Source of the DNA: Candidatus Hodarchaeum mangrovi
Lineage (GTDB): Archaea > Asgardarchaeota > Heimdallarchaeia > Hodarchaeales > Hodarchaeaceae
DNA length: 64,000 nucleotides
Direction of reading: 5' to 3'
NCBI GenBank assembly: GCA_016839515.1
Contig: JAEOUE010000197.1
Location: 1 to 64,000 of the forward strand
Position 1 is the first letter of the stretch; every line of letters begins with the position of its first letter. A model generated the notes under the pieces. It worked only from the letters and a program-made list of their open reading frames with translations, was not told the DNA's origin and did not search any database. Positions 1-64,000 of the stretch are shown here, piece by piece. Both the position numbers and the translations under genes were made by a program.

Positions 1-596
1 AAAACAAATTTATCCCAATTGAATAAATTTTCAATTCCTCCCCAATAGAATAATAAGGGAATTAGTGTAAATAGAAATACGGATGGGCTTAAGACGGCCC
101 ACGGTTGCTGAGAAAAGATTCCAAACGCAATTTTTATATTTTCAATCTCACCAAGAGCAACATTTATACCAATGAATGTTGACGCAAGAATACTAACTCC
201 TGTAATAAAATCCCCAATCTGTCGTAAATTGTTATTTGTTTCTTGAGTTGGTTCATATTTGCTCTTCCAAGAGGTTAAGAAGCCAATAAGATCTTGAAAT
301 AATCCAAAAGGGCATCCCCATGCGCAAAAAAGTCGTCCAAAAATTGATCCAATAATAAAAAATGAAGCTAATGGGATTAATGGTAGTAATCCTGTAGTTA
401 ACATTCTCTCTAACAAATAAAAAGCTCCTTCGGAGCTAGAAGTCAACATTTTTGGCATATCGACAGGTAATACTAACCATGTTGCTCCTATTCCAAAAAA
501 AGTAAGATTCATTAAAATAAACATGATAGTTTGAATAATTGTACGTAAAATCCGTAATTTCGTTAAATTTACCTTTGATTTCTTATGCCATGCCAT
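1..596 (-). CDS. 4Fe-4S-binding membrane protein, NapH/YccM-like (3' end cut by window)
   Basis: An open frame not in the supplied ORF track runs from ATG at 596 to the window edge without a stop, giving about 198 N-terminal residues. A GGTG Shine-Dalgarno lies just upstream of the start. It has hydrophobic segments near residues 20-45 and 75-95, then the motif FCAWGCPFG, a CxxxCP signature of the 4Fe-4S NapH/NosR-like membrane family, and two more hydrophobic stretches. Such proteins are thought to pass electrons between membrane and soluble redox partners. The small protein at 607-753 ends 10 bases upstream, so the two are probably one operon. The partner enzyme lies outside the window. Confidence 0.75.
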   Translation of the reverse strand, partial: MAWHKKSKVNLTKLRILRTIIQTIMFILMNLTFFGIGATWLVLPVDMPKMLTSSSEGAFYLLERMLTTGLLPLIPLASFFIIGSIFGRLFCAWGCPFGLFQDLIGFLTSWKSKYEPTQETNNNLRQIGDFITGVSILASTFIGINVALGEIENIKIAFGIFSQQPWAVLSPSVFLFTLIPLLFYWGGIENLFNWDKFV

Positions 597-606
597 CTTT
601 ATTCAC

Positions 607-753
607 CTATGGTATAGGTATTCCTGCTGTTGCGCTCTCTGTGATTTCTACAATTAAATCTTTAATTAATTCGAACTGATTCGCTGATATTGCAAGTGTT
701 AAGAAAATAAATCCAAGACTTAAGGCAATAAAAGCTTTGGCATTACTCCTCAT
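607..753 (-). CDS. Small single-span membrane protein (48 aa)
   Basis: This short gene is absent from the ORF track. It starts at ATG 753 behind an AAGGA Shine-Dalgarno and stops at TAG 607, 10 bases before the NapH-like gene. The product begins MRSNAKAF and has one hydrophobic stretch (about residues 6-24) with a short polar tail. It could be a signal-anchored extracytoplasmic peptide or a small subunit of the same redox membrane complex. No family is recognised; the call rests on spacing, ribosome site and hydrophobic profile. Confidence 0.5.
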   Translation of the reverse strand: MRSNAKAFIALSLGFIFLTLAISANQFELIKDLIVEITESATAGIPIP

Positions 754-906
754 TGTATAAATTCCTTCTAATTATTTGAATATAGAAACAATAATGAAAT
801 CGATTATATTTTAGGCTTTTCAGCAAATCTTCTTATTTGTTGTCCTAGCTATTGTTATTTAGATAAGGGATATACAATATCCGTTGCTAGTTTTTTAGAA
901 ATAGTC

Positions 907-2127
907 TTAAAATCCCCAATCTCTACTTTTACTGAATCCATATGCAATTATTCGGGCGTTCCAAAATTTTTTTATCATTGAAGGTTTAGATAAAGCTTTA
1001 AATGATAATAGAAGTTTTTTCCAAATATTCATACGCGTTATATCCCAACCATCAATTAAGGATCCAAAATTCTCTAAGTCATTAGCAGTAAAATCTGAAT
1101 AAAGGATTTGATGAGCTTTTTGAATTATTGGGTCAGCATATGGCATCATTCGGCATTTATACTCATATTCTAACAATTTTTTCTTTGAAAAATTTTTAGA
1201 TTTACATGCTTCTATTGCAGTTTGTGCAGCTAGCCATCCTGAATGAATTCCTATTGCAATACCTCCATAAAAGATTGAATTTGTTAAGCCAGCTGCATCA
1301 CCAGCTACCATATAGTTATCAGTGCATAAATTTGGTATTGGTCCACTTGCAGGAATAATACCAGCAATCCTTTGGATAATATCTTCTTCTTTAACATCAT
1401 TAAAATGAAGATTCATGAATTTTTTAAGAATAGTGTTCGGATTTGAAGCAGGGTCAACAACAATTCCAATATTGGTTGAACTTTTTTTGGGAAAGACCCA
1501 TCCATAATGCATCTTTGGAAATCGATTGAAATCGAAATAAAAGTCTAGTGCATCGGTTAAAATTCCTTTAATATTAAATTCTACTCCTTGAACATATTCT
1601 GATGGTCCTTTGAGTCCTATCATTTTTACACTATGAGCTGAAGGTCCATCACACCCAATCACTAAATTTGCTCTATATGTTTGTGAAGTGGTTTTTACAA
1701 TTACAGAATTACCATCCCTTTTTACCTCATTTACTCGTGACTGTAGAGAAAGATCAACACCATTTTTTTGAGCTTCTTTAGCCATTAAATGATCAAATAA
1801 AGGCCGATTTATAGTTACTGTCTCTAATTGAGATGTAGCTACTCCCGATGTACCAAAAAAAAATCTTTGAGTGCTAAGAATCCGTTCAATCAAATAATTC
1901 TTACGATTTATTATAAAATCGTCGTAAGTTTCTTCTGAATTATATTTTGGCATATTTTCAACGGTTCGCATTTTATCAATAGATAATCCTTCACCGCATG
2001 CAAGGGGGTGACCAATTTTTGGATGTTCTTCAACTATAACAGCATTTAATCCTGCTTTAGCTACAGATATTCCAGTGGATAATCCTGTTGGTCCTCCACC
2101 AATTATTAGAACATCATATTGTTGCAT
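907..2127 (-). CDS. Geranylgeranyl reductase family FAD-dependent oxidoreductase
   Basis: The protein opens with a Rossmann FAD-binding motif (DVLIIGGGPTGLS) followed by an acidic strand end (VIVEEH) and the CGEGLS segment typical of digeranylgeranylglycerophospholipid/geranylgeranyl reductases. A second FAD signature (VAGDAAGL) lies near residue 275. The family saturates isoprenoid chains of archaeal membrane lipids at the membrane surface. The ORF track starts at a TTG (2148); ATG 2127 directly precedes the Rossmann strand and has a GAGAGGT element upstream, so I prefer it (406 aa). The gene appears monocistronic. Substrate within the family is not decided by sequence. Confidence 0.85.
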   Translation of the reverse strand: MQQYDVLIIGGGPTGLSTGISVAKAGLNAVIVEEHPKIGHPLACGEGLSIDKMRTVENMPKYNSEETYDDFIINRKNYLIERILSTQRFFFGTSGVATSQLETVTINRPLFDHLMAKEAQKNGVDLSLQSRVNEVKRDGNSVIVKTTSQTYRANLVIGCDGPSAHSVKMIGLKGPSEYVQGVEFNIKGILTDALDFYFDFNRFPKMHYGWVFPKKSSTNIGIVVDPASNPNTILKKFMNLHFNDVKEEDIIQRIAGIIPASGPIPNLCTDNYMVAGDAAGLTNSIFYGGIAIGIHSGWLAAQTAIEACKSKNFSKKKLLEYEYKCRMMPYADPIIQKAHQILYSDFTANDLENFGSLIDGWDITRMNIWKKLLLSFKALSKPSMIKKFWNARIIAYGFSKSRDWGF

Positions 2128-2242
2128 TGCCGTCCAAGTACCTCTCAAGGAATATATAGCATTCTGATCTCTTTAATTATATAATTTGTTAATTCATTTG
2201 AACCAAAAAGAAGTTTTATTTATTTACTACTAAATTGGTTAA

Positions 2243-2563
2243 ATGGGAAAATCAATGAATCATTCTCCAGTAAAAATTGGAACTTGCTTAAATAAAGCTC
2301 AAGGTAAGATAATTGTTCAATTAGAGGGGCCAAATTTACCTAAAATCGGTTCTTATGCTCAGATTAAGGAAAAAGGTCAATTTATCACAATTGGAGAGAT
2401 AACAGAGGCTATAGGATCAACTCAATCACCTTGGATTGTTATCTCGCCTTATAAAGATAGATTAAAAAAGGTGAATGAGATGGAGGAAATCTACAGCCAA
2501 GAGAATTATCGCTCAAAAATAAAGAATAAAAAAACCAAGTATCGGTATAAAAAGAGGGTTTGA
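2243..2563 (+). CDS. gar1: H/ACA ribonucleoprotein protein Gar1
   Basis: This short beta-barrel protein has the Gar1 core: a VKIGTCLNKAQGKIIVQL beginning and the IGEITEAIGSTQSPWIVI segment that corresponds to the conserved 'GxVxDVFGPVxxPYVxV' region of Gar1. The C-terminus is lysine/arginine-rich, as expected for an RNA-binding tail. Gar1 works with Cbf5, Nop10 and L7Ae in RNA-guided pseudouridylation. It lies just upstream of rps8e on the same strand. Nop10 is also in this window (22180). Start at ATG 2243, with a second ATG five codons in as an alternative. Confidence 0.8.
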   Translation: MGKSMNHSPVKIGTCLNKAQGKIIVQLEGPNLPKIGSYAQIKEKGQFITIGEITEAIGSTQSPWIVISPYKDRLKKVNEMEEIYSQENYRSKIKNKKTKYRYKKRV

Positions 2564-2657
2564 TATATAAAACATTCGTTATATGCCTTTAAATGGTTAG
2601 TTTTGGCGTCTATAGCGATTTTTTCATTTTAAAAGAAATTATTAAGAGGTTAATCAT

Positions 2658-3035
2658 ATGGCAAGGTCACAGAGAAGATCTGTAAGGAAGGCAAGTGGTG
2701 GAAGATACCACATTAGTACTAAAAAGAAAAAAAGGGATTTAGCACGACCAGCAGCCCTGACAATGGTCGGAACAGTACGAAAGAAAGCAATAAGAACCCG
2801 TGGGGGGAATCAAAAAATACGTTTACTTAGCTCTACTTTTGCTAATGTTTCTTCTCTAGATGGAAAAGTGACAACAAAACTTGAGATTGAAGATGTTGAA
2901 GACAATCAAGCAAATAGAGACTTTGCACGAAGAAAAATTGTTACTAAAGGAGCAATCATTCGTACATCTAAAGGCAATGCCCGCGTAACTAGTCGACCAG
3001 GTCAAAATGGAACAGTTGAAGCTGTTTTATTCTAG
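2658..3035 (+). CDS. rps8e: 30S ribosomal protein S8e
   Basis: The 125-residue protein matches S8e in length and pattern: the basic N-terminus MARSQRRSVRKASGGRYH, a GNQKIRL segment, and the C-terminal signature KGAIIRTSKGNARVTSRPGQ. S8e is a small-subunit protein shared by archaea and eukaryotes. A TATA-like TATATAAAA and a TTTAAAT sequence lie 70-95 bases upstream, so it may have its own promoter despite following gar1. A GAGGT Shine-Dalgarno precedes the ATG. Confidence 0.95.
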   Translation: MARSQRRSVRKASGGRYHISTKKKKRDLARPAALTMVGTVRKKAIRTRGGNQKIRLLSSTFANVSSLDGKVTTKLEIEDVEDNQANRDFARRKIVTKGAIIRTSKGNARVTSRPGQNGTVEAVLF

Positions 3036-3106
3036 TAGAAATTAACTTCTTTTGATTCTAAAATTAATTCTTTTTACTTCTTTTGCAAAATAGGATAAAA
3101 TACTAA

Positions 3107-3955
3107 ATGGAAGAAAGTAAACCCCCTTTGACCCAAGAAAATTCTTCAGAATCGATTTTCAAGAAAAATGTTTCTAAACTTAAAATAGCTATAATACGAA
3201 CTTTTACTGGACATAGTAAAGGAACTTGGATATGGATTGGGGTCTTTTTCTTAATTTTAATTATTAGTGTCATAGTTTTAATTCTTCAGTCTCAAGATGA
3301 AACTTGGTTATTTGATAAAGTTATTAGATGGTTTGTTGGACCAATCCTAAGTTTAGAATTATTAGGACCATTTATTTTCATTATTTTCATGGGAATTCAA
3401 GGGATTATTGTTCCAATTCCTTCTGAATTGGTTTTATTATCAAGTGGTCTAATTTGGGGTATGATTGGAGGGAGTATAATTGGGATTATTGGTTCAATGA
3501 CCGCAGGTATAACCACGTATTATATTGCAATGTATGGTGGTAGACCTATTATTGAAAAATTCTTGGGTGAAGAAAATCTCCTTATTGTAGATAAATATCT
3601 TGATCGATATGGAATTTGGGCTATCGTTTTTGCTCGTGCTTTTCCTTTCATGGCCTTTGATCCTATATCCTATGCGTCTGGATTTTTGAAAATAAAATTG
3701 AGGGATTATCTATTAGCTACTTTCTTTGGTTCAATCATTCGGTGCACATTTTATGCTTGGTTAGGTTCAAATCTAGTAACCCAAACAGACATAAGCGAAT
3801 GGTTAAGGGATCCTGCAAAATATCAAAGTTTCATTAATCAATATTCTGCTAACTTCAATCTTGTACTATTTCTGCTAATTGTTGTTCTTGGACTAGCTTT
3901 TGTTGTATATCAATTCCTTTTATTCCCCTATTTAAAGAAAAAATCTCATGAATAA
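3107..3955 (+). CDS. DedA/VTT-domain (SNARE-associated) membrane protein
   Basis: The 282-residue protein has a soluble N-terminus (about 45 residues), a first membrane span (WIGVFFLILIISVIVLIL), then the VTT/DedA core with IVPIPSELVLLSSG, a GG-rich membrane segment, and the FARAFPFMAFDPISYASG loop that matches the conserved ExxxPxPxE and (F/Y)xRxxPxxR-like positions. About six hydrophobic segments are visible. DedA/VMP41/TMEM41-type proteins are linked to membrane homeostasis and lipid scrambling. Neighbours do not specify its cargo. Confidence 0.8.
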   Translation: MEESKPPLTQENSSESIFKKNVSKLKIAIIRTFTGHSKGTWIWIGVFFLILIISVIVLILQSQDETWLFDKVIRWFVGPILSLELLGPFIFIIFMGIQGIIVPIPSELVLLSSGLIWGMIGGSIIGIIGSMTAGITTYYIAMYGGRPIIEKFLGEENLLIVDKYLDRYGIWAIVFARAFPFMAFDPISYASGFLKIKLRDYLLATFFGSIIRCTFYAWLGSNLVTQTDISEWLRDPAKYQSFINQYSANFNLVLFLLIVVLGLAFVVYQFLLFPYLKKKSHE

Positions 3956-4116
3956 AGAAAAAATGTAAAAAGAAAACTATTCCATCCTGAAAATTTTATT
4001 TCAAATAGACTCAATTGATTTAATATAGTAATATTTTTGATATAAGATGACTTTCAATATAACTAAAGAATTAATAAATTACATTCTTAGCTCAGTAAAA
4101 TCATGGAGTAAGATGA

Positions 4117-5784
4117 ATGAGTATTCATGAATCAATAAAAAAATCTTCGTCTTCGGAGGATTTGAATCATAAAATCCCTGAATGGTTAAGTGTAGATCAT
4201 TTTCCAGATGAGACAAGAGTTAATTTAACTCCTCGTGGACGTAGGTTTGTGTTTCAAAAAAGTCTAATCATGAAAAATCTTGAACATATTGTAAGTAGAG
4301 CACAGTGGTCTCGTTATCGTTCAAATCCAGAAATGTCGATTCCTGTATCCACACTTCGACTCCTTGTTGAGGATGAAAGAGAACTATTTATGACTTCATT
4401 TACTGTTACGAGTATAGGTAATAAGAAAATCCAATTACCTCTAAAATTACCTATACGAATTAGAAACAATTCTCTAGCGAAATTACTCGCGCTTTTAACC
4501 CTTTCGAAAAACGTCTTTCAAACAGGAACTTATCAAACAGATCAGAGGGAAAAAATTGAATATTTAATCGAAACATTTGACTCAATCTTTGATGTGAACT
4601 TGAGTCCTGATGAAGAAATTACTTATAATCAACGAGGGTATTATCTTAAGATACCACTTCAGATCTGCTCTGCTATTATTAAAGTTTTCACAGGCGAGTA
4701 TACTGCAAGTTTTCCACAGATTATTAGTTCGGTAGCAAAACTTGAAGATGAACAAGATATCTTAGATTTTGTTACAATGTGGTTGAAATTTTCTAGGGTA
4801 TATCGATTTGATAATAGTCAAGAAAACCTATTTATGTTTAGATATAATGATGAAACAAGGGAATTAGTGAAATTAATTGAAATGTTGGGTGTAAAATATG
4901 AAATGGGTTCGATAATAGATGGAGGTAACTTTGTCCCTGTTTACCGAATCCCTAATGTAGCAGATAATGAAATAATTCTTGGAACACCATCATTATTATC
5001 TCGGCTTAAAAGTAAAATAAGGAATCAAACCGCCCGAATTAATGAATTAGAAGCAATAAAGGATGATCTTGAGTCTAAACTAAGAGGAACCACTCGTGGT
5101 ATTGGAGAAAAAGTCACATGGTCTCGTGCAGTGGATGAAAGACTTGCAGAGGACCTTACTGAAAAGCTTGTTGAATTTGAGAGAATATTAATACAAACTC
5201 GGAATGAAAATGAAAAACTTAAGCGTCTTCTCAAAGACAGTGGTGCTATTTTAGAAGTTGAAGAGTCATTTTTTGTTGAAAATAGCAATGGGGAAAAAAT
5301 TGCTGAAGATATTAATCAATTAAGGGAAGAAGTAAATCAACTTAAAGAACGATTGGCAACATTAAATCAACCTACCCAAGGAAAAGAATTAAGCTATAAA
5401 GTAACAAAAGAAATAACAATGAAAGCAGATCATGCTCCTATAGGGATAGATATTGATTTACGTCTAATAATTAAAACTTTTCTTGCACATCCGGACAACT
5501 GGGTTTTATTTATTCTTGGGACTAATCAAAGTTTGACTAAAGAGCAAATTGGAAGAATATTAGGTTTTTCTGCTGATAGAAGGTTAGAATTGCAAAGATG
5601 CTTAAATGATTTCGTTAATCGTCATATTTTAAAAGTTACTGCATCGTCTCATGGTGAGGAAATCTATTCTTTGGATCGTTGGCATTGGTCTGATTTAATT
5701 GGTAGCTACACAACAACTTTATTGGGTGATAAGGATAATGTTCCCCTAGAAGTTCGCCAATTAGTACGAAGTGTTCTTAAATAA
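4117..5784 (+). CDS. Hypothetical protein with coiled coil and C-terminal winged-helix-like domain
   Basis: I do not recognise this 555-residue protein. Residues 1-300 look globular alpha/beta. Residues about 305-425 are rich in charged heptads (two coiled-coil segments around RLKSKIRNQTARINELEAIK and INQLREEVNQLKERLA). The last 120 residues look like a helix-turn-helix/winged-helix unit (LTKEQIGRILGFSADRRLELQ). There is no signal peptide or membrane span. The ATG at 4117 has a GGAG-containing upstream site. It is convergent with another coiled-coil protein. Regulatory or scaffold roles are possible but unsupported. Confidence 0.7.
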   Translation: MSIHESIKKSSSSEDLNHKIPEWLSVDHFPDETRVNLTPRGRRFVFQKSLIMKNLEHIVSRAQWSRYRSNPEMSIPVSTLRLLVEDERELFMTSFTVTSIGNKKIQLPLKLPIRIRNNSLAKLLALLTLSKNVFQTGTYQTDQREKIEYLIETFDSIFDVNLSPDEEITYNQRGYYLKIPLQICSAIIKVFTGEYTASFPQIISSVAKLEDEQDILDFVTMWLKFSRVYRFDNSQENLFMFRYNDETRELVKLIEMLGVKYEMGSIIDGGNFVPVYRIPNVADNEIILGTPSLLSRLKSKIRNQTARINELEAIKDDLESKLRGTTRGIGEKVTWSRAVDERLAEDLTEKLVEFERILIQTRNENEKLKRLLKDSGAILEVEESFFVENSNGEKIAEDINQLREEVNQLKERLATLNQPTQGKELSYKVTKEITMKADHAPIGIDIDLRLIIKTFLAHPDNWVLFILGTNQSLTKEQIGRILGFSADRRLELQRCLNDFVNRHILKVTASSHGEEIYSLDRWHWSDLIGSYTTTLLGDKDNVPLEVRQLVRSVLK

Positions 5785-5813
5785 AATAAAAATATTAAAA
5801 ATGGATTTATAAT

Positions 5814-6161
5814 TTATAAGTTATCAATAACTTTGAGTGCTTCTAATAAATCTTTAATTTCAGATGTTTTTTTAGATGACTGAACGATTTTTTCTCCCTC
5901 TTTTTTTCCCAAAAATTCTGATATTTGAATATTTGGACTTATTTGGGAATTATTTTCTTTTTTAGTTGATTCTAAAACTGAAATATCTGGGATTTGTTTA
6001 TCTGATGTAAGAGAATTCAATTGTTCTTTGATTTGATTCATTTCCTGTTCTAAACTTGATAATCGATCATTAAAGTCTTTGAATTTCGTTCCAATATCTT
6101 TTATAACTAGTTTTAATGCTTCCTTGACAAAATTTTTCATTTTCTCTTCAATTAAATCCAT
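5814..6161 (-). CDS. Hypothetical small coiled-coil protein (115 aa)
   Basis: An amphipathic helical N-terminal half (residues 1-55, heptads in FKDFNDRLSSLEQEMNQIKEQ) is followed by a low-complexity polar linker and a short C-terminal helix (EIKDLLEALKVIDNL). It has no signal peptide or membrane span. It converges with the preceding larger coiled-coil gene with 29 bases between stops. The organisation (coiled coil, linker, acidic-hydrophobic C-terminal helix) recalls adaptor proteins, but I recognise no family. Confidence 0.55.
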   Translation of the reverse strand: MDLIEEKMKNFVKEALKLVIKDIGTKFKDFNDRLSSLEQEMNQIKEQLNSLTSDKQIPDISVLESTKKENNSQISPNIQISEFLGKKEGEKIVQSSKKTSEIKDLLEALKVIDNL

Positions 6162-6542
6162 ATAAAATCACTGTTTGTTCTTAAATTATAAATTTTGTCT
6201 AATTAGATATTTAAAATGTTCTATCTGTCTTTCTACAATATTTTTAATTGGATAATTTGCGTTATAAATTAAATTCAGCTTTTTTGTATTAAAAATGTTG
6301 GAAGATATAAATTATACAAAATCACTCATTGAAATAAAAAAAAGCCAAGACTTGAAAAAAGTTATATGAGACTGATCTCAATCTTCCTACCAAATGTAAT
6401 TCTTCTATTATTAATAGATAAAAATGAACAATTATTTTAATCAAGGCAAATGAATTCTCTTTCTAGTCTCAAAAACTAGAAATATTTCCTTCCTTTAAAT
6501 TAAAATTAATCAAATACAATATATAATGGGGAAATAAACCTA
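6162..6542. other. Intergenic region upstream of polB
   Basis: This AT-rich stretch has no convincing gene; a 24-codon ORF starting ATG near 6298 has no ribosome site. It must carry the divergent promoters for polB and the small coiled-coil gene. For polB, a TTTAAAT box lies about 45 bases before the ATG, and ATATAATGGGGA (possible TATA/Shine-Dalgarno) lies close to it. Confidence 0.4.
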
Positions 6543-9095
6543 ATGAGTGAATTAAAATCCCAACATGATTACTTTCTATTAAGCACAGTTTATGATGCTG
6601 AATCAAATGGAGCTGGAATTAAATTATTTGATGTTTCTAGCCAAAAAGTAATTTATTTCTTAGATCCTTATGGGCATGAACCATATTGTTATAGTTTAGA
6701 ACCATTTTCAGATCTGAAAGCAATTGAAAAAGAATTTCCCCCTAATACAATCAAGAGAATAATTACTACTAATAAAAAGGATATCTTAAATAATACTATT
6801 ATCAATCCTACTCAGATTGTAACTGTTACCCCGAGCGAAGTACCTAAAGTTCGGGATATCTTAAAAACACATGGTTGGGAAACTTGGGAGTCAAGAATAA
6901 AATATCACCGAAATTGGTTATATGATACACAATTAGTTCCAGGGAGAAAGTATTGGTGGGATGAGGTTAATAGGAAATTTATTTCCCCTCAAAGTATAAG
7001 TGAGGGATTGGAGATACCTACTCCTGTTATAGAAAATTTAGCACAATATTCAGGATTAATCCAAGTATTTCAAGATGATTTTCTTCAAGAAATTCCTGAC
7101 CTTCCTATTGTAGCTTGTGATATAGAAACTGAGTATGAGGAAGGTCAGATTCCCCAATCTAGCGATCCTAAATTCCCAGTAATTTGCATTTGTATGTCTG
7201 ATAACAAAAATAATGAAATAGCTTTGATCCTTTCACGGAAAAACATAGAAAAAGGAGAAAGTTGGGTTGAGGTTTCACAAGATCTAAGGGTTGAGTCTTT
7301 TGATGATGAAAAATTACTTTTAAAACGAGCATTTGAGATATTAAAGAAATATTCTGTAATTTGTACTTTTAATGGTGATAATTTCGATTTTCCATATCTT
7401 CATGCAAGAGCAAGACATCTAAAGATTAGTAAATCGAGCCCCATTCTTTGGAACAGAAGAGCAAAAGAATGTAATTTTCGAAATGCTATTCATCTGGATT
7501 TATATCGTTTTTTTCATAATGTAGCAATAAAAACTTATGCGTTTGGAAATAGATATCAAGAAGAGACTTTAGATGCCGTTGCTTCAGCATTGCTAGGAGT
7601 TGGAAAAATTCCTCTGAATAAAGGAATAGCTGAATTAACAGAATGGGAGTTAATAAGATATTGTTTAAGAGACGCCCGAATAACAAGAGATCTCATCTTG
7701 TATGATAACAATACTCCATTAAATCTGATATTTATACTTGCTAGAATTTCAAGAATGCCAATTGATGATCTTGTACGTACAAGTGTTTCAAATTGGGTAC
7801 AAAGCCTATTTTACCATGAACACCGTCGAAGAGGTTATTTCATCCCCAATCAAAGTGATATTCATCTATTAAAAGGTGGTGGAACTAGTACAGAAGCAAT
7901 AATCAAGGGAAAGAAGTACAAAGGTGCTAAAGTAATAGATCCTGTTCCTGGTATTCATTTTAATGTTGCAGTATTGGACTTTGCTTCACTGTATCCCTCT
8001 ATTATTGGGACTAAAAACCTCAGCTATGAAACTTTACTATGCAATCATGTTGAATGTAAAGAAAATATAGTCCCACAAACTAGCTACTGGGTTTGTAATA
8101 AGAATCGTGGGATTATGGCTGACATAATTGGATTTATAAAAGATATTCGTGTGATGTGGCTTAAACCTGCTTCCAAGGAGGAATTGGGCCGAAAAAACTT
8201 TTTCCAAATACTCGAAAGGAGTCTGAAAGTTTTGATCAATGCCTCGTATGGTGTCCTAGGAAGTGATCGATTCCCGTTGTATTGTTTACCCGTTGCTGAC
8301 TCTACAACTGCTTTTGGTCGTGATGCAATAAACAAGACTATTGAAAAAGCTGAAAGTTTAAACATTACAGTTTTATATGGAGATACAGATTCAGTCTTTC
8401 TTCTTTCACCTCCTAAAAAGAAAATTAATGAGATTATACAATGGAGTAAAAAAGAATTAGAAGTAGGACTTGAAATGGAAAAAGTATACAAATATGTAGT
8501 CCTTTCTCAACGGAAAAAGAATTATTTCGGAGTTTATGAGGATGGAAGTGTTGAGGTTAAGGGATTAATGGGTAAAAAACGAAATACTCCTCCATTTTTA
8601 CAGGATGGATTTAATGAGGTATTGCATATATTATCTCAAGTAAATAATCTTGAAGAGTTTTCAAAGGCAAAAGAAAAAGTTAAAGGGTTAATAAAAACTA
8701 TTTATGTGAAATTGGATAAGAATCAATACTCTCCAGAGGATCTCTCAATAACTATGCAGCTTACTCAACCTTTAGGATCATACAAAGTAAATTCACAACA
8801 TGTAAAAGCAGCTCGTCAGCTAGAAAATCATTATCAATCTCGATTTATGTCAAAACACAATGGAAAAAAATATAATGAGGGATTTATCAAAGCAGGACAA
8901 TTAATTAGGTTTGTTAAAACAAAGGAAGGTGATCATGTAACTCCTGTTGAGTTAATGACGAAAGATATCAAACCTGATGTGAAAGCATACAAATCAATGA
9001 TTGAATCAACATTTGATCAGCTATTGGGAGCTCTAGATATAAATCTCGAAGAACTTGCTTCTGGTCAGATAAATCTGATGGAATTTTTTAACTAA
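6543..9095 (+). CDS. polB: Family B DNA polymerase with 3'-5' exonuclease
   Basis: The 850-residue protein contains the full exonuclease set: Exo I DIETE (D193, E195), Exo II FNGDNFDFPYL and Exo III YCLRD. It also has the polymerase motifs: A (DFASLYPSII), B-region (KVLINASYGVLG), C (YGDTDS) and the KKNYFGV/GLMGKK template-binding segment. All catalytic acids are present, so it should be an active proofreading replicase or repair polymerase. No intein is seen. It converges with the m5C methyltransferase gene, overlapping by 4 bases. A PolD large subunit is at 53.8 kb, the dual-polymerase arrangement usual outside Crenarchaeota. Confidence 0.95.
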   Translation: MSELKSQHDYFLLSTVYDAESNGAGIKLFDVSSQKVIYFLDPYGHEPYCYSLEPFSDLKAIEKEFPPNTIKRIITTNKKDILNNTIINPTQIVTVTPSEVPKVRDILKTHGWETWESRIKYHRNWLYDTQLVPGRKYWWDEVNRKFISPQSISEGLEIPTPVIENLAQYSGLIQVFQDDFLQEIPDLPIVACDIETEYEEGQIPQSSDPKFPVICICMSDNKNNEIALILSRKNIEKGESWVEVSQDLRVESFDDEKLLLKRAFEILKKYSVICTFNGDNFDFPYLHARARHLKISKSSPILWNRRAKECNFRNAIHLDLYRFFHNVAIKTYAFGNRYQEETLDAVASALLGVGKIPLNKGIAELTEWELIRYCLRDARITRDLILYDNNTPLNLIFILARISRMPIDDLVRTSVSNWVQSLFYHEHRRRGYFIPNQSDIHLLKGGGTSTEAIIKGKKYKGAKVIDPVPGIHFNVAVLDFASLYPSIIGTKNLSYETLLCNHVECKENIVPQTSYWVCNKNRGIMADIIGFIKDIRVMWLKPASKEELGRKNFFQILERSLKVLINASYGVLGSDRFPLYCLPVADSTTAFGRDAINKTIEKAESLNITVLYGDTDSVFLLSPPKKKINEIIQWSKKELEVGLEMEKVYKYVVLSQRKKNYFGVYEDGSVEVKGLMGKKRNTPPFLQDGFNEVLHILSQVNNLEEFSKAKEKVKGLIKTIYVKLDKNQYSPEDLSITMQLTQPLGSYKVNSQHVKAARQLENHYQSRFMSKHNGKKYNEGFIKAGQLIRFVKTKEGDHVTPVELMTKDIKPDVKAYKSMIESTFDQLLGALDINLEELASGQINLMEFFN

Positions 9096-10465
9096 ACTTT
9101 CCACCCCAGTTTAAAAATACTGAAACCATCAGTTTGGGTTATATGTGGAAAGAGTCTTTGACCTAAAGGAAATTGAGGACTTGAAACACCAACTATGATT
9201 TTTTGAGGTTTTAGTTCAAAATTAGGGAAATTCTGTAGAAACCTATGGATTACATGCTCATTTTCAAGAGGGTGTAGTGAACATGTTGAGTAAACAATGA
9301 AACTATTAGAATCGTCTTTAAGAACAGTAGAAACATTTGAAAGGAGAGTATATTGAAGATCACTCAACCATTTTGTTTGGTGTCGGTCAACACGCCATTT
9401 TGAATCAGGTCGTGAGGAAAAAGTTCCAGATCCTGAACAAGGTGCGTCAATAAGGATTTTGTCGAATCTAAAACTGAAATTTGGATGGATTCTTAGATCA
9501 GATATAACAGGGTCTATGCTTTTTAGATCAAATAATTCAATTTTTTTCTTTAATTCTTTCATACGCCTTATGTTGTTATCAATAGCAATTATTCTACCTG
9601 AATCTTGTTGTAAAGAAGCAAGATGAGTTGTTTTCCCTCCTGGAGCTGCACATGCATCTAAAATTAGTTCATGGGGCCTTGGATCGATTATATGGGAAAC
9701 AAGAGCAGATCCTTTATTCTGAACGTAATAGAAATTTTTTTTAAAGGAATTAATACGGGGAATAGGAATTTTCCATGAGATGACCCTAATAACATCATCC
9801 AAATCAGGATCTTCTTTAAATTCAACCTCTTCAGAACTTAATCTTTCTAAAATTTCAGATTTATCATAATGTAATAAGTTTAATCTTAAATATAATGGGA
9901 GATTAAGATTTCCTGCCTTTATTATTTGTTTTGTGGTTTCTAATCCATAAAAATTGATATAGTCACGGACTAACCATGTTGGATGTGCAAATTCAACTCC
10001 TAGTCTTTCTTCTTTGTTTTGAATTAATTGTAAATAAGAATCCCTATCCCATTTTAAAAGATTGGAAATTAAATTTTCTAATAAATTAGTCAGTTGAGGA
10101 TGCTTTATTTTATCAATAATTTGTTTACATGATTGAATCCACTCTGAATCCTTCTTATAAGTATCTGAAATTAGAATATAGGTTATAACTTTTAATAAAT
10201 TTCGTATATACACTGGAATTTTAAAATTAATCCGTTTTTGAACGTACAAATGAATTAATCGATTAATAATATTTTGAAATCTGACTGTTTCAAAAACTAG
10301 CTGATGAACTTGGGAATAATTTTCCTGATTTCCATCCTCCCAGATAATAGAAAATATCTTCATTGCATTTCTTAATGAGACCTGATTTTTTTGATAGTAT
10401 AAGATGATCTTTGCCGCGTTTTCAATTAATAGCAATCTTATTCTTGAATCAATGCCCTGGCTCAA
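9092..10465 (-). CDS. NOL1/NOP2/Sun-family RNA cytosine-C5 methyltransferase (RsmB-like)
   Basis: The N-terminal third is all-helical and NusB-like. The C-terminal half is a SAM methyltransferase: DACAAPGGKTTHLASL (SAM binding), DAPCSGSGTF (motif IV, PC cysteine) and YSTCSLHPLENE (motif VI, TC catalytic cysteine). Both cysteines of m5C RNA methyltransferases are therefore present. Substrate (rRNA or tRNA) cannot be read from sequence. It starts at TTG 10465, overlapping the NMD3 stop as TTGA with GGTG upstream, so it is translationally coupled as the last gene of the aIF2beta-DUF424-NMD3 operon. Confidence 0.88.
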   Translation of the reverse strand: MSQGIDSRIRLLLIENAAKIILYYQKNQVSLRNAMKIFSIIWEDGNQENYSQVHQLVFETVRFQNIINRLIHLYVQKRINFKIPVYIRNLLKVITYILISDTYKKDSEWIQSCKQIIDKIKHPQLTNLLENLISNLLKWDRDSYLQLIQNKEERLGVEFAHPTWLVRDYINFYGLETTKQIIKAGNLNLPLYLRLNLLHYDKSEILERLSSEEVEFKEDPDLDDVIRVISWKIPIPRINSFKKNFYYVQNKGSALVSHIIDPRPHELILDACAAPGGKTTHLASLQQDSGRIIAIDNNIRRMKELKKKIELFDLKSIDPVISDLRIHPNFSFRFDKILIDAPCSGSGTFSSRPDSKWRVDRHQTKWLSDLQYTLLSNVSTVLKDDSNSFIVYSTCSLHPLENEHVIHRFLQNFPNFELKPQKIIVGVSSPQFPLGQRLFPHITQTDGFSIFKLGWKV

Positions 10466-11589
10466 ATCCTAACACCTTTTTTCTCTTCAAAGACAAATTT
10501 TTGCTTCATGTTTCTAAAAACTATCCCATTAAACTTTATACCACTAAATTCATCACCTTCCTGAATATCTTCGATATAAAAAGTATCAATATAGGACAGA
10601 TCAAAAGATAACATGTCCATAATTTGTCCCAAATTTTCTTTTGGATCAATATTAATTAATTGATATTTTGTGAGATCTAAGTCTACCTTTTTAGGATTCC
10701 CTTCAATAAAGGATTTTATAGGAATTTTTTCTAATTTTTTCCTTTTAAAGTCCCAATACTCAATTTTTCCGTCTCCTGATGAAATTATTTGTAAAAAATT
10801 GTCATTAATAAGAATAAAATCACCAGTCTCAAAAGGAGGTAGATTAATAAGTACAACAGGTATTCTGGGATATTCTTTCCACTTTGATTTATCAAATCCC
10901 GAAAATTCTGTAGTGATACTTACTATTCCATTATAATTTTTAGCGAAGATTCTTCCAACATTGCTTGCAGAAGGTTTCGTTTGAAATAGAGCGTCTAAAC
11001 CATTTTTGACAAATAAAATTTTTGATAAAGGATTTTTACCATTGGATTGAGGGAAATTTGAACTCAAATTTTCAATTTCTGAGGCCCACTGTTTCAATGT
11101 GTTCTCAGACTCATCCTTTTGACTTCTTATTTGGATTTTAGAGGTATATACATCAGTGAATCTCTCACGACAATCAGGACAATCCCCCCAGTTTATATCA
11201 GCTTCAAAATTATCATTAAATTCTATTAAAGGACTAAATATGTCAGGGTTAGCGAAAAAATGAATTTTACCTATAATACTTATAGGAATATTGTCTTCAT
11301 TGAAGCTTAAATGGACATCTTCAAGAATTATATCTTTTGGACGATAATTAAATTTCCATTCTTTTACAATATATTTTGATAGAGCTGAATCTACTTTTTG
11401 GGAGCCAACATCTGCGAGGAAAAAACTTTTCCAATGTCCATTTATAAAAATTAACTCACAATGGATACAGGATACAATTTTAAGATTTATTTTTTCTCTT
11501 ATTAGTGTATTAGCCTCAATGTAACATTCTTTGCATTGGTGCTTAAAAAATTCTTCTTTTTTGCCACATATAATGCATTGAGAATCCAT
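10462..11589 (-). CDS. NMD3-family ribosome-associated protein
   Basis: The N-terminus has the NMD3 zinc-ribbon pattern: CIICGKKEEFFKHQCKECY, then CIHC, and further on CPDCRERFTDVYTSKIQIR, the 'CxxC...Y.a.iQiR' signature of NMD3. In eukaryotes NMD3 is the 60S export adaptor; archaeal homologues are thought to act on the large subunit during assembly or subunit joining. The C-terminal part forms beta-rich OB/SH3-like domains. Placement next to aIF2beta and DUF424 is a recurrent archaeal arrangement, which supports the call. A GGAAG site precedes ATG 11589. Confidence 0.85.
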   Translation of the reverse strand: MDSQCIICGKKEEFFKHQCKECYIEANTLIREKINLKIVSCIHCELIFINGHWKSFFLADVGSQKVDSALSKYIVKEWKFNYRPKDIILEDVHLSFNEDNIPISIIGKIHFFANPDIFSPLIEFNDNFEADINWGDCPDCRERFTDVYTSKIQIRSQKDESENTLKQWASEIENLSSNFPQSNGKNPLSKILFVKNGLDALFQTKPSASNVGRIFAKNYNGIVSITTEFSGFDKSKWKEYPRIPVVLINLPPFETGDFILINDNFLQIISSGDGKIEYWDFKRKKLEKIPIKSFIEGNPKKVDLDLTKYQLINIDPKENLGQIMDMLSFDLSYIDTFYIEDIQEGDEFSGIKFNGIVFRNMKQKFVFEEKKGVRI

Positions 11590-11603
11590 TTAAATATCTT
11601 CCT

Positions 11604-11981
11604 TCACAAATATGGCATTGAAAAAATGAGAAGATGAGGCACTTTATCTCCATCTTTGGTTGAGAACCAAATCACTGCGTCTTCTGAGATCAGATTTTTC
11701 TCTAATCCTAGATTAATAACCGAACCAATTATATTAATATTGTTATAGCTTTTCATCAACTGGAGAGCTTCAAAAGCGCTAATTTCTGAGCCTTTATAAA
11801 ATTTTGAGGGGACTTGCATGGATGATTTTTCATTAAAAAGCGTTTTTCCTAAGATATTTTCGTCACAAATAGCTAAAATTTCATTCTTAGCTCTTCGATG
11901 AATTTTAAAAAAGACACGAGGACTATTATTTTTTTTTTCAGATTTATTATTTAACTGCGACACGGGCCCCACAGGCTTCAC
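11604..11981 (-). CDS. DUF424-domain protein
   Basis: The core (VFFKIHRRAKNEILAICDE ... GKTL ... NIIGSVINLGLEKNLIS ... VPHLLIF) matches archaeal DUF424, a small protein of unknown function that usually accompanies aIF2beta and NMD3. The ORF overlaps the aIF2beta end. Three in-frame GTG codons (11981, 11972, 11963) could start it and no ribosome site clearly decides; 11963 would shrink the overlap to 17 bases. Translational coupling to aIF2beta is likely. Association with translation is inferred from context only. Confidence 0.75.
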   Translation of the reverse strand: MKPVGPVSQLNNKSEKKNNSPRVFFKIHRRAKNEILAICDENILGKTLFNEKSSMQVPSKFYKGSEISAFEALQLMKSYNNINIIGSVINLGLEKNLISEDAVIWFSTKDGDKVPHLLIFSMPYL

Positions 11982-12375
11982 ACACTTTTATAAGAATCCG
12001 CCCTTCCTTAACAAGTTTTGTATCAGGTTTGCTACATTCTTCACAAATAACGAATTCCTTCACATAAGTGGAAAGTTCCCTATTTATCATAGATCGAGAA
12101 AATTTACCTTGTAACATTAGACGTCCTCGTTCTTCAGTTGCAGATGTGGCGAAGTTTCCTGCAAGAGTCTTTGCTAAGTGATCCGCATCATTTTCACGGT
12201 TTATAACCTTTAATATTCGCCCCCAATCAGTGATCCAAGTTTTATTTCCTTCTTGAAAAACATCCGCTTGTGGTATTTCAAATCTGGATTTTTCGAATAT
12301 ATGTGCAGGTAGATTTTCTCTCGCACGTTTTAAAGAAGCTAAATAATCTTTTTCTGTTGTCATTTTAGTTATCAT
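11947..12375 (-). CDS. aif2b: Translation initiation factor aIF2 subunit beta
   Basis: The protein has the aIF2beta layout: a short helical N-terminus, the central alpha-beta domain with GNKTWITDW and LMLQGKFS, and a C-terminal zinc ribbon (CEECSKPDT ... CEACGARVAVK). It binds aIF2gamma in the initiator-tRNA ternary complex; aIF2alpha is at 21368. ATG 12375 is the ORF start, but ATG 12363 lies seven bases after GGATGAT and is the better ribosome-site-supported start. First gene of a four-gene operon. Confidence 0.93.
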   Translation of the reverse strand: MITKMTTEKDYLASLKRARENLPAHIFEKSRFEIPQADVFQEGNKTWITDWGRILKVINRENDADHLAKTLAGNFATSATEERGRLMLQGKFSRSMINRELSTYVKEFVICEECSKPDTKLVKEGRILIKVCEACGARVAVK

Positions 12376-12575
12376 CCTTATAATTAAGGCATTAGAAAAT
12401 TACTAATTAGTAATTTACTTAATTTAAGCATCATTTGCTTACCTAACACGTTGATTTACCTAAATTAAAATAAACTTAAATGACTTTGTTAAATGGAAAA
12501 TATGTTGGAAATAATTTTATCTCTGAATTGGTAGAAATTTAAAAATCAATAGATTTAGCATAATGGGTAGCTCAG

Positions 12576-13358
12576 ATGATTAGAAGGAAAAAAGAAATAA
12601 GACAAGTTTTTGAATTAATAAAGAATAGTGATCTTATTCTTGAGGTATTAGATTCTAGGATTCCAAATCTCACAAGAGTTTCTTCAATTGAGAAAGAAGC
12701 TAAAAAACAAAATATTCCATTAATCTTAGTTTTAAACAAATGTGATTTAATCCCCTATCAAATTAGCGAAAAAACCAAAAAGAAGTATAATCGTGAATTT
12801 CCGACATATTATATATCTTCAAGAGAGCGTCAAGGAACAAAAATATTTAGGAATGCAATCCCACGATATTTAAAAAAAAAGAAAGAAAATGTTTTATCCA
12901 TAGTTGGAGTACCAAATACAGGAAAAAGTAGTTTATTAAATATTCTTCGTGGAAAGCATGTTGCAGTTACAGGACAAAAACCAGGAGTAACTCGTAGTCC
13001 TCAGTTAATACGAATTTCACAACGGATCCTTATTTACGATACACCTGGAGTGATCCCTTTCGATTACCCTGAAGACGATCTACAAGTTTTTTTAGGAGCA
13101 TATTCAATCGATAATTTAGATGATCCTATTGGTACAGTAAATTTTTTTATAGATCGAATCCGAGAAAATTATAGCTCTGGGTTTGTCAATTATTACGGAA
13201 TTACTTCAATAAACTTATCTAATGAGGAAATTCTAAAGCAAATTGCAGCTTTAAGGGGCATGAAATCCAAGGGAGGGTTATTAAATCTTTTAGAAACTGC
13301 AAAATTGGTAATGAGGGAATTTACAGCTGGAAAAATCCAATATTGGGAGGAAGTTTGA
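12576..13358 (+). CDS. Circularly permuted GTPase (YlqF/RbgA-Nog2-like)
   Basis: The GTPase motifs occur in permuted order: G4 (NKCD, about residue 50) and G5-like SSRE come before G1 (GVPNTGKSS, about residue 115) and G3 (DTPGV). This is diagnostic of the YlqF/YawG (cpGTPase) family, whose members help assemble ribosomes, notably the large subunit. Length (260 aa) suits the archaeal versions. A C-terminal helical tail follows. It is divergent from the aIF2beta operon, which fits a translation-related role. Confidence 0.85.
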   Translation: MIRRKKEIRQVFELIKNSDLILEVLDSRIPNLTRVSSIEKEAKKQNIPLILVLNKCDLIPYQISEKTKKKYNREFPTYYISSRERQGTKIFRNAIPRYLKKKKENVLSIVGVPNTGKSSLLNILRGKHVAVTGQKPGVTRSPQLIRISQRILIYDTPGVIPFDYPEDDLQVFLGAYSIDNLDDPIGTVNFFIDRIRENYSSGFVNYYGITSINLSNEEILKQIAALRGMKSKGGLLNLLETAKLVMREFTAGKIQYWEEV

Positions 13359-13537
13359 CAATTAATCATAGATTAATTTTTTTCATCACAATTTATTTTG
13401 CATAAATGAAAGTAAGATTCCAAATAATTTGATCAAACCTAATTAAATTATTTGATGAATCACTCCTTCCAATTAAATATAAATTAAATATCTAATTCAA
13501 TTTAATACTAGAAGCTTGATAATTAAAGGCGATTTCC

Positions 13538-15088
13538 GTGGATATAGACAAAGAAATGAAACTTTTTCTTGAAAAAATAATAGCCTATGCAAATAAAACT
13601 GGTATAGCACATTTGACTGGGAATATTTATGGAGGATTAGCAGGATTTTGGGATTATGGTCCTATAGGTGTGGAAATTAAAAACCGAATAAAGGAAGCTT
13701 GGTGGAACGATTTTGTAAGAAATCGAGAGGATATCGTGGGTTATGAAGGAGCTATTATAACTCATCCGAAGGTTTGGGAAGCTTCAGGACATGTTTCCAG
13801 CTTTAATGATCCCTTAGTATTTTGTCAGGGTAAATGTATGAAGAAACATCGTTTGGATCATCTTATTGAAGATCTATTAGATCTGAAAACTGAAAACTTA
13901 ACTGTTGATCAGATGTGGGTGATTGCTAAGGAAAAGAAGTTATATTGCCCTGAATGCAAGGGAACTTTAGGAGAGCCAGTTATTTTCAATCTAATGTTCA
14001 GTACACAGGTAGGTTCTACAGAAGACACTTCCTCAATCGCCTATTTAAGACCAGAAAACGCTCAGTTGATTTTTTCAGGATTTAAAAATGTTATTGATTC
14101 AACTAGGGTTAAAATGCCATTTGGAATAGCTCAATCAGGTATAGTTTTTAGAAATGAAATCTCACCTAGAAATTTCTTATTTAGAGTACGAGAATATGAA
14201 TTGATGGAATTTGAATATTTCACGAATCCAGATAAAATTAATGAGTGTCCTCAATTTGATGATATTAAAGGAAGAGAAATCAATATTCGTGATAAAATTG
14301 CTCAAGAAAAAGGGGATAAAGTTGAATTCAAGCGCTTAAACGCCCAAAAGGCATGGGAAAAAAAGATATTTAAAAATAAATGGCAAGCATATTGGCTCAC
14401 AATATTTTTTGAATGGTTTGTCAATAATTTAGCTATTACAGAAGAAAAATTACGTTTAAGACAACACATGGAGTCAGAACTTAGCCATTATGCGTTAGAT
14501 ACATGGGATATTGAATATAGATATCCTTTTGGGTGGAAAGAACTTTTAGGCTGTGCAAATCGAACTCAATATGATCTTCAACAACATAAGGAATATTCCA
14601 ATGTTAAAATAGAATTCATGGAAGATACTGAAGAAGGAATGCAAAGATATATTCCTTATGTAGTAGCTGAACCATCAGTTGGTTTAGGTAGAATATTACT
14701 TACTCTAATTGCAGATGGTTATCAGGAAGATATTGTTAAAGGTAGGAAACGAATAGTTTTGAAAATTCATCCAAGATTTGCTGCATATGATGTAGCAATC
14801 TTCCCATTACAAAAGAATGACAAAATTAATTTAATTGCACGAAAAATATATGAAAAACTAAAAGAAGAGCGATTCGTTGTATATTATGATGATAGCGGAT
14901 CGATAGGGAAACGTTATCGTCGTCAAGACGAAATAGGAACCCCTTATTGTGTTACGATTGATTTTGACACATTAGATGACAATCAAATCACTATTAGGAA
15001 CCGAGATTCAATGGAACAGAAACGAATACCGATTGCTAATCTTGTAAATGAGCTTAAGGATAATCGTGAGCATTATAATAGGCAATAA
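13538..15088 (+). CDS. glyS: Glycyl-tRNA synthetase (archaeal/eukaryotic alpha2 type)
   Basis: Class II motifs are clear: FRNEISPRNFLFRVREYE (motif 2) and AEPSVGLGRILL (motif 3), plus the GHVSSFNDPLV segment and a zinc-binding CxxC pair (CPEC) in the insertion. The C-terminal anticodon-binding domain begins around residue 415 and contains YYDDSGSIGKRYRRQDEIGTP. 516 residues, slightly short versus about 570 in other archaea. Start is GTG 13538 with AAAGGCGAT upstream. Monocistronic. Confidence 0.95.
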   Translation: MDIDKEMKLFLEKIIAYANKTGIAHLTGNIYGGLAGFWDYGPIGVEIKNRIKEAWWNDFVRNREDIVGYEGAIITHPKVWEASGHVSSFNDPLVFCQGKCMKKHRLDHLIEDLLDLKTENLTVDQMWVIAKEKKLYCPECKGTLGEPVIFNLMFSTQVGSTEDTSSIAYLRPENAQLIFSGFKNVIDSTRVKMPFGIAQSGIVFRNEISPRNFLFRVREYELMEFEYFTNPDKINECPQFDDIKGREINIRDKIAQEKGDKVEFKRLNAQKAWEKKIFKNKWQAYWLTIFFEWFVNNLAITEEKLRLRQHMESELSHYALDTWDIEYRYPFGWKELLGCANRTQYDLQQHKEYSNVKIEFMEDTEEGMQRYIPYVVAEPSVGLGRILLTLIADGYQEDIVKGRKRIVLKIHPRFAAYDVAIFPLQKNDKINLIARKIYEKLKEERFVVYYDDSGSIGKRYRRQDEIGTPYCVTIDFDTLDDNQITIRNRDSMEQKRIPIANLVNELKDNREHYNRQ

Positions 15089-15613
15089 TTTAATTAGTAT
15101 AAGTGATCTTAGAAAAAATGATAATCAAAAAAAGATTGGAATCATAATAATTAAATTTCAAACATGATAAAAACAATCATTATTTTATAATTATTTAATT
15201 CAAGAAAATAGAAGGGTTATACAGTGGAAAGAGATATTTTAAGGTTTTTCAGAAAGGATTATTTTATTGCAGATTACTTTGAAGAAGAATCTTTCCACCA
15301 AGGTTACCATAAATTCCAAAAAATTTCCCAGATATTAGAATTAGAAAAAATCTTTTTACCAAAAATTTCTGAGGATTCTTCAAAGGGATTTTTTCCAATC
15401 TATAAATGTATACCATGCTGATCGCAGTAAAAATAAAAAATTGTCAATTAAAGAACTTGAACAATAAATAAAGGTGGATTCTATAAGTTAATGAAGATGA
15501 TTCTTTAATAGGTAATAATTAAATAATCTAATGATCGAAATGAAGAATGTCTTAGATAGAAGTAAAAAAGCACTGGTTTATCAAATTAATACTTTTGAAA
15601 GGTGTATTAATTA
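15089..15613. other. AT-rich intergenic region with one weak small ORF
   Basis: Apart from the 65-codon ORF at 15224, I see no gene, hairpin or repeat here. The region separates glyS from the TPR gene and presumably holds the latter's promoter. Confidence 0.35.
15224..15421 (+). CDS. Possible small protein (65 aa) ending CIPC
   Basis: A GTG-started ORF preceded by AGAAGGG encodes a charged, aromatic-rich small protein with no recognised family. The C-terminus is KCIPC. Base composition resembles the surrounding coding DNA, but the length is close to chance for this AT content, so it may be spurious. Confidence 0.3.
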   Translation: MERDILRFFRKDYFIADYFEEESFHQGYHKFQKISQILELEKIFLPKISEDSSKGFFPIYKCIPC

Positions 15614-16867
15614 ATGGTTACATGGAAAAGCGTATTTTCTCTAGGTGGTGTTGAGGATGAAATAATAGAACTTTTTGATGTTGCCTCAATTGTTGATTGG
15701 GATCCAGAATTTAAAGGAAGATATATTAAAGGCTTTTTTGAGACAATTTATACATGGATTATAGCCTTGAAAGAGGTAACACGCAATGAAGTTAATTATT
15801 TGCCATCAAATTTCCTAATGGTTGTTGGAAGAAAATGGGGTGACCAAAAACAAAAATCAATACCCCTTGGAGTTTTATTCGAATTCTCTGAAGGTGATCT
15901 GAACTTACGTGCAATTGGACCAAAAAGTTTGTCTGAAAAGGCGGGAGAAGACAGTAATCTTCTGTTAACTTATATTGATGAGTTATTTGATAAACCAAAC
16001 TTGTGGAGAAGTAAAATTATAATCTCCGCCAAAAGTAAAAGTGAATGGAAAATCTTAGCGGATAGCATCGAAGAAAGGCCATGGGATTTAATTGAACAGG
16101 GGAGAAAGCTTTCAGGAACAGATCCAAAAAGGGCTAGTGATAGTTTTAAGAAAGCGTTAAGTATTTTTGATGTTTTATCTGATAGCAATGGAAGATTCCA
16201 CGCCATTTTTGCATTAGCTGAATTATATTTACAATTGAAGAATTATGATGCTTCAAAAGAACAGCTAGATAAAGCTTGGGAATTAGCATCTCAATTAGGA
16301 GATCCTATGCTTGAGGAAAATGTACTAAGTACAGAAGGAGTTCTTTTGTATGAACAGAAATTTTTTGAACAGGCATCATCTAAATTTATTCAAGCTTTAG
16401 AAAGGGCTAGGAAAGCAAATAAACATAATTTTGTGGTGAATGCTTATTCAAATATTGGAGAATGTTATTATCGAATGAATATGATAGAACGAGCAATGGA
16501 AAATTTCGAGAAATCTCATTCTCTTTCTGAAGAAAGGAATGACAGAAAAAATTTAGCTCGGTCAAAAATAAACCTTGCAAAAACATTAAAAATATACTTC
16601 AAACAAGGGGACAGTTCTAGCCAATCGCAAGCAGAATGGTATTTGAAGGAAGCTATTGACCTCTCAGAAGAGGTTGGTGATAATTTAGGGGTAATGTGTG
16701 CTAGTGGAGAAATCGGGGAGATAGAGGAAATCGCACAGAATTATGAGGGTGCTCTCATGTATTATGAAGCTGCTGCTGAAAAAGCCCGACAAATAACTTC
16801 CCATCAATATCAGGAATATTATAGAAATAAGGCTCAACGAATGAAAAATATGCTATATGATGCATAA
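15614..16867 (+). CDS. TPR-repeat protein with unassigned N-terminal domain
   Basis: Residues 1-145 form an alpha/beta domain that I do not recognise (starts VTWKSVFSLGGVEDEI). From about residue 165 to the end there are five to six tetratricopeptide repeats (for example HAIFALAELYLQLKNYDASK and AYSNIGECYYRMNMIERAM). There is no signal peptide or membrane span, so it is cytosolic and probably a protein-protein scaffold. It converges with a Roadblock/LC7 gene and lies near an MglA-like GTPase; a link to small-GTPase signalling is only a context guess. Confidence 0.75.
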   Translation: MVTWKSVFSLGGVEDEIIELFDVASIVDWDPEFKGRYIKGFFETIYTWIIALKEVTRNEVNYLPSNFLMVVGRKWGDQKQKSIPLGVLFEFSEGDLNLRAIGPKSLSEKAGEDSNLLLTYIDELFDKPNLWRSKIIISAKSKSEWKILADSIEERPWDLIEQGRKLSGTDPKRASDSFKKALSIFDVLSDSNGRFHAIFALAELYLQLKNYDASKEQLDKAWELASQLGDPMLEENVLSTEGVLLYEQKFFEQASSKFIQALERARKANKHNFVVNAYSNIGECYYRMNMIERAMENFEKSHSLSEERNDRKNLARSKINLAKTLKIYFKQGDSSSQSQAEWYLKEAIDLSEEVGDNLGVMCASGEIGEIEEIAQNYEGALMYYEAAAEKARQITSHQYQEYYRNKAQRMKNMLYDA

Positions 16868-16893
16868 TAAAAACTTTGGATGATTAAGGAAAT

Positions 16894-17298
16894 TTATCCG
16901 AGAATTTCCCCTATTTTTCTTGCAGCTTCCTTTAAATCAAGGAACAATAATCCTAATTTGACAGTTCGATTTGCTGATGCAGTAAGGACAGCTTTTGTAC
17001 CAGCTTGTACTGAAATCAAATAACCACTGTCTCCTTCAACTAATATCCTACTCATTTCTCCTTTACCTGTTTCCATAACTGCTCTCTCTCCTAAACTCAA
17101 TATAGCGGCAGTCATTGCTGCAATACGAACATCATCTAATCCTTGTGGTAATATGGGAGGGAATGAAGAAATTGGTAATCCTTCTAAAGAAACTACACTG
17201 GCAAAATCGATAGCTGGGAGTTTACTAACAAAAGCTTCCAGTACCTCAATGATTTCTTTATGAATTTGGAGGTCTGTTTCAGAATCTGGGATATACAT
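16894..17298 (-). CDS. Roadblock/LC7-domain protein
   Basis: This 134-residue single-domain protein has the Roadblock/LC7 profile: a helical start, VVSLEGLPISSF (VxxxxGLxI strand), an alanine-rich central helix (RIAAMTAAILSLGERAV), a beta-hairpin (RILVEGDSGYLISVQAG) and a final hydrophobic helix. Such proteins dimerise and often act as GTPase-activating or scaffold partners of small Ras-like GTPases. It is separate from, but within 1.5 kb of, the MglA/MglB-like pair. A GGCG site precedes ATG 17298. Confidence 0.85.
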   Translation of the reverse strand: MYIPDSETDLQIHKEIIEVLEAFVSKLPAIDFASVVSLEGLPISSFPPILPQGLDDVRIAAMTAAILSLGERAVMETGKGEMSRILVEGDSGYLISVQAGTKAVLTASANRTVKLGLLFLDLKEAARKIGEILG

Positions 17299-17618
17299 CT
17301 TAATAACGCCTTTTAGTCAGATGGAAGTTCCTTTTTTACGTTTTAAAGGGTTTTATGAGTGATAATCTGAATCGAATCAATAAATTGAGATATGCAACTG
17401 CATTTTTCTCAATCTTCTATTTAACTATATCCATTTTCACCTAGAAGACCCTGTATAAATTATATACCTCTAGAATAATAATATAAAATAGCTGTGGAAT
17501 ATACTAATAATATTTGAAGATTAATAATACCATGGGCATTTATACTTTAGGAAAGCTATAAAAAAGAGTAAATATTTTTAGTTAAAATTTGGAAGCAACT
17601 TCAAATATGGGATTGTAA
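17299..17618. other. Intergenic region between divergent genes
   Basis: No ORF of note. It contains several TATA-like sequences (for example ATAAATTATATACC near 17453), consistent with promoters for the Roadblock gene (minus) and the YhbY gene (plus). No repeats or structured RNA seen. Confidence 0.35.
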
Positions 17619-17879
17619 TTGAAAGAGATTAAGAAAGAAAGGAAATCCGAATTTACACAAGAACCAGTTCTATTTCAAATCGGAAAGAAAGGAATTACTG
17701 AAAACTTGATAGAAGAGCTAGAAGATCAATTGAAACAAAAAAAATCAGTGAAAGTAAGATTCTTAAAAAATTCGCCCTATAATAATCGTGAGGAAGCATT
17801 CGAAGTATTAAGACAAAGCTTACCTGCAATGGCAAAGATAATTGAAATAAAAGGTTGGACCGCTATAATCAATTCCTAG
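17619..17879 (+). CDS. CRS1/YhbY-domain RNA-binding protein
   Basis: The 86-residue protein is a single CRM/YhbY domain: FQIGKKGITENLIEELEDQL is the family's characteristic strand-GxxG-helix start, followed by KSVKVRFLKN and a REEAFEVLRQSL helix. Bacterial YhbY binds pre-50S particles; archaeal homologues are single-domain and assumed to act in ribosome assembly. It starts at TTG 17619 and ends 28 bases from the convergent GTPase gene, with a run of eight T bases between them. Confidence 0.8.
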   Translation: MKEIKKERKSEFTQEPVLFQIGKKGITENLIEELEDQLKQKKSVKVRFLKNSPYNNREEAFEVLRQSLPAMAKIIEIKGWTAIINS

Positions 17880-17907
17880 GAAATTATCTGGATTTTTTTT
17901 AAATATT

Positions 17908-18498
17908 TTAATTTCCTTTTCTCTCAAAATAAATTTGTGTCATTAGAACTTCTCTTGCAAGAGATTGAAATGCTCTTTTTATACCAATACCTGTCGTAGC
18001 AACGGTTTCATAAATCGGAAAATTGTTCAATTCAAGTTTTTTTATGAGCTCAGTTTTTGAGACTGCATCTGGGACATCTCTTTTATTTAAAGCTATAATT
18101 AATGGTATATTTTTGCCAAGCTGATCATTTAAATGCATTTTTAGTTCTCTGAAGGATTCTATATTCTCATTGAGTTGTGAAGCACTCGAATCTACAACGA
18201 AAAGGACTCCATCAACTCCTTGAAGCACAATTTTACGCTGGTTTTTATGTCTCTCTTGTCCAGCTGTCGTATATACATCAAATACAACTCCTTTAGTTGC
18301 TTGCATTGGCACAAAATCAAAAAACAGCGTTCTTCCCATTGGATCTTCGATTTTTGTGAATTTTCCCTTCTCTAATCCATCAACCATTTTATATAACCAA
18401 GCAAGTGTGGTAGTTTTTCCACAGAGAGAAGGTCCATAGAAAACAATTTTAAATCTCTGTCGACCTTCAGCATCTTTTCGCATCCAAGTCTTCTCCAT
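17908..18498 (-). CDS. MglA-like Ras-superfamily small GTPase
   Basis: G1 is GPSLCGKTT, G3 is TTAGQERHKNQR (threonine in place of the usual DxxG aspartate, as in the MglA group), and G4 is NKRD. The FVVDSSASQLNENIES segment also suits MglA. There is no lipidation motif or membrane span. The Roadblock/LC7 gene at 18529 ends 30 bases upstream on the same strand, giving an MglB-MglA-like pair; in bacteria MglB (Roadblock) is the GAP of MglA in polarity and type IV pilus control. Confidence 0.85.
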   Translation of the reverse strand: MEKTWMRKDAEGRQRFKIVFYGPSLCGKTTTLAWLYKMVDGLEKGKFTKIEDPMGRTLFFDFVPMQATKGVVFDVYTTAGQERHKNQRKIVLQGVDGVLFVVDSSASQLNENIESFRELKMHLNDQLGKNIPLIIALNKRDVPDAVSKTELIKKLELNNFPIYETVATTGIGIKRAFQSLAREVLMTQIYFERKGN

Positions 18499-18528
18499 TA
18501 AGAAAAGGAGTAGATTAAAGAAGATTTT

Positions 18529-19023
18529 TCAGAATTTTTCTAATTCACGCAATGCTGCTTCTAATTCATCTTTTTCCAAGCTCGTACGAACCTCAGGAAC
18601 AGCAGAGGGTGTTCCTGTTATCTTTCGTGTTGGTCTTCCAGCCAAAAATTCATCTAAAATTGAACTTAGTTCCTCATTCGCCTTTCTCATTAGTAAGCGA
18701 ATCATACCAATATTTACGTCTGCATCCGAAATGATTGTTAAAATACCCCTACCACATGCGCTAGCAAAGATTTTGCCTGTATCAAATTCAGACGTAACAA
18801 TGTCTAATCCACCAATTGTTAGGTTTGATCCTTGTTCTGCTGAAGCCATAAATACTGCGGATGCGATGGCTCCGATCCCGTCTACATCAACTGAAACATA
18901 GCTGAATTTCGAAACATGAGCGATAGTGAGACCAGTTCGATCAACAAGAATAACTTTCTTAATACCTGGCTCGCTTTTTATGATCTTGCTTAGTACTGTG
19001 TCAAATCTCCTAGGATCAATCAA
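18529..19023 (-). CDS. Roadblock/LC7-domain protein, MglB-like partner
   Basis: Residues 1-115 form a Roadblock domain (GIKKVILVDRTGLTIAHVS, central helix IGAIASAVFMASAEQ, hairpin and FASACGRGILTIIS). A 50-residue tail includes an acidic helix (SLEKDELEAALRELEKF) that might bind a partner. It starts at TTG 19023 after AAGGAGCT. It is directly upstream of the MglA-like GTPase and 170 bases after the prepilin peptidase gene on the same strand, so GTPase control of pili is a reasonable inference. Confidence 0.85.
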   Translation of the reverse strand: MIDPRRFDTVLSKIIKSEPGIKKVILVDRTGLTIAHVSKFSYVSVDVDGIGAIASAVFMASAEQGSNLTIGGLDIVTSEFDTGKIFASACGRGILTIISDADVNIGMIRLLMRKANEELSSILDEFLAGRPTRKITGTPSAVPEVRTSLEKDELEAALRELEKF

Positions 19024-19196
19024 TAACTATAGCTCCTTGTAAATAACTTGCAAGTTAATTGTATAAACTCGCTTTTCATTTCCTTAAATTCATTTCAATA
19101 TTGAATATTAATAAATCTAGCTCATTAACATTTAAGGTTAGTTAATTTTGATTTAAGACCTGTTTAAATGGTATTATAAATTCGATCATAGATTTC

Positions 19197-20015
19197 TTAA
19201 GGGATTAAATAACTCAAAGTAATAAATAAGATGTTTCCAATAAGAATTTCTGTGATGAAGCCAAGTGTAAGGATTAGAATAAAGGGGTAGGATGGTTGAA
19301 CCCAGATAGTTTGTTTCTTTGTGTTTTTTATAGAAGTAATAATTAATTTTTTTCGTTTAAAATCATTTTCAGGATTATCTAAACCTAATCGAAATTTTAT
19401 TCTCCAACCAGTATCTTGATCATATTCTTCTAAAAAGTCAAAATGCCATGGCTTAGTTTCCATTTCAGTACTAATTTTAACCGTATTTCGTGGATATCCA
19501 ATAAATAAAACAGCTATTTTGTTTTTCAGAGATTCTTGTTTAAACTTATATAAATCAGACTGAATTAACAAATGAAAGCAATTATAGAAGAAAAGAATAA
19601 ATGGTACCGGTACAGTAAGCAAGATAGCATTTGACAATAAAGAAAAACTACGGGGTACTATTTTTATTAGTACTTCAACTCTATTATCACCTAGAATAAA
19701 AACAGGAACTGTCATTGGTGAACAAACAGCAATAGCTATTAATGCAAACATATCTGCACCTCCCCATAACCCTCCCAAAAGAAGAATTAGAGCGATTATA
19801 ATTGCAACGATTAAGTTTCCACTCCAGTTTATGAAATAATTAAAAAATGGTTCTTTATTAAGGATAAATGTAAGTATCTGTATTAAATGAAGAATAATCC
19901 CTCCAAAAATCATTATTAACCAAACCCAGTCCGCAACTTCGCGATATTTGATGTCAAAATAGGAAGCAATAAGGAGAAGGAATAATGAAAAGGATATAAG
20001 TATAATACCAATCAT
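19197..20015 (-). CDS. A24-family prepilin/preflagellin peptidase
   Basis: A multi-pass membrane protein (272 aa) with the two aspartates of type IV prepilin peptidases: FDIKYREVADWVW in the first cytoplasmic loop and GGADMFA (GxGD-type motif) further on. Hydrophobic segments are near residues 1-18, 30-55, 65-90, 95-115, 130-150 and 250-272. The family cuts prepilins after Gly at the membrane. Its likely substrates are the KG|Q-type proteins at 57-59 kb. No pilin genes adjoin it here. Confidence 0.85.
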   Translation of the reverse strand: MIGIILISFSLFLLLIASYFDIKYREVADWVWLIMIFGGIILHLIQILTFILNKEPFFNYFINWSGNLIVAIIIALILLLGGLWGGADMFALIAIAVCSPMTVPVFILGDNRVEVLIKIVPRSFSLLSNAILLTVPVPFILFFYNCFHLLIQSDLYKFKQESLKNKIAVLFIGYPRNTVKISTEMETKPWHFDFLEEYDQDTGWRIKFRLGLDNPENDFKRKKLIITSIKNTKKQTIWVQPSYPFILILTLGFITEILIGNILFITLSYLIP

Positions 20016-20270
20016 CCGAGTTACCTTTTTAAAAAATTAAGAATAATTACCTTCCTTTACAATATTCTTTTTATTTCTTTAGCTAATGGATTTACTTTAA
20101 CATCCTTTTGTTCTCCTTATAATATTCGAGTAAAAAGAATTTAGAAGGACTAGAAAGAAGAGGACATAAGTTAAAGATTATTATTTAGTCACAATGGTTT
20201 TAAATGTGTAGGATGGGAGAGAGAATTAGAATAATTTTTACTAAAAAAGAATTTTTAGTACAGAACTTTA

Positions 20271-20376
20271 GCCACCGTGGCTTAGCTAGGTTATAGCGCC
20301 TCCTTGGTATTTGTTCCTAGCTTGGTAATGGCAAACAATCAGGAGGATGTCGCGAGTTCAAATCTCGCCGGTGGCT
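20271..20376 (+). tRNA. tRNA-Thr (anticodon GGT) with a 31-nt intron
   Basis: A full cloverleaf is visible: acceptor GCCACCG/CGGTGGC, D-arm from TGGCTTAGC, anticodon stem CCTCC/GGAGG and T-arm GCGAG-TTCAAAT-CTCGC, with discriminator T and no encoded CCA. The anticodon loop TTGGTA...A gives GGT (Thr). The loop is interrupted between positions 37 and 38 by 31 bases (20310-20340). The junctions form a canonical archaeal bulge-helix-bulge: bulge TAT, 4-bp helix TTGT/ACAA, bulge TCA, each cut after the second bulge base. Confidence 0.93.
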
Positions 20377-20543
20377 TCACTTTATACAATCATCAAAGGT
20401 TATAAATTATCATAAAAAAAGGATAATGTCTTAATATCTTAAAATAGAAGTAAAATCCTTAATTCAATAAAGATTATAATGAAATCATTCTTTTACTAAA
20501 TAATATTTTGAGGAGTCCTCTTTAATATTCTTGAAGTGATTGG

Positions 20544-21167
20544 ATGGATTATATCGATCTTTTAGACCTATGGCGAAAGGAGAGGAAAAGCCATTCGCTT
20601 CAAAAAATCCCCTCTGATTTTTATATTTCCATAGATAGTGAATTAGCTAAGATTTATAGAACTTCCTCTGAGGTACAATGGAGAGAATTAAATGATCTAA
20701 TTATTGAGCGATTCGAATTTTTACGTCAGGATCTTACCAAACTTAGACTTCAAAAAATATTAAATTCGATTATTAATGAATTACCAATAGAGACAGCTTA
20801 TTTAACTTGGGGAGAACAAAAATTAGTGGAGAATTTACAGAAATCGATTAATACATTAAGCATCGAGAAACCAAATTTTTATACTCAGGATATTTCTCTT
20901 AACATGAGTTTACAGGAAGATCCAGACCAAGATACAGATCAAATCGACAAAAATGGCGAGATTAATAATAATACTGTCACATACATAACAGTGAGAATTC
21001 TCGCTGATACTGACCAATTTATTGGTACAGATAATAGGCGGTATGGACCCTTAAAAAAGCATAATGTGGCATACCTACCATTAGAGAATGCAAAAGCATT
21101 AATTGCTAAATCTGTAGCTCGTATTATTGAAAATAACACAAGAACAACTTCAAGTGAAATACAATGA
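20544..21167 (+). CDS. GINS complex subunit, Gins51-like
   Basis: The N-terminal 120 residues form the helical GINS A domain. The C-terminal B domain (FIGTDNRRYGPLKKHNVAYL then LPLENAKALI) matches Gins51 (Sld5/Psf1-type), where the small B domain is C-terminal. GINS joins MCM and a RecJ/Cdc45-like protein in the replicative helicase. It is first in an operon with S27e (4-base ATGA overlap), aIF2alpha, Nop10 and RimI. Confidence 0.85.
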   Translation: MDYIDLLDLWRKERKSHSLQKIPSDFYISIDSELAKIYRTSSEVQWRELNDLIIERFEFLRQDLTKLRLQKILNSIINELPIETAYLTWGEQKLVENLQKSINTLSIEKPNFYTQDISLNMSLQEDPDQDTDQIDKNGEINNNTVTYITVRILADTDQFIGTDNRRYGPLKKHNVAYLPLENAKALIAKSVARIIENNTRTTSSEIQ

Positions 21168-21352
21168 AGAAAAATTACGTCCCTCAACCTCGTAGTCGAT
21201 TCTTTAAAATTCAATGTGAATGTGGAAATGTTCAAGAGATTTTTTCTCATGCAACAACTTCAGTAGATTGCCGTGTATGCGGAAAGAAATTAACACAACC
21301 TCGTAGTGGAAAAGTTGAAATATTTGCAGAAATAATTGAGGTATTAGAGTAG
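21164..21352 (+). CDS. rps27e: 30S ribosomal protein S27e
   Basis: This 62-residue protein has the S27e zinc ribbon (IQCECGNVQEIFSHATTSVD then CRVCGKKL) and a short basic N-terminus. It is preceded by GINS with an ATGA overlap and followed by aIF2alpha, the conserved archaeal S27e-aIF2alpha-Nop10 string. Confidence 0.95.
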   Translation: MKKNYVPQPRSRFFKIQCECGNVQEIFSHATTSVDCRVCGKKLTQPRSGKVEIFAEIIEVLE

Positions 21353-21367
21353 AATAGGCGATATCGA

Positions 21368-22153
21368 ATGGAAGTTAATTTTCCTGCTGTCGATGAGCTT
21401 GTAATCGGAACATGTACTAAATTAACTCCTCATGGAGCTTATTTTGAAATATTTGATTATGAAAAATTAGGTTCAGAGGCAGGTTTTGTCCATATTTCTG
21501 AATTAAGTCGAACTTGGGTAAGAAATATTCGAAGTCACATACGAGAAGGACAAAAAGCAGTAGTTAAGATACTTCGGGTTGATGAAGCAAGGGGAGAGAT
21601 TGATATGTCAATACGAAGAGTCTCAGAACCCCAAAAACGAGCTAAACTGAATGAGTTCAAGCAAGAAAACCGTGCAAGAGGAATCGTCGCTGTAGCCTGT
21701 GAAAAATCCAACATTAAAACTGAAGAGATTGAAAAGCTAATAATGACCGAGTATGGTTCTATTTATGATGGTTTAATCAATGCCCGAGAAGGCAGTGTTG
21801 ACATTTTAACCAAAATAGGGATTCCAAAGGAAGCTGCAGAAGAGATTTACCAACTTGCAGTGAAAGAATTGGAACCACCCAAAGTTGAATTATTTGGGTA
21901 CATAGATATCACCTGTTACGAAGCTGATGGAGCGCTTCATATAAGAAATTTCTTCAAATCTTATGAAAAAAATTTCTCGAAAAAATTTAAAGGATCAAAT
22001 TTCTTAATTCAAATTATTTCTCCACCTGAATATCGCTGTGTAATTGAAAGTAATGATTGGAAATCAGCTGAAACAATTTGGAAAGACCTCCAAGATGGGG
22101 CTACGGAATTCTTTAAACAATATGATGCTGAAGTTTCCTTTAAACGAAAATAA
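21368..22153 (+). CDS. aif2a: Translation initiation factor aIF2 subunit alpha
   Basis: Domains in order: N-terminal S1/OB fold (residues 1-85, GTCTKLTPHGAYFEI ... GFVHISELSRTWVRNIRSHI), a helical domain (about 90-175) and a C-terminal alpha-beta domain that binds aIF2gamma (about 175-261). The SELSR loop corresponds to the region around the regulatory serine of eukaryotic eIF2alpha. A GGCGAT ribosome site precedes the ATG. Operon with S27e and Nop10. Confidence 0.95.
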   Translation: MEVNFPAVDELVIGTCTKLTPHGAYFEIFDYEKLGSEAGFVHISELSRTWVRNIRSHIREGQKAVVKILRVDEARGEIDMSIRRVSEPQKRAKLNEFKQENRARGIVAVACEKSNIKTEEIEKLIMTEYGSIYDGLINAREGSVDILTKIGIPKEAAEEIYQLAVKELEPPKVELFGYIDITCYEADGALHIRNFFKSYEKNFSKKFKGSNFLIQIISPPEYRCVIESNDWKSAETIWKDLQDGATEFFKQYDAEVSFKRK

Positions 22154-22179
22154 TCTAACTCGAAACTAATGGGGTAAGA

Positions 22180-22356
22180 ATGCGACTCTTAAGAAAATGT
22201 GATTGCACATATACTATTAATCAATCAATAAAAATGTGTGAAAAATGCAAAACATATTTCAGAAGTGCATATCCCCCTAAATTTTCACTTCATGACAAAT
22301 ATGCTACTTATCGAAGGAAAATGAAAGAGATTGCTCGTGAAGGAGAAGAATTATGA
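22180..22356 (+). CDS. nop10: H/ACA RNP protein Nop10 (58 aa, not in ORF track)
   Basis: This gene falls below the ORF-track size cutoff. It starts ATG 22180 after a GGGGTAAG site and ends TGA 22356, overlapping the next start as ATGA. The product has a zinc ribbon (CDCTYTI then CEKC) and the Nop10 C-terminal signature SAYPPKFSLHDKYATYRRKM. Nop10 bridges Cbf5 and L7Ae in box H/ACA pseudouridylation particles; Gar1 is at 2243. Confidence 0.95.
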   Translation: MRLLRKCDCTYTINQSIKMCEKCKTYFRSAYPPKFSLHDKYATYRRKMKEIAREGEEL

Positions 22357-22853
22357 CCGAACAGACTCCAATACTGATTCAACAATTTCAGTTAAAAGAT
22401 TTGGATCAAGTTATTGAGATTAATAGAGAATGCTTACCAGAAAATTATCCAGAAAGATTCTTTCGAACAATTTATTCAGAATTACCGTCAGCATTCATAG
22501 TAGCTAAAATTGGGGAACAAGTAATTGGGTACACAATGGCACGCGTTGAAACTGGTTTAAGTCATTATTCGATTTTTCATAGGGGAAAAAAGGGGCATAC
22601 TGTTAGTATAGCAGTTAAACCTGAATATCGTCGAAAAGGAATAGCAAAAATGCTTTTAAAGCGGTCAATTGAAGCTATGGTAGAACATGGTGTTAATGAA
22701 TTATTTTTAGAAGTAAGAGTGTCAAATGATGCCGCAGTTAATCTTTATAAAAATTTTGGGTATGAAATTTTAAAAGAAATAAGAAATTATTATAGGGATT
22801 ATGAATCTGCATATCTAATGGCCAAAAAAGTACCAAAAGATAAATTGATTTGA
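22353..22853 (+). CDS. RimI-like GNAT N-terminal acetyltransferase
   Basis: A 166-residue GNAT fold with the acetyl-CoA pyrophosphate-binding signature VKPEYRRKGIAKMLL, the FLEVRVSNDAAVNLYKNFGYE segment typical of RimI/Naa10-type enzymes, and YY near the end (NYYRDYESAYLM). Archaeal homologues acetylate protein N-termini broadly. It overlaps nop10 by 4 bases and closes the GINS-S27e-aIF2alpha-Nop10 operon. Exact substrate unknown. Confidence 0.88.
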   Translation: MTEQTPILIQQFQLKDLDQVIEINRECLPENYPERFFRTIYSELPSAFIVAKIGEQVIGYTMARVETGLSHYSIFHRGKKGHTVSIAVKPEYRRKGIAKMLLKRSIEAMVEHGVNELFLEVRVSNDAAVNLYKNFGYEILKEIRNYYRDYESAYLMAKKVPKDKLI

Positions 22854-23177
22854 AATCTGAATAAAGAAATTAATTTATCTCTTCAAAAGAAATCAGATTT
22901 AGTGAAAAGATTAAAGCTCACTACTTATTATTCTAATTATCGATAGTTCTCTAAAATGATATTCTAGAACTTATGGGTTTTTTTTAAGTTTGCTGAATTC
23001 TAAAATCATTATTTTAGTAATAAATCTCTTAGGTTCAATTAGAAGGGACCTAAATATAAAGCTTTAAAAAGAACGAAACGTTACCAAAGGTAAAATAAAC
23101 TTATCAGTAATAAAAACTTTTTAAATTATGCTGATAATTTCTGTTGTTCAATTTAATAAAATATGGTGATCATAAGA
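22854..23177. other. Intergenic region before the ESCRT-II gene
   Basis: No gene or repeat is visible. A T-rich run (about 22978-22986) could terminate the upstream operon. TTTTTAAATTATG (near 23119) is a candidate TATA element for the EAP30 gene, about 55 bases from its likely start. Confidence 0.35.
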
Positions 23178-24164
23178 ATGAAGGATTATCTGTTAAAGGC
23201 TAGTAATGCCTTAACTCAGTTAAATAATACTGTTTCTATTAATGCCCGAAGTATGGCTGACGTAGTTTTAAAGATTTATACTGAGTTCGAAGAATATAGG
23301 TATATTGCTGAAACTATTCCTGATTTTATAATTCGTCCAGATAATACAAAATCAAATCTTAAAGCAAGTGGTGAGATCCGAGTAGCACAGTTATTAACCT
23401 CTATTCTGTGTGATCGAATAACAGAATTGTCTTTAAAGTTATGTGAATCTCTTGAATTCAGAGAGGAAGAAGTTGATGTCAAATTAGAAATCAGGGAGAT
23501 AAAAGATCAAGTATTCCGATTAGGTGAAGTGATCCATGTCCAACAAAAACTAGCTGATGGTGCTCCTGTATCAACAGAGGCGATTCAAGATTTAAGTAAA
23601 CGTTACGAAGCTAGAATAATTCAGCTAGAACAAGAACTCCTTAAAAAAGAGGGACGCGCGTTAACAATTACTGCATTAGATGCCGTTAAAAAGCCTAAAA
23701 TATTTGGTAAAGAGAAATTCAAATCTTCACTAGGAGATCTTATTTTAAGTTTTGGAAAAAATCTTCGTGCTAGCTCTGGGGGGTATATATCTCTTGCAAA
23801 TCTTTATACTGCCCTTAAAGAGCAAGTTCCAGACATTAATTTTTCAACAAAGGATCTAGAAGAAGTTTGTAAGATTCTAGCTAAACAAGACCTAATTTCG
23901 GGTCTTACAAAAAGATCTGGGGTTAAAATAGTAGAATTTATACCTGTTAATTTAGGAGAAGATGCAAAGAAAATATTTTCTTTAGCATCAAAAAAAGGGT
24001 TTGTAACATATGAGGAGGTTATCCTGGGAACAAAATGGGATCAACCACGTGTTGATCGTGTCCTTGAAAGCCTTGTAAATCAGAAAATAGCTCGAAAAGT
24101 ATCTAGTCTTGATTCTGGGGATCAGTATTTCTTCCCTGGATTGTATGGAGAAGATAATTGGTAG
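23178..24164 (+). CDS. ESCRT-II EAP30-domain protein (Vps22/Vps36-like)
   Basis: Residues 1-170 are helical with a coiled coil. From about residue 180 there are two winged helices that align by eye with the EAP30 domain of human SNF8/VPS22: GGYISLANLYTAL matches GGLITLEELH, the SGVKIVEFIPVNLGEDA strand matches the VPAELNMD region, and KKGFVTYEEVILGTKWDQ ... YFFPGLY matches the NGYVTVSEIKASLKWE ... YWLPALF end. ESCRT-II links ubiquitinated cargo to ESCRT-III at membranes. ATG 23178 follows GGTGAT by seven bases and is preferred to 23163. Vps25 and ESCRT-III genes are not in this window. Confidence 0.85.
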   Translation: MKDYLLKASNALTQLNNTVSINARSMADVVLKIYTEFEEYRYIAETIPDFIIRPDNTKSNLKASGEIRVAQLLTSILCDRITELSLKLCESLEFREEEVDVKLEIREIKDQVFRLGEVIHVQQKLADGAPVSTEAIQDLSKRYEARIIQLEQELLKKEGRALTITALDAVKKPKIFGKEKFKSSLGDLILSFGKNLRASSGGYISLANLYTALKEQVPDINFSTKDLEEVCKILAKQDLISGLTKRSGVKIVEFIPVNLGEDAKKIFSLASKKGFVTYEEVILGTKWDQPRVDRVLESLVNQKIARKVSSLDSGDQYFFPGLYGEDNW

Positions 24165-24174
24165 GTAATGAAAA

Positions 24175-25059
24175 ATGACTGAAGTTGATACAGAAAGATT
24201 TGGTGGATTATTTCGTAAAATCGGGGATGCAGTTCATATTGGTACAAAAACGTTCAAAGGAAAGACAATTCTTGGCTCTCAATTTGGATCTGATGCTTTA
24301 ATATGGAGGATAAAATCTGATGATGTAGAAAATTTTCGTAAAATAGACGGATTCATCGTAAAAGATCCAGAAAATGCTATCCTCCTTCAATCAGGGACTC
24401 TCGTAGGCGTTGCTGGAAGCGGAATATATGAACTTGATAAAGATGCAAAAAAACCTGGTAGTGAAATTATCTGGGTTACAAAACGAGAATTTGTTATTAA
24501 ATGGGGTAGTCCTGGAGTTTATACAACTGATAATATTATGGTTGGATGTTTTGGCATCTCTCGTATGAGAGTAGTAAATCCTCGGAATTTTATTATGAAT
24601 ATTGTATCACATAAACAATATTATACTAGTGAAGAATTAAGAAACTGGGTTAAACAGACAATTACCTCTGCAGTTAAACATGTTATGTCACGTTATACCG
24701 TTCCTGAATTATTAAAGGAAAGAAGGACTTTAGCTATTCAAACGAAATCCGAACTAGCTCCTGAGACATCTAGATGGGGTTTAGAACTTGTAGGATTAGA
24801 TATTGGGGGTTTTAAAGTACCAGATGAGTACCAAGCCCTACTTTCATATGAGATTGAAAAACAGGTTTTAGAAACCCAAAAAGAATTGGATGAAGCACGT
24901 AAATCCATGAATGAAGTTTCTGAACTGATAAAGAAGTATGAACATATGATAGAACAAGCTGATGAAATGTTCTTATCAGGAAAATTATCAGAAGAACGAT
25001 ACAAAGAACTAACAGATAAATATTCAAAAAAATTAGCTAAACTAAAGGCTCAATTTTAA
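24175..25059 (+). CDS. SPFH (Band 7) domain protein with C-terminal coiled coil
   Basis: Residues about 25-220 form an SPFH-like domain (VKDPENAILLQSGTLVGVAGSG, then KREFVIKWGSPGVYT and LELVGLDIGGFKVPDEY), resembling the soluble YdjI/virion-core-like SPFH group rather than membrane-anchored stomatins; no membrane span is visible. Residues 225-294 are a charged coiled coil (ETQKELDEARKSMNEV), with a short helical hairpin motif at the end (LSGKLSEERYKELTDKYSKK). It starts 10 bases after the EAP30 stop, so the two are co-transcribed. Oligomeric membrane scaffolding is inferred from the family. Confidence 0.8.
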   Translation: MTEVDTERFGGLFRKIGDAVHIGTKTFKGKTILGSQFGSDALIWRIKSDDVENFRKIDGFIVKDPENAILLQSGTLVGVAGSGIYELDKDAKKPGSEIIWVTKREFVIKWGSPGVYTTDNIMVGCFGISRMRVVNPRNFIMNIVSHKQYYTSEELRNWVKQTITSAVKHVMSRYTVPELLKERRTLAIQTKSELAPETSRWGLELVGLDIGGFKVPDEYQALLSYEIEKQVLETQKELDEARKSMNEVSELIKKYEHMIEQADEMFLSGKLSEERYKELTDKYSKKLAKLKAQF

Positions 25060-25069
25060 TAACCAGCCT

Positions 25070-26836
25070 TTACATTTTCCGAGTTTGGAGGGAACCTCCA
25101 CAATCTGGACATGTAGTTACCCCTACAGCTTTGATTTCCTCATAACAATTAGCACAGATATTATTTCTGCATGATATGCACTGAAATCCAATTGCTGAAT
25201 GATTAGCTAGATTACATATGCTACAATCGAACTTAAAACCAAGCTTTTCAAGAATGATAGAAGTAGATGGAATGTCAATATACCCATTTATCTCTCCATA
25301 AATAATTAAATCCTCAATTTCTCTTATTATATTAGATTCTGAATCTTTAATCTCTCTAAAAATCTCTTGAAGGGGAACTTTCCTTGTTTTTTTATCTTCT
25401 ATTAAAAATTTTAAATTGAAATTCAAACTAGGGGGCGAGTCAATTTTTGAAAATTCATCTAAATACCATCCATTTTTCAGTGGTCCTTTTTTGCAAAAAT
25501 AACACTGCTCAGCACTAACAAGGTTGAAAGAATGTGTATATGTTATTCTACAGTCAGGACAATTCCTAGGAAGGTCTATAATAAATGCAGCGATATTCCC
25601 GCAAAATGGACATTCATGTTTACTATTTAAGGGTCTGCAATCAGAACATACAATCCTTCGGCAATTTTGACACTCATAATAAAGATTTGGATCTGAATAA
25701 GAAGAAGTATCAATTTGACAAAATACTTCAAACTTCTTCACACCTCGAATGAGAAATGGAGAGGAACTTTCACCAGCAATAATACGAAAACCAAGGACTA
25801 AGGATAAATTTATGATTACATTTAATAATAAATCAGTATCTAAATTAAGATTTCGTGCAATTGATTCTACATCTATTCCTCTATCTAGCCAGATTTCTAA
25901 TCGCGGAGAAATATAGACATTCTCTCTAATAATCCCATCTAAACTTTTATTTATTTTATTTAAAAATGAAATAAACTCTAAATATTCAATATTAAAGCGT
26001 TGTAACCAGAATTCAATCGGAATATGACGATAAATATAGATATCAAAGAGTATTTGCGAAACCATATGGCTTATTGAGTATATATGTTGTTGATCAGAAG
26101 AAAAAAGGAAAGGTATTCCTTTACAATTTTCTTTTAACATTTTTTGGCATTTTTCAATATCAATTCTAAATAACCTGCTAAGAGTCTTTAGAGATATTTC
26201 TGGTTCAAGAATAAAGGTAGTATTGAGAAAACGTTCGAAAAACTTGATATCCTTCTCAATTTGGTTTGGAGTCGAAAAATCTAAAAAAGTTAGATTATAT
26301 ATACGATTATTTAATGGATCTATATATCCGTAAAAGGTTCCTTGTTGTGCCATTAAATCTAAAATGGCTTCTAAGTGTTCTTCGGACCAATTGATTTGTT
26401 TTAAAAGAAATTTGAGGTCTATACTTCCTGTTTTTCCTAGTATATTCTGCAGAAAAATCATAGCTCCATTTGGTGTAAAAAAATATCTTCGAATCCGGTC
26501 AAAGAATCCATCATATTTCTGAAGTGATTGAAACATCACAATCTCTAGGATCTCTCCAGGTAAATTGGTTGCATCAATCAAATCACAAATGTCTACATTT
26601 CCTTTTTGGGTTAAATTATGTTCAATTAATTCATTAATGTAAGAAAGCGGAATGTAAAAATCATCATCTGGTGTTAAAATTCCATTCAACACTTTTTCAC
26701 TAATGCTTTTTCTTATAAAGAGAGCGATTTTTTGAAGGTCTTCTGAGCTATCAAAAGATTGAAGAGACACAGGTTCTGTCAGTTTCTGAGCGAAATCTAG
26801 CCATTTATCCTCTTTTTTTCGAAACATATTATTCAT
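25070..26836 (-). CDS. UFL1-like winged-helix protein with C-terminal RING-like zinc modules (candidate E3)
   Basis: The first 340 residues read as a chain of winged-helix units. The segment YIPLSYINELIEHNLTQKGN followed by VDICDLIDATNL resembles the start of UFM1 ligase UFL1 (ITPAQISKEM ... GRVNIVDLQQVINV). Then come zinc modules: CQNCRRIVCSDC plus HECPFC (about 380-410), CPDC ... CYFC (about 420-445), another winged helix, and a final C4C4 RING-like cluster (CSIC, CISC, CANC, CPDC). The gene is convergent with the SPFH gene and near the E1/E2 genes. UFL1 homology is by eye; an E3 role is inference. Start ATG 26836 overlaps a 16-codon ORF. Confidence 0.6.
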   Translation of the reverse strand: MNNMFRKKEDKWLDFAQKLTEPVSLQSFDSSEDLQKIALFIRKSISEKVLNGILTPDDDFYIPLSYINELIEHNLTQKGNVDICDLIDATNLPGEILEIVMFQSLQKYDGFFDRIRRYFFTPNGAMIFLQNILGKTGSIDLKFLLKQINWSEEHLEAILDLMAQQGTFYGYIDPLNNRIYNLTFLDFSTPNQIEKDIKFFERFLNTTFILEPEISLKTLSRLFRIDIEKCQKMLKENCKGIPFLFSSDQQHIYSISHMVSQILFDIYIYRHIPIEFWLQRFNIEYLEFISFLNKINKSLDGIIRENVYISPRLEIWLDRGIDVESIARNLNLDTDLLLNVIINLSLVLGFRIIAGESSSPFLIRGVKKFEVFCQIDTSSYSDPNLYYECQNCRRIVCSDCRPLNSKHECPFCGNIAAFIIDLPRNCPDCRITYTHSFNLVSAEQCYFCKKGPLKNGWYLDEFSKIDSPPSLNFNLKFLIEDKKTRKVPLQEIFREIKDSESNIIREIEDLIIYGEINGYIDIPSTSIILEKLGFKFDCSICNLANHSAIGFQCISCRNNICANCYEEIKAVGVTTCPDCGGSLQTRKM

Positions 26837-26883
26837 CCAATAAGCTCGAGAACATCTTCAAGCAAATCGTCATCTATAATCAT
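26833..26883 (-). CDS. Possible 16-residue acidic leader ORF coupled to the UFL1-like gene
   Basis: ATG 26883 opens a 16-codon frame (MIIDDDLLEDVLELIG) whose TGA overlaps the ATG of the downstream gene (ATGA), the arrangement used for translational coupling elsewhere in this window. It is preceded by an A/T-rich promoter-like sequence and no Shine-Dalgarno, so it would be leaderless. It could equally be chance or a frameshifted extension of the downstream protein. Confidence 0.25.
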   Translation of the reverse strand: MIIDDDLLEDVLELIG

Positions 26884-27001
26884 TTATATTTTGTTAATTA
26901 AATTCTAAATTATTCTGGATCAATTTTTTTGAATGAAGTTTTTATTTGAAATCTTTTATAAAACTGTAATACATTTTCAAGAATATCTTAGGTTTTGAAA
27001 T

Positions 27002-27322
27002 ATGAGTCATTCAGAATTTAGATGTATAAATTGTGGATATATTCCACATGAGTCTCCTGTATCAGGGAATTGGTATTGTCCCAAATGTGGAAAGCGATCA
27101 ACGATAAAAATTGAACAGCCTCTCCACGTTCGAAGTTATTTACGGCATAAAAGTGTTCATCAACGAAGTAAAGATGAAATATATAATGATATTTATAAAA
27201 AACTTACTCTAGAAGAAAAACAAGAATTGGGTTATAAAGAACCTTATATAAATCCAGTTCTATCTTCAGTAGAACCCAAAAAGAGGGAAACCATTCGTCT
27301 TTTCTTACCCTCTGATAATTAA
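27002..27322 (+). CDS. Small zinc-ribbon protein beside the E1 gene (106 aa)
   Basis: The N-terminal 35 residues form a zinc ribbon (CINCGY ... CPKCGKRS). The remainder is charged and helical (KDEIYNDIYKKLTLEEKQELG) with a short beta-like tail. It is too short for a cross-brace RING (only four cysteines). It converges with the E1 gene (4-base overlap). A role in the ubiquitin-like system is suggested by position only. An AGGTTTTG site precedes ATG 27002. Confidence 0.65.
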   Translation: MSHSEFRCINCGYIPHESPVSGNWYCPKCGKRSTIKIEQPLHVRSYLRHKSVHQRSKDEIYNDIYKKLTLEEKQELGYKEPYINPVLSSVEPKKRETIRLFLPSDN

Positions 27323-28560
27323 TTATTTTTTTTCTCAAATATAACTTTAATTCTTTTGTCTTTTTCACCATATAAGGGTGAAAAAGTTATTCGATCCCCA
27401 TTCGAGAGAATATCCTTTATTATATCTCCCTCATTCAGATGTTTATTTCCTCTAAATGCTAAGAATTCATCTTCATATTTATTATTTACTTCCTGAACAA
27501 TTTCTATGAATCTATTATCTGGATTTACATGGATCATTGATATTTGATCTGAATTTATTCCCCTATTTCCACAAACAAAACAATCGGGATCTGCTAATAG
27601 TTTAAAAGTGGAAAAAGTGCCTGTAAGTCCTGAATAAATAGTTAAAGAAGGAATCTGGAACCTCTCCGATTTTCGTAATCTTCTCAAGATTTTTTGATCT
27701 TTTCTTTTAAGAGAAGACCTTTTTTCAAAAAAAAGTGTGTTAATTATCAATTGAGATTGAATACCACTAATTACTGAATTGACAGTTATTATACTTGGAA
27801 TATGAGTAAGTATGAGTTGTTTTAATTCTTTGATATCATAACTAGGAAATTTGTGATTTTTTGTGCAATTATTTGCAATTTTCTGAAGAAATTTCATATC
27901 TTTATTAGAATTTTCTCTGGGCTCTCGATTATATCTTGTATAAAAGGAATAAAGAGCCTTCCAAGCACAATGTTCACGAATTCTCGGAGTTCCAACCAAT
28001 GTACATGGAGCTGTCCAAATATTTGTTTCATCTGGTGGGGGAGGATTGTCACATGCTAAACAAGATGAAAAATTCTTCTGAATATATTGAACTTGTCCAA
28101 TGTATCCATCAGTAGCAGAATCAATATATGGTTTAGATAATTCAATTGCTAATGAATTAATATATTGACGAGCTAAAAAATTATCGACGCATCCAGCAAT
28201 AATGTCAACTTCTTCAAAAATTTCAGTAGGGATGTCTTGGATTTTAATTGAAAATGCTTCAACATTTACTTGTTTATTGAACATCGTACTAATTCTATCT
28301 TTCGCAACTTCTGCTTTACTCTTTCCAATATCTGTTTCTCGAAAGAGCATTTGACGATTTAGATTTGAATATTCAATTGTATCAACATCAACCAAAATTA
28401 ATTTTCCAACGCCTAGGAGTGACAGATTTTTTATAACCTCACTTCCAGTGCCACCTATGCCCACAACAAGAACTGAACTATTCTGGATTAATTTTTGATC
28501 CCATAAAACTAATCGTTCTTGTCTATCATACCGCAAGTTATATTGATCTTCTTGTGACAT
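27319..28560 (-). CDS. E1-like ubiquitin-activating enzyme
   Basis: The adenylation domain has the nucleotide motif VVGIGGTGS (residues 32-40), VDVDTIEYSNLNRQ and CVDNFLARQYIN. The catalytic-cysteine region PCTLVGTPRIREHC (C186) resembles the CTIASMPRLPEHC motif of eukaryotic UBA3, unlike MoeB/ThiF. Two CxxC pairs (CLAC and CFVC) bind the structural zinc. The last 75 residues (from about ISMIHVNPDN) look like a ubiquitin-fold domain that recruits E2. At 413 residues it resembles a single-chain homodimeric E1. It is last in an operon with the modifier gene and the 28935 gene. Confidence 0.9.
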   Translation of the reverse strand: MSQEDQYNLRYDRQERLVLWDQKLIQNSSVLVVGIGGTGSEVIKNLSLLGVGKLILVDVDTIEYSNLNRQMLFRETDIGKSKAEVAKDRISTMFNKQVNVEAFSIKIQDIPTEIFEEVDIIAGCVDNFLARQYINSLAIELSKPYIDSATDGYIGQVQYIQKNFSSCLACDNPPPPDETNIWTAPCTLVGTPRIREHCAWKALYSFYTRYNREPRENSNKDMKFLQKIANNCTKNHKFPSYDIKELKQLILTHIPSIITVNSVISGIQSQLIINTLFFEKRSSLKRKDQKILRRLRKSERFQIPSLTIYSGLTGTFSTFKLLADPDCFVCGNRGINSDQISMIHVNPDNRFIEIVQEVNNKYEDEFLAFRGNKHLNEGDIIKDILSNGDRITFSPLYGEKDKRIKVIFEKKNN

Positions 28561-28593
28561 TGAAATAATCCTTTTAAATAAAAAGAAAAGGTA

Positions 28594-28914
28594 TTATCCA
28601 CCCTTAATCTGATCAGGGACAATCATAAGCATTGCATTTTCTTCAATGTTGTAACTTGATAAGCTATTTGATGGATTCATGCGTCTACCTTTGTATAATA
28701 GAGCAATTGGCACTACTTCAGGAATATTGAACGCATCACGAGCTGCTCCAATAGCTTGAAAAACGCTCCCATTCATATTGATATATTTTTCACGAACGTT
28801 TTGATCTGGAGGGAGCTGAGGATCTTTAAAACGTACTTTCACCATTTTTTCTATACTTGAATCGGAGGGACTTTTTCTGACTGAATTATCCCATATAACA
28901 TCTTTTTTAGACAA
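28594..28914 (-). CDS. Ubiquitin/UFM1-like modifier with terminal Gly-Gly
   Basis: A beta-grasp domain (about residue 25 to the end) follows a polar 23-residue extension. The region LYKGRRMNPSNSLSSYNI aligns with ubiquitin's IFAGKQLEDGRTLSDYNI, while KVRFK, FNIP, MNPS and MIVPDQIKGG also recall UFM1 (KVSFK, FKVP, INPA, RIIPRDRVG). The protein ends exactly in GG, so it needs no C-terminal processing. The ORF-track start (GTG 28923) lies inside a perfect GGTGAT ribosome site; TTG 28914 four bases later is the likely start (106 aa). The E1 gene follows 33 bases downstream. Confidence 0.85.
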   Translation of the reverse strand: MSKKDVIWDNSVRKSPSDSSIEKMVKVRFKDPQLPPDQNVREKYINMNGSVFQAIGAARDAFNIPEVVPIALLYKGRRMNPSNSLSSYNIEENAMLMIVPDQIKGG

Positions 28915-28934
28915 TATTATCACCTTTTATTAAA

Positions 28935-29735
28935 TTAGACATATAGTAAACGTTCAATTTCGGATAGAGTTGTTAAAAGATCAATTCTACCTTTTGCATA
29001 ATCCTCTAAAGGACCTTTAATGAGCGGATATGTGTTTAGTAGTTCACTTTCGAGCCCTATCGGATAGTTCTTTTTTCTTTTGATAATTAAATTAATGATT
29101 TCCCCATCTTGTGCATAGAATTTTACAATAATATCTTTTGTACTAACCGTTGAATCATAGTTTGTAAGGATTTTTTTGATAAGTGGGTCTTTTTCATATT
29201 CAACTGTTGAAAATTCAGGTTTTTTTATGCTTACATCAACCTCCCCTAAGGCTTTTGGAATTTTATCCTCCGCAAGCTTGTAGATTTCTTCTAATACGTT
29301 GAGAATGCTTGAAGAATTAGGAGTCCAAGATTTCATCGACGGTAAATCGTTGAGTTCACAATCTAGAATTTCTCGAAGTTGACTGGGTCCATCGATATAT
29401 GGACGAGCAGGCAGATCATCTAAAACTACGAGCAATGGAAATGCATAGGCCCCTACTTGCATTTTGATTCTGATTTTTCCAATCTCATCCCCAATATATT
29501 CACCAGGAAAGTTTTCTAATACTTTTTGCCCTTCTTGGTAAATCAAATAGTAAGATTCAGCTTTTAATTCATCATCGACAATCGATTCATTTTCAGCTGT
29601 GAAAGAGGACCGTTTTATGTAATTTGTAAGATCACAATAATCACACTTCACAGGAAATTGAAAAATGGGTTTTTGAGAGAGAGGAGCACCACAACCATTA
29701 CACTGCGCAATATTACTCTGAATTTCGAAATCCAT
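28935..29735 (-). CDS. Zinc-ribbon protein with E2-like (RWD/UEV) fold candidates, in the modifier operon
   Basis: The N-terminus is a zinc ribbon (CNGCGAPL ... CDYCDLTNYI). Residues about 60-160 show an order resembling an RWD/UEV/E2 fold without a catalytic cysteine: beta strands (KIRIKMQVGAYAFPLLVV), a proline-rich loop (LPARPYIDGP), a W-containing loop and a long helix (SSSILNVLEEIYKLAEDKI). Residues 165-266 may repeat it (DIIVKFYAQDGEIINLIIKR, NYPIGLE, helical end). It is first in the operon, 20 bases before the modifier. It could be an E2 variant or a modifier-binding adaptor; the fold assignment is by eye and uncertain. Confidence 0.5.
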   Translation of the reverse strand: MDFEIQSNIAQCNGCGAPLSQKPIFQFPVKCDYCDLTNYIKRSSFTAENESIVDDELKAESYYLIYQEGQKVLENFPGEYIGDEIGKIRIKMQVGAYAFPLLVVLDDLPARPYIDGPSQLREILDCELNDLPSMKSWTPNSSSILNVLEEIYKLAEDKIPKALGEVDVSIKKPEFSTVEYEKDPLIKKILTNYDSTVSTKDIIVKFYAQDGEIINLIIKRKKNYPIGLESELLNTYPLIKGPLEDYAKGRIDLLTTLSEIERLLYV

Positions 29736-29983
29736 ACATTCTCACCAAAGATAATTTTATGTGTTTTTTACGGAAGCTAATTTTAAATCTTAATTAATTA
29801 TGACTAAGATATTGTTTTATTTAACTTACAGATTATAGATAGGGTTGAAGGATTTATTAATTAATTCATCTCGGATGAATACGATTCTTTGTATGATGAC
29901 TTAGAATACAGACCTTAAAAAGATAGCTCATTCTGGTGCAATTCAACCATAAATAAGGCAACCTTTTAAATATTGAGGACTGA
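29736..29983. promoter_or_regulatory. Divergent promoter region of the two ubiquitin-system operons
   Basis: This 248-bp AT-rich region separates the minus-strand operon (RWD-like, modifier, E1) from the plus-strand operon (E2, JAMM, membrane protein). Candidate TATA elements include CATAAATA (about 29950) and TTTTAAATA (about 29964) for the E2 side. GGTGAG lies before the minus-strand ATG and GAGG before the E2 ATG. No strong operator palindrome was seen. Confidence 0.45.
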
Positions 29984-30583
29984 ATGAGTGTTTTAAGAGA
30001 TCCATTATATCGAACTCTAAGTTATTACCGAAGTGAGATAGCTATGCAAGACCTGCATTCAAGAAGGTTAAGAGAAGAATTTAAGAGAATGTTAAAGATA
30101 TTTCCACCAAAATCCAGTCATATTAAATGGAAAATAATCGATAATGACCTTCATCATTATCGTGCGACTATTTTTGGTAAAACTGGGACACCATTTGAAG
30201 GTGGAAAATGGGATATTACAGTAGATTTACCACCCGAGTATCCGTTCAAACCTCCCATTGTTAACTTTATAACACCTATCTGGCATCCGAATATTGCTGT
30301 TGGAAAAACAAAATGGACTTGGGGATCTAATGTATGTTTAAGCTTGGTGAATTGGAATAATTTGGGGAAACCAGGCGGCTGGAAAGAAACGATTACTTTA
30401 CCCAGTGTATTTGAACATATTGAAATGATGTTGGATATATATGAAAGTGTTGATAATGCTGACTTTCCTGAGTATCTTGTTGATCCAGAGGATCCATTTA
30501 ATCCAGAAGCAGGAAAAGAGATGAAAGAAAACTTTCGGGCTTACTGGGAAAAAGCTTCCGATTGGACAAAGAAGCATAGCTGA
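29984..30583 (+). CDS. E2-like ubiquitin-conjugating enzyme (UBC fold)
   Basis: The UBC core is clear: YPFKPPIVNFITPIWHPNI (residues 86-104, with the HPN motif at 101-103), the catalytic cysteine in NVCLSLVNW (C118), and the C-terminal helices DPFNPEAGKEM ... FRAYWEKASDW, all standard for eukaryotic-type E2s. A 14-residue insertion before the active-site cysteine (AVGKTKWTWGS) is longer than in typical UBCs. It should take the modifier from the E1 at 27319. First gene of the plus-strand operon, with the JAMM gene 16 bases later. Confidence 0.92.
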   Translation: MSVLRDPLYRTLSYYRSEIAMQDLHSRRLREEFKRMLKIFPPKSSHIKWKIIDNDLHHYRATIFGKTGTPFEGGKWDITVDLPPEYPFKPPIVNFITPIWHPNIAVGKTKWTWGSNVCLSLVNWNNLGKPGGWKETITLPSVFEHIEMMLDIYESVDNADFPEYLVDPEDPFNPEAGKEMKENFRAYWEKASDWTKKHS

Positions 30584-30599
30584 ACTAGAGGAAATTCGA

Positions 30600-31178
30600 A
30601 TGCCTTTAGAATCTAGCAACGAAAAAAATAATCAAAAAAATCATCTAAATGAGGTTAAGAAACCTTCATCAAAGAACAAAGACAAGAAAAAGATTGTTAA
30701 ATTAGATATTAAAGTAAAATCGGTTTCGATCTACTGGAAACACATTCAGAAGATGACCGATTTTTCCGTACGATCTATACCTAACGAAGCTATCGGTCTT
30801 CTCGGAGGGAGAGAAATTAGGAAAGGTGAACTTTTGGTAGAAAAAGTAATTCATATATCCACTGGCGACGAAGTCTCAGTATCTTTTTCAGATGATGATT
30901 TCAAGTCTTTTGAGGATCTTCTTAATGAAAATAATCATTGCATTGGATGGTGGCATTCTCATCCAGGATATGGATTGTTTCTTTCTCCAACTGATTTAAC
31001 AACTCATATTTATTCCTTTCAAGTTCATAATCCACTATCTGTGGCACTAGTTTTAGATCCAACAAGAATTAATAATCAATGTGCTGATTTTACATGTTAT
31101 CAAGTAAAAGGAGAAAATGGGATTTCACCCTTTATTTATAACGAAATAGCTAGCTATATCATAAAATCAAAAGACTAA
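30600..31178 (+). CDS. JAMM/MPN+ metalloprotease (Rpn11/CSN5-like deubiquitinase)
   Basis: The JAMM zinc site is intact: catalytic Glu63 (NEAIGLLGG) and H119-x-H121-P-x6-S129-x2-D132 in HSHPGYGLFLSPTD. This is the eukaryotic Rpn11/CSN5/AMSH pattern, predicted to cleave isopeptide bonds to the modifier. A lysine-rich N-terminal extension of about 40 residues (KKPSSKNKDKKK) is unusual and may bind nucleic acid or membrane. As the modifier already ends in GG, deconjugation rather than maturation is the expected role. Follows the E2 gene in the same operon. Confidence 0.92.
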   Translation: MPLESSNEKNNQKNHLNEVKKPSSKNKDKKKIVKLDIKVKSVSIYWKHIQKMTDFSVRSIPNEAIGLLGGREIRKGELLVEKVIHISTGDEVSVSFSDDDFKSFEDLLNENNHCIGWWHSHPGYGLFLSPTDLTTHIYSFQVHNPLSVALVLDPTRINNQCADFTCYQVKGENGISPFIYNEIASYIIKSKD

Positions 31179-31237
31179 TTTAGGTTAAATATAAGTTGTT
31201 TCGAGATATTAATTGTTTTTCAAAGGAATAATAAAAA

Positions 31238-32050
31238 ATGGTGTCCACATCATTATCTTTTAGTTTTTATAAGCGTATTAGTGGTCAAATAGCTCATTTT
31301 TTCCTTCAAAGCGGTTCAGCAACTGATTATACAATAATTGACTATTTTTTTGTTTTTTTAGGTCCAGCTGCAGTACTTTTCTTTACGTTCTACCTTTGGT
31401 GGTCAGGAAAAAGGAAGAATCGCAAGATTATGAGGATAACACAGGAGTCTTTAATCCAAGTATTCTCAAAAGAGTTCGAAGATCTCATTATGGAGCAGAT
31501 GAGTTCAAATGGGGGCCTTTTATTTCCTAAATACAAAAAATCTACTGTAATTCCCTTTAAGGACTTTCGTGTTGTATTTGCTCTCGAAGAACGTCATTTA
31601 ATGCTATCTGTTATTATTTCTTGGTTTTCAGGAGCTAAAGATTATATTGCATTAGAAGCTAATCCTAAACGTGGAAAAACATCAACCAAAATTCAAATAA
31701 TTCCTAAGAAAGAAGAAGGACAAATTAAGAAACACCAAGATTTGCTATTTACTCTCGATGAAATAGAATTAGGGGTGAGACAGCTTGATGAGACATATAT
31801 TTGGAAAGCATCATCAAGCCGATCAGGATTGTATTTTCTTTCAGATAAAACTCTCCTGAAAAATATACATAAATTGCGAAACAATCTTGTTCGAATTTCT
31901 ATAGATTCCTCAGATGATCCTTCTATTCGAATATACGTCAAGATAAATAAGGATTTAGACCTTGAACAGTTATACATAACATTTATGGCTTTGTGTGAGA
32001 GGGTTGACCAAGTATTTGATAAAACTGTAATGAAAAAAACTCGAAATTAG
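31238..32050 (+). CDS. Single-span membrane protein of unknown function in the ubiquitin operon
   Basis: A short N-terminal region is followed by one hydrophobic span (YFFVFLGPAAVLFFTFYLWW, about residues 32-51) and a basic stop-transfer segment (SGKRKNRK), placing about 215 residues in the cytosol. The soluble part is alpha/beta, with a short hydrophobic patch (LMLSVIISWF). No family is recognised. It follows the JAMM gene by 59 bases and converges with the Arf-like genes, so it might anchor conjugation or GTPase partners at the membrane. Confidence 0.65.
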   Translation: MVSTSLSFSFYKRISGQIAHFFLQSGSATDYTIIDYFFVFLGPAAVLFFTFYLWWSGKRKNRKIMRITQESLIQVFSKEFEDLIMEQMSSNGGLLFPKYKKSTVIPFKDFRVVFALEERHLMLSVIISWFSGAKDYIALEANPKRGKTSTKIQIIPKKEEGQIKKHQDLLFTLDEIELGVRQLDETYIWKASSSRSGLYFLSDKTLLKNIHKLRNNLVRISIDSSDDPSIRIYVKINKDLDLEQLYITFMALCERVDQVFDKTVMKKTRN

Positions 32051-32073
32051 ATCAGACGAGAAAATTTTAAATT

Positions 32074-32637
32074 CTATAGGGTTTCTAATTTTTCAGTTAC
32101 ACGTTGTCGAAGCCACTCAAGTCCTTCTTCAACATTGAATCCAGTTTTCGCTGAAGTTGGTACAATTGCATAAGAATGTGTGGTAACTTTGTGGAGATTG
32201 AGAGCTCGAGCTACTTCTCCTGCAGAACCAGCATTTTCTAAATCTTGTTTATTAGCTAAAACCAATATAGGAATATTTTGAACGCGATCATTGTTAAGAA
32301 CATACTTCCATAATTCCTTTCTTGCTTCTTCATATCGTGCTTTATCAGCTGAATCAATCACATACACTATTCCCATGGAACCTGCCATGTAACTTTCCCA
32401 CAATGATTCACGGAATGCTTCTTGCCCTCCAATGTCCCACGAAATAAACCTTACATTTCCCGAGCTGAATTCATCAACATTCATTCCGAGAGTTCTAAAT
32501 GTGCTACTGTCAAATTCACCCGATGTAATTCTTTTAACAATCGTTGTTTTACCTGCGTGATCTAGCCCTAACCATGCAATTTTGACTGTTAGACGTTCTT
32601 TGGCAAATTTTGCTCTAAGTTTGGTTAAAAAGCTCAT
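32074..32637 (-). CDS. Arf/Sar-family small GTPase
   Basis: Arf-type motifs: G1 GLDHAGKTT, switch I around TLGMNVDEF, G3 WDIGGQE, G4 NKQD and G5 TSAKTG. The WDIGGQE and GLDxAGKTT forms are characteristic of eukaryotic Arf proteins. There is no N-terminal glycine at position 2 (MSFLTK), so myristoylation is not predicted. It is second of a tandem pair; GGTG precedes ATG 32637. In Asgard archaea Arf-like GTPases are candidates for membrane-trafficking-like functions. Confidence 0.93.
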   Translation of the reverse strand: MSFLTKLRAKFAKERLTVKIAWLGLDHAGKTTIVKRITSGEFDSSTFRTLGMNVDEFSSGNVRFISWDIGGQEAFRESLWESYMAGSMGIVYVIDSADKARYEEARKELWKYVLNNDRVQNIPILVLANKQDLENAGSAGEVARALNLHKVTTHSYAIVPTSAKTGFNVEEGLEWLRQRVTEKLETL

Positions 32638-32647
32638 TTTTGGGCAC

Positions 32648-33199
32648 CTATTTGTTCTTCCGTGTTATTATAATGCGAAATCTTTCACTCATCCACTGCC
32701 ATGGTTCATCAACTCCTTCTCCTGTAAGTGCTGAACAAGGATATACTGCAAATGTCCTTGGTCGCATACTAATTTCTCTTTCTAACCCTAATGATTCAAT
32801 TATCTTCTCTAAAGGCATTGCTTCAGCTAAATCTTGTTTATTAGCTAGGAAAAGAAAAGCTGAGTCCTCTGGGGCCCATTTAATTACTTGTTGCAACCAT
32901 TTCCCTGCTTCTTCAACTTTTGATTTATCTGCTGAATCAAAAACAAACACAATTCCTACTGACTTGGTTACGAAAGGTTCCCATAAACTAGTTGGATATG
33001 TAACCTGACCCCCCAGATCAGCAGCCATGACCTCAATATCTCCAATTTTTAGTGTTTCAATATTCATACCCATCGTAGGAACAGTTTCTAGGTTATCTTG
33101 TCCTTTCAATCTTCTTACTAATGTTGTTTTCCCTGCATTAGCTAATCCAACGAAGGTCATCTGATTTTCTATTTCACGACCGAATATTTTTGTTGGCAT
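32648..33199 (-). CDS. Arf-like small GTPase, second divergent copy
   Basis: Motifs: G1 GLANAGKTT, switch I TMGMNIETL, G3 ADLGGQVTY, G4 NKQD, G5 CSALTG. The Trp that usually precedes Arf G3 is replaced by Ala and the Glu after Gln by Val, suggesting a distinct effector or hydrolysis mode. The stop is 10 bases before the other Arf gene start, so they form one transcript. Start at ATG 33199 is supported by AAAGGAGAT. Confidence 0.9.
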   Translation of the reverse strand: MPTKIFGREIENQMTFVGLANAGKTTLVRRLKGQDNLETVPTMGMNIETLKIGDIEVMAADLGGQVTYPTSLWEPFVTKSVGIVFVFDSADKSKVEEAGKWLQQVIKWAPEDSAFLFLANKQDLAEAMPLEKIIESLGLEREISMRPRTFAVYPCSALTGEGVDEPWQWMSERFRIIITRKNK

Positions 33200-33314
33200 A
33201 CAAAATCTCCTTTTTTAATCAAAATAATAAATTAATCGATGAATTATTAAAGTAATTAGGTGCTTTACATTGTAAATTTTAAGCGAAATAGGTCGTTTTC
33301 TTGATTTTTTCTTC

Positions 33315-33336
33315 AATGATTAATGAATTAATCATT
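33315..33336. repeat. Perfect 22-bp palindrome upstream of the Arf-like operon
   Basis: AATGATTAAT-GA-ATTAATCATT is a perfect 10-bp inverted repeat with a 2-bp centre, about 116 bases before the Arf operon start and about 100 bases after the thrS stop. It could be an operator for a dimeric winged-helix regulator or part of the thrS terminator. AT composition makes some palindromes expected, but 10 perfect base pairs is long. Confidence 0.45.
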
Positions 33337-33432
33337 AAATAAAGTAAGAGTTTTGACTTAGTTTGTAATTAAGAAATTAAGTCCATCATTAAAAACTGTT
33401 TGTTTTAAAACTAGAAATTCTATCCTTATTTT

Positions 33433-35319
33433 TTATACCTCTCTGGTAAAAATCGGTTGTTTTGAAACCAATTTTGGGAAGACTCTTGCAATAATCGGTT
33501 TATCCTTCACTTGTTCTTTAATTTGCACTTCTAATGCCTTTAATGAAAGTGTTTCTTGTTTTTTCTTTTGACGAGATCTAACATTAACAGTTTTATCTTC
33601 AAATTCCTTTTTTCCAATAACAATTACATAAGGGGTCCAAAGCTTTTCCGCTGCTCTAATTTTTTTATTTAAAGAAAGATCTCTATCATCTATTTCAATA
33701 CGAATCCCTCGACTTTCAAGATACTCTGAGATCTCTAATGCATAAGAAGTAAGATCATCAGTCACAGGAATGATTCTAACTTGAATAGGTGCTAGCCACA
33801 AAGGAAATTGTGGTTTTTGGCCTTTTTCTATTCGTTTAATTTGTTCTTCAAGAATAGCATAAATAACTCGTTCTGTTGAACCAGATAATGAACAATGGAG
33901 TAGTAGAGGATAACTATCCTGCCCCTGATCATTTATATATTTGATATTGAACCTTTCAGCATTTTCAACATCGATCTGAACTGTTGATAATGCTGCTGCC
34001 TTTTTTTGTGCATCTACAACATTAAATTCAAACTTTAGAATAAAATAAGCATACCTAATGTTAAATAGCTCAAGTAATACTGGTTTATTCAGGCTTTGAA
34101 CCATTGCTTTAATCCAATCATGGTTTTCTTCATAGAAATCGTAAGTCATACGAAAGGCAGTCTCAAAAGTAATGTCAATGTCTTTCATATACTTAAAAGC
34201 CATTTTAAATTGTGTCTCGAATTCAGCTTTTGCCATGTCAATGTCTAAAGCGACCGTATGAAGATCAGGCATCGTGAAGGCCCGAAGACGGCGAATTCCC
34301 GCTAATTCTCCACGTTGTTCTCGTCTGAAAGATTGTGCAAGTTCAAAAATTTTAACAGGAAGCTGACGATAACTTATCAGAGCATCTGACAAAGTTAAGA
34401 ATTGACCAAAACAAGCAGCAAAACGTAGGAAGTAATCTTTATCACCAGATTTAACTACATATTGACGTGCAGGGAATCTTTCTAAATATTTTTTAAGAGA
34501 AGGATGTTCATAAGAGTACATTAAAGGTGTTTCAACAATCATAGCTCCATATTGAGCTGCTATCTTCAAAACTTGGTCTTCTATCAATCTTTTTACAACA
34601 AATCCTCTTGGAAGAATTCGAAAGTTTCCCGAATCACTTCCTGATTCATAATCGATTAATTCAAGTTTCTTCATCAGGTCCACATGTTTTGGAGGAGTAC
34701 TTATTGACCTATCTTTAGCAGTTTCATATTTCACAAAAACATCAAGTTCTTTATGTTGGTTATAATTAAAATCTCTGAAATTTACTTTTTCCCCAAATTC
34801 AGTAAGTATAAAAAATTCTGATTTTGTTTGATCTTCAGCTTCCAAAGCTTTGGTAACTTCAATTGAAGATTTAATATCTATATCGCCCAAAATCTCTTTT
34901 GAACGTTCTGCAAGGGCGTGTCCTTTGCAATTTATTGAAAAACTTTTATAGTAACCAAATGGAGCACGAATAATGTTCAGTTTTCGGTTTTTTATTTTTA
35001 TATTTGTAGTTAGTTCCCTTAACATCTCCAAAGCTTCTGATGACCTGGCTGGATTAGTTTTAGTTAGATGCACCCAAGGATAAATAATAACATTAGTTTC
35101 TTTTATATCGTTTAACGCATGTATGATCTCATCTGAACCTTGTAGAATTACTTTATCTCTATTTTTAGTGTCTTCGACTTCAACTGATATAAAGACAATT
35201 AAAACAGAACTCTCTGTACTGTATTCGCCTAAAACTTCATCTAATGGTTCAGGATCTTTGATAGCTTTTTCATTTATTTTCCAAGCAAAACCATGTGAAT
35301 GGATAAGTAAAAGTTGCAT
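33433..35319 (-). CDS. thrS: Threonyl-tRNA synthetase, archaeal type with DTD-like editing domain
   Basis: The N-terminus (MQLLLIHSHGFAWKINEKAI) is the archaeal ThrRS editing domain, related to D-aminoacyl-tRNA deacylase. The class II core has motif 2 (FRREQRGELAGIRRLRAF), the zinc-ligand segments (CFGQF, MPDLHTV, LLLHCSLSGSTERV) and a C-terminal anticodon-binding domain (about residue 510 on, IRIEIDDRDLSLNKKIR). At 628 residues it is full-length. Monocistronic. Confidence 0.95.
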   Translation of the reverse strand: MQLLLIHSHGFAWKINEKAIKDPEPLDEVLGEYSTESSVLIVFISVEVEDTKNRDKVILQGSDEIIHALNDIKETNVIIYPWVHLTKTNPARSSEALEMLRELTTNIKIKNRKLNIIRAPFGYYKSFSINCKGHALAERSKEILGDIDIKSSIEVTKALEAEDQTKSEFFILTEFGEKVNFRDFNYNQHKELDVFVKYETAKDRSISTPPKHVDLMKKLELIDYESGSDSGNFRILPRGFVVKRLIEDQVLKIAAQYGAMIVETPLMYSYEHPSLKKYLERFPARQYVVKSGDKDYFLRFAACFGQFLTLSDALISYRQLPVKIFELAQSFRREQRGELAGIRRLRAFTMPDLHTVALDIDMAKAEFETQFKMAFKYMKDIDITFETAFRMTYDFYEENHDWIKAMVQSLNKPVLLELFNIRYAYFILKFEFNVVDAQKKAAALSTVQIDVENAERFNIKYINDQGQDSYPLLLHCSLSGSTERVIYAILEEQIKRIEKGQKPQFPLWLAPIQVRIIPVTDDLTSYALEISEYLESRGIRIEIDDRDLSLNKKIRAAEKLWTPYVIVIGKKEFEDKTVNVRSRQKKKQETLSLKALEVQIKEQVKDKPIIARVFPKLVSKQPIFTREV

Positions 35320-35419
35320 AAGATCAACCCTAAATGGATTTATGAGGTATTTATAGTCATTTTATACTTATTTGTCAAATATTCAAAAGCTCTTGTCTCG
35401 TAAGATTACTAAGTTTCCC

Positions 35420-36019
35420 TCACAGAAAATTTTCAACAAAAAAGTTAACAGAAGAATCTGGGATTCCCAGTTCAAGAAATGTTGCCCATGCCCGAGTCTT
35501 ATCATATTGTTCAGAAAGTGTTCGTTCTGTCATAAATTCATAATATTCATGTGGAAAAACAACCCATTCAGTGGATTCCTCTACAAAATAGTCTGGTTTT
35601 ATCTTGGACCAAGGTTTATATAAAAGAGTGGCAATTCTTATTTCTTTTGGACTTTTAAGCTTTAAATATTCCAATGCAATTTCAAGACTTTCACCTGTAT
35701 CTGCTAAATCATCAACCAATAAGATTTTTTTATTATAAATATCAACACCAACATCTTGTGCTATTACAGGGCGAGTATGTGTTTCTGCTATTGCAGTATA
35801 AAATCTAATCTGCATTGTTGCTAGAATTGAAGTGCCTGTTTTTTTCTGGAGAGGAACCTCTGCTTCGAACATATCACTTAGTAATCTAGCTGGTATCCAT
35901 CCCCCTCTACTAATACCAATGATTATTTCTGGGTTGTATCCATCTTTTTTTATCAAATGAAAACACGTTCTTGCTAGTCTATCTATATCTTGCCACTTTA
36001 ATACTTTAAATTTCATCAT
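35420..36019 (-). CDS. Purine phosphoribosyltransferase
   Basis: A type I phosphoribosyltransferase: ISRGGWIPARLLSDM (pyrophosphate loop) and the PRPP-binding motif KKILLVDDLADTGESLE. The ending (WVVFPHEYYEF) resembles the archaeal xanthine/hypoxanthine phosphoribosyltransferase group. It salvages a purine base with PRPP; the exact base is not determined. Start is one of two adjacent ATGs at 36019. Confidence 0.85.
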   Translation of the reverse strand: MMKFKVLKWQDIDRLARTCFHLIKKDGYNPEIIIGISRGGWIPARLLSDMFEAEVPLQKKTGTSILATMQIRFYTAIAETHTRPVIAQDVGVDIYNKKILLVDDLADTGESLEIALEYLKLKSPKEIRIATLLYKPWSKIKPDYFVEESTEWVVFPHEYYEFMTERTLSEQYDKTRAWATFLELGIPDSSVNFFVENFL

Positions 36020-36149
36020 GAGTTAAACCAGTGGTATATCTTAATTAATTTTGAAATACGTTTACTTATTTAATTGAATTTAAAATTGTGTTACATGATA
36101 AATTTCCACCTGAAAGTCCTGGAGTGGGTTAATTATAGCTTTATATATT

Positions 36150-36695
36150 TTGAAAAAAATACAAACATATTCAGTGCTAATTTTTGAAGGAGAATTGAAG
36201 TCCAAGATTGAGTTATATTCATTGGGACAAAAACTCAAGGAATTAAGCGACAATAACTCTCTTGTTGCAATCCAAATGCTGGATTCTTTAAATATTTGGA
36301 GCTTGGCGCACATTGAGTCAGCAGTTTGGCATTCGATAAATGCGCTTAAAAATAATCATCTAATTTCTAATACATTGGCAATTGAGTTATTATTATACCT
36401 CGCTGGTGAGAGGCAAATAAGTAAAGCTATTGAGGAGTATGGACTGAAGGAACGTACAAGAAAAGTACTAGGAATTATAATAGGTTCAAATCATCATAAT
36501 ATCCATTTAGCTTTTAATGAATTATTATCTTTATATAGTCTAGAATTAAATAAAAAAATCCTTAATCCCACAGCAGAAAAATATGAATACTTTTCAAAGA
36601 AATTCATCCAAGAAGGTTATATTAAGGATAATTTATCTTATCAGGGAATTGAAACTGTGTTATTGCAAAGAATAGCACTGTTAGCACTGGGATAA
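36150..36695 (+). CDS. cgi121: KEOPS complex subunit Cgi121
   Basis: The central segment (HIESAVWHSINALKNN then SNTLAIELLLYLAGERQISKAIEEYG) is the Cgi121/TPRKB signature, including the LLYxxGxRQI motif that contacts Bud32. Cgi121 helps the KEOPS complex make the t6A base of ANN-reading tRNAs by binding the tRNA 3' end. The ORF opens at TTG 36150; no internal Met gives a plausible fold, so I keep it. Other KEOPS subunits are not in the window. Confidence 0.85.
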   Translation: MKKIQTYSVLIFEGELKSKIELYSLGQKLKELSDNNSLVAIQMLDSLNIWSLAHIESAVWHSINALKNNHLISNTLAIELLLYLAGERQISKAIEEYGLKERTRKVLGIIIGSNHHNIHLAFNELLSLYSLELNKKILNPTAEKYEYFSKKFIQEGYIKDNLSYQGIETVLLQRIALLALG

Positions 36696-36707
36696 AGCCT
36701 TTTTATA

Positions 36708-37235
36708 CTAGATTCTTCTCAGATAATCTGAAGTCTTGATTTCTGTTTTTGGCTTCATCACACTTATTCCAGATAAATCTCGAATGATTTCTATTCGGAT
36801 TTCATAATCGGGGTCGGTAAGTTTAACAGTTCCCCATGTTATTTTATCAGCAACAGCTGAAATAACTTCCTTTGATCTAAGATTAGTTTGTCGCTTACGT
36901 AATACGATTGCCCAAGTATTTTCTCTTGTAACTTTCTTTTGGACTAATTCATAAGCATGATTAGTGATCTGTAAGATATCAGTCTTAAATAAATGTTCTA
37001 ACGGAGTTATTCTTAAACAGGCAATGAGTGGACCATTTTCTTCAATATATTCACGGATTTTTAAAACTACCTGAAATGGATGGATTTCCTCATCTTGAAG
37101 CGTGAGTAGCGATAAACCTGGTACACGTGATTTTAGAGGTTTTGTTTTATAATCTAAGACATCAGTAATCACATAATAGAGTTCCGAGAGCGCATCACGT
37201 TCTTGGTTTCTTTGTGAGCTAATTAAAAAGCTCAT
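36708..37235 (-). CDS. THUMP-domain RNA-binding protein (Tan1-like)
   Basis: Residues about 65-165 form a THUMP domain with the GPLIACLRITPLEHLF and NTWAIVLRKRQTN segments and a C-terminal EIRIEIIRDLSGISVMKP strand pair typical of THUMP proteins. Stand-alone THUMP proteins such as Tan1 bind tRNA to assist ac4C12 formation. The ORF-track GTG 37247 lies inside a GGTGGTG ribosome site; ATG 37235 is the supported start. Third gene of a GTPase - zinc ribbon - THUMP operon. Confidence 0.8.
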   Translation of the reverse strand: MSFLISSQRNQERDALSELYYVITDVLDYKTKPLKSRVPGLSLLTLQDEEIHPFQVVLKIREYIEENGPLIACLRITPLEHLFKTDILQITNHAYELVQKKVTRENTWAIVLRKRQTNLRSKEVISAVADKITWGTVKLTDPDYEIRIEIIRDLSGISVMKPKTEIKTSDYLRRI

Positions 37236-37253
37236 ATTCGACACCACCCTAGG

Positions 37254-37424
37254 TTATTCACGAATTAACCAAGCAGAAGATATAAGATCTGTGGATCCAC
37301 ATTTTGGGCATGAAGGTTTGGTAATATAGATACCATCTTCCTCTAATGTTATAAATTCAGCTTTCTGGAATCTATTTTCACAATTTTTATTCTGACAAAT
37401 ATAAACATCAGGTTTTTCTACCAT
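37254..37424 (-). CDS. Small zinc-ribbon protein (56 aa, not in ORF track)
   Basis: ATG 37424 after GGTGG opens a 56-residue protein with CQNKNCENRF and CPKCGSTDLI, a four-cysteine zinc ribbon. It sits between a small GTPase gene (17 bases upstream) and the THUMP gene (its ribosome site overlaps the intervening 18 bases), so it is clearly in the operon. It may bind RNA or partner the GTPase. No named family recognised. Confidence 0.75.
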   Translation of the reverse strand: MVEKPDVYICQNKNCENRFQKAEFITLEEDGIYITKPSCPKCGSTDLISSAWLIRE

Positions 37425-37441
37425 TTTTCCACCAACAATAT

Positions 37442-38143
37442 TTAGATTTGTTTATGACCAAATTCGAGAATATCTGTGATGTTAGCAACTCCTTTAGGTA
37501 AATTAAATATTTGATTATCCCAATCAGCAAGAATAAGACGCCTCCAAGAGGCGAATTGAAGCTGGGAAAGTACTTTATCTTCTGATTGCCGTAGATTTTG
37601 AGCTATATCTTTGAGATTGCCTGTTGAATGTTTAACTGCAAGAAGAACATCATAGTATTGTTTTATTGCATTTAAGACTATCATTCCTAGAGCACGTTCA
37701 ATATTTTCTCCAGATTTCGCAGAAGTTCCAATTACTGTAATTTTATCGGAATTTTTACCTAAAACAGCATTAGCTACTTCATCGGGAGTCTTAGCACCAA
37801 TTATATCTTGTTTGTTTGCACATAAAATTATAGGAACACTTGGAAGGATTTGATTTACCTCTAGTAATAATTTACTTGCCTCTTCAAAGGAGGCCACATT
37901 TACTGAATCGACTACAAATAAAACTCCATCTGCCCCCTTACTCAAGATCTTTCGAATTACTTCAAAACGCTGTAGTCCTGGTGTCCCAAATAAAAAGACT
38001 TTTACACCATAAATTTCGGTTTTACAGTGATCTAATGCAACAGTTGTACCACCATAATCAATAGAAATAGCTGATCCACCGCAAATCTGGTGTACTGTTG
38101 TTGATTTTCCACTGTTATAAGGACCTAATAGAACTATCTTCAT
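37442..38143 (-). CDS. Small Ras-like GTPase with C-terminal winged-helix-like extension
   Basis: G1 GPYNSGKST, an unusual G3 FGTPGLQRF (GxPG in place of DxxG), G4 NKQD and G5 GTSAKSG. This variant G3 matches the COG2229/Asgard MglA-adjacent small GTPases. Residues about 165-233 form a helical winged-helix-like tail (NLKDIAQNLRQSEDKVLSQL). The loss of the DxxG aspartate implies altered Mg2+ coordination. First gene of a three-gene operon with zinc-ribbon and THUMP proteins. Confidence 0.82.
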   Translation of the reverse strand: MKIVLLGPYNSGKSTTVHQICGGSAISIDYGGTTVALDHCKTEIYGVKVFLFGTPGLQRFEVIRKILSKGADGVLFVVDSVNVASFEEASKLLLEVNQILPSVPIILCANKQDIIGAKTPDEVANAVLGKNSDKITVIGTSAKSGENIERALGMIVLNAIKQYYDVLLAVKHSTGNLKDIAQNLRQSEDKVLSQLQFASWRRLILADWDNQIFNLPKGVANITDILEFGHKQI

Positions 38144-38665
38144 TTTTCAGGGCCACGCAAATTTGACTGCATACGGAGATTTTTATATTCTAAGATCGTT
38201 ACTCTCTATAGCTAAGCAAGATTATTCATAGGGATTAAAGTAAATTAAATATACCTTTCCGATCAAAGACAAAAAGGAGGTCTTTGCTAAGCTTTGCCTA
38301 TTGACTAGTATTTCAATTACTTATAAAGATTCGCTTTCTTTCTTTATTTGCTTCCTTAATTCTTATTGTACCAAGTTTTAAAGGATTTAAGTTTCAAGTT
38401 TAGGATTTTGTATTTTAAAAATTCTGTTTAAAAATATTTTAAGGAATAAAACGTTATATTTTGGCAATACTTTTTGGAATCTGTTTTAATAAGATGGAAA
38501 AATCTTCCTTTAGGGGAATTAAACTTATTTTTAATAAAATTCTACAAAAAGATTTTAGTAAAAATAAAGTATTCGAGAAAACACAAAAGGTACATTCTAA
38601 AGTCGTCCATTATAGGCTCTTTTAATCTGAATGAGAAAATTTTCTTTTAAGAGGACAAGTATAAG
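38144..38665. other. Intergenic region, 522 bp
   Basis: No ORF with a ribosome site, no tRNA and no box C/D pattern on either strand. It contains a weak inverted repeat (AAAGAC/GGTCTTT, about 38266-38286) and T-rich tracts, and must hold divergent promoters for the GTPase operon and the small membrane protein. Confidence 0.35.
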
Positions 38666-39088
38666 ATGAAAGTTCTTTATCGAAATCTATGGGCTTCTAG
38701 AGATGCACGCACACTGATTCTGTCCAGTTTAATACTTACAATGTGTGTATTATTTGAATTTTCATTTCTTTTTTTTCCAGATATTCTTGAAAATACGATT
38801 TTCCAATTTATAATGGTGGAAATAATCCTTTTCGAAGGAAATTTTCAGCCATTGCTTGTTCTTCTTCATTTAGCTATTTGGGGAATAATGTTCTTCTCTA
38901 CTCTTCTGGTCTATACAAGTGTTAAAGAATATAGTGGGCGAAGAACAGGACTTTTAGAAATTGGGGCTATTCTAATAGCATTTTTAGTAACTTCGATTCT
39001 GATCTATGATCTATGGTTTACATTATTCCTGCTTTGTCTAAATGGTTTAATTCTTTTGTATTTATACATATTAATGCAGAATGAGTAG
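38666..39088 (+). CDS. Small four-span membrane protein, unknown function
   Basis: The 140-residue product has four hydrophobic stretches (LILSSLILTMCVLFEFSFLF; LLVLLHLAIWGIMFFSTLLV; LLEIGAILIAFLVTSILIY; LFLLCLNGLILLYLYIL) with a positively charged N-terminus (KVLYRNLWASRDAR). No conserved catalytic motif is seen. Isolated between the GTPase operon and the C/D RNA. Confidence 0.7.
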   Translation: MKVLYRNLWASRDARTLILSSLILTMCVLFEFSFLFFPDILENTIFQFIMVEIILFEGNFQPLLVLLHLAIWGIMFFSTLLVYTSVKEYSGRRTGLLEIGAILIAFLVTSILIYDLWFTLFLLCLNGLILLYLYILMQNE

Positions 39089-39260
39089 TATTTGCCAAAT
39101 TCTCAATAATTCAAGGGCAAAATTAAGAAATCTTTTATCTTTAAATCATGAATAATGTAGATTCATCTTTTTCAGGTTTTGTGGTTAACAATCTTAATTT
39201 AAAAATTAGATATACGGACTAAATTAAGTATAAATTTCTTTAAATTTAAGAATTTCCCTC

Positions 39261-39322
39261 AAAACACTCAGTCTGGGACGGTGTCATCAAAATCAGATTA
39301 GTAAGAATCATCATTGTGTTTT
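39261..39322 (-). ncRNA. Box C/D guide sRNA overlapping the 3' end of pop5
   Basis: Reading the minus strand: stem AAAACAC, box C ATGATGA (39314-39308), an 11-nt guide (TTCTTACTAAT), box D' CTGA, 3-nt spacer TTT, box C' TGATGA (39089-84 region: 39289-39284), a 12-nt guide CACCGTCCCAGA, box D CTGA (39271-39268) and closing stem GTGTTTT. Box order, spacings and the perfect 7-bp terminal stem fit archaeal C/D sRNAs. The D guide pairs with the universally conserved CUGGGGCGGU of 23S rRNA (one G-U), and the N+5 rule points to the residue equivalent to E. coli G2251, a known 2'-O-methyl site. The first 25 nt lie in the pop5 coding end. Confidence 0.8.
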
Positions 39323-39699
39323 AAGGGTTCTTCTTGTGTGAGAAGGAGTTCTCGAAGGTTTGAATATATTATTTGGCTTTTAGGATTCTTTAAATATTCT
39401 TTACATTTTTTTAATGTTCCAGAAACATAATCTGAGAATGCATAAAGGTAACGATTATTATAATTGTGGATATAACAAAGTCCTACACGAACATGAGGTA
39501 TACAATTATGAGATGATCGAAAGATTCCAGTTTGAAGGTCAAAATCATAATACGATAGATAAAGTCCTACTCTAGCTGCGCCATAAACTCCATAAAGTTT
39601 CCGAATTTCTGAGGAAACTGCTTTCCATGCGTCCCGTTCATTCATAAGGCTGGAACTAATGAATCTGATAACAATGTAACGGGTACGTTCTTTTATCAC
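39298..39699 (-). CDS. rnp2: RNase P protein component 2 (Pop5)
   Basis: The sequence shows the Pop5/Rpp14 fold: RYIVIRFISSS start, EIRKLYGVYGAARVGLYLSYYD in the centre (GxxGxA segment), and a helical end. Pop5 pairs with Rpp30 in archaeal RNase P. Start GTG 39699 is four bases from the Rpp30 stop. Its last 25 bases, including the stop, double as the 5' part of the box C/D RNA, which constrains codons from Lys-His-Asn-Asp-Asp-Ser-Tyr. Confidence 0.88.
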   Translation of the reverse strand: MIKERTRYIVIRFISSSLMNERDAWKAVSSEIRKLYGVYGAARVGLYLSYYDFDLQTGIFRSSHNCIPHVRVGLCYIHNYNNRYLYAFSDYVSGTLKKCKEYLKNPKSQIIYSNLRELLLTQEEPLKHNDDSY

Positions 39700-39702
39700 G
39701 AT

Positions 39703-40446
39703 TTATTCTTCCTCGTTTTGATCAATATTAAAACGAAAAACACCTGGCATGATGTAATTTGAATCAATTTTTTTTAGATTGTGCTCTAAAAGCGTGTTTG
39801 GTATAGTACTTATGCCATCTAAAGCTTTCTGAGAGTCTAGACAAAGAATATGCCCCAAAGCGGCTAATTCAAGTGGATTTCGTTGATCAGTTGGTTTAGA
39901 ACCTGATGAATTAAATATAATAGGTATACCTTTTTTAACAGCTCTACTGAGCGCAAATCTTGTTTCGCGTATTATAGGGATATAAGTTCTTTCAGATGAG
40001 GCATATAAAGTTGATAGTGGTACTTCTAAAAATTTATTGAATTTTTGCATTAAATTTCCAACAGAAAGTGAAAAAAGTTTATTAAATTGAAGAACTGGAA
40101 ATTTTAATATATCAATACGATTGTCTTGAGCTGCCCAAGCTGCAATATCTGGAGTTGTACATTCAATACCAATAATAGGATATTTCCTTCTATTTTGCCT
40201 TAATAAATGGACAATATCCTCTTTATTTTCTTTTCTTGTGTCTAGATCAAGTCTTGGATAAATTAAAAAGTTCTTAGTTTGGTAATTTTTTTTGATTTGA
40301 TCAAATAGAGAAGTGGGTAAATTACTTAACCAAATCACTGAAAAATTAAATGCTCTAACCAATTTCACACAAGTAAGTAGTTCAGTTTCTGATGTATATT
40401 GGTTTGGATTTAAAGTGTCAACGAATACGCGAACCATTTTATACAC
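39703..40446 (-). CDS. rnp3: RNase P protein component 3 (Rpp30)
   Basis: A TIM-barrel-like protein: VRVFVDTLNP start, GIECTTPDIAAWAAQDNRIDIL strand-helix, and NPLELAALGHIL near the end, characteristic of the Rpp30 PHP-like barrel. It forms a complex with Pop5 (next gene). The ORF opens at GTG 40446; ATG 40437 (MVRVFVD) is likelier by family comparison. Middle gene of the L15e-Rpp30-Pop5 operon, a common archaeal arrangement. Confidence 0.88.
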   Translation of the reverse strand: MYKMVRVFVDTLNPNQYTSETELLTCVKLVRAFNFSVIWLSNLPTSLFDQIKKNYQTKNFLIYPRLDLDTRKENKEDIVHLLRQNRRKYPIIGIECTTPDIAAWAAQDNRIDILKFPVLQFNKLFSLSVGNLMQKFNKFLEVPLSTLYASSERTYIPIIRETRFALSRAVKKGIPIIFNSSGSKPTDQRNPLELAALGHILCLDSQKALDGISTIPNTLLEHNLKKIDSNYIMPGVFRFNIDQNEEE

Positions 40447-40561
40447 TTTAATTAATGATCTTTCAGGGATCTTTTAAAAAAATTGACAACTATTTTTAAT
40501 TATATTTTTTAATTAAATGCTTTTACCTAAGTAATAGCTCGATAAAGAGTTATTTCTATAA

Positions 40562-41125
40562 TCAACGATCATAAGATGGTCTTAAATGTTCTGATCCTTT
40601 TCCTCTTCGCCTTAAACCTCGAGATTTTTTACCTGCAGAGGTTTTCCCTCGAAACACTCGCCCTTTATGACTCGAATTACATATCCAATTGATTTTAGAA
40701 TCTGAAATTATTTCTGGAGCATTCGGATCTACCATTATTACTTCAAACCATCGTGAAAGACCATCTTCATGTACTGGATAGCTGTTTAAAACTCTTAGAT
40801 TTCTAAAACGACGTGCAGCTCTTTCTTCAGCAATCCATTGTCTTGATTTTTTTGGAGTAAGGCGCTTAACACCCATTCGCTTTGAACGTCTTCCCATTAC
40901 AGGACGTGGTTTTCTTCTTCCACCTCTTGGAACTCGAGTACGAACCAAGATGAAACCTTTTTTCCGACGATATCCTAATGCACGAGCACGATCAACTCGT
41001 GTTGGGTGGTCAATTCTAACCAGACTTGGTTCCCTACGCCATTCGATTAGTCTTGCTATTCGTAATTGTTTAAAATCTTCTTTTTGTTCTTTCCAAAATT
41101 TTGACACATATTTATAAGCATTCAT
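40562..41125 (-). CDS. rpl15e: 50S ribosomal protein L15e
   Basis: A 187-residue highly basic protein: [14 protein letters not shown] start, [35 protein letters not shown] and an arginine-rich end, all standard L15e features. The ORF-track start (TTG 41185) is wrong: a perfect AAAGGAGG lies just before ATG 41125. It lies at the protein-rich core of the large subunit. Upstream 300 bp contain divergent promoters with serA. Confidence 0.95.
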
Positions 41126-41426
41126 TGAAAATCCTCCTTTAGGTTCTGCGAAAATGAGATTTGTGTTCTCTCCGCAACATTCCAAAGTGGAGATACTTTA
41201 AACTGGCGTTGTTTTGTAGTGTTTTAAACGCTTACTAAGTTTAATTAAAATTTATTATTTAATGATGGATAATGAATATATTTTGAATAAATACGAACAG
41301 ATTTCTTTCAAGCTTTAAAAAGATTAAATAACGTAGAAATATAAATGATTTAAGTTCTTTCTCGAAATCAGATAATTACAATATAAATAACTGTTAAAAA
41401 GATCTGCTCTTATAGGAGATATTAAA

Positions 41427-42374
41427 ATGAAGATATTAATAGCAGATGAAATCGCTAACTCTGCAGTAAAACTTCTTAAAGCTGATTATGACGTAGTAGT
41501 CCATCATTATTCTCCAAATGAATTAATAGATGAAATTTCTAAATTTCATGCACTAATTGTACGAAGCGCAACTAAAGTACCTCGGTTAGTAATTGAAAAA
41601 GGAACTAACCTAAAAGCTATAGGAAGAGCTGGTGTAGGAATAGACAATATCGATGTTGTAGCTGCTACAGAAAGGAAAATTGCTGTAGTTAATTCACCTC
41701 ACGCCTCAACGATTTCTGTTGCTGAAATGTCCCTTGGTTTTATGCTTGCATTAAGTCGTAAATTAGTTGATGCTAATTATCAAACAAAGCTTGGAAGATG
41801 GCCAAAAAATGCTTTAATGGGCACAGAATTATATGCAAAAACATTAGGATTTATAGGCTGTGGTAGGATTGGAGCTGAAGTTGCAAAACGGGCACAATCT
41901 TTTGGGATGAGATGTATTGCCTATGATCCTTATCTCCCTAAAGAAATAGCTAAATCAATTAATGTTGAACTTTTTGATGACCTCAATTATGTTCTTGCAA
42001 CTTCTGACTTTGTTTCAATCCATGCTCTATTGACTGATGAAACATACGGAATGATTGGTGAAAAAGAATTATCTATTATGAAATCCTCCTCTTTTATCAT
42101 AAATTGCGCTCGTGGAGGTATAATTGACGAAAAAGCTTTATATGAAGCTTTAATTGAGCGAAGAATAAAAGGAGTAGCTTTGGACGTATTTGAAATTGAA
42201 CCTGCCAAAGAAAATAAATTATTTGAGTTAGAAAATGTTTATGTATCTCCTCACATTGCTGCTTCAACCATAGAGGCTCAAGAAAGAGCTGGTGAAATTA
42301 TTGCTGAACAGATAAGATTTGTTCTACAAGGAAATCGTCCTGTATTTTGTGTTAATAATGAAATATTTGATTAA
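41427..42374 (+). CDS. serA: D-3-phosphoglycerate dehydrogenase (short form)
   Basis: NAD-binding Rossmann motif GFIGCGRIGAEVA, the IRSATKV-type segment (IVRSATKVPR), active-site Arg in CARGGIIDEKAL, and the HIAAST catalytic His region (SPHIAAST). At 315 residues it lacks the C-terminal ACT domain, so serine feedback is not expected; the D-2-hydroxyacid dehydrogenase family is broad, but these motifs favour SerA. A TATA-like ATATAAATA and an AGGAGAT site lie upstream. Confidence 0.85.
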   Translation: MKILIADEIANSAVKLLKADYDVVVHHYSPNELIDEISKFHALIVRSATKVPRLVIEKGTNLKAIGRAGVGIDNIDVVAATERKIAVVNSPHASTISVAEMSLGFMLALSRKLVDANYQTKLGRWPKNALMGTELYAKTLGFIGCGRIGAEVAKRAQSFGMRCIAYDPYLPKEIAKSINVELFDDLNYVLATSDFVSIHALLTDETYGMIGEKELSIMKSSSFIINCARGGIIDEKALYEALIERRIKGVALDVFEIEPAKENKLFELENVYVSPHIAASTIEAQERAGEIIAEQIRFVLQGNRPVFCVNNEIFD

Positions 42375-42395
42375 ATAATAATTGGAAGGATTTAA

Positions 42396-42896
42396 ATGGG
42401 AAGATCTCCTAAAAAAAAGGATTTCATAGAGAAAACGAATGAAAAAGATGACCTGGAGTTTGAAACTCTATCATTTGAACAAAAAATTCCTCTTGAAAAA
42501 CTCAAGGAGCATTTTCCTGCTCTTTATCAAGAAATCAATAAAGAAGTAATGAAAATAAAGATTGATGAACAAAGTGTTGAAACTAATGGCTTCAAAACTC
42601 AAAATGATTCAACATTTGATCCTTTTACTAATTACGAACCAGATATATTTGATTATTTGGCCAGAGCAAAAACAGAAGCTGAAGGAAACGAGTTAGTTGA
42701 CTTTCTAGAAAACCAAAAGAAAATTACTTCTCAAATTGCTACCGAAATAAGGGAAAAAATAAAAAAAGATGGAATTAGAAGCTTTGGACCTTTGAGAGGA
42801 CCTAATTATTATTTTCAGAAAGCAGGGGAAATATCTACCAAACATGTAATTAAAAAAAGATACTCTTTATCTAGAGACTTAGAAGAATTTGATTGA
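42396..42896 (+). CDS. DUF2095-like archaeal protein
   Basis: A 166-residue protein with a charged, disordered N-terminus and central segments PLEKLKEHFPALYQEI, DPFTNYEPDIFDYLARAKTEAEG and DGIRSFGPLRGPNYY. These resemble a conserved archaeal family of unknown function (DUF2095 in my recollection). It begins 21 bases after the SerA stop, with GGAAGG upstream, so it is likely co-transcribed. Function unknown. Confidence 0.6.
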   Translation: MGRSPKKKDFIEKTNEKDDLEFETLSFEQKIPLEKLKEHFPALYQEINKEVMKIKIDEQSVETNGFKTQNDSTFDPFTNYEPDIFDYLARAKTEAEGNELVDFLENQKKITSQIATEIREKIKKDGIRSFGPLRGPNYYFQKAGEISTKHVIKKRYSLSRDLEEFD

Positions 42897-42906
42897 ATTT
42901 TTTTTG

Positions 42907-44106
42907 TTATACTGCTGCAACAATACGAATTACATCTCCAAATTTAATCACAGATTTATCAGATAATTTTCTGTTTGTTTTAGCATCGACTCCGTAAATG
43001 AAGTTTTTGAACAAGTCTTGATGAATAATACCAGCAAGTTCCTTAACAGTCGTACCCTCTTTTACTAAAAAAACTTCCGGAAGGATACGGCCATCTTGAT
43101 CACTATAATGCGTGCTATCTGCCACAGGATAGACTGGGATTAATTTTAAAACATCAAAAACAGCCCTGTTAAGAGTCTCAAAAACACCTGTTGTTTTATA
43201 AGGAAGTAATATTTCTTTCTCAATCTTTAATATAATCTGCTGTTCTTTAGTAGATAATTCATCAATAATTTCTAATTTTCCACTTTCAGAGATGTAATTT
43301 ATCTTTCTTTGCGTATTTAAATTCTTTAAAACTAGATCAGTTAGAGCAGTAGTTGGAATAACAAAATTTCCAAACATATTTTGCAGATTTTCAAGATGAG
43401 ACTTGGAAGTTGGTTTATCTATTTTATTTGCTGCAATAAGTATTGGTTTTCCAATTTTTTGAACAGAATTACAAAGTTTAAGAATTTCTTCATCGGTCCA
43501 ATTCTGAACGTTCTTTAAGTCTAAATTTGATTCATTAACTGCGTGTAAAATGTCCGATTTGGTAATTTTTAACCCCGTGAATTTTTCAGTGATAAAATCT
43601 ATTATATTCTTTTGTTCAGTTTGAGCCTTTCTAATAGCCCGATTCCAATCTTTTTTGAGTATTCCGTTCATCCATTGGGTGATTTCATCTTCCAAAAAAG
43701 AAATATCAATCATTGGATCGTGACTTCCTGGTTCTACATTTTCTCCTTCTTCATTAAGAGAACCTGAAGCATCTACTACATGAATTAGGATATCAGCTTG
43801 AGCAAGATCTGCAAGAAACTGATTACCCATCCCCCTTCCTTTATAAGCACCTGGAACTAATCCTGCTACGTCAATAAGTTTTATTGGAATTTTTCGAATT
43901 CTGTCTATACATTCAGAATTTCTAGGTTGACAAGTAACATTTAATTCATTACATACACAGGGTGTTGTGACAAAACCAACTCCTTGGTTTGGATCAATCG
44001 TCGTAAAGGGGTAATCTCCTGTTTTTGCTGATGTCCCACATAATGCATTTAAAAAAGTCGTTTTTCCACTAGACGGTTTTCCTACTATCCCTATTAAGAC
44101 ACCCAT
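42907..44106 (-). CDS. YchF/OBG-type GTPase with TGS domain
   Basis: G1 GIVGKPSSGKTT, G3 DVAGLVPGAYKGRGMGNQFL (signature of the OBG/YchF/DRG group) and G4 ANKID. The C-terminal 70 residues form a TGS domain (KEGTTVKELAGIIHQDL ... GDVIRIVAAV). A long helical insertion follows G3. The archaeal YchF-like ATPase/GTPase interacts with ribosomes. Monocistronic, convergent with the DUF2095 gene, with AGGAGAA before the ATG. Confidence 0.9.
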   Translation of the reverse strand: MGVLIGIVGKPSSGKTTFLNALCGTSAKTGDYPFTTIDPNQGVGFVTTPCVCNELNVTCQPRNSECIDRIRKIPIKLIDVAGLVPGAYKGRGMGNQFLADLAQADILIHVVDASGSLNEEGENVEPGSHDPMIDISFLEDEITQWMNGILKKDWNRAIRKAQTEQKNIIDFITEKFTGLKITKSDILHAVNESNLDLKNVQNWTDEEILKLCNSVQKIGKPILIAANKIDKPTSKSHLENLQNMFGNFVIPTTALTDLVLKNLNTQRKINYISESGKLEIIDELSTKEQQIILKIEKEILLPYKTTGVFETLNRAVFDVLKLIPVYPVADSTHYSDQDGRILPEVFLVKEGTTVKELAGIIHQDLFKNFIYGVDAKTNRKLSDKSVIKFGDVIRIVAAV

Positions 44107-44257
44107 TAGAATTAGTTCTCCTTTTACTTTTTTTTTTCTAAATTATTTTGAAGCTAATATTTTACTTTTTAAATACCCTTTATTCGATACAATTTAACTC
44201 AATGTAAAAAATAAAAAAATTATACTGAATTCACTTTACATTGATAGATACGTATAA

Positions 44258-46033
44258 TTGTACGTTAAGGTTTATATTTATTCTCTCATAACGGAAATTG
44301 TGAAAAGTTCTCAAGAAATACCATCTGAAATAGCTCTCATCTTAAATCGATTAACCGATAAGTGGAAAAAAACATTATTGAATAAGAATCGAGAATATTT
44401 CAAGAATGAAATAAAAAATGATTTACTTTCGTGGTATAAATTCCTAAATTACCTAATTTTTAATCATGATTCTTTACCACAAGAGATATGGGCAGCATTA
44501 ATCAAAACTGCGTGGTTGTTTGCTGATATTGAATTTTTCAAAGAATATGGGCAAAAAATTAATACAGAATTAACTGATTCAATATCCTTAATTTATTATG
44601 GGATTGCACAAACTGAATTTTTCAATTTCCAAGATGGGTTTACGTTAATTGAGCAAAATATTGACGTTTTAAATGAAAAAAATGATTGGTTAGGGCTACT
44701 CGAAGTTTCGACGGCTTATGCATTAATTCTCAATAATTCAGAAAAGATTGATCAATTAATTTCATTCAAAAACCAAATAGATGAAATTTTTCTTCAAAAA
44801 TTTCATGGAAATAAAATTTATCAACATTTAACAATCCCAATCACCCAATTTATGCATAAAAAGGATAAAAAAATAATAATCGATGAAGAATTGGATTACT
44901 TGACCATTGCTATTGAAGGAAAGGACAATTTAATTATTGGATTGACATATATATACTATGCAAATCTCCATGAGGATACCAATTATATAGATAATATGAA
45001 AAAAGCAATATATCACTTTAATAAAATTAATGCAAAGCAGCGATTACTAATTGCTTATACAAACTTGGCAAGTCATTACTCGACGAAGCAGTCTCTAGAA
45101 ATGTTACAAGAATATACTAACAAAGCTATAAATTTAGCAGATGAGATTTCACCTGAAGAAAAGAGGTCTCAGCATCTCTATCCGTATTTAATGAAAGGTT
45201 ACATTGAATTAAGAATGGGTCATTTACATAGTTCAGAAGCTTTATTCAAAACAGTTATCATCATTGCTGAAAAATGTTCAAGTAAAATATACCTGGTAAA
45301 ATCATATCATGGATTAGCTCAAGTTTATTTTCTATTAAACCAAAATAAATTAGCAATTGATCAGGCAGAGACTGCTTTTTCTTATTGTACAAATTTTAAA
45401 GACGGTCATTTCTATAAATATTATTTAATTGAGCATATCGATCTTTTAATTGAACTAAATCATTTGGACAATATCAATAACTACCTGAATGAAATTAATC
45501 TTTATATCTCTGATTTAGATTCTTGTATCCAGATTTACTTTAATTTTGTAAAATCGAAATTTGAACTGAAGAAACGAAATATTGGAACAGCTAAAGAAAT
45601 AATTTCTACTTTAATACCTGAATTAAATAAGTGTAAAAAATTACATTCAACAATATTATTAGAATATGGTGAAATATTATTACATGAATTTCGACTCTCT
45701 GAAGATCATGATTTATTATTAGAGGCACAAAAAGTTATTGAAAGGGGTTTAGAGAGAATTGAAGATATACCAAGTCGTATTAAGGGAGAATATTTGTCTG
45801 CTATCCTATTTACTGCTCAAAAAAGATATGATGAAGCAGAAGATTTATTAGAATCACTTATTTCTAATACAAAGGAATCTGTGCCAAGGTTTTTAATTCT
45901 TGCAGAGAAATTATTGGATAATATTCGTGATACCCGTTCTGCAGGAACACCGGTTTCCCCAATGAGTAATCTCAAAGAGGTAATTCAATATCTTCAAGAT
46001 GCTAAATCTGTAACTGAATCACAACCTAGATAG
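44258..46033 (+). CDS. TPR-like helical repeat protein
   Basis: The whole protein is helical, with tetratricopeptide-like repeats (for example LLIAYTNLASHYSTKQ; YPYLMKGYIELRMGHLHSSE; VKSYHGLAQVYFLLNQNKLAID). No signal peptide or membrane span. The ORF begins at TTG 44258, but GTG 44300 is more likely: a TTTATATT box lies 25 bases before it, which suits a leaderless transcript. No catalytic motif; a cytosolic scaffold is assumed. It converges with the radical SAM gene. Confidence 0.72.
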   Translation: MYVKVYIYSLITEIVKSSQEIPSEIALILNRLTDKWKKTLLNKNREYFKNEIKNDLLSWYKFLNYLIFNHDSLPQEIWAALIKTAWLFADIEFFKEYGQKINTELTDSISLIYYGIAQTEFFNFQDGFTLIEQNIDVLNEKNDWLGLLEVSTAYALILNNSEKIDQLISFKNQIDEIFLQKFHGNKIYQHLTIPITQFMHKKDKKIIIDEELDYLTIAIEGKDNLIIGLTYIYYANLHEDTNYIDNMKKAIYHFNKINAKQRLLIAYTNLASHYSTKQSLEMLQEYTNKAINLADEISPEEKRSQHLYPYLMKGYIELRMGHLHSSEALFKTVIIIAEKCSSKIYLVKSYHGLAQVYFLLNQNKLAIDQAETAFSYCTNFKDGHFYKYYLIEHIDLLIELNHLDNINNYLNEINLYISDLDSCIQIYFNFVKSKFELKKRNIGTAKEIISTLIPELNKCKKLHSTILLEYGEILLHEFRLSEDHDLLLEAQKVIERGLERIEDIPSRIKGEYLSAILFTAQKRYDEAEDLLESLISNTKESVPRFLILAEKLLDNIRDTRSAGTPVSPMSNLKEVIQYLQDAKSVTESQPR

Positions 46034-46047
46034 CAAGAAAAGATTTT

Positions 46048-47529
46048 TTATTTTTGATAATTTGATTTAAAAAACTCTATAGGGTTACCTTTAAGGATCT
46101 TTTTCCATGATTGAAGAGTGCCACCATTATTAGCTACTGAAGATAATATTGGTGTCAATTCTGGACCTCCTAAAGATAAAATTGCTTGGATTGTAGCCCA
46201 TTCGATTGGAAATGTTTTAAATTGATGTTTAGATTTTAACTTTAATTTTAGATACTCAAGACCCTCTTGAATTGAAGAATAATTAACTGGATGTGAACTA
46301 AGTTTTGTCCCTAATTTAGGAATTAATGGATTAACTGATAATTTGAATCTAATAGAAGGAAAAAGATCCACGAGTTCTTGTGTAAAATCTGCTATTTGTT
46401 GTCCCTCTATTACTGGGTCTTCCGATAATCCTATAATATAATAAAATTTTAGTTCTCTTATTCCATTGCGTTCAGCATTCGTTATAAAATCTTTGATCTG
46501 CTGATTCGACAGATTTTTTCCTATTTTTTTTCGTAATATTTCAGAACCTGTTTCAGGAGCAACAGAAAGATTTTTTTGGCCTGAATAATTTAATTTTTCT
46601 AAAAGTTTTATTCCTGAATCCATTCTAATACTTGGTAAAGTAAATTTTAACTTTTTAGAAGAAAAAAAATCAATTAATTGGTCAATTTTGCTATATTCCG
46701 CTGTACTTGATCCAATAAGAGAAAAAAAATTAGTTTGTGTTTCTATACTTCCTTTATTAATAATTAATTCAAGATTTGCTAAAGAACGTTCTCTCATTGG
46801 ACGAAAAGCTTTTCCAATTAAACAGAAATGACATCCATGCGGACAACCCCTTGTTATTTGCAAAAAAAACCCATTTAAACTACCTTTCTTCTTCTCTTTT
46901 ACTAAAGGTCTAACTTGAGCTGTAGGAAAGGGTACTTTATCAAGATCAGGTGTAATTACTGGAAACCATTTCTCAAATTTAATATCAGGGTAATAAAAAC
47001 CAGATATAGAGGAAATTGAATCCCTTAAACTTTTAAATTTGCTGTTAACAATTGTTTGAAGAAATTCAAGGACAACACTTTCAATTTCCCCTATAAAGAA
47101 AAGATCAAAAATTTTAAGCAGTGGTCCTGGATTTATGGTAACCGTGGGTCCTCCTGCAATAAGAATAGGATAAGATGAAGATCTATCATGTAACAGAATT
47201 GGTATTTTAGACTGTTGAAGCATTCGTATTGCATTAATATAATCCAATTCAAACTGAAACGTGAAAGCAAGGATATCAAATTGATGAAGGTTTTTTTTCG
47301 TTTCTAAGGAAGTGGGCAATCTTGGATCCTTAGCTGAGTAAAATATTCTTTCTGTACTAATATTTGGGTGTTGATTAAGTAAAGAATAAAGTAGCTTAAT
47401 CGTTAGTCCTGACATTCCAACTTGATACGAATTTGGATATACTAGCCCTATTCGCCATTGTATTGATGATTTGGGTTTTTGAATTACATTTATTTCTTTA
47501 ATTTTACTTGTCATTTCTGCTCTTACCAA
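46048..47529 (-). CDS. B12-binding-domain radical SAM protein
   Basis: The radical SAM core has CPHGCHFC (Cx3Cx2C) for the 4Fe-4S cluster, preceded by a probable Rossmann-like cobalamin-binding domain (ILAFTFQFELDYINAIRMLQ ... LIAGGPTVTINPGPL). The C-terminal part includes SVAPETGSEILRK and FYYIIGLSEDP, common in B12-radical SAM enzymes. Substrate unknown. ATG 47514 is a better start than TTG 47529. It overlaps the GlmU-like gene end, suggesting coupling. Confidence 0.85.
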   Translation of the reverse strand: MVRAEMTSKIKEINVIQKPKSSIQWRIGLVYPNSYQVGMSGLTIKLLYSLLNQHPNISTERIFYSAKDPRLPTSLETKKNLHQFDILAFTFQFELDYINAIRMLQQSKIPILLHDRSSSYPILIAGGPTVTINPGPLLKIFDLFFIGEIESVVLEFLQTIVNSKFKSLRDSISSISGFYYPDIKFEKWFPVITPDLDKVPFPTAQVRPLVKEKKKGSLNGFFLQITRGCPHGCHFCLIGKAFRPMRERSLANLELIINKGSIETQTNFFSLIGSSTAEYSKIDQLIDFFSSKKLKFTLPSIRMDSGIKLLEKLNYSGQKNLSVAPETGSEILRKKIGKNLSNQQIKDFITNAERNGIRELKFYYIIGLSEDPVIEGQQIADFTQELVDLFPSIRFKLSVNPLIPKLGTKLSSHPVNYSSIQEGLEYLKLKLKSKHQFKTFPIEWATIQAILSLGGPELTPILSSVANNGGTLQSWKKILKGNPIEFFKSNYQK

Positions 47530-48793
47530 GTTTTTTTATCATTAAACCCTTTTTCGTATCAAAATAATAAATGGTATTTGCTGGAACATCAGTAGTAACG
47601 AGTGTATGAGCTCCAATCTGAGAATTTTCTCCTAAAATAACACCAGGCATTAGGGAGGCATTGATTCCAGTACTAACCCCGTCACCCATGATAATACCTA
47701 GTTTTCTATGACCAGTTTGAAGTCTTTCCCCTTTTATATTCATTTTAATTTCGTTTTTTTCAAGCTTTAAATTTGCCACCTTAGTTCCAGCACCAAAATT
47801 GCAATTTCGACCAATAACCGAATCTCCAATATAGGTGAGATGTCCAATAGTTGTATTATCAAGAATAATACTATTTTTTATTTCTACAGCGTTACCAATT
47901 TTTACATGCTTTCCAATGTAAGAATACGGTCTAATATAACAATTAGGGCCAATAAAGGCACCTTCGTCAATGCATACAGGCCCTTGAATGTAGACACCAG
48001 GTTTTAAATCGACATGATTCTTGATTTCAACTGGACCTTCGATATTTACTCCATTCAATTTAGGTTCGAGAGTTCTTTGAACTAATTCTTTCATAGAAGC
48101 TTCATTAGCTTCTAAAATATGCCAGGGGTATCCAATATCAGTCCAATGCTCTTTGATAAGGAACACTGAAAACTCAAATCCTTTTAAAATGGCCATATTA
48201 ACTATATCAGGTAATTCAATTTCCCCTCTTGGAGAAACTGCAATTCTGGGATATAAATCGAAAATAGCTCTAGGAAGGGTCATAATTCCTGCATTGATCA
48301 TGTTACTAATAGGTTTTGGACTTTTTTCATGTATTTTAACTAATAAATCGTTCTTAAACTCAAGACACCCATAAATTTCTGGATTGGGGACTTTAGCCGC
48401 AGCAAATGTTCCAAGTTTAGGCGCATTTTTTACTGATACTTCAAGGAAGGAAGAAATATCTTTTGAAAGTGCAAAAATATCCCCATAAAACATAAAAAAC
48501 ATTTCTGAATTTATTAAATTTTTACATATTTGTACTGCATGTCCTGTACCAAGTTGTTCTTTCTGATTAACCCATTCGATTTTAAATGGGAAATCGTACT
48601 TTTCCACTCTTCTTTGAATTTGATCTGCCTCAAACCCAATGACTAATATTACCTTATCAACATGGTTTTTGAGATTGTCAAGAATGTGAAATAGAATTGG
48701 TTTCCCACCAATGGGTATCAATGGTTTAGGAAATTTATTTGTGATTGGATTTAATCTCGTCCCTTTCCCCGCTGTAAGGATTAATGCTTCCAA
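47504..48793 (-). CDS. GlmU-like sugar-1-phosphate nucleotidylyltransferase/acyltransferase
   Basis: The N-terminal 230 residues form the nucleotidyltransferase domain (LTAGKGTRLNPITNKFPKP, GGKPI). The C-terminal 190 residues are a left-handed beta-helix with hexapeptide repeats (GPVCIDEGAFIGPNCYI; GDSVIGRNCNFGAG; GVILGENSQIGAHT). This bifunctional architecture makes UDP-GlcNAc-type donors for glycosylation. Start is TTG 48793 with GAGG upstream. It ends within the radical SAM gene; functional link unclear. Confidence 0.88.
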   Translation of the reverse strand: MEALILTAGKGTRLNPITNKFPKPLIPIGGKPILFHILDNLKNHVDKVILVIGFEADQIQRRVEKYDFPFKIEWVNQKEQLGTGHAVQICKNLINSEMFFMFYGDIFALSKDISSFLEVSVKNAPKLGTFAAAKVPNPEIYGCLEFKNDLLVKIHEKSPKPISNMINAGIMTLPRAIFDLYPRIAVSPRGEIELPDIVNMAILKGFEFSVFLIKEHWTDIGYPWHILEANEASMKELVQRTLEPKLNGVNIEGPVEIKNHVDLKPGVYIQGPVCIDEGAFIGPNCYIRPYSYIGKHVKIGNAVEIKNSIILDNTTIGHLTYIGDSVIGRNCNFGAGTKVANLKLEKNEIKMNIKGERLQTGHRKLGIIMGDGVSTGINASLMPGVILGENSQIGAHTLVTTDVPANTIYYFDTKKGLMIKKLGKSRNDK

Positions 48794-49402
48794 TTTTTCA
48801 GCCTCAGAACTATTTTACTAATAATCTGAAAGTAGAATTAGTATTGTATTAGTAAAGTTGATCAAATTTTGTAATTCTTTTCTACTACTTCTTTGCTAGA
48901 TTTTAGATATAAAGAAATCGTTCATTCAGTTTAATTGTTAAGAATTAAATAATGAAGATTTAGGAGGTATTTTTAGATTGGAAAACAAATTTCTTAGAAT
49001 AGAACAAAACATTCTATTTTTTTGATTGAAAATATTTTGGAAAATCATTCCACAATATTAGTTAAAATATTATTTAGAGGAGAAAGAAAAAGATTTAGTA
49101 GGATTTAGAGTTTTTTTACAATTTTAAGGATTTCAGTGTCTCTTTTCTAATTTAAAAGTAGATATGTAGAGAAACAATGAAGAAGATCTATTGTTTTAAA
49201 ATGAATTTAGCTGGTTAAAAGAATATAAATTGTAATTATCAGTTTCGTTTTAGAAAGTTTTTTATGTGAACATGATTCAATATTACATGCATATATCACG
49301 GTGTTATAGTCTTTTCAGATATTTTATGCTAAATAAACTTTGATTCAAATTACTGGTCATCCAGTCTTTCGACATATAACAAACCAATAGGAGTGCTTTG
49401 GA
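48794..49402. other. 609-bp intergenic region with one hairpin plus T-run
   Basis: No gene with support. On the plus strand AATAGAA-CAAAACA-TTCTATT (48998-49018) is followed by five T bases, resembling a terminator. A perfect AGGAGG (48963) lies 10 bases before a TTG that opens a 15-codon frame running through that hairpin. No upstream plus-strand gene would need a terminator here, so a small transcript is possible. The 3' portion holds the promoter of the next gene. Confidence 0.4.
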
Positions 49403-49930
49403 TTGAACAACACCGAATATCGTACCTCTACTTCTGTATCATCCGAAATAAATCGGTTGGTACGCGATATAGATAAACATCGTGCCATTGCTTCCGATTT
49501 TTATGAGGAATTACTAGGGCACGCTTCCTTCTTTAAATCATCCAAAGAAGGTTCAAATGACTCCGATGAAAGAAAACGTCGTTTTAAACGCATGGGAGTG
49601 ATTTTAGAAGAATTAAAAGAAGAATATTGGGAAATCTGTGATTTAATACTTGAATTAAATGGTGTTGAATTGTTTGAGAGCAAATCAACGGAAGAAGGGC
49701 TACGAATCTCACGAGAATTAATTGAATTTCTTACACAACTTGAACCAACTGTAAGAAATGCTCATAAAACATTACGATCTAATGAACTGGGAACAGTTGG
49801 TTCTGATCTATTATCTAGTATCAAAAATCAGAAATTCTTCACATTAAATGAGGTTCTGCAAAATATATTTACTGAAATAAATGCCTTAAGCGAACAATTC
49901 AAAGATTTACGACAAAAGAGAATAATGTAA
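49403..49930 (+). CDS. Hypothetical helical protein (175 aa)
   Basis: The product is almost entirely helical with coiled-coil character (KHRAIASDFYEELLGHASFF; IEFLTQLEPTVRNAHKTLRS) and no signal or membrane span. The TTG start at 49403 is supported by AATAGGAGTG. No family recognised. The stop codon is part of a bidirectional hairpin terminator. Confidence 0.65.
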   Translation: MNNTEYRTSTSVSSEINRLVRDIDKHRAIASDFYEELLGHASFFKSSKEGSNDSDERKRRFKRMGVILEELKEEYWEICDLILELNGVELFESKSTEEGLRISRELIEFLTQLEPTVRNAHKTLRSNELGTVGSDLLSSIKNQKFFTLNEVLQNIFTEINALSEQFKDLRQKRIM

Positions 49931-49953
49931 AAGGGGAAATCCCCTTTTTTTTA
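49929..49953. terminator. Bidirectional hairpin terminator between convergent genes
   Basis: AAAAGGGG-AAAT-CCCCTTTT is an 8-bp perfect stem with a 4-nt loop followed by further T bases on the plus strand and by T bases on the minus strand as well. It sits exactly between the stops of two convergent genes (49930 and 49955). Such GC-core hairpins are uncommon in archaea, where T-runs alone are usual. Confidence 0.75.
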
Positions 49954-49954
49954 T

Positions 49955-50551
49955 TTATTCTATAACCAGTTCTCCACATTTAGGACAAGAGAAAGCTCCA
50001 GGAGGTATTTTTTCACCACATTTATTACAAATCCATATCTTCTTTGTACTATCCGTTGACCAAATTTTCCGTGTTGGGACTGATTTTGGTACTGGCTTTT
50101 TAACTTTTGTTGCAGAACCTGTTGCATAAGCTGTTATTGTTGCAACAATAGCACATGAAATTGTTCCAAATATAAACTCTGATATTGCACCTAATTCAAT
50201 TGTTGGAACATTTACAATTAAAAGAAATGCTGCTCCTAGTATAGTACCAAAGAATCCAGCGAATCCTCCCCAAAACCCTGATTTAGCCCTTATACCAGCA
50301 ATCAAGCCTGAAATGGCCCAAGCAACGAGAACAGCCCAAAATGAATATAATGTAGTAGCATTTAAGTTCATGCCATAAAACATTTGTTGAATTACGGCAT
50401 TAAAGTCTAAGGCTGTAAGGGAAGCGGCATGACTTGGATCAAATATTAACTGAGTAAGTTCTAATGCTGATAATCCTATGCTCAACACCAATATTGTGTT
50501 TATTATTGGATTTGTAGTTTTATTTGACGAATTTTGTGACATTAATGACAT
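49955..50551 (-). CDS. Membrane protein with C-terminal zinc ribbon
   Basis: Four hydrophobic segments (TILVLSIGLSALELTQLIF; LYSFWAVLVAWAISGLIAG; WGGFAGFFGTILGAAFLLIV; FIFGTISCAIVATITAYATG) are followed by a cytosolic tail with zinc ribbon CNKCGEKIPPGAFSCPKCG. Membrane proteins with such ribbons are numerous in Asgard genomes; the function is unknown. ATG 50551 follows GGATGTC. Monocistronic. Confidence 0.75.
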   Translation of the reverse strand: MSLMSQNSSNKTTNPIINTILVLSIGLSALELTQLIFDPSHAASLTALDFNAVIQQMFYGMNLNATTLYSFWAVLVAWAISGLIAGIRAKSGFWGGFAGFFGTILGAAFLLIVNVPTIELGAISEFIFGTISCAIVATITAYATGSATKVKKPVPKSVPTRKIWSTDSTKKIWICNKCGEKIPPGAFSCPKCGELVIE

Positions 50552-50780
50552 CCTTCTATTAAATTAATGAATTTAGAGGGGAAATTAAAAAGCAAGTTTA
50601 CAGATTAAAGCTTTCTATGACAATTATTAAATTATATTGAATTAAGGTTAATATTTAGATAGAAGTAAATTTACTGTGATTAGACTAGAATAGTCCAAAA
50701 TTAGAGTTTAAAACCCAATGTCTACAAATAAAACAGTTAAGATCTTTTGATTTGATTTATCAAAGAGTTGTCATACAAAA

Positions 50781-52805
50781 ATGAATAAAATGTCAAATTT
50801 AGATGTATATGCGATTTCAAAGGAACTCCAAGCTCTTGTTGGATATAGAGTAGATAATATTTATCGTGATTCATCGGATAGTTTTTATTTGTTTAAATTT
50901 AAAGGAACTGGGAGTTTTAAAAATCCAATATTATTGATAGAACCAGGAGTCCGTTTTCATTTAACAGAATACAAACATGAAGTACCTCAGCGTCCAACGG
51001 AGAAGATTATGGCAGTAAGAAAACATTTAAAGGGTTCAGAATTAGTTAAAATTTGTCAAGTTGAATTTGATAGAATTATAGAGATGACATTGGTAGGAAA
51101 GCAGAAGTATCGAGTTTATGTTGAGCTTTTTGGGACAAAACCAAATTTTGTTATTGTGGGAGAGGAGAATAAGGTAATTTCAGCTTTGTGGTATAGAAAA
51201 ATGCGTCATCGCGATCTTTTACCAGGTAAGGAGTTTGAATTACCTCCAAGTAGTGGAAAGTCAATATTTCAACTTAGTCTTGAGGAATTAAAATCAAACC
51301 TAGCTTCCAGTGAATATCAAAACGAGGAAATTGTTAGAGTATTAGTACGTAAATTTGGGGGAGGAGGGGGCCTTATGGAAGAAATTTTATACAGAGCTGG
51401 GATTTTAAAATCAATTCACTGCTCTGAAATAACAGAAAAAGAAATTATGACTTTTTTATCTATTTTCAAAGAAATAGAAATAGAATTAATCAACTTAAAT
51501 CCTTCTGTAATTCTTGATAAAGACAATAAACCAGTTTTATATCAACCAATAACTCTAAGATCAATAGATGGTTTTTTAAGAAAGTTTGATACTTTTTCTG
51601 CTGCTATGGACTATTATTACTCTTCTACTCTTCCTCAGATTTCCACAAGTATAATATCAATTGATCGAAAGCGGAAAAAGATACTAGCAATAAAGGAGAA
51701 ACAGGAAAAAGCAATTAAAGAGTTTACAGCGAAGGAAATGAGATACAAATTGCTTGGAGACCGAATTTACGAGAATTTTCATTTAATTGATGATTTATTA
51801 AGTACAATAATGCAGGCACGTAAAAAGAATATATCCTGGGAGGAGATTATGAAAAAATTTGAAAGTGCAGGAACTCACAGCTTTCCTTCTTTGAAAATTC
51901 TCAAAGAAATAGTTCCCGAAAAAGGAAAAATTATTCTAATATTGGATTCAGAAGAAGTTGAAATCGATTTTCGAAAATCTGCTTCAAATATAGCTAATGA
52001 TTTCTATGAAAATGCCAAAAAAGTATCAAGGAAAATTGTACCAGCCCAAGAAGCTCTTGAAAAAACAATTGAGAGACTAAATAACCTATCAGAGGAACTT
52101 ACTATTCAAAAAGAAGCTGCATCGTTGAATTTAAAGAGACGAAAAAGAAAATGGTATGAAAAATTTCATTGGACTTATTCAAAAAATAATTTTCTAATTA
52201 TTGGAGGAAAAGATATTTCAGGAAATGAAGAGTTAGCTAAACGGCGATTAAATGAGACTGACCTATTTTTTCATGCTGAGCTTCAAGGTGCTCCTTATAC
52301 TATATTGAAACGAGAATCCAATGATTTGGATCCTTCAGAAGAAGACATTAAAACTGCTGCTCAATTAGCTGCTTGTTTTTCAAGTGGTTGGAAAGTTGGA
52401 TATGGTGCAGTAGATGTCTATTATGTAACTGGTTCAAATGTGAGTTTTTCAGCACCAAGTGGTGAATATATACCAAAGGGGGGAATAATGATTAAAGGAA
52501 CTAGGAATTATATCAGGGGAGTTGAATTAATTCTAGCAATCGGTATAGAATTTGATGAATATTCCGCTAGAATAATTTATGGAAATGAAGAAAAAATAAA
52601 ACTAGTAAGCCAAAATTACATTTTGATCAAACCTGGTTCCGAACCAAAAGGAAAATTAGCAAAAAAAATCCAAAAAGTCTTTATTGAGAATGCTAACTCA
52701 TCTGAAGAGCAAGCAAAAATACGTGCGATAGATTTGAACGAATTTGTTCACGCCATACCACATAATTCAGTGATCTATAATGTTTTCTTTTCTAAATCAG
52801 TCTAA
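50781..52805 (+). CDS. NFACT-family ribosome quality control protein (Rqc2/NEMF/RqcH-like)
   Basis: N-terminal NFACT-N domain (LDVYAISKELQALVGYRVDNI ... EPGVRFHLTE ... RPTEKIMAVRKHLKG), a central helical coiled-coil arm (about residues 285-465) and the C-terminal NFACT-R domain (KWYEKFHWTYSKNNFLIIGGKD ... DLFFHAELQGAPYTILK), all matching Rqc2/NEMF and bacterial RqcH. Such proteins bind stalled 60S/50S subunits and recruit tRNA for CAT tailing; archaeal members likely work with a proteasome. The 674 residues are full length. The last 9 bases overlap the convergent CBS gene. Confidence 0.92.
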   Translation: MNKMSNLDVYAISKELQALVGYRVDNIYRDSSDSFYLFKFKGTGSFKNPILLIEPGVRFHLTEYKHEVPQRPTEKIMAVRKHLKGSELVKICQVEFDRIIEMTLVGKQKYRVYVELFGTKPNFVIVGEENKVISALWYRKMRHRDLLPGKEFELPPSSGKSIFQLSLEELKSNLASSEYQNEEIVRVLVRKFGGGGGLMEEILYRAGILKSIHCSEITEKEIMTFLSIFKEIEIELINLNPSVILDKDNKPVLYQPITLRSIDGFLRKFDTFSAAMDYYYSSTLPQISTSIISIDRKRKKILAIKEKQEKAIKEFTAKEMRYKLLGDRIYENFHLIDDLLSTIMQARKKNISWEEIMKKFESAGTHSFPSLKILKEIVPEKGKIILILDSEEVEIDFRKSASNIANDFYENAKKVSRKIVPAQEALEKTIERLNNLSEELTIQKEAASLNLKRRKRKWYEKFHWTYSKNNFLIIGGKDISGNEELAKRRLNETDLFFHAELQGAPYTILKRESNDLDPSEEDIKTAAQLAACFSSGWKVGYGAVDVYYVTGSNVSFSAPSGEYIPKGGIMIKGTRNYIRGVELILAIGIEFDEYSARIIYGNEEKIKLVSQNYILIKPGSEPKGKLAKKIQKVFIENANSSEEQAKIRAIDLNEFVHAIPHNSVIYNVFFSKSV

Positions 52806-53429
52806 ATCTTCATTAGAGGTGTCATCCTCAAGATTTGCTTTTATACAATCCGAACATAATGTATAACCATTAGTTACATTTAGAAATTCGGAATAATTAC
52901 CACAATCATCACAAAAGCCTTTAAGTTTTGGGTATTCTAATTCATTTGTTGTATTTTCTATTAAAAGTTGTTCTAGTCTAATTCTCATAAGACCAGGTGC
53001 AAATTTTAAAATATCATTAGTTGACACTATTCCAAGTGGTTTGGATAAATCATTGTTTTCAACAACAAGAATTCGTTCAATATTTCGTTTAGCCATATAT
53101 AACATACAATTCTCCAATGTTTCATCAGATGAAACATAAGCAATTGGATGGGTCATCACATCTTCAACTAAAATTATGCCAGGATCAAGAGCACAGCCAA
53201 CAACTCGATTTATAATATCACCTTTGGTAATAATTCCTAGGATCTGTTCATTTTTTATGACTACTGATCCTACATTATGTTCTTTCATTAGTTTAGCAGC
53301 TTCTGCAACGGGTTGATTTCTTGGCATTGAAATAATCCTAGATTCTTTTTTTAGTAAATGCTTAATTATTACCTCATTTTCTCTTTGAATCACAGTATAA
53401 AGACACTCCTTGATTTCATGATAACTCAT
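52797..53429 (-). CDS. CBS-domain protein with C-terminal zinc ribbon
   Basis: Two CBS motifs: residues about 30-80 (VAEAAKLMKEHNVGSVVIKN ... GIITKGDI) and 88-145 (MTHPIAYVSSDETLENCMLY ... LGIVSTNDIL). The C-terminal 35 residues hold CDDC ... CSDC, a zinc ribbon. CBS pairs bind adenosine nucleotides and act as energy or ligand sensors. No adjacent target gene, so its regulated partner is not evident. It begins ATG 53429. Confidence 0.85.
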   Translation of the reverse strand: MSYHEIKECLYTVIQRENEVIIKHLLKKESRIISMPRNQPVAEAAKLMKEHNVGSVVIKNEQILGIITKGDIINRVVGCALDPGIILVEDVMTHPIAYVSSDETLENCMLYMAKRNIERILVVENNDLSKPLGIVSTNDILKFAPGLMRIRLEQLLIENTTNELEYPKLKGFCDDCGNYSEFLNVTNGYTLCSDCIKANLEDDTSNEDLD

Positions 53430-53825
53430 CGTAAAAATATAATAGTTTTAATCCCAAAAAAAGGTTTGCATCTATTGTCAACATCTGGACTAATTTTGGT
53501 TATTTGATATAATACTATTGTAATACTTAAAATATTTGAATTATTAATGTTCACAATATAAAGAAAGACATAAAGAAGGTAAAAAGTTGAAAATTTAATC
53601 AAAGAAGGGTCAAAACTATGTGAAGTACCATTTAAATACTGTATTTTAAAATAAGATATTATTTTTATTCAAAAAATAAACGAAAATGTATTAAATTTAT
53701 CATTTTTAATAATATGGTAAAAAAAATATCTTCATGAATGAAATGACCCATTAGATTATTAAAAACTATTCTCATTTGCTATTATAACTTGATTGATATG
53801 ATATTTAATTTTAAGATTTCATCAG
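53430..53825. other. Intergenic region, about 396 bp
   Basis: Very AT-rich. Contains TTTAAATACTG and several A/T runs, plausible as the CBS gene promoter and the polD transcript terminator. No ORF, repeat or structured RNA visible. Confidence 0.35.
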
Positions 53826-56800
53826 TTAGAAAAGAGTTGTAGGACGTAATCCAATCTCAAATACCTGACGCTTATTTATTTCTAGTAATTTTATCCAAGA
53901 GTCTAAATATTGCGAAATACTTGAAGCATAATTTTCTTCTAGTTGCGTTATAATTTGTGTGTATCGCAATACCCAGCCTTCAGAAAGAGTTAACCCGATC
54001 TTTTCTTGTCCACAGGATGAACATTTACCTGATAGAGGGATACGTCGGAAGTTTCGGTTACATCTTAGACATCTAAAAGGTTGAGAGAAGAATTTTTCTA
54101 AAGAAGAGTTATATTTTTCTAAAAAATCGTTTTCTAATATTTTTTCAACAAACTCACTCTCTTGAGTACCCTGAATTTTTTTAAGGATTGAAAGACTTGA
54201 TTGAATCTTTGAAATAAGTTTACTCTGTTTAAGCGGATTACTAATATTAAATCCTGAGATGTTGTCAATCTTATGAATTTTTGGATAAGAGTAATTTAAA
54301 TTAGAAATTTTGTAGACCAGAAGATCTTTTTTGGTAGGATTACTTTTTAATTCTCTGAAAAATAGTAGATTCATAGGAATGGATTCACTCATTGCATAGA
54401 ATGACAAATCTTCCCAAGAATCTGGCATATTCAAAACCATAGGGACATCCATTGTTCCCCCTCTAGTAGTGGGAATAAATTCTTCAGAAAAATTAATTAA
54501 AACATCAAGTAGAAGAGTAAACGAGTCTATGTCTCCATTACAGTTACGTCCCTTTAATTTATGCCAAACTGGATGTGCATAAAGAACATCAGTTGTGGTA
54601 GAACCAATAATTCGTCCGATCACTCCAACCTTAGAAAAAGGGGAAATTCCGACAATCAAAGAACCCATTAGATCTTGGAAGGATTTTAATCTGAAATAGG
54701 CTGGCAAATCGTAAAATTCAGTTAATTCATCATCAATAAATTTAGTTAGTTTTAAAAGAAATTTTTCAGATGACTTACTAATAATAACATCATATGGAAA
54801 GAGTTCTATTAATTGATTTTCATTTTCTAGCTGCTTTCCTTCAATATCATGGTCATAACCAAGACGGATAAGATCTTCAATCGATGTTCCTACTTCCAGA
54901 GGTTTGAAACATAATAAGGGGGCATTTGTAGTATCAAACCGACTAGTTCCATCTTTATAGACATATATATCATGTCTTGCTCTCAAAACACCTTTGTTGA
55001 GATTCTCTGGAATTTTATTTTTAGTATTAAGATAAGAAACCGCTTTAAATTTTTCTAAATTTGAAATATCACTTTTATTTACCTTTAGCAGTTCCTCAAA
55101 GGCTACAGAATGTGGTTTAGAAGGAACACCATAATTTCCACATACAGGACAATTTTTTGTTTCAAAAGTATGGTTATTTCTGCACAAAAGTTTTTGAGTT
55201 GTTTCTTGATTACAGTCTGGGCAGTAAACATAATAAACTGTTTTTTGACAGGACGAACAGTATCGGTTCGAAAGGTTAAGAATTACTGCCTTTTCTTTTA
55301 TTACTTTTAATAAATTTCTTTGAGACCCTCCTAAGGATCCGATGGGAAAAAGAACGTGAGATGGAGGATTTATATGACGAGGTTCAGCTTTTTCTACTCG
55401 AACTATCTGAGTACCAAGTCTACGTTTTGATTTTGATCTTATTGGTACTCCGATTAATTTAGATACAATTTCCTCAGTCTCATCCTCAATGGAGAGATTA
55501 TTTATTATTTGATCTAAATCAAGATTTTCATCTTTTAAACGAGTTAAAATGTGCTGAAAATTATCAAATTCAATCCTTTCATTACTAACAGAAAAAGGAA
55601 CACCTAAAAAACTTAGAATCCTTTTCATTTCATCATTATTGGGAATTTTTGGTTCTTCATTCTTAATAATATGGTCTAATAAAAGAATTAAATCACTAAT
55701 AGCTATATTATTCCAATTAAAAGAAAATTTAGGGTGCAAAGGCACTTTTGTTAATTTAGATATCAAATAAACTTTTTCAGGATTCAATTTAAAGACTGAT
55801 GGATTATCAAGACAACTTTTTAAAATATTGAAGTCAACAGATAAAGCTCGTGCTAAATTTTGAATCGAACCAAATTTCCTTATTGAGGCATTAATCACCT
55901 CCATTGCCCACCATTCCTCGGTCCAGGAAGATATATCAAAAGCTTCCTGATCAGGAATATCATCAGGACAAAGTAATAATTCTCCTAATTCCCAGATTTG
56001 TATGATTCTATTTTCATATTCTTTAAATGTTTCAATATTGTCAATCCGTACTAAAGAGCCATCTTCAATTGTTACTAAAGGACCTGTTAAACTAGAAACA
56101 GGAAGTGTTATTAAATTTCGTTCTATTAAGTCAATTTTTATTGACGTTCCTGGCGAAATGATTTTTAAAAGCATCATTGTCGCTGGATTTACACCAACTG
56201 AACCAAATCCAGTATTACGTGTGCGTCCATACCTTAATTGAAACCCCCCTGGACCAGATGATTTTGATAACAATGGTTGAGTACCTCGAATTTCTCGATC
56301 ACCAAAAACTAGTTTATTCTTTTTTACAAAATGAAAACTTCTATCTAACCAGTTCCATTCTGGAATTTCAGCTAAAATTTTATATCGAGTAATCAGGTTT
56401 ATATTATCCATAAAACGTTCTAATGCTACACACATTCCCATTCTTAATTGGTTTGATAGAGGTGGAAGATTTCTATATTTAACAACCTCAATTCTTTCAT
56501 AGGATTCACCTGAGATTTCAATACCAATATTTTGGAGTATTAATTTCGCTAAATCCTTTTTCAAATCAGGAATTCGATCACTTAGCTCATAATAAAGCTC
56601 TAATTCCTCAATATATCTTCCTATCATTTCAGGTGTAGCGTTAAATCGATTTAGATGCAAGATTCTGCGTAGGTAATCCGCAATTAGAACAACTAATCCT
56701 ATTACTTCCCCAGGGACATAACGAATAGTATTGGAAAAAAAAATTGTCAAATGTGAAGTCTTTTCTGAAATAGCTATTTTTGGAATAGCCTCTTCGGGAA

Positions 56801-57146
56801 CAGAAATCAATCCTTGACTTAAGATAACACATGCGCTTTGGAGTGCAATTAGAATTAGCTCCTCTCGAGGCAATTTTAAATAATAACCGTTTACTATCTG
56901 TTTGGCTATTTCTGCTGCAAGTAAAAGTGAGTTCTCATGGAAAACGATGTTTGATGGCAAATTTTCTTCTAAACCAGCAATATTTATGATTGAGGAAATT
57001 CTTAACTTTACAGAATATGTTATTATCGATTCTACGTTACATCTTGGGTCATATTTCCGATTTCGTGCTTGTTGTGCTAAAGAAAATTGATTGTTCAATG
57101 ATTTTTTTATCTGTGTAACATAATTGGTGAATTCTGGAAAAATCAT
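53826..57146 (-). CDS. polC: DNA polymerase II (PolD) large subunit DP2, with divergent active-site motifs
   Basis: DP2 hallmarks are present: LRYGRTRNTGFGSVGVNPATM (residues about 300-320), PPSHVLFPIGSLGGSQ, zinc fingers CSSCQKT/CPDC/CPVCG and a C-terminal one (CLRCNRN ... CSSCG), and the barrel motif NCNGDIDS. Residue count (1106) is a little short of the usual 1130-1270 and there is no intein. Two catalytic motifs deviate: the conserved NCDGDxD reads NCNGDID, and the GRPEKAKxRKM loop reads VRVEKAEPRHI. Overlaps the upstream pilin-like gene by 4 bases (ATGA). DP1 (small subunit) is not in this window. Confidence 0.9.
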   Translation of the reverse strand: MIFPEFTNYVTQIKKSLNNQFSLAQQARNRKYDPRCNVESIITYSVKLRISSIINIAGLEENLPSNIVFHENSLLLAAEIAKQIVNGYYLKLPREELILIALQSACVILSQGLISVPEEAIPKIAISEKTSHLTIFFSNTIRYVPGEVIGLVVLIADYLRRILHLNRFNATPEMIGRYIEELELYYELSDRIPDLKKDLAKLILQNIGIEISGESYERIEVVKYRNLPPLSNQLRMGMCVALERFMDNINLITRYKILAEIPEWNWLDRSFHFVKKNKLVFGDREIRGTQPLLSKSSGPGGFQLRYGRTRNTGFGSVGVNPATMMLLKIISPGTSIKIDLIERNLITLPVSSLTGPLVTIEDGSLVRIDNIETFKEYENRIIQIWELGELLLCPDDIPDQEAFDISSWTEEWWAMEVINASIRKFGSIQNLARALSVDFNILKSCLDNPSVFKLNPEKVYLISKLTKVPLHPKFSFNWNNIAISDLILLLDHIIKNEEPKIPNNDEMKRILSFLGVPFSVSNERIEFDNFQHILTRLKDENLDLDQIINNLSIEDETEEIVSKLIGVPIRSKSKRRLGTQIVRVEKAEPRHINPPSHVLFPIGSLGGSQRNLLKVIKEKAVILNLSNRYCSSCQKTVYYVYCPDCNQETTQKLLCRNNHTFETKNCPVCGNYGVPSKPHSVAFEELLKVNKSDISNLEKFKAVSYLNTKNKIPENLNKGVLRARHDIYVYKDGTSRFDTTNAPLLCFKPLEVGTSIEDLIRLGYDHDIEGKQLENENQLIELFPYDVIISKSSEKFLLKLTKFIDDELTEFYDLPAYFRLKSFQDLMGSLIVGISPFSKVGVIGRIIGSTTTDVLYAHPVWHKLKGRNCNGDIDSFTLLLDVLINFSEEFIPTTRGGTMDVPMVLNMPDSWEDLSFYAMSESIPMNLLFFRELKSNPTKKDLLVYKISNLNYSYPKIHKIDNISGFNISNPLKQSKLISKIQSSLSILKKIQGTQESEFVEKILENDFLEKYNSSLEKFFSQPFRCLRCNRNFRRIPLSGKCSSCGQEKIGLTLSEGWVLRYTQIITQLEENYASSISQYLDSWIKLLEINKRQVFEIGLRPTTLF

Positions 57147-57850
57147 GAAAGAATCCTAATCCCATTAGGTAAAGTTACGTTAAGTATACCAATATTATTT
57201 ATTGAAGTAAGTTTATCGAAATAGAACACTCCAGTTTGGTTTAAATATGGATTGGGTATCAATGGTATAGTTCCATTTAAAATAAAGATACTATAGGGAT
57301 TTGTTGGCTGAAAAGATTCTCTTCGTTTACTAAAAATAAAGATCTGATTATCAAATACTTCAACACGAGCATGGAATACTAAATTAAATATCTCTTCTAT
57401 AGTTAGGGAAGTCGTCAAGCTTGTTAATTTTAATTTAAAGTTTGCTGAAACTTCACTAGAATAAATATTTCCATTGGTCACATTTGTATATGGTGGTTGT
57501 TTTGCATTCATTTGAAAAGTTTCTTCAATAAATGAGAATTCCGCTAGTATACCTCTGGTTATTGCCAAATATTCTAAATTTTTCAAAAAATCTTTAATAG
57601 ACAGTTTAGCATTTTCTTGAGACATTCCTGAGTTATTTTGCGTGTATTTGGATAAAATATATTCTAAAAAGTTTTGAATTTCCCTTTTAGAGTCGAAATA
57701 TGGTTCTGAGAGAGATTCTCTATTAAATTCAAGTTGATTTACTTGTATGTTCATTAAAGCTGCAGCCATTGAAACAATATAAATCGCTATAAGCATTGTT
57801 GCTAAAATAAACATTTGCCCCTGTCTTGATTTATTAAATAACTTCTGCAT
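57143..57850 (-). CDS. Type IV prepilin-like protein
   Basis: The N-terminus NKSRQG|QMFILATMLIAIYIV is a class III-type signal: a short basic region, a Gly-Gln cleavage site and a hydrophobic helix. The rest (about 200 residues) is a beta-rich extracellular domain. It follows the previous gene by one base and overlaps DP2 by 4 bases. Likely a minor pilin processed by the A24 peptidase. No family named. Confidence 0.65.
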   Translation of the reverse strand: MQKLFNKSRQGQMFILATMLIAIYIVSMAAALMNIQVNQLEFNRESLSEPYFDSKREIQNFLEYILSKYTQNNSGMSQENAKLSIKDFLKNLEYLAITRGILAEFSFIEETFQMNAKQPPYTNVTNGNIYSSEVSANFKLKLTSLTTSLTIEEIFNLVFHARVEVFDNQIFIFSKRRESFQPTNPYSIFILNGTIPLIPNPYLNQTGVFYFDKLTSINNIGILNVTLPNGIRILS

Positions 57851-58363
57851 CTATATTTTCTCCCATAAATAAAGTTTAACTAAATAGCCATTCTGAAATT
57901 GACCATATTCTGCAGATGTGTATGATCCAAGATGATAATTAATAATTACTCCCTCTCCTCCAGTTTGAAGTGCTGCAATATCTGCAGCTGAGCCTAAAAT
58001 CGTGTTATATGAATCAGAAGGCACTCCATTGACTAAATCATGAGCAATAAGTATAAAACCATAATTATCACTCAAAATAGAAGTAATATAGGCATCTAGA
58101 AGACTAAGAAAATAGGTTGCTTCATCTGAATAAATAGGATTGAATTTAAGATAAATAGAAGGTCTAAGATAGCCTGCTTCGTCAGCTGTGCTTAAAATGT
58201 CATAGCCAGTTCGATCTAGAAATTTATATGATTGAGGAGGATTTAAGCTTTGGTCCGCAGCATTAATAAGCAATAGAGCGAGAACTAACATTAAAGAAAC
58301 AGCTACCAATGTTTCAGCAATTTGTAACTGACCACGCTGTCTCCTTTTTTTTAAATATTTCAT
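57851..58363 (-). CDS. Type IV prepilin-like protein
   Basis: MKYLKKRRQRG|QLQIAETLVAVSLMLVLALLLIN gives a basic start, a KR-rich Gly-Gln site and a hydrophobic helix; the remainder is an alpha/beta extracellular domain of about 135 residues. The ORF track starts at GTG 58372, but ATG 58363, preceded by GGAGTGAG and directly abutting the upstream stop, is supported. Likely a pilin subunit of the adjoining secretion system. Confidence 0.7.
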   Translation of the reverse strand: MKYLKKRRQRGQLQIAETLVAVSLMLVLALLLINAADQSLNPPQSYKFLDRTGYDILSTADEAGYLRPSIYLKFNPIYSDEATYFLSLLDAYITSILSDNYGFILIAHDLVNGVPSDSYNTILGSAADIAALQTGGEGVIINYHLGSYTSAEYGQFQNGYLVKLYLWEKI

Positions 58364-58364
58364 T

Positions 58365-59537
58365 TTACTCACTCCAAAGAGTTATTTGACATCGCATTAA
58401 TAAACCACGGACAATCACAGGATAAGTTTTACTCAATAAAGCTTTGATTCTAATATTATCACTTATATGACCCAAAGTATTATAATACTGTCCTTGTTCC
58501 TCTGTTTTATCCAAAATAGCTGGATAAGTTCCAATACCAACTCTATAATAATCCGTATATTGTGAAATACTAAGAAGTATGACAAGGCCAGTTTCTGGTA
58601 GTAATATTGTTTCATTTCCATCCCAAGATATAGACCCTAAATCTAGAAAATGTGATGAATATGAATGTAATGTATCTTTGTAGATTATCGAAATGAAATG
58701 ATTAACAGGTGTATCTGTTGTAGGTAAAGTATCGCTTACAAGCAAAGCTGAAGAATTAATGCCACCTCCCCAAATAGTCGTACTTGAAGAAGATCCGATA
58801 AAAGCTTGAGGAAAAACAGAGTCTATGCTTCCCCAATTTACACCCCAAAGAACACCTGTCTCGGCTACTACCAAGATGACATGTTGTCCATCTGGATCAT
58901 TAAAATGCGGAATCTCATACGTATAAGAACTCCCTCCAGTAGAATTCGTGAGTAGATCCTCTCCGTATAGCAATTGTGCATCTTTTAAGTTAACAACTAT
59001 TACTTTAGAATTAGCTTTAGGGATTGGAGTATTGTAAGGATTTGTAACAACAAATTCTACTCTATTATGGGTTTGATTTACACTGATTAGAGTAAGAGAT
59101 ATCTTTAGGCTTTGTTGAAGGGAGATTTGAAATTCTCTCTTTCCAGATAATTTTATAACATCTTTCAAAGTTTCATAATCATAATTATTCATTCCAGAGA
59201 TAGTAGAAATTCCCGTTCCACTAATAAGACGAGCAATTTTGGCAGCATCCAGAGCAAAATATCCATAATAATGACTAGTGGCTAAACCGAAATTATTAGG
59301 TAAATTTTTTAGATATCCCCAATCATCTGTTCCTGATTCCTGTAATATCATACGGCTAAAATTGTCGAGATCATCATATGAGATTGTCCCTACATCAGTA
59401 CGATTAATATTAGATTGAATGTTAATTATAATAAGGAGTAATTGTGAAAGCATTAACAAGAAAAGGAAAAGACTGATGACAAAGTCCACAGCTCTCATTT
59501 GTCCTTTTCGTTTTTTGTTTAAAAGTTGAAATATCAT
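58365..59537 (-). CDS. Large type IV prepilin-like/secreted protein
   Basis: The N-terminus MIFQLLNKKRKG|QMRAVDFVISLFLFLLMLSQ matches the [KR]G|Q prepilin pattern; the remaining 350 residues are beta-rich and Ser/Thr/Gly-rich (TLPTTDTPVNHF, SSSSTTIWGGG), consistent with an exposed adhesin domain. Unusually large for a pilin, so it may be a tip or minor pilin. Second to the coiled-coil gene in the operon. Confidence 0.65.
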   Translation of the reverse strand: MIFQLLNKKRKGQMRAVDFVISLFLFLLMLSQLLLIIINIQSNINRTDVGTISYDDLDNFSRMILQESGTDDWGYLKNLPNNFGLATSHYYGYFALDAAKIARLISGTGISTISGMNNYDYETLKDVIKLSGKREFQISLQQSLKISLTLISVNQTHNRVEFVVTNPYNTPIPKANSKVIVVNLKDAQLLYGEDLLTNSTGGSSYTYEIPHFNDPDGQHVILVVAETGVLWGVNWGSIDSVFPQAFIGSSSSTTIWGGGINSSALLVSDTLPTTDTPVNHFISIIYKDTLHSYSSHFLDLGSISWDGNETILLPETGLVILLSISQYTDYYRVGIGTYPAILDKTEEQGQYYNTLGHISDNIRIKALLSKTYPVIVRGLLMRCQITLWSE

Positions 59538-59579
59538 TTATGCTTCCCATCATATTGTGATAATTTGTTAATTAACATC

Positions 59580-60026
59580 CTAAGAAATATCATCGGTTGA
59601 TCCAACATTAGAAACTTCTAGCTGAATTACAATTTCCTCCAATTTATCCTTTAATTCAAGTAAGGTGGTTTCTAATTCAGTTAGCTGTAATCCTTTCTCT
59701 AAAAGAGTTGTTGCTTGAGCAATTAACTCATCTGCTTTTTCAGCTTTCTCTGATCTTATATTTGAAGTGATCTCTGATAGTGTATTCACTTTTAAAGTTA
59801 ATTCAGAGATATTTTTTTCCATAATTCCTAATCTTCCTTCAATTGGTGCAAAATCGACTTCTACAGGGCCAACTGCAACATTAGGAGCTGAAGAAGAGAT
59901 TGGTTTTGGTAATGAACCCCCTGAACCCATGCCTTGGACAAGTAGAAATTCCATATTAGTAAGTTTGTCTTCCAAACTAGATATTTTTTCTAATATTTCT
60001 GTTAATACCTTTTCATCTTTACCCAT
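59580..60026 (-). CDS. Small cytosolic coiled-coil protein of the pilus operon
   Basis: No signal peptide. Residues 1-28 and 75-145 are coiled-coil (LTEILEKISSLEDKLTNMEFL; LQLTELETTLLELKDKLEEI), joined by a Gly/Pro-rich linker (GMGSGGSLPKPISSS). Perfect GGTGAT ribosome site upstream. It lies between the T2SF proteins and the pilins; it may bridge membrane platform and ATPase, analogous to FlaC/D/E, but no homology is claimed. Confidence 0.6.
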   Translation of the reverse strand: MGKDEKVLTEILEKISSLEDKLTNMEFLLVQGMGSGGSLPKPISSSAPNVAVGPVEVDFAPIEGRLGIMEKNISELTLKVNTLSEITSNIRSEKAEKADELIAQATTLLEKGLQLTELETTLLELKDKLEEIVIQLEVSNVGSTDDIS

Positions 60027-60042
60027 TATATCACCATTTATC

Positions 60043-60999
60043 CTAGAAAAGCAGAACAGTTATTTTAAAGAAAGCATAGGAGATAATCAATAGAATACAT
60101 GAATGTCTCAAGCCTATTTTAGCATCTCCTTCACCCATTTTTCCTGAAATTAATCCAGCAAATATTGCTTCAATAATCATAAGGTGGAAAAAGAGTAATT
60201 GAAGTCCTGCAACATTCGATGGGAGTTTTGCAGTTGCTACTTGTCCAGCTGAAACAGCATCAACTATTTGAACTGCAAGGGTTTGGAAGAAGGAATAAAG
60301 TAAGATAATCATTACAATCGCAAATACAATGAAAGAGGCATATATTATCCAAGTATAAGGTTTCATTGCTGAAAGTCTTTCCCGTTTTAAACCTAAAATC
60401 TCAGAAACATGGTTATGTGCAGATTCAAATACATCTTCAATGGCTCCACCTGATCGTTCAGCCTCTAAAATCAACAGCGAGGTTCGCTTCATTAAAGGAG
60501 TGTCTGCAGTTTCAGTTAAACTTCGAAGAGCTTTGCTAAAAGGTATTCCCCAACTTATTTTAGCGGCCATTTTTTTTAATTCTGGTGTAAGAGCTCCATA
60601 TTGATGCTTTGAGGATTCCATTATTGCTCTAGGTAATGGTAAACCTGTTTTTTGAGCATCAGAAATCTCTCTAAGAAGAGAAGGAATGTGGTCATCAATA
60701 TTATCCCGCCATTTTTGATTCGAATGATAAGCTAGAGCAGGTATTAAAAGGAGAGCTAGAGCTAGTAATACTGTAATATCTAAAACATCAAAAAACTTGA
60801 AGATAGGATCTAAAGAGACCTCACGTATAGTGAATAAGTAAGGATCATTTTCAATAGGAGGATAAACAGGTTCTGTTCTTTCAACAATATGCTGAATAAC
60901 TGGACTATAGAAAAATAATGAAATCACTAATGTAACAAGAAACAAAAATATTGAGAGTATCCAAATCCTTTGTTCACCTTTTGTAGTAAGTTTTCCCAT
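60043..60999 (-). CDS. Type II secretion F-domain membrane protein (TadC/FlaJ-like)
   Basis: A T2SF protein of 318 residues: two N-terminal spans (WILSIFLFLVTLVISLFFY; VLLALALLLIPALAYH), a cytosolic helical domain with the HIPSLLREISDAQKTGLPLP and LILEAERSGGAIEDVFE segments of the F domain, then three C-terminal spans. It is half the size of FlaJ, indicating a two-protein platform like Tad (TadB/TadC). Overlap/spacing: GGAGG before ATG. Confidence 0.88.
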   Translation of the reverse strand: MGKLTTKGEQRIWILSIFLFLVTLVISLFFYSPVIQHIVERTEPVYPPIENDPYLFTIREVSLDPIFKFFDVLDITVLLALALLLIPALAYHSNQKWRDNIDDHIPSLLREISDAQKTGLPLPRAIMESSKHQYGALTPELKKMAAKISWGIPFSKALRSLTETADTPLMKRTSLLILEAERSGGAIEDVFESAHNHVSEILGLKRERLSAMKPYTWIIYASFIVFAIVMIILLYSFFQTLAVQIVDAVSAGQVATAKLPSNVAGLQLLFFHLMIIEAIFAGLISGKMGEGDAKIGLRHSCILLIISYAFFKITVLLF

Positions 61000-61015
61000 T
61001 CTTTCTTGCCTCCAT

Positions 61016-61939
61016 TTAAATTTCTCGTGATATTGTTGAAATTAGTAAAAGCATCACTGTTAATAGGATTGGCATCAAAAAATAGGTAAGTAGAACCATA
61101 ATTATTCCACCTACAGTTGCATCCTTAGTGATAACAGCTAAAATAGCAATAATAACAACAAAGAAAAGAGGTGAAACTACTCCGATGATCATAAAAATTT
61201 CTGATAAAACCCCTAATTGTTCAATAAACTCTTTTGTTTCTTCTTCTTTAAGTTTCATTAGCGCTTTACTCTCAGCTGTTAAGAAAAAAGTTAAATCACC
61301 ACCGCTAGTCACTGTTGCAGACATACCATCAAGAAATTTGGAGAATCTTTCTGAAGGAGACCGTTCGCTCGCAGTTCTAAGTGCTTTTAAAATATCATAA
61401 CCAAAAATTTCAATATCACGTGTTATACGTTTACTCTCCTTGGAAATTTCAGGAGCGACTGATTCTTCACCTGCAAGTGAGTAGAATAATCTATCTGGGG
61501 GAACTCCAGAACTTGACATAGCAGACAGATAAGAAGCGGTTGATGGTAAACCAGCTTCAATAAGAATTTTACGATCAGCAGCCTTCATTTGAGGCCAATA
61601 TATGAATGGAATATAGGTTATTATGGCAAAAAATATTCCTAGTATTATGCCTATAATAATACTCAATAATAATTGTCCATTGGCGTTGATTTGAGGAGTT
61701 AATGATTGAACAAGTATTAATACTAATCCTGTACTAAAAAATAAGACTAATAATCCAACAATAATTGAACTGAGTATTGCACTTCCAAGATATGCACGAA
61801 CAGAAATGTCTATTCCTGCTTTTTTTAAACTTCGACCTAATCGCTTAAACTTTCCCCCTTCAATCCATGGTTCTAGATACCTCCCAAAACGGAGATAACC
61901 AACTCGCCTTATAAACTTACTCAAAGTAAAACGCTCCAC
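61016..61939 (-). CDS. Type II secretion F-domain membrane protein (TadB/FlaJ-like)
   Basis: Related to the adjacent gene: N-terminal basic segment and two spans (AILSSIIVGLLVLFFSTGLV; LLLSIIIGIILGIFFAIITY), a cytosolic domain with AGLPSTASYLSAMSSSGVPP and FLDGMSATVTSGGDLTFFL, and two C-terminal spans. Start GTG 61939. The paired F-domain proteins form the inner-membrane platform that couples the ATPase to pilin assembly. Confidence 0.88.
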   Translation of the reverse strand: MERFTLSKFIRRVGYLRFGRYLEPWIEGGKFKRLGRSLKKAGIDISVRAYLGSAILSSIIVGLLVLFFSTGLVLILVQSLTPQINANGQLLLSIIIGIILGIFFAIITYIPFIYWPQMKAADRKILIEAGLPSTASYLSAMSSSGVPPDRLFYSLAGEESVAPEISKESKRITRDIEIFGYDILKALRTASERSPSERFSKFLDGMSATVTSGGDLTFFLTAESKALMKLKEEETKEFIEQLGVLSEIFMIIGVVSPLFFVVIIAILAVITKDATVGGIIMVLLTYFLMPILLTVMLLLISTISREI

Positions 61940-61947
61940 AACGATTT

Positions 61948-63456
61948 TTAGACAGCTTTTAGTTCTCTTTTTGCTCGATCTACAGTTTCTAAAGGATTTT
62001 GATAATAATTGTTAATAACTTCAGCAACTTGTGTGTAATGGGCCAATTTTTTCTTTACTTGCCATCTTAAAATGGTTTTTCGCCTCTCAATTTCTTCATA
62101 AACTTGGGAATCTGTCAATCCTTGGCCTTCTTGTATTCCTTCAAGAATATAAGACCTTCCATAATTGATAAAGGCGTCTTCGCGTGCATTCCAACCAAAA
62201 ACTTTATTTGTTATTAACTCTGTGGTTACCGGATCAATTCCCACGATTTCTGTCGCCTCAATAACCCTTCTTACTTGCTTATCCCCACGTCGAACCTTTC
62301 GAAGGACAATAAGCAGATTTAGAGTTTGAATTAATGTTCGAGGAATATTCATGGGTTCATTTTCAAGTCGACGTATAGTTCCTGTAACACTATCTCCGTG
62401 TATTGTACCCATTCCTGTATGTCCTGTTGCCATGGCTTGGAAAAGGTTATAAGCTTCCGAACCACGAACTTCACCAACAAATAAATAATCAGGCCTTTGT
62501 CGCAATGCAGCACGAAGTAGATCATACATTGATACTTCCCCACGTCTAGATCCATCTATTTCTCGTCCACCATATCCTTCTCGAGCCACGGCTGGAATCC
62601 AATTTTCATGTGGTAAATGAAGTTCTGCAGTATCTTCAATAGATACTATTTTCATTCCTGGTCGAATAAACATTGCTAAACTATTAAGAAGTGAAGTTTT
62701 ACCTGCAGCTGTACCTCCAGCGATAACTACTGAATTTCTATTCTCTAAAGCATACCAAAGAAACGCTGCAAGATCTTCATCAATTGTATTGAATGTTATC
62801 ATATCAGTTATGGTTAGTGGATCAGAACGAAATTTTCTGATTGTAAAAGTACTACCCCTTTGAGTAACTTCTCTACCATATGTTAACTGCAGACGACTCC
62901 CATCAGCAAGAGCTGCATCTAATAAAGGTCGTGCAACACTAATATGACGTCCTGAACGCTGAGCAAGCTTAATAATAAAGGCATCCAGATCATCTTCGTT
63001 ATCAAATTTTATATTAGTTTGAATACTTTCAAATTTTCGGTGCCAGATATAAACAGGAATTCCAACCCCATCACACGAAATGTCTTCAACATTATGGTCC
63101 TTTAGCATTGCATCTATAGGTCCAAATCCCACAAAATCTCGTGTTATATGATAATTGATTTTGTCAAATGTTTTCTCATCTAATTTTAAACCGTAATTTT
63201 TAGCAATACCGATGACTTTCTGTCTTAAGTAATCTCGAGCAACCTCAGGGTTTTTAAGAACATTAAAGTCGACATCTAATTCTTCTTCTAATGTACTCTT
63301 GATCATATCCAAAATTTCTTTCTCTTTAGCACTAAGAGGAACTTCAACGACGGTATATTTAGTTTGTTTTGATTCTGGGTCAGTTGCAACTAGTGCGTAA
63401 CTAAATGGGGGGATTAAAGGATATGTTTCACGAATTAAACTACTCGATTCGGACAT
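61948..63456 (-). CDS. Type IV pilus assembly/secretion ATPase (TadA/FlaI/GspE-like)
   Basis: The ATPase has Walker A (AGGTAAGKTSLLN), Asp box (VSIEDTAELHL) and Walker B (YLFVGEVRGSEAYNLF), then the His box (ATGHTGMGTIHGDS). The N-terminal domain contains DVDFNVLKNPEVARDYLRQ. It powers pilin extraction and assembly. Directly upstream of the two T2SF genes on the same strand (8-base gap). GGTTAGGAA precedes ATG 63456. The closest architecture is archaeal Tad/Epd-like rather than the archaellum. Confidence 0.95.
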   Translation of the reverse strand: MSESSSLIRETYPLIPPFSYALVATDPESKQTKYTVVEVPLSAKEKEILDMIKSTLEEELDVDFNVLKNPEVARDYLRQKVIGIAKNYGLKLDEKTFDKINYHITRDFVGFGPIDAMLKDHNVEDISCDGVGIPVYIWHRKFESIQTNIKFDNEDDLDAFIIKLAQRSGRHISVARPLLDAALADGSRLQLTYGREVTQRGSTFTIRKFRSDPLTITDMITFNTIDEDLAAFLWYALENRNSVVIAGGTAAGKTSLLNSLAMFIRPGMKIVSIEDTAELHLPHENWIPAVAREGYGGREIDGSRRGEVSMYDLLRAALRQRPDYLFVGEVRGSEAYNLFQAMATGHTGMGTIHGDSVTGTIRRLENEPMNIPRTLIQTLNLLIVLRKVRRGDKQVRRVIEATEIVGIDPVTTELITNKVFGWNAREDAFINYGRSYILEGIQEGQGLTDSQVYEEIERRKTILRWQVKKKLAHYTQVAEVINNYYQNPLETVDRAKRELKAV

Positions 63457-63600
63457 TTATTCCTAACCTTCTATTTATTAATTAATTAATGGAGTTAAAA
63501 ATTTCTCATTAGGTTAACAATTTTATTTAGATTTTAATTTAATTATTTATGTATTTGATTTTTTAGATGTGATTATTAGGATTATGTAATATCTCAAATA

Positions 63601-64000
63601 TTAAGTTATCTGGATATTAAGATCCAGCCCAATCTTTCCTATAGATAAAATAAGTATCTCATTGACGCTTTGAAAAGCTGTATTTGCCACAATAAGGTTG
63701 AATTTACTGTTGATCATGAACGATTGTATACGATTTACTTCATATTTCGTGGTAAAGCCATGAAGTTGGATTTCATTATTAGATACATTAGTTATTTCAA
63801 TAGAATAACGAAGTCCTTGACCAAGTAGCGATGGGAGATTTATATATTGGTTTATTGTAATATTTCCAGAGTCACAAAGTTGCAATGATTGCTGGATTTG
63901 ACTTTGCAGAAATTCGAGAATTTCTCGCATTTCTAGATTAGCTAAATTATCCCGAAATTCTTCACTTAAAGTAAGAAACATTGAATTAGTCAAAATCACT
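63601..64000 (-). CDS. Secreted/pilin-like protein, 5' end cut by window edge
   Basis: The frame is open to the window edge; the ORF-track GTG (63999) is at the border, so the true start is probably upstream and outside. The visible part has a helical region (MREILEFLQSQIQQSLQL) followed by beta strands (RYSIEITNVSNNEIQLHGF), like the tail of archaeal pilin or FlaG-type proteins. It precedes the ATPase by 144 bases and probably starts the operon. Confidence 0.5.
   Translation of the reverse strand, partial: VILTNSMFLTLSEEFRDNLANLEMREILEFLQSQIQQSLQLCDSGNITINQYINLPSLLGQGLRYSIEITNVSNNEIQLHGFTTKYEVNRIQSFMINSKFNLIVANTAFQSVNEILILSIGKIGLDLNIQIT

Follow-up and report, generated by a model that had tools for sequence, protein, structure and literature searches.

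A 64,000-nucleotide stretch of Candidatus Hodarchaeum mangrovi DNA (positions 1 to 64,000 of contig JAEOUE010000197.1; "the window") carries a gene for an EAP30-like protein directly before a gene for an SPFH protein, with ubiquitin-like conjugation genes alongside. The question raised by this arrangement is what the pair does, and whether it belongs to the ESCRT machinery of the cell or to the neighbouring conjugation genes.

The EAP30-SPFH locus

Three open reading frames were verified, at 23163-24164 (+), 24175-25059 (+) and 25070-26836 (-); position 23178, where the original prediction began, falls on an ATG inside the first. This frame encodes a 333-residue protein with an N-terminal helical region and C-terminal tandem winged helices, and its assignment to the EAP30 (Vps22/Vps36) family is secure (Pfam EAP30 7.5e-9; 36.1 bits against a cut-off of 26.8, residues 173-307). 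A full-length AF2 model of low overall confidence (pLDDT 62) places helices up to about residue 204 and two winged helices at 183-325. The second gene follows after the predicted gap of 10 bases (TAG 24162-24164; ATG 24175), and its 294-residue product contains a clear SPFH domain (Pfam Band_7 1e-17; 65.2 bits against a cut-off of 23.6) and a C-terminal helical tail. No transmembrane stretch was found in this protein, the highest mean hydrophobicity of any 18-residue stretch being 0.57. Amphipathic stretches occupy residues 11-29 and 238-259, and that at the N-terminus is only suggestive of oligomerisation on a membrane. The SPFH family is too divergent for a pattern scan of named genomes.

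The third gene is convergent with the pair as predicted, and its description as UFL1-like is only borderline. The 588-residue PCI/winged-helix product, cysteine-rich in its C-terminal part, has a PCI domain above cut-off (8.8e-6), while its match to the UFL1 family is sub-threshold (E3_UFM1_ligase, PF09743, 0.0023; 18.1 bits against 23.2 in hmmscan). The G043 orthologue exceeds the PF09743 cut-off solely by summation over adjacent matches (25 bits). Judged by sequence, the protein is a weakly UFL1-like candidate E3 or scaffold. Its gene keeps its place next to the pair throughout the genus; in another family (G053) it is co-directional with the pair.

Linkage across Asgard archaea

Among 228 Asgard genomes, the SPFH clade of the window gene is represented at 44 loci, spread over 39 genomes from 11 families. 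An EAP30-like gene adjoins the SPFH gene on the same strand in 41 of the 44, the upstream gene of several distant loci being recognised by iterated profile and position rather than by Pfam EAP30; the three loci without it are G157, G077 and G155:C160. Wherever the spacing was measured (34/34 loci), the EAP30-like gene lies upstream on the same strand with a gap of -7 to 80 nt. Given the proportion of paired loci and this consistent spacing, the adjacency is far beyond chance. By comparison, 19 ordinary stomatin-type SPFH loci had no convincing EAP30 partner, one of them having a weak match (1.6e-4) beside it. L242, a copy inspected at a later stage, shows the same arrangement, its two genes lying 3 nt apart. 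The neighbourhood comparison proposed with the original prediction therefore finds the linkage kept in related genomes. The two genes probably form a conserved operon in Asgard archaea and are presumably co-transcribed.

A paralogue of Vps22

The original prediction took the EAP30 gene for the ESCRT-II gene of the cell. This identity is rejected because the same genome encodes a canonical Vps22 (244 aa; EAP30 4.5e-22) on contig C153, in the company of Vps4, two ESCRT-III-like genes, UEV, Vps28, E1 and ubiquitin, and because 19 canonical Vps22 proteins form one clade in the tree (support 98/95) with the window protein outside. The latter is a separate paralogous lineage. Like Asgard and eukaryotic ESCRT-II Vps22 (EAP30/SNF8), it has the tandem winged-helix EAP30 fold; unlike them, it has a longer N-terminal helical region and is encoded nearly always next to an SPFH gene, not next to Vps4 and ESCRT-III. 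What stands of the proposed coupling between a scaffold and ESCRT-II is thus the EAP30-SPFH pair beside conjugation genes, conserved in ten Asgard families. The AU test rejected a tree that unites all linked EAP30 proteins in a single clade (p 1.6e-9), several branches being very long. As the unlinked L174 and L059 sequences fall among the linked ones in the tree, the linked proteins may have one or several origins.

Kinship with ESCRT-II is nevertheless evident. All five Foldseek matches of the window protein to the PDB with E<0.001 are ESCRT-II Vps22/Vps36 (best 5.1e-7), and the protein matches the genome's own canonical Vps22 at 3.5e-23. Further, non-Asgard archaeal ESCRT loci contain SPFH genes, and Bacillus YdjI targets PspA (PMC10936438). 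These observations favour an account near the original prediction, wherein the SPFH-held paralogue would serve as a second kind of ESCRT-II stalk, recognising modified cargo and bringing in Vps25 and ESCRT-III from genes at other loci. However, a search for ESCRT-III, Vps4, Vps28 and UEV genes adjoining the pair found none, the genome has its separate canonical Vps22, and the paralogue lies outside the canonical clade, all of which make this account unlikely. Cargo might conceivably be sorted at SPFH-marked membrane sites, as originally envisaged.

Two conjugation cassettes beside the pair

The recurrent neighbours of the pair are ubiquitin-like conjugation cassettes, never ESCRT-III or Vps4, and two different cassettes recur next to it in at least four families. 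The cassette of the window genus is of the ubiquitin type, with an E1, a ubiquitin ending GG, an E2, a JAMM protease and the PCI/UFL1-like protein. As in the canonical Asgard ubiquitin-ESCRT cluster (PMC9192718), an EAP30 protein and E1, E2-like and ubiquitin genes occur in one genome; unlike there, the window cassette is a second one, separate from the canonical cluster, which lies on C153. Next to the PCI gene is a small Zn-ribbon protein (27002..27322, +), in the same place in same-genus loci L122-L125 and with a similar 99-aa protein in L092. An E1-like activating enzyme of the ThiF fold and UBA1/SAE2 type follows (27319..28560, -; ThiF 9.4e-53), and then a ubiquitin-like modifier (28594..28923, -) whose matches to Rad60-SLD (4.2e-5) and ubiquitin (1.6e-4) both fall slightly under cut-off and whose C-terminus, VPDQIKGG, is common to the same-genus orthologues read. 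A second Zn-ribbon protein (28935..29735, -), with the conserved motif CxGCGAPL...C.YCDL, again keeps its place in L122-L125. The E2 ubiquitin-conjugating enzyme (29984..30583, +; UQ_con 4.7e-24) precedes the JAB/JAMM metalloprotease (30600..31178, +; Prok-JAB 4.5e-10, JAB 2.8e-8), whose orthologues carry the motif HSHPGxGLFLSxTD. The conserved protein adjoining it (31238..32050, +) has a sub-threshold CCDC47 match (9e-4), which was treated as chance and dropped because orthologues do not reproduce it. A UFM1-type reading of this cassette was likewise rejected, because its E1 is UBA1-like (best PDB match UBA1, 1.3e-37; UBA5 just 1e-17) and a UFC1-like E2 gave no match in 12 of 12 genomes of the genus.

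The second cassette is that of Lokiarchaeota and other Heimdallarchaeota, where the pair adjoins a UBA5-like E1, a UFC1-like E2, a UFM1-fold modifier, a JAMM protease and a Zn protein. Pair and UFM1-type cassette lie within about 12 kb of each other at 14 loci in 13 genomes. The SPFH clade is present in 14 of 18 genomes with a UFC1-like gene against 26 of 210 others (Fisher p 5.6e-9, uncorrected for phylogeny), and four genomes have a strong UFC1-like gene but no SPFH clade. The E1 resembles UBA5 (4.7e-49) more than MoeB (2.8e-24) and conserves the UBA5-like active-site motif CxASLPxTM, CVASLPSTM aligning with CAASLPTTM. For the E2, which has an invariant cysteine in MICHEH, nearly all top PDB matches are UFC1; the G070 protein scores 39.4 bits against the Pfam UFC1 cut-off of 25, and the Loki members, at 22.6-24 bits, are slightly under it. 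The modifier shows weak similarity by sequence alone, and a PDB sequence search with the family found nothing, so that only the fold search is informative: the top five matches of its model are all UFM1 (TM 0.85-0.90, rmsd 1.4-2.4). Every modifier in the alignment ends in VG, with a single glycine.

In its UBA5-, UFC1- and UFM1-like genes, with the fold and active cysteines expected of them and the VG C-terminus, this cassette is like eukaryotic UFMylation (UFM1, UBA5, UFC1, UFL1-DDRGK1, UFSP). It differs in its linkage to EAP30 and SPFH genes, in the fusion of modifier and E2 in several genomes, and in its protease, which is a JAB/JAMM enzyme, no UFSP cysteine protease being present in linkage with the cassette; the window itself carries a cassette of the ubiquitin type.

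The searches made recognised no RING E3 in the cassettes. This would suit a scheme in which the EAP30 paralogue, by itself or together with the PCI/UFL1-like protein, acts as an E3 scaffold that brings charged E2 to membrane clients, the SPFH anchor replacing a transmembrane segment. The adjacency of the PCI/UFL1-like gene to the pair in two families points the same way, as does a UFL1-DDRGK1 chimera among the fold matches that follow ESCRT-II. However, that fold match is not significant (E 0.027), and most Loki-family genomes, cassette present or not, have a gene for a UFL1 of ~790 aa at another locus. The scheme is thus improbable, to much the same degree as the ESCRT-II stalk.

Role of the pair

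Set upon the observed linkage, paralogy, cassettes and family assignments, the pair is best read as a membrane-docking and adaptor module, an operon serving ubiquitin-like conjugation at the membrane, with a probability of roughly 0.58. Physical interaction of the two proteins, membrane binding and the direction of function are parts of the mechanism that we infer. The SPFH protein would probably oligomerise on the membrane, and the EAP30 paralogue would probably dock on it via its N-terminal helices. The winged helices would then probably be presented to a modified client or to conjugation enzymes. Such a presenting role is played by the winged-helix proteins of ESCRT-II and of the UFL1-DDRGK1 ligase.

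The pairs of families f16, f17, f18 and f26 have no conjugation cassette nearby, which leaves room for a broader function. Together with the bacterial SPFH-PspA coupling (PMC8581546, as conveyed by PMC10936438), these pairs are what speaks for an envelope-stress module that maintains the membrane like PspA-YdjI beside merely incidental conjugation genes, a reading made the least likely of all by the recurrence of two different cassettes in at least four families and by the lack of any matched ESCRT-III gene next to the pair. The pair resembles Bacillus YdjI-PspA and the archaeal Meth_adaptin ESCRT loci (PMC10936438, PMC8581546) in the genetic coupling of SPFH to an ESCRT-related protein. Unlike in the loci as described there, the Asgard partner is of the EAP30/Vps22 type, not the ESCRT-III type, and the context is ubiquitin-like conjugation.

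Implications for the origin of UFMylation

Collectively, a hunch from a single genome has become a linkage that spans the phylum and lends itself to tests with purified proteins. Further, an archaeal cassette with UFM1-, UBA5- and UFC1-like members contradicts the statement of a 2023 survey that UFM1 and UFC1 are restricted to eukaryotes (PMC10183829), although earlier reports may exist. A tentative proposal, for which the odds are somewhat short of even, is that an ancestral Asgard UFMylation system (UFM1, UBA5, UFC1, JAMM) was clustered in operon-like fashion with EAP30-SPFH. Eukaryotes would have inherited the modifier, E1 and E2, and the pair would represent a prokaryotic membrane platform preceding the ER-anchored UFL1-DDRGK1 ligase. 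Given the archaeal cassette, the origin of UFMylation would shift to before eukaryotes. As a UFM1-like system published as eukaryote-only is found in Asgard lineages, the origin of the pathway may be testable in archaea.

Conservation of the EAP30–SPFH gene pair

The three genes under study lie where the original prediction placed them: an EAP30-domain gene at 23163-24164 on the forward strand (Pfam, 7.5e-9), an SPFH/Band_7 gene 10 bases downstream at 24175-25059 (forward strand; Pfam, 1e-17), and a third gene on the reverse strand at 25070-26836. The third gene encodes a PCI domain (Pfam, 8.8e-6), and its proposed UFL1-like identity rests on a sub-threshold match (0.0023). The draft genome totals 4.0 Mb, and the window is part of its contig C138. 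Upstream, at 20544-22153, a 62-aa ORF separates a Gins51-like gene from an eIF2-alpha gene, and genes of like size and order precede the pair at same-genus loci. A tRNA gene at 20271-20376 is longer than usual (106 nt) and likely contains an intron.

A profile search of 228 Asgard genomes defined an SPFH clade of 44 loci in 39 genomes, separated from ordinary stomatin-like SPFH genes by an E-value gap (5.6e-35 to 3.9e-27). An EAP30-like gene is adjacent and on the same strand at 41 of the 44 loci, so that the linkage expected in relatives is indeed present there; the pair occurs in ten families. The EAP30 gene lies upstream with gaps of -7 to 80 nt at the 34 loci measured, adjacency at the remainder being taken from gene coordinates. 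The order is reversed at one locus (G082:C3), and an adjacent EAP30-like gene is lacking in genomes G157 and G077 and beside a G155 copy near a contig edge. Among 19 control loci with ordinary SPFH genes, no convincing EAP30 neighbour was found (one weak match, 1.6e-4, in L236). A second SPFH copy in G083, checked only later, shows the pair too, its two genes spaced 3 nt apart.

The upstream genes were gathered with an iterated profile, so some distant ones are recognised mainly by profile. EAP30 scores above the Pfam cut-off at loci L110 and L115 and below it at L106, L131, L117 and L094, while Pfam returns generic winged helices or nothing at L095, L096, L102 and L108. These last four may be assigned to the same family by profile and position, not as Pfam EAP30. 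At L110 and L111 (genomes G177 and G178), the 523-aa SPFH protein carries N-terminal Cys-rich, Zn-ribbon-like stretches, recalling Zn-ribbon SPFH proteins reported from other archaeal ESCRT loci. The part of Makarova et al. 2024 (PMC10936438) consulted here places SPFH genes within ESCRT loci of archaea outside the Asgard group, mentions YdjI-PspA, and describes no Asgard EAP30–SPFH pair.

A paralogue distinct from canonical Vps22

The view that the window's EAP30 protein serves as the cell's ESCRT-II did not survive. A separate canonical Vps22 (EAP30, 4.5e-22) is encoded on contig C153, in a ubiquitin–ESCRT cluster apart from the window (G000:C153:5000-24000, L176) comprising Vps4 with an MIT domain, two ESCRT-III-like genes (named by size, sequence and position, without a Pfam scan), Vps22, UEV, Vps28, E1 and ubiquitin. 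In the tree, 19 canonical Vps22 proteins form one clade (support 98/95) that excludes every SPFH-linked sequence; an AU test argues against a single clade for all SPFH-linked sequences (p 1.6e-9). The window protein is a paralogue. In its predicted structure, helices extend to roughly residue 204 and a pair of winged helices spans 183-325; these winged helices score mostly 70-90 in confidence, the rest of the model low, and the only PDB fold matches with E < 0.001 are ESCRT-II Vps22/Vps36. No match to canonical ESCRT-I, ESCRT-III or Vps4 proteins was found beside the pair. Near pairs of family f18 there are large AAA proteins, whose two AAA modules mark them as Cdc48-like.

Two conjugation cassettes

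The genes that follow the pair in the window genus encode the PCI/UFL1-like protein, a small Zn-ribbon protein, E1 (best PDB match UBA1, 1.3e-37), a ubiquitin-like protein with a C-terminal GG, a Zn protein, E2 (Pfam UQ_con, 4.7e-24) and a JAMM protease, which bears out the predicted placement beside conjugation machinery. In Lokiarchaeota and other Heimdallarchaeota the neighbours are a 360-aa Zn protein, E1, a JAMM protease, an 88-aa modifier and a 180-aa E2. This second cassette, which is UFM1-like, accompanies the pair, whole or partial, at 14 loci in 13 genomes; the single-contig genome G008 carries both together.

The second-cassette E1 matches UBA5 at 4.7e-49 versus MoeB at 2.8e-24 and keeps the UBA5 active-site stretch (VCAASLPTTM; PCVASLPSTM). 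PDB matches of the E2 are almost exclusively UFC1. The G070 E2 scores 39.4 bits against a Pfam UFC1 cut-off of 25 and aligns with human UFC1 nearly end to end through the catalytic region, Loki members fall just under the cut-off, and the family profile matches human UFC1 (sequence confirmed against PDB) at E 9.1e-5. Nothing in PDB matches the modifier by sequence, and its profile matches human UFM1 only weakly (0.0034); the five best PDB fold matches of its model (pLDDT 85.5) are all UFM1 (TM 0.85-0.90), and every family member ends in VG. Modifier and E2 are fused in G108, G155, G095, G006 and G070, so release of the VG terminus would require proteolysis, for which the JAMM protease is the candidate. 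A 362-aa ORF in G053 (L175:1-1086) looks like a UFM1-type modifier–E2 fusion that has lost the E2 cysteine; its neighbour resembles a radical-SAM enzyme.

Of the 228 genomes, 20 have a UFC1-like gene (18 without the two weakest matches); they come from several families, but the window genus, with 12 genomes, is not represented. The SPFH clade is present in 14 of the 18 UFC1-like genomes versus 26 of 210 others (Fisher p 5.6e-9, uncorrected for relatedness). Most Loki-family members encode a UFL1 of about 790 aa, whether or not they have the cassette. Among named GTDB genomes, UFC1-like E2s appear only in Lokiarchaeota and Heimdallarchaeota records and on two short Patescibacteria-binned contigs; the latter (L189 and L192, MAG AMOR_Bin_1762) carry fragments with 79-86% identity to Loki ones and are likely misbinned. 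UFL1 and DDRGK1 have been traced to Asgard archaea, with UFM1, C53, UFC1 and UFSP2 seen only in eukaryotes (Picchianti et al. 2023, PMC10183829). Our literature search, which covered few subscription journals and not bioRxiv, found no report of an archaeal UFM1.

Possible role of the pair

The best-supported reading, which beyond linkage and homology we infer, is that the pair forms a membrane module for ubiquitin-like conjugation: the SPFH protein would provide an oligomeric base on the membrane, and the EAP30 paralogue would act there as adaptor. That the pair is linked with two unlike cassettes argues that its role belongs with conjugation and not with any one modifier. Some families have the pair without a nearby cassette, and this leaves room for a general membrane role. 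An ESCRT route, towards which the fold matches point, is less likely for a pair with no canonical ESCRT neighbours; about as likely as that is an E3-scaffold route, in which the EAP30 paralogue, alone or with the adjoining UFL1-like candidate, would be the E3. Hatano et al. 2022 (PMC9192718), who describe the canonical cluster, state that each Asgard genome has one Vps22/Vps36-like gene; the EAP30 paralogue adds to that statement.
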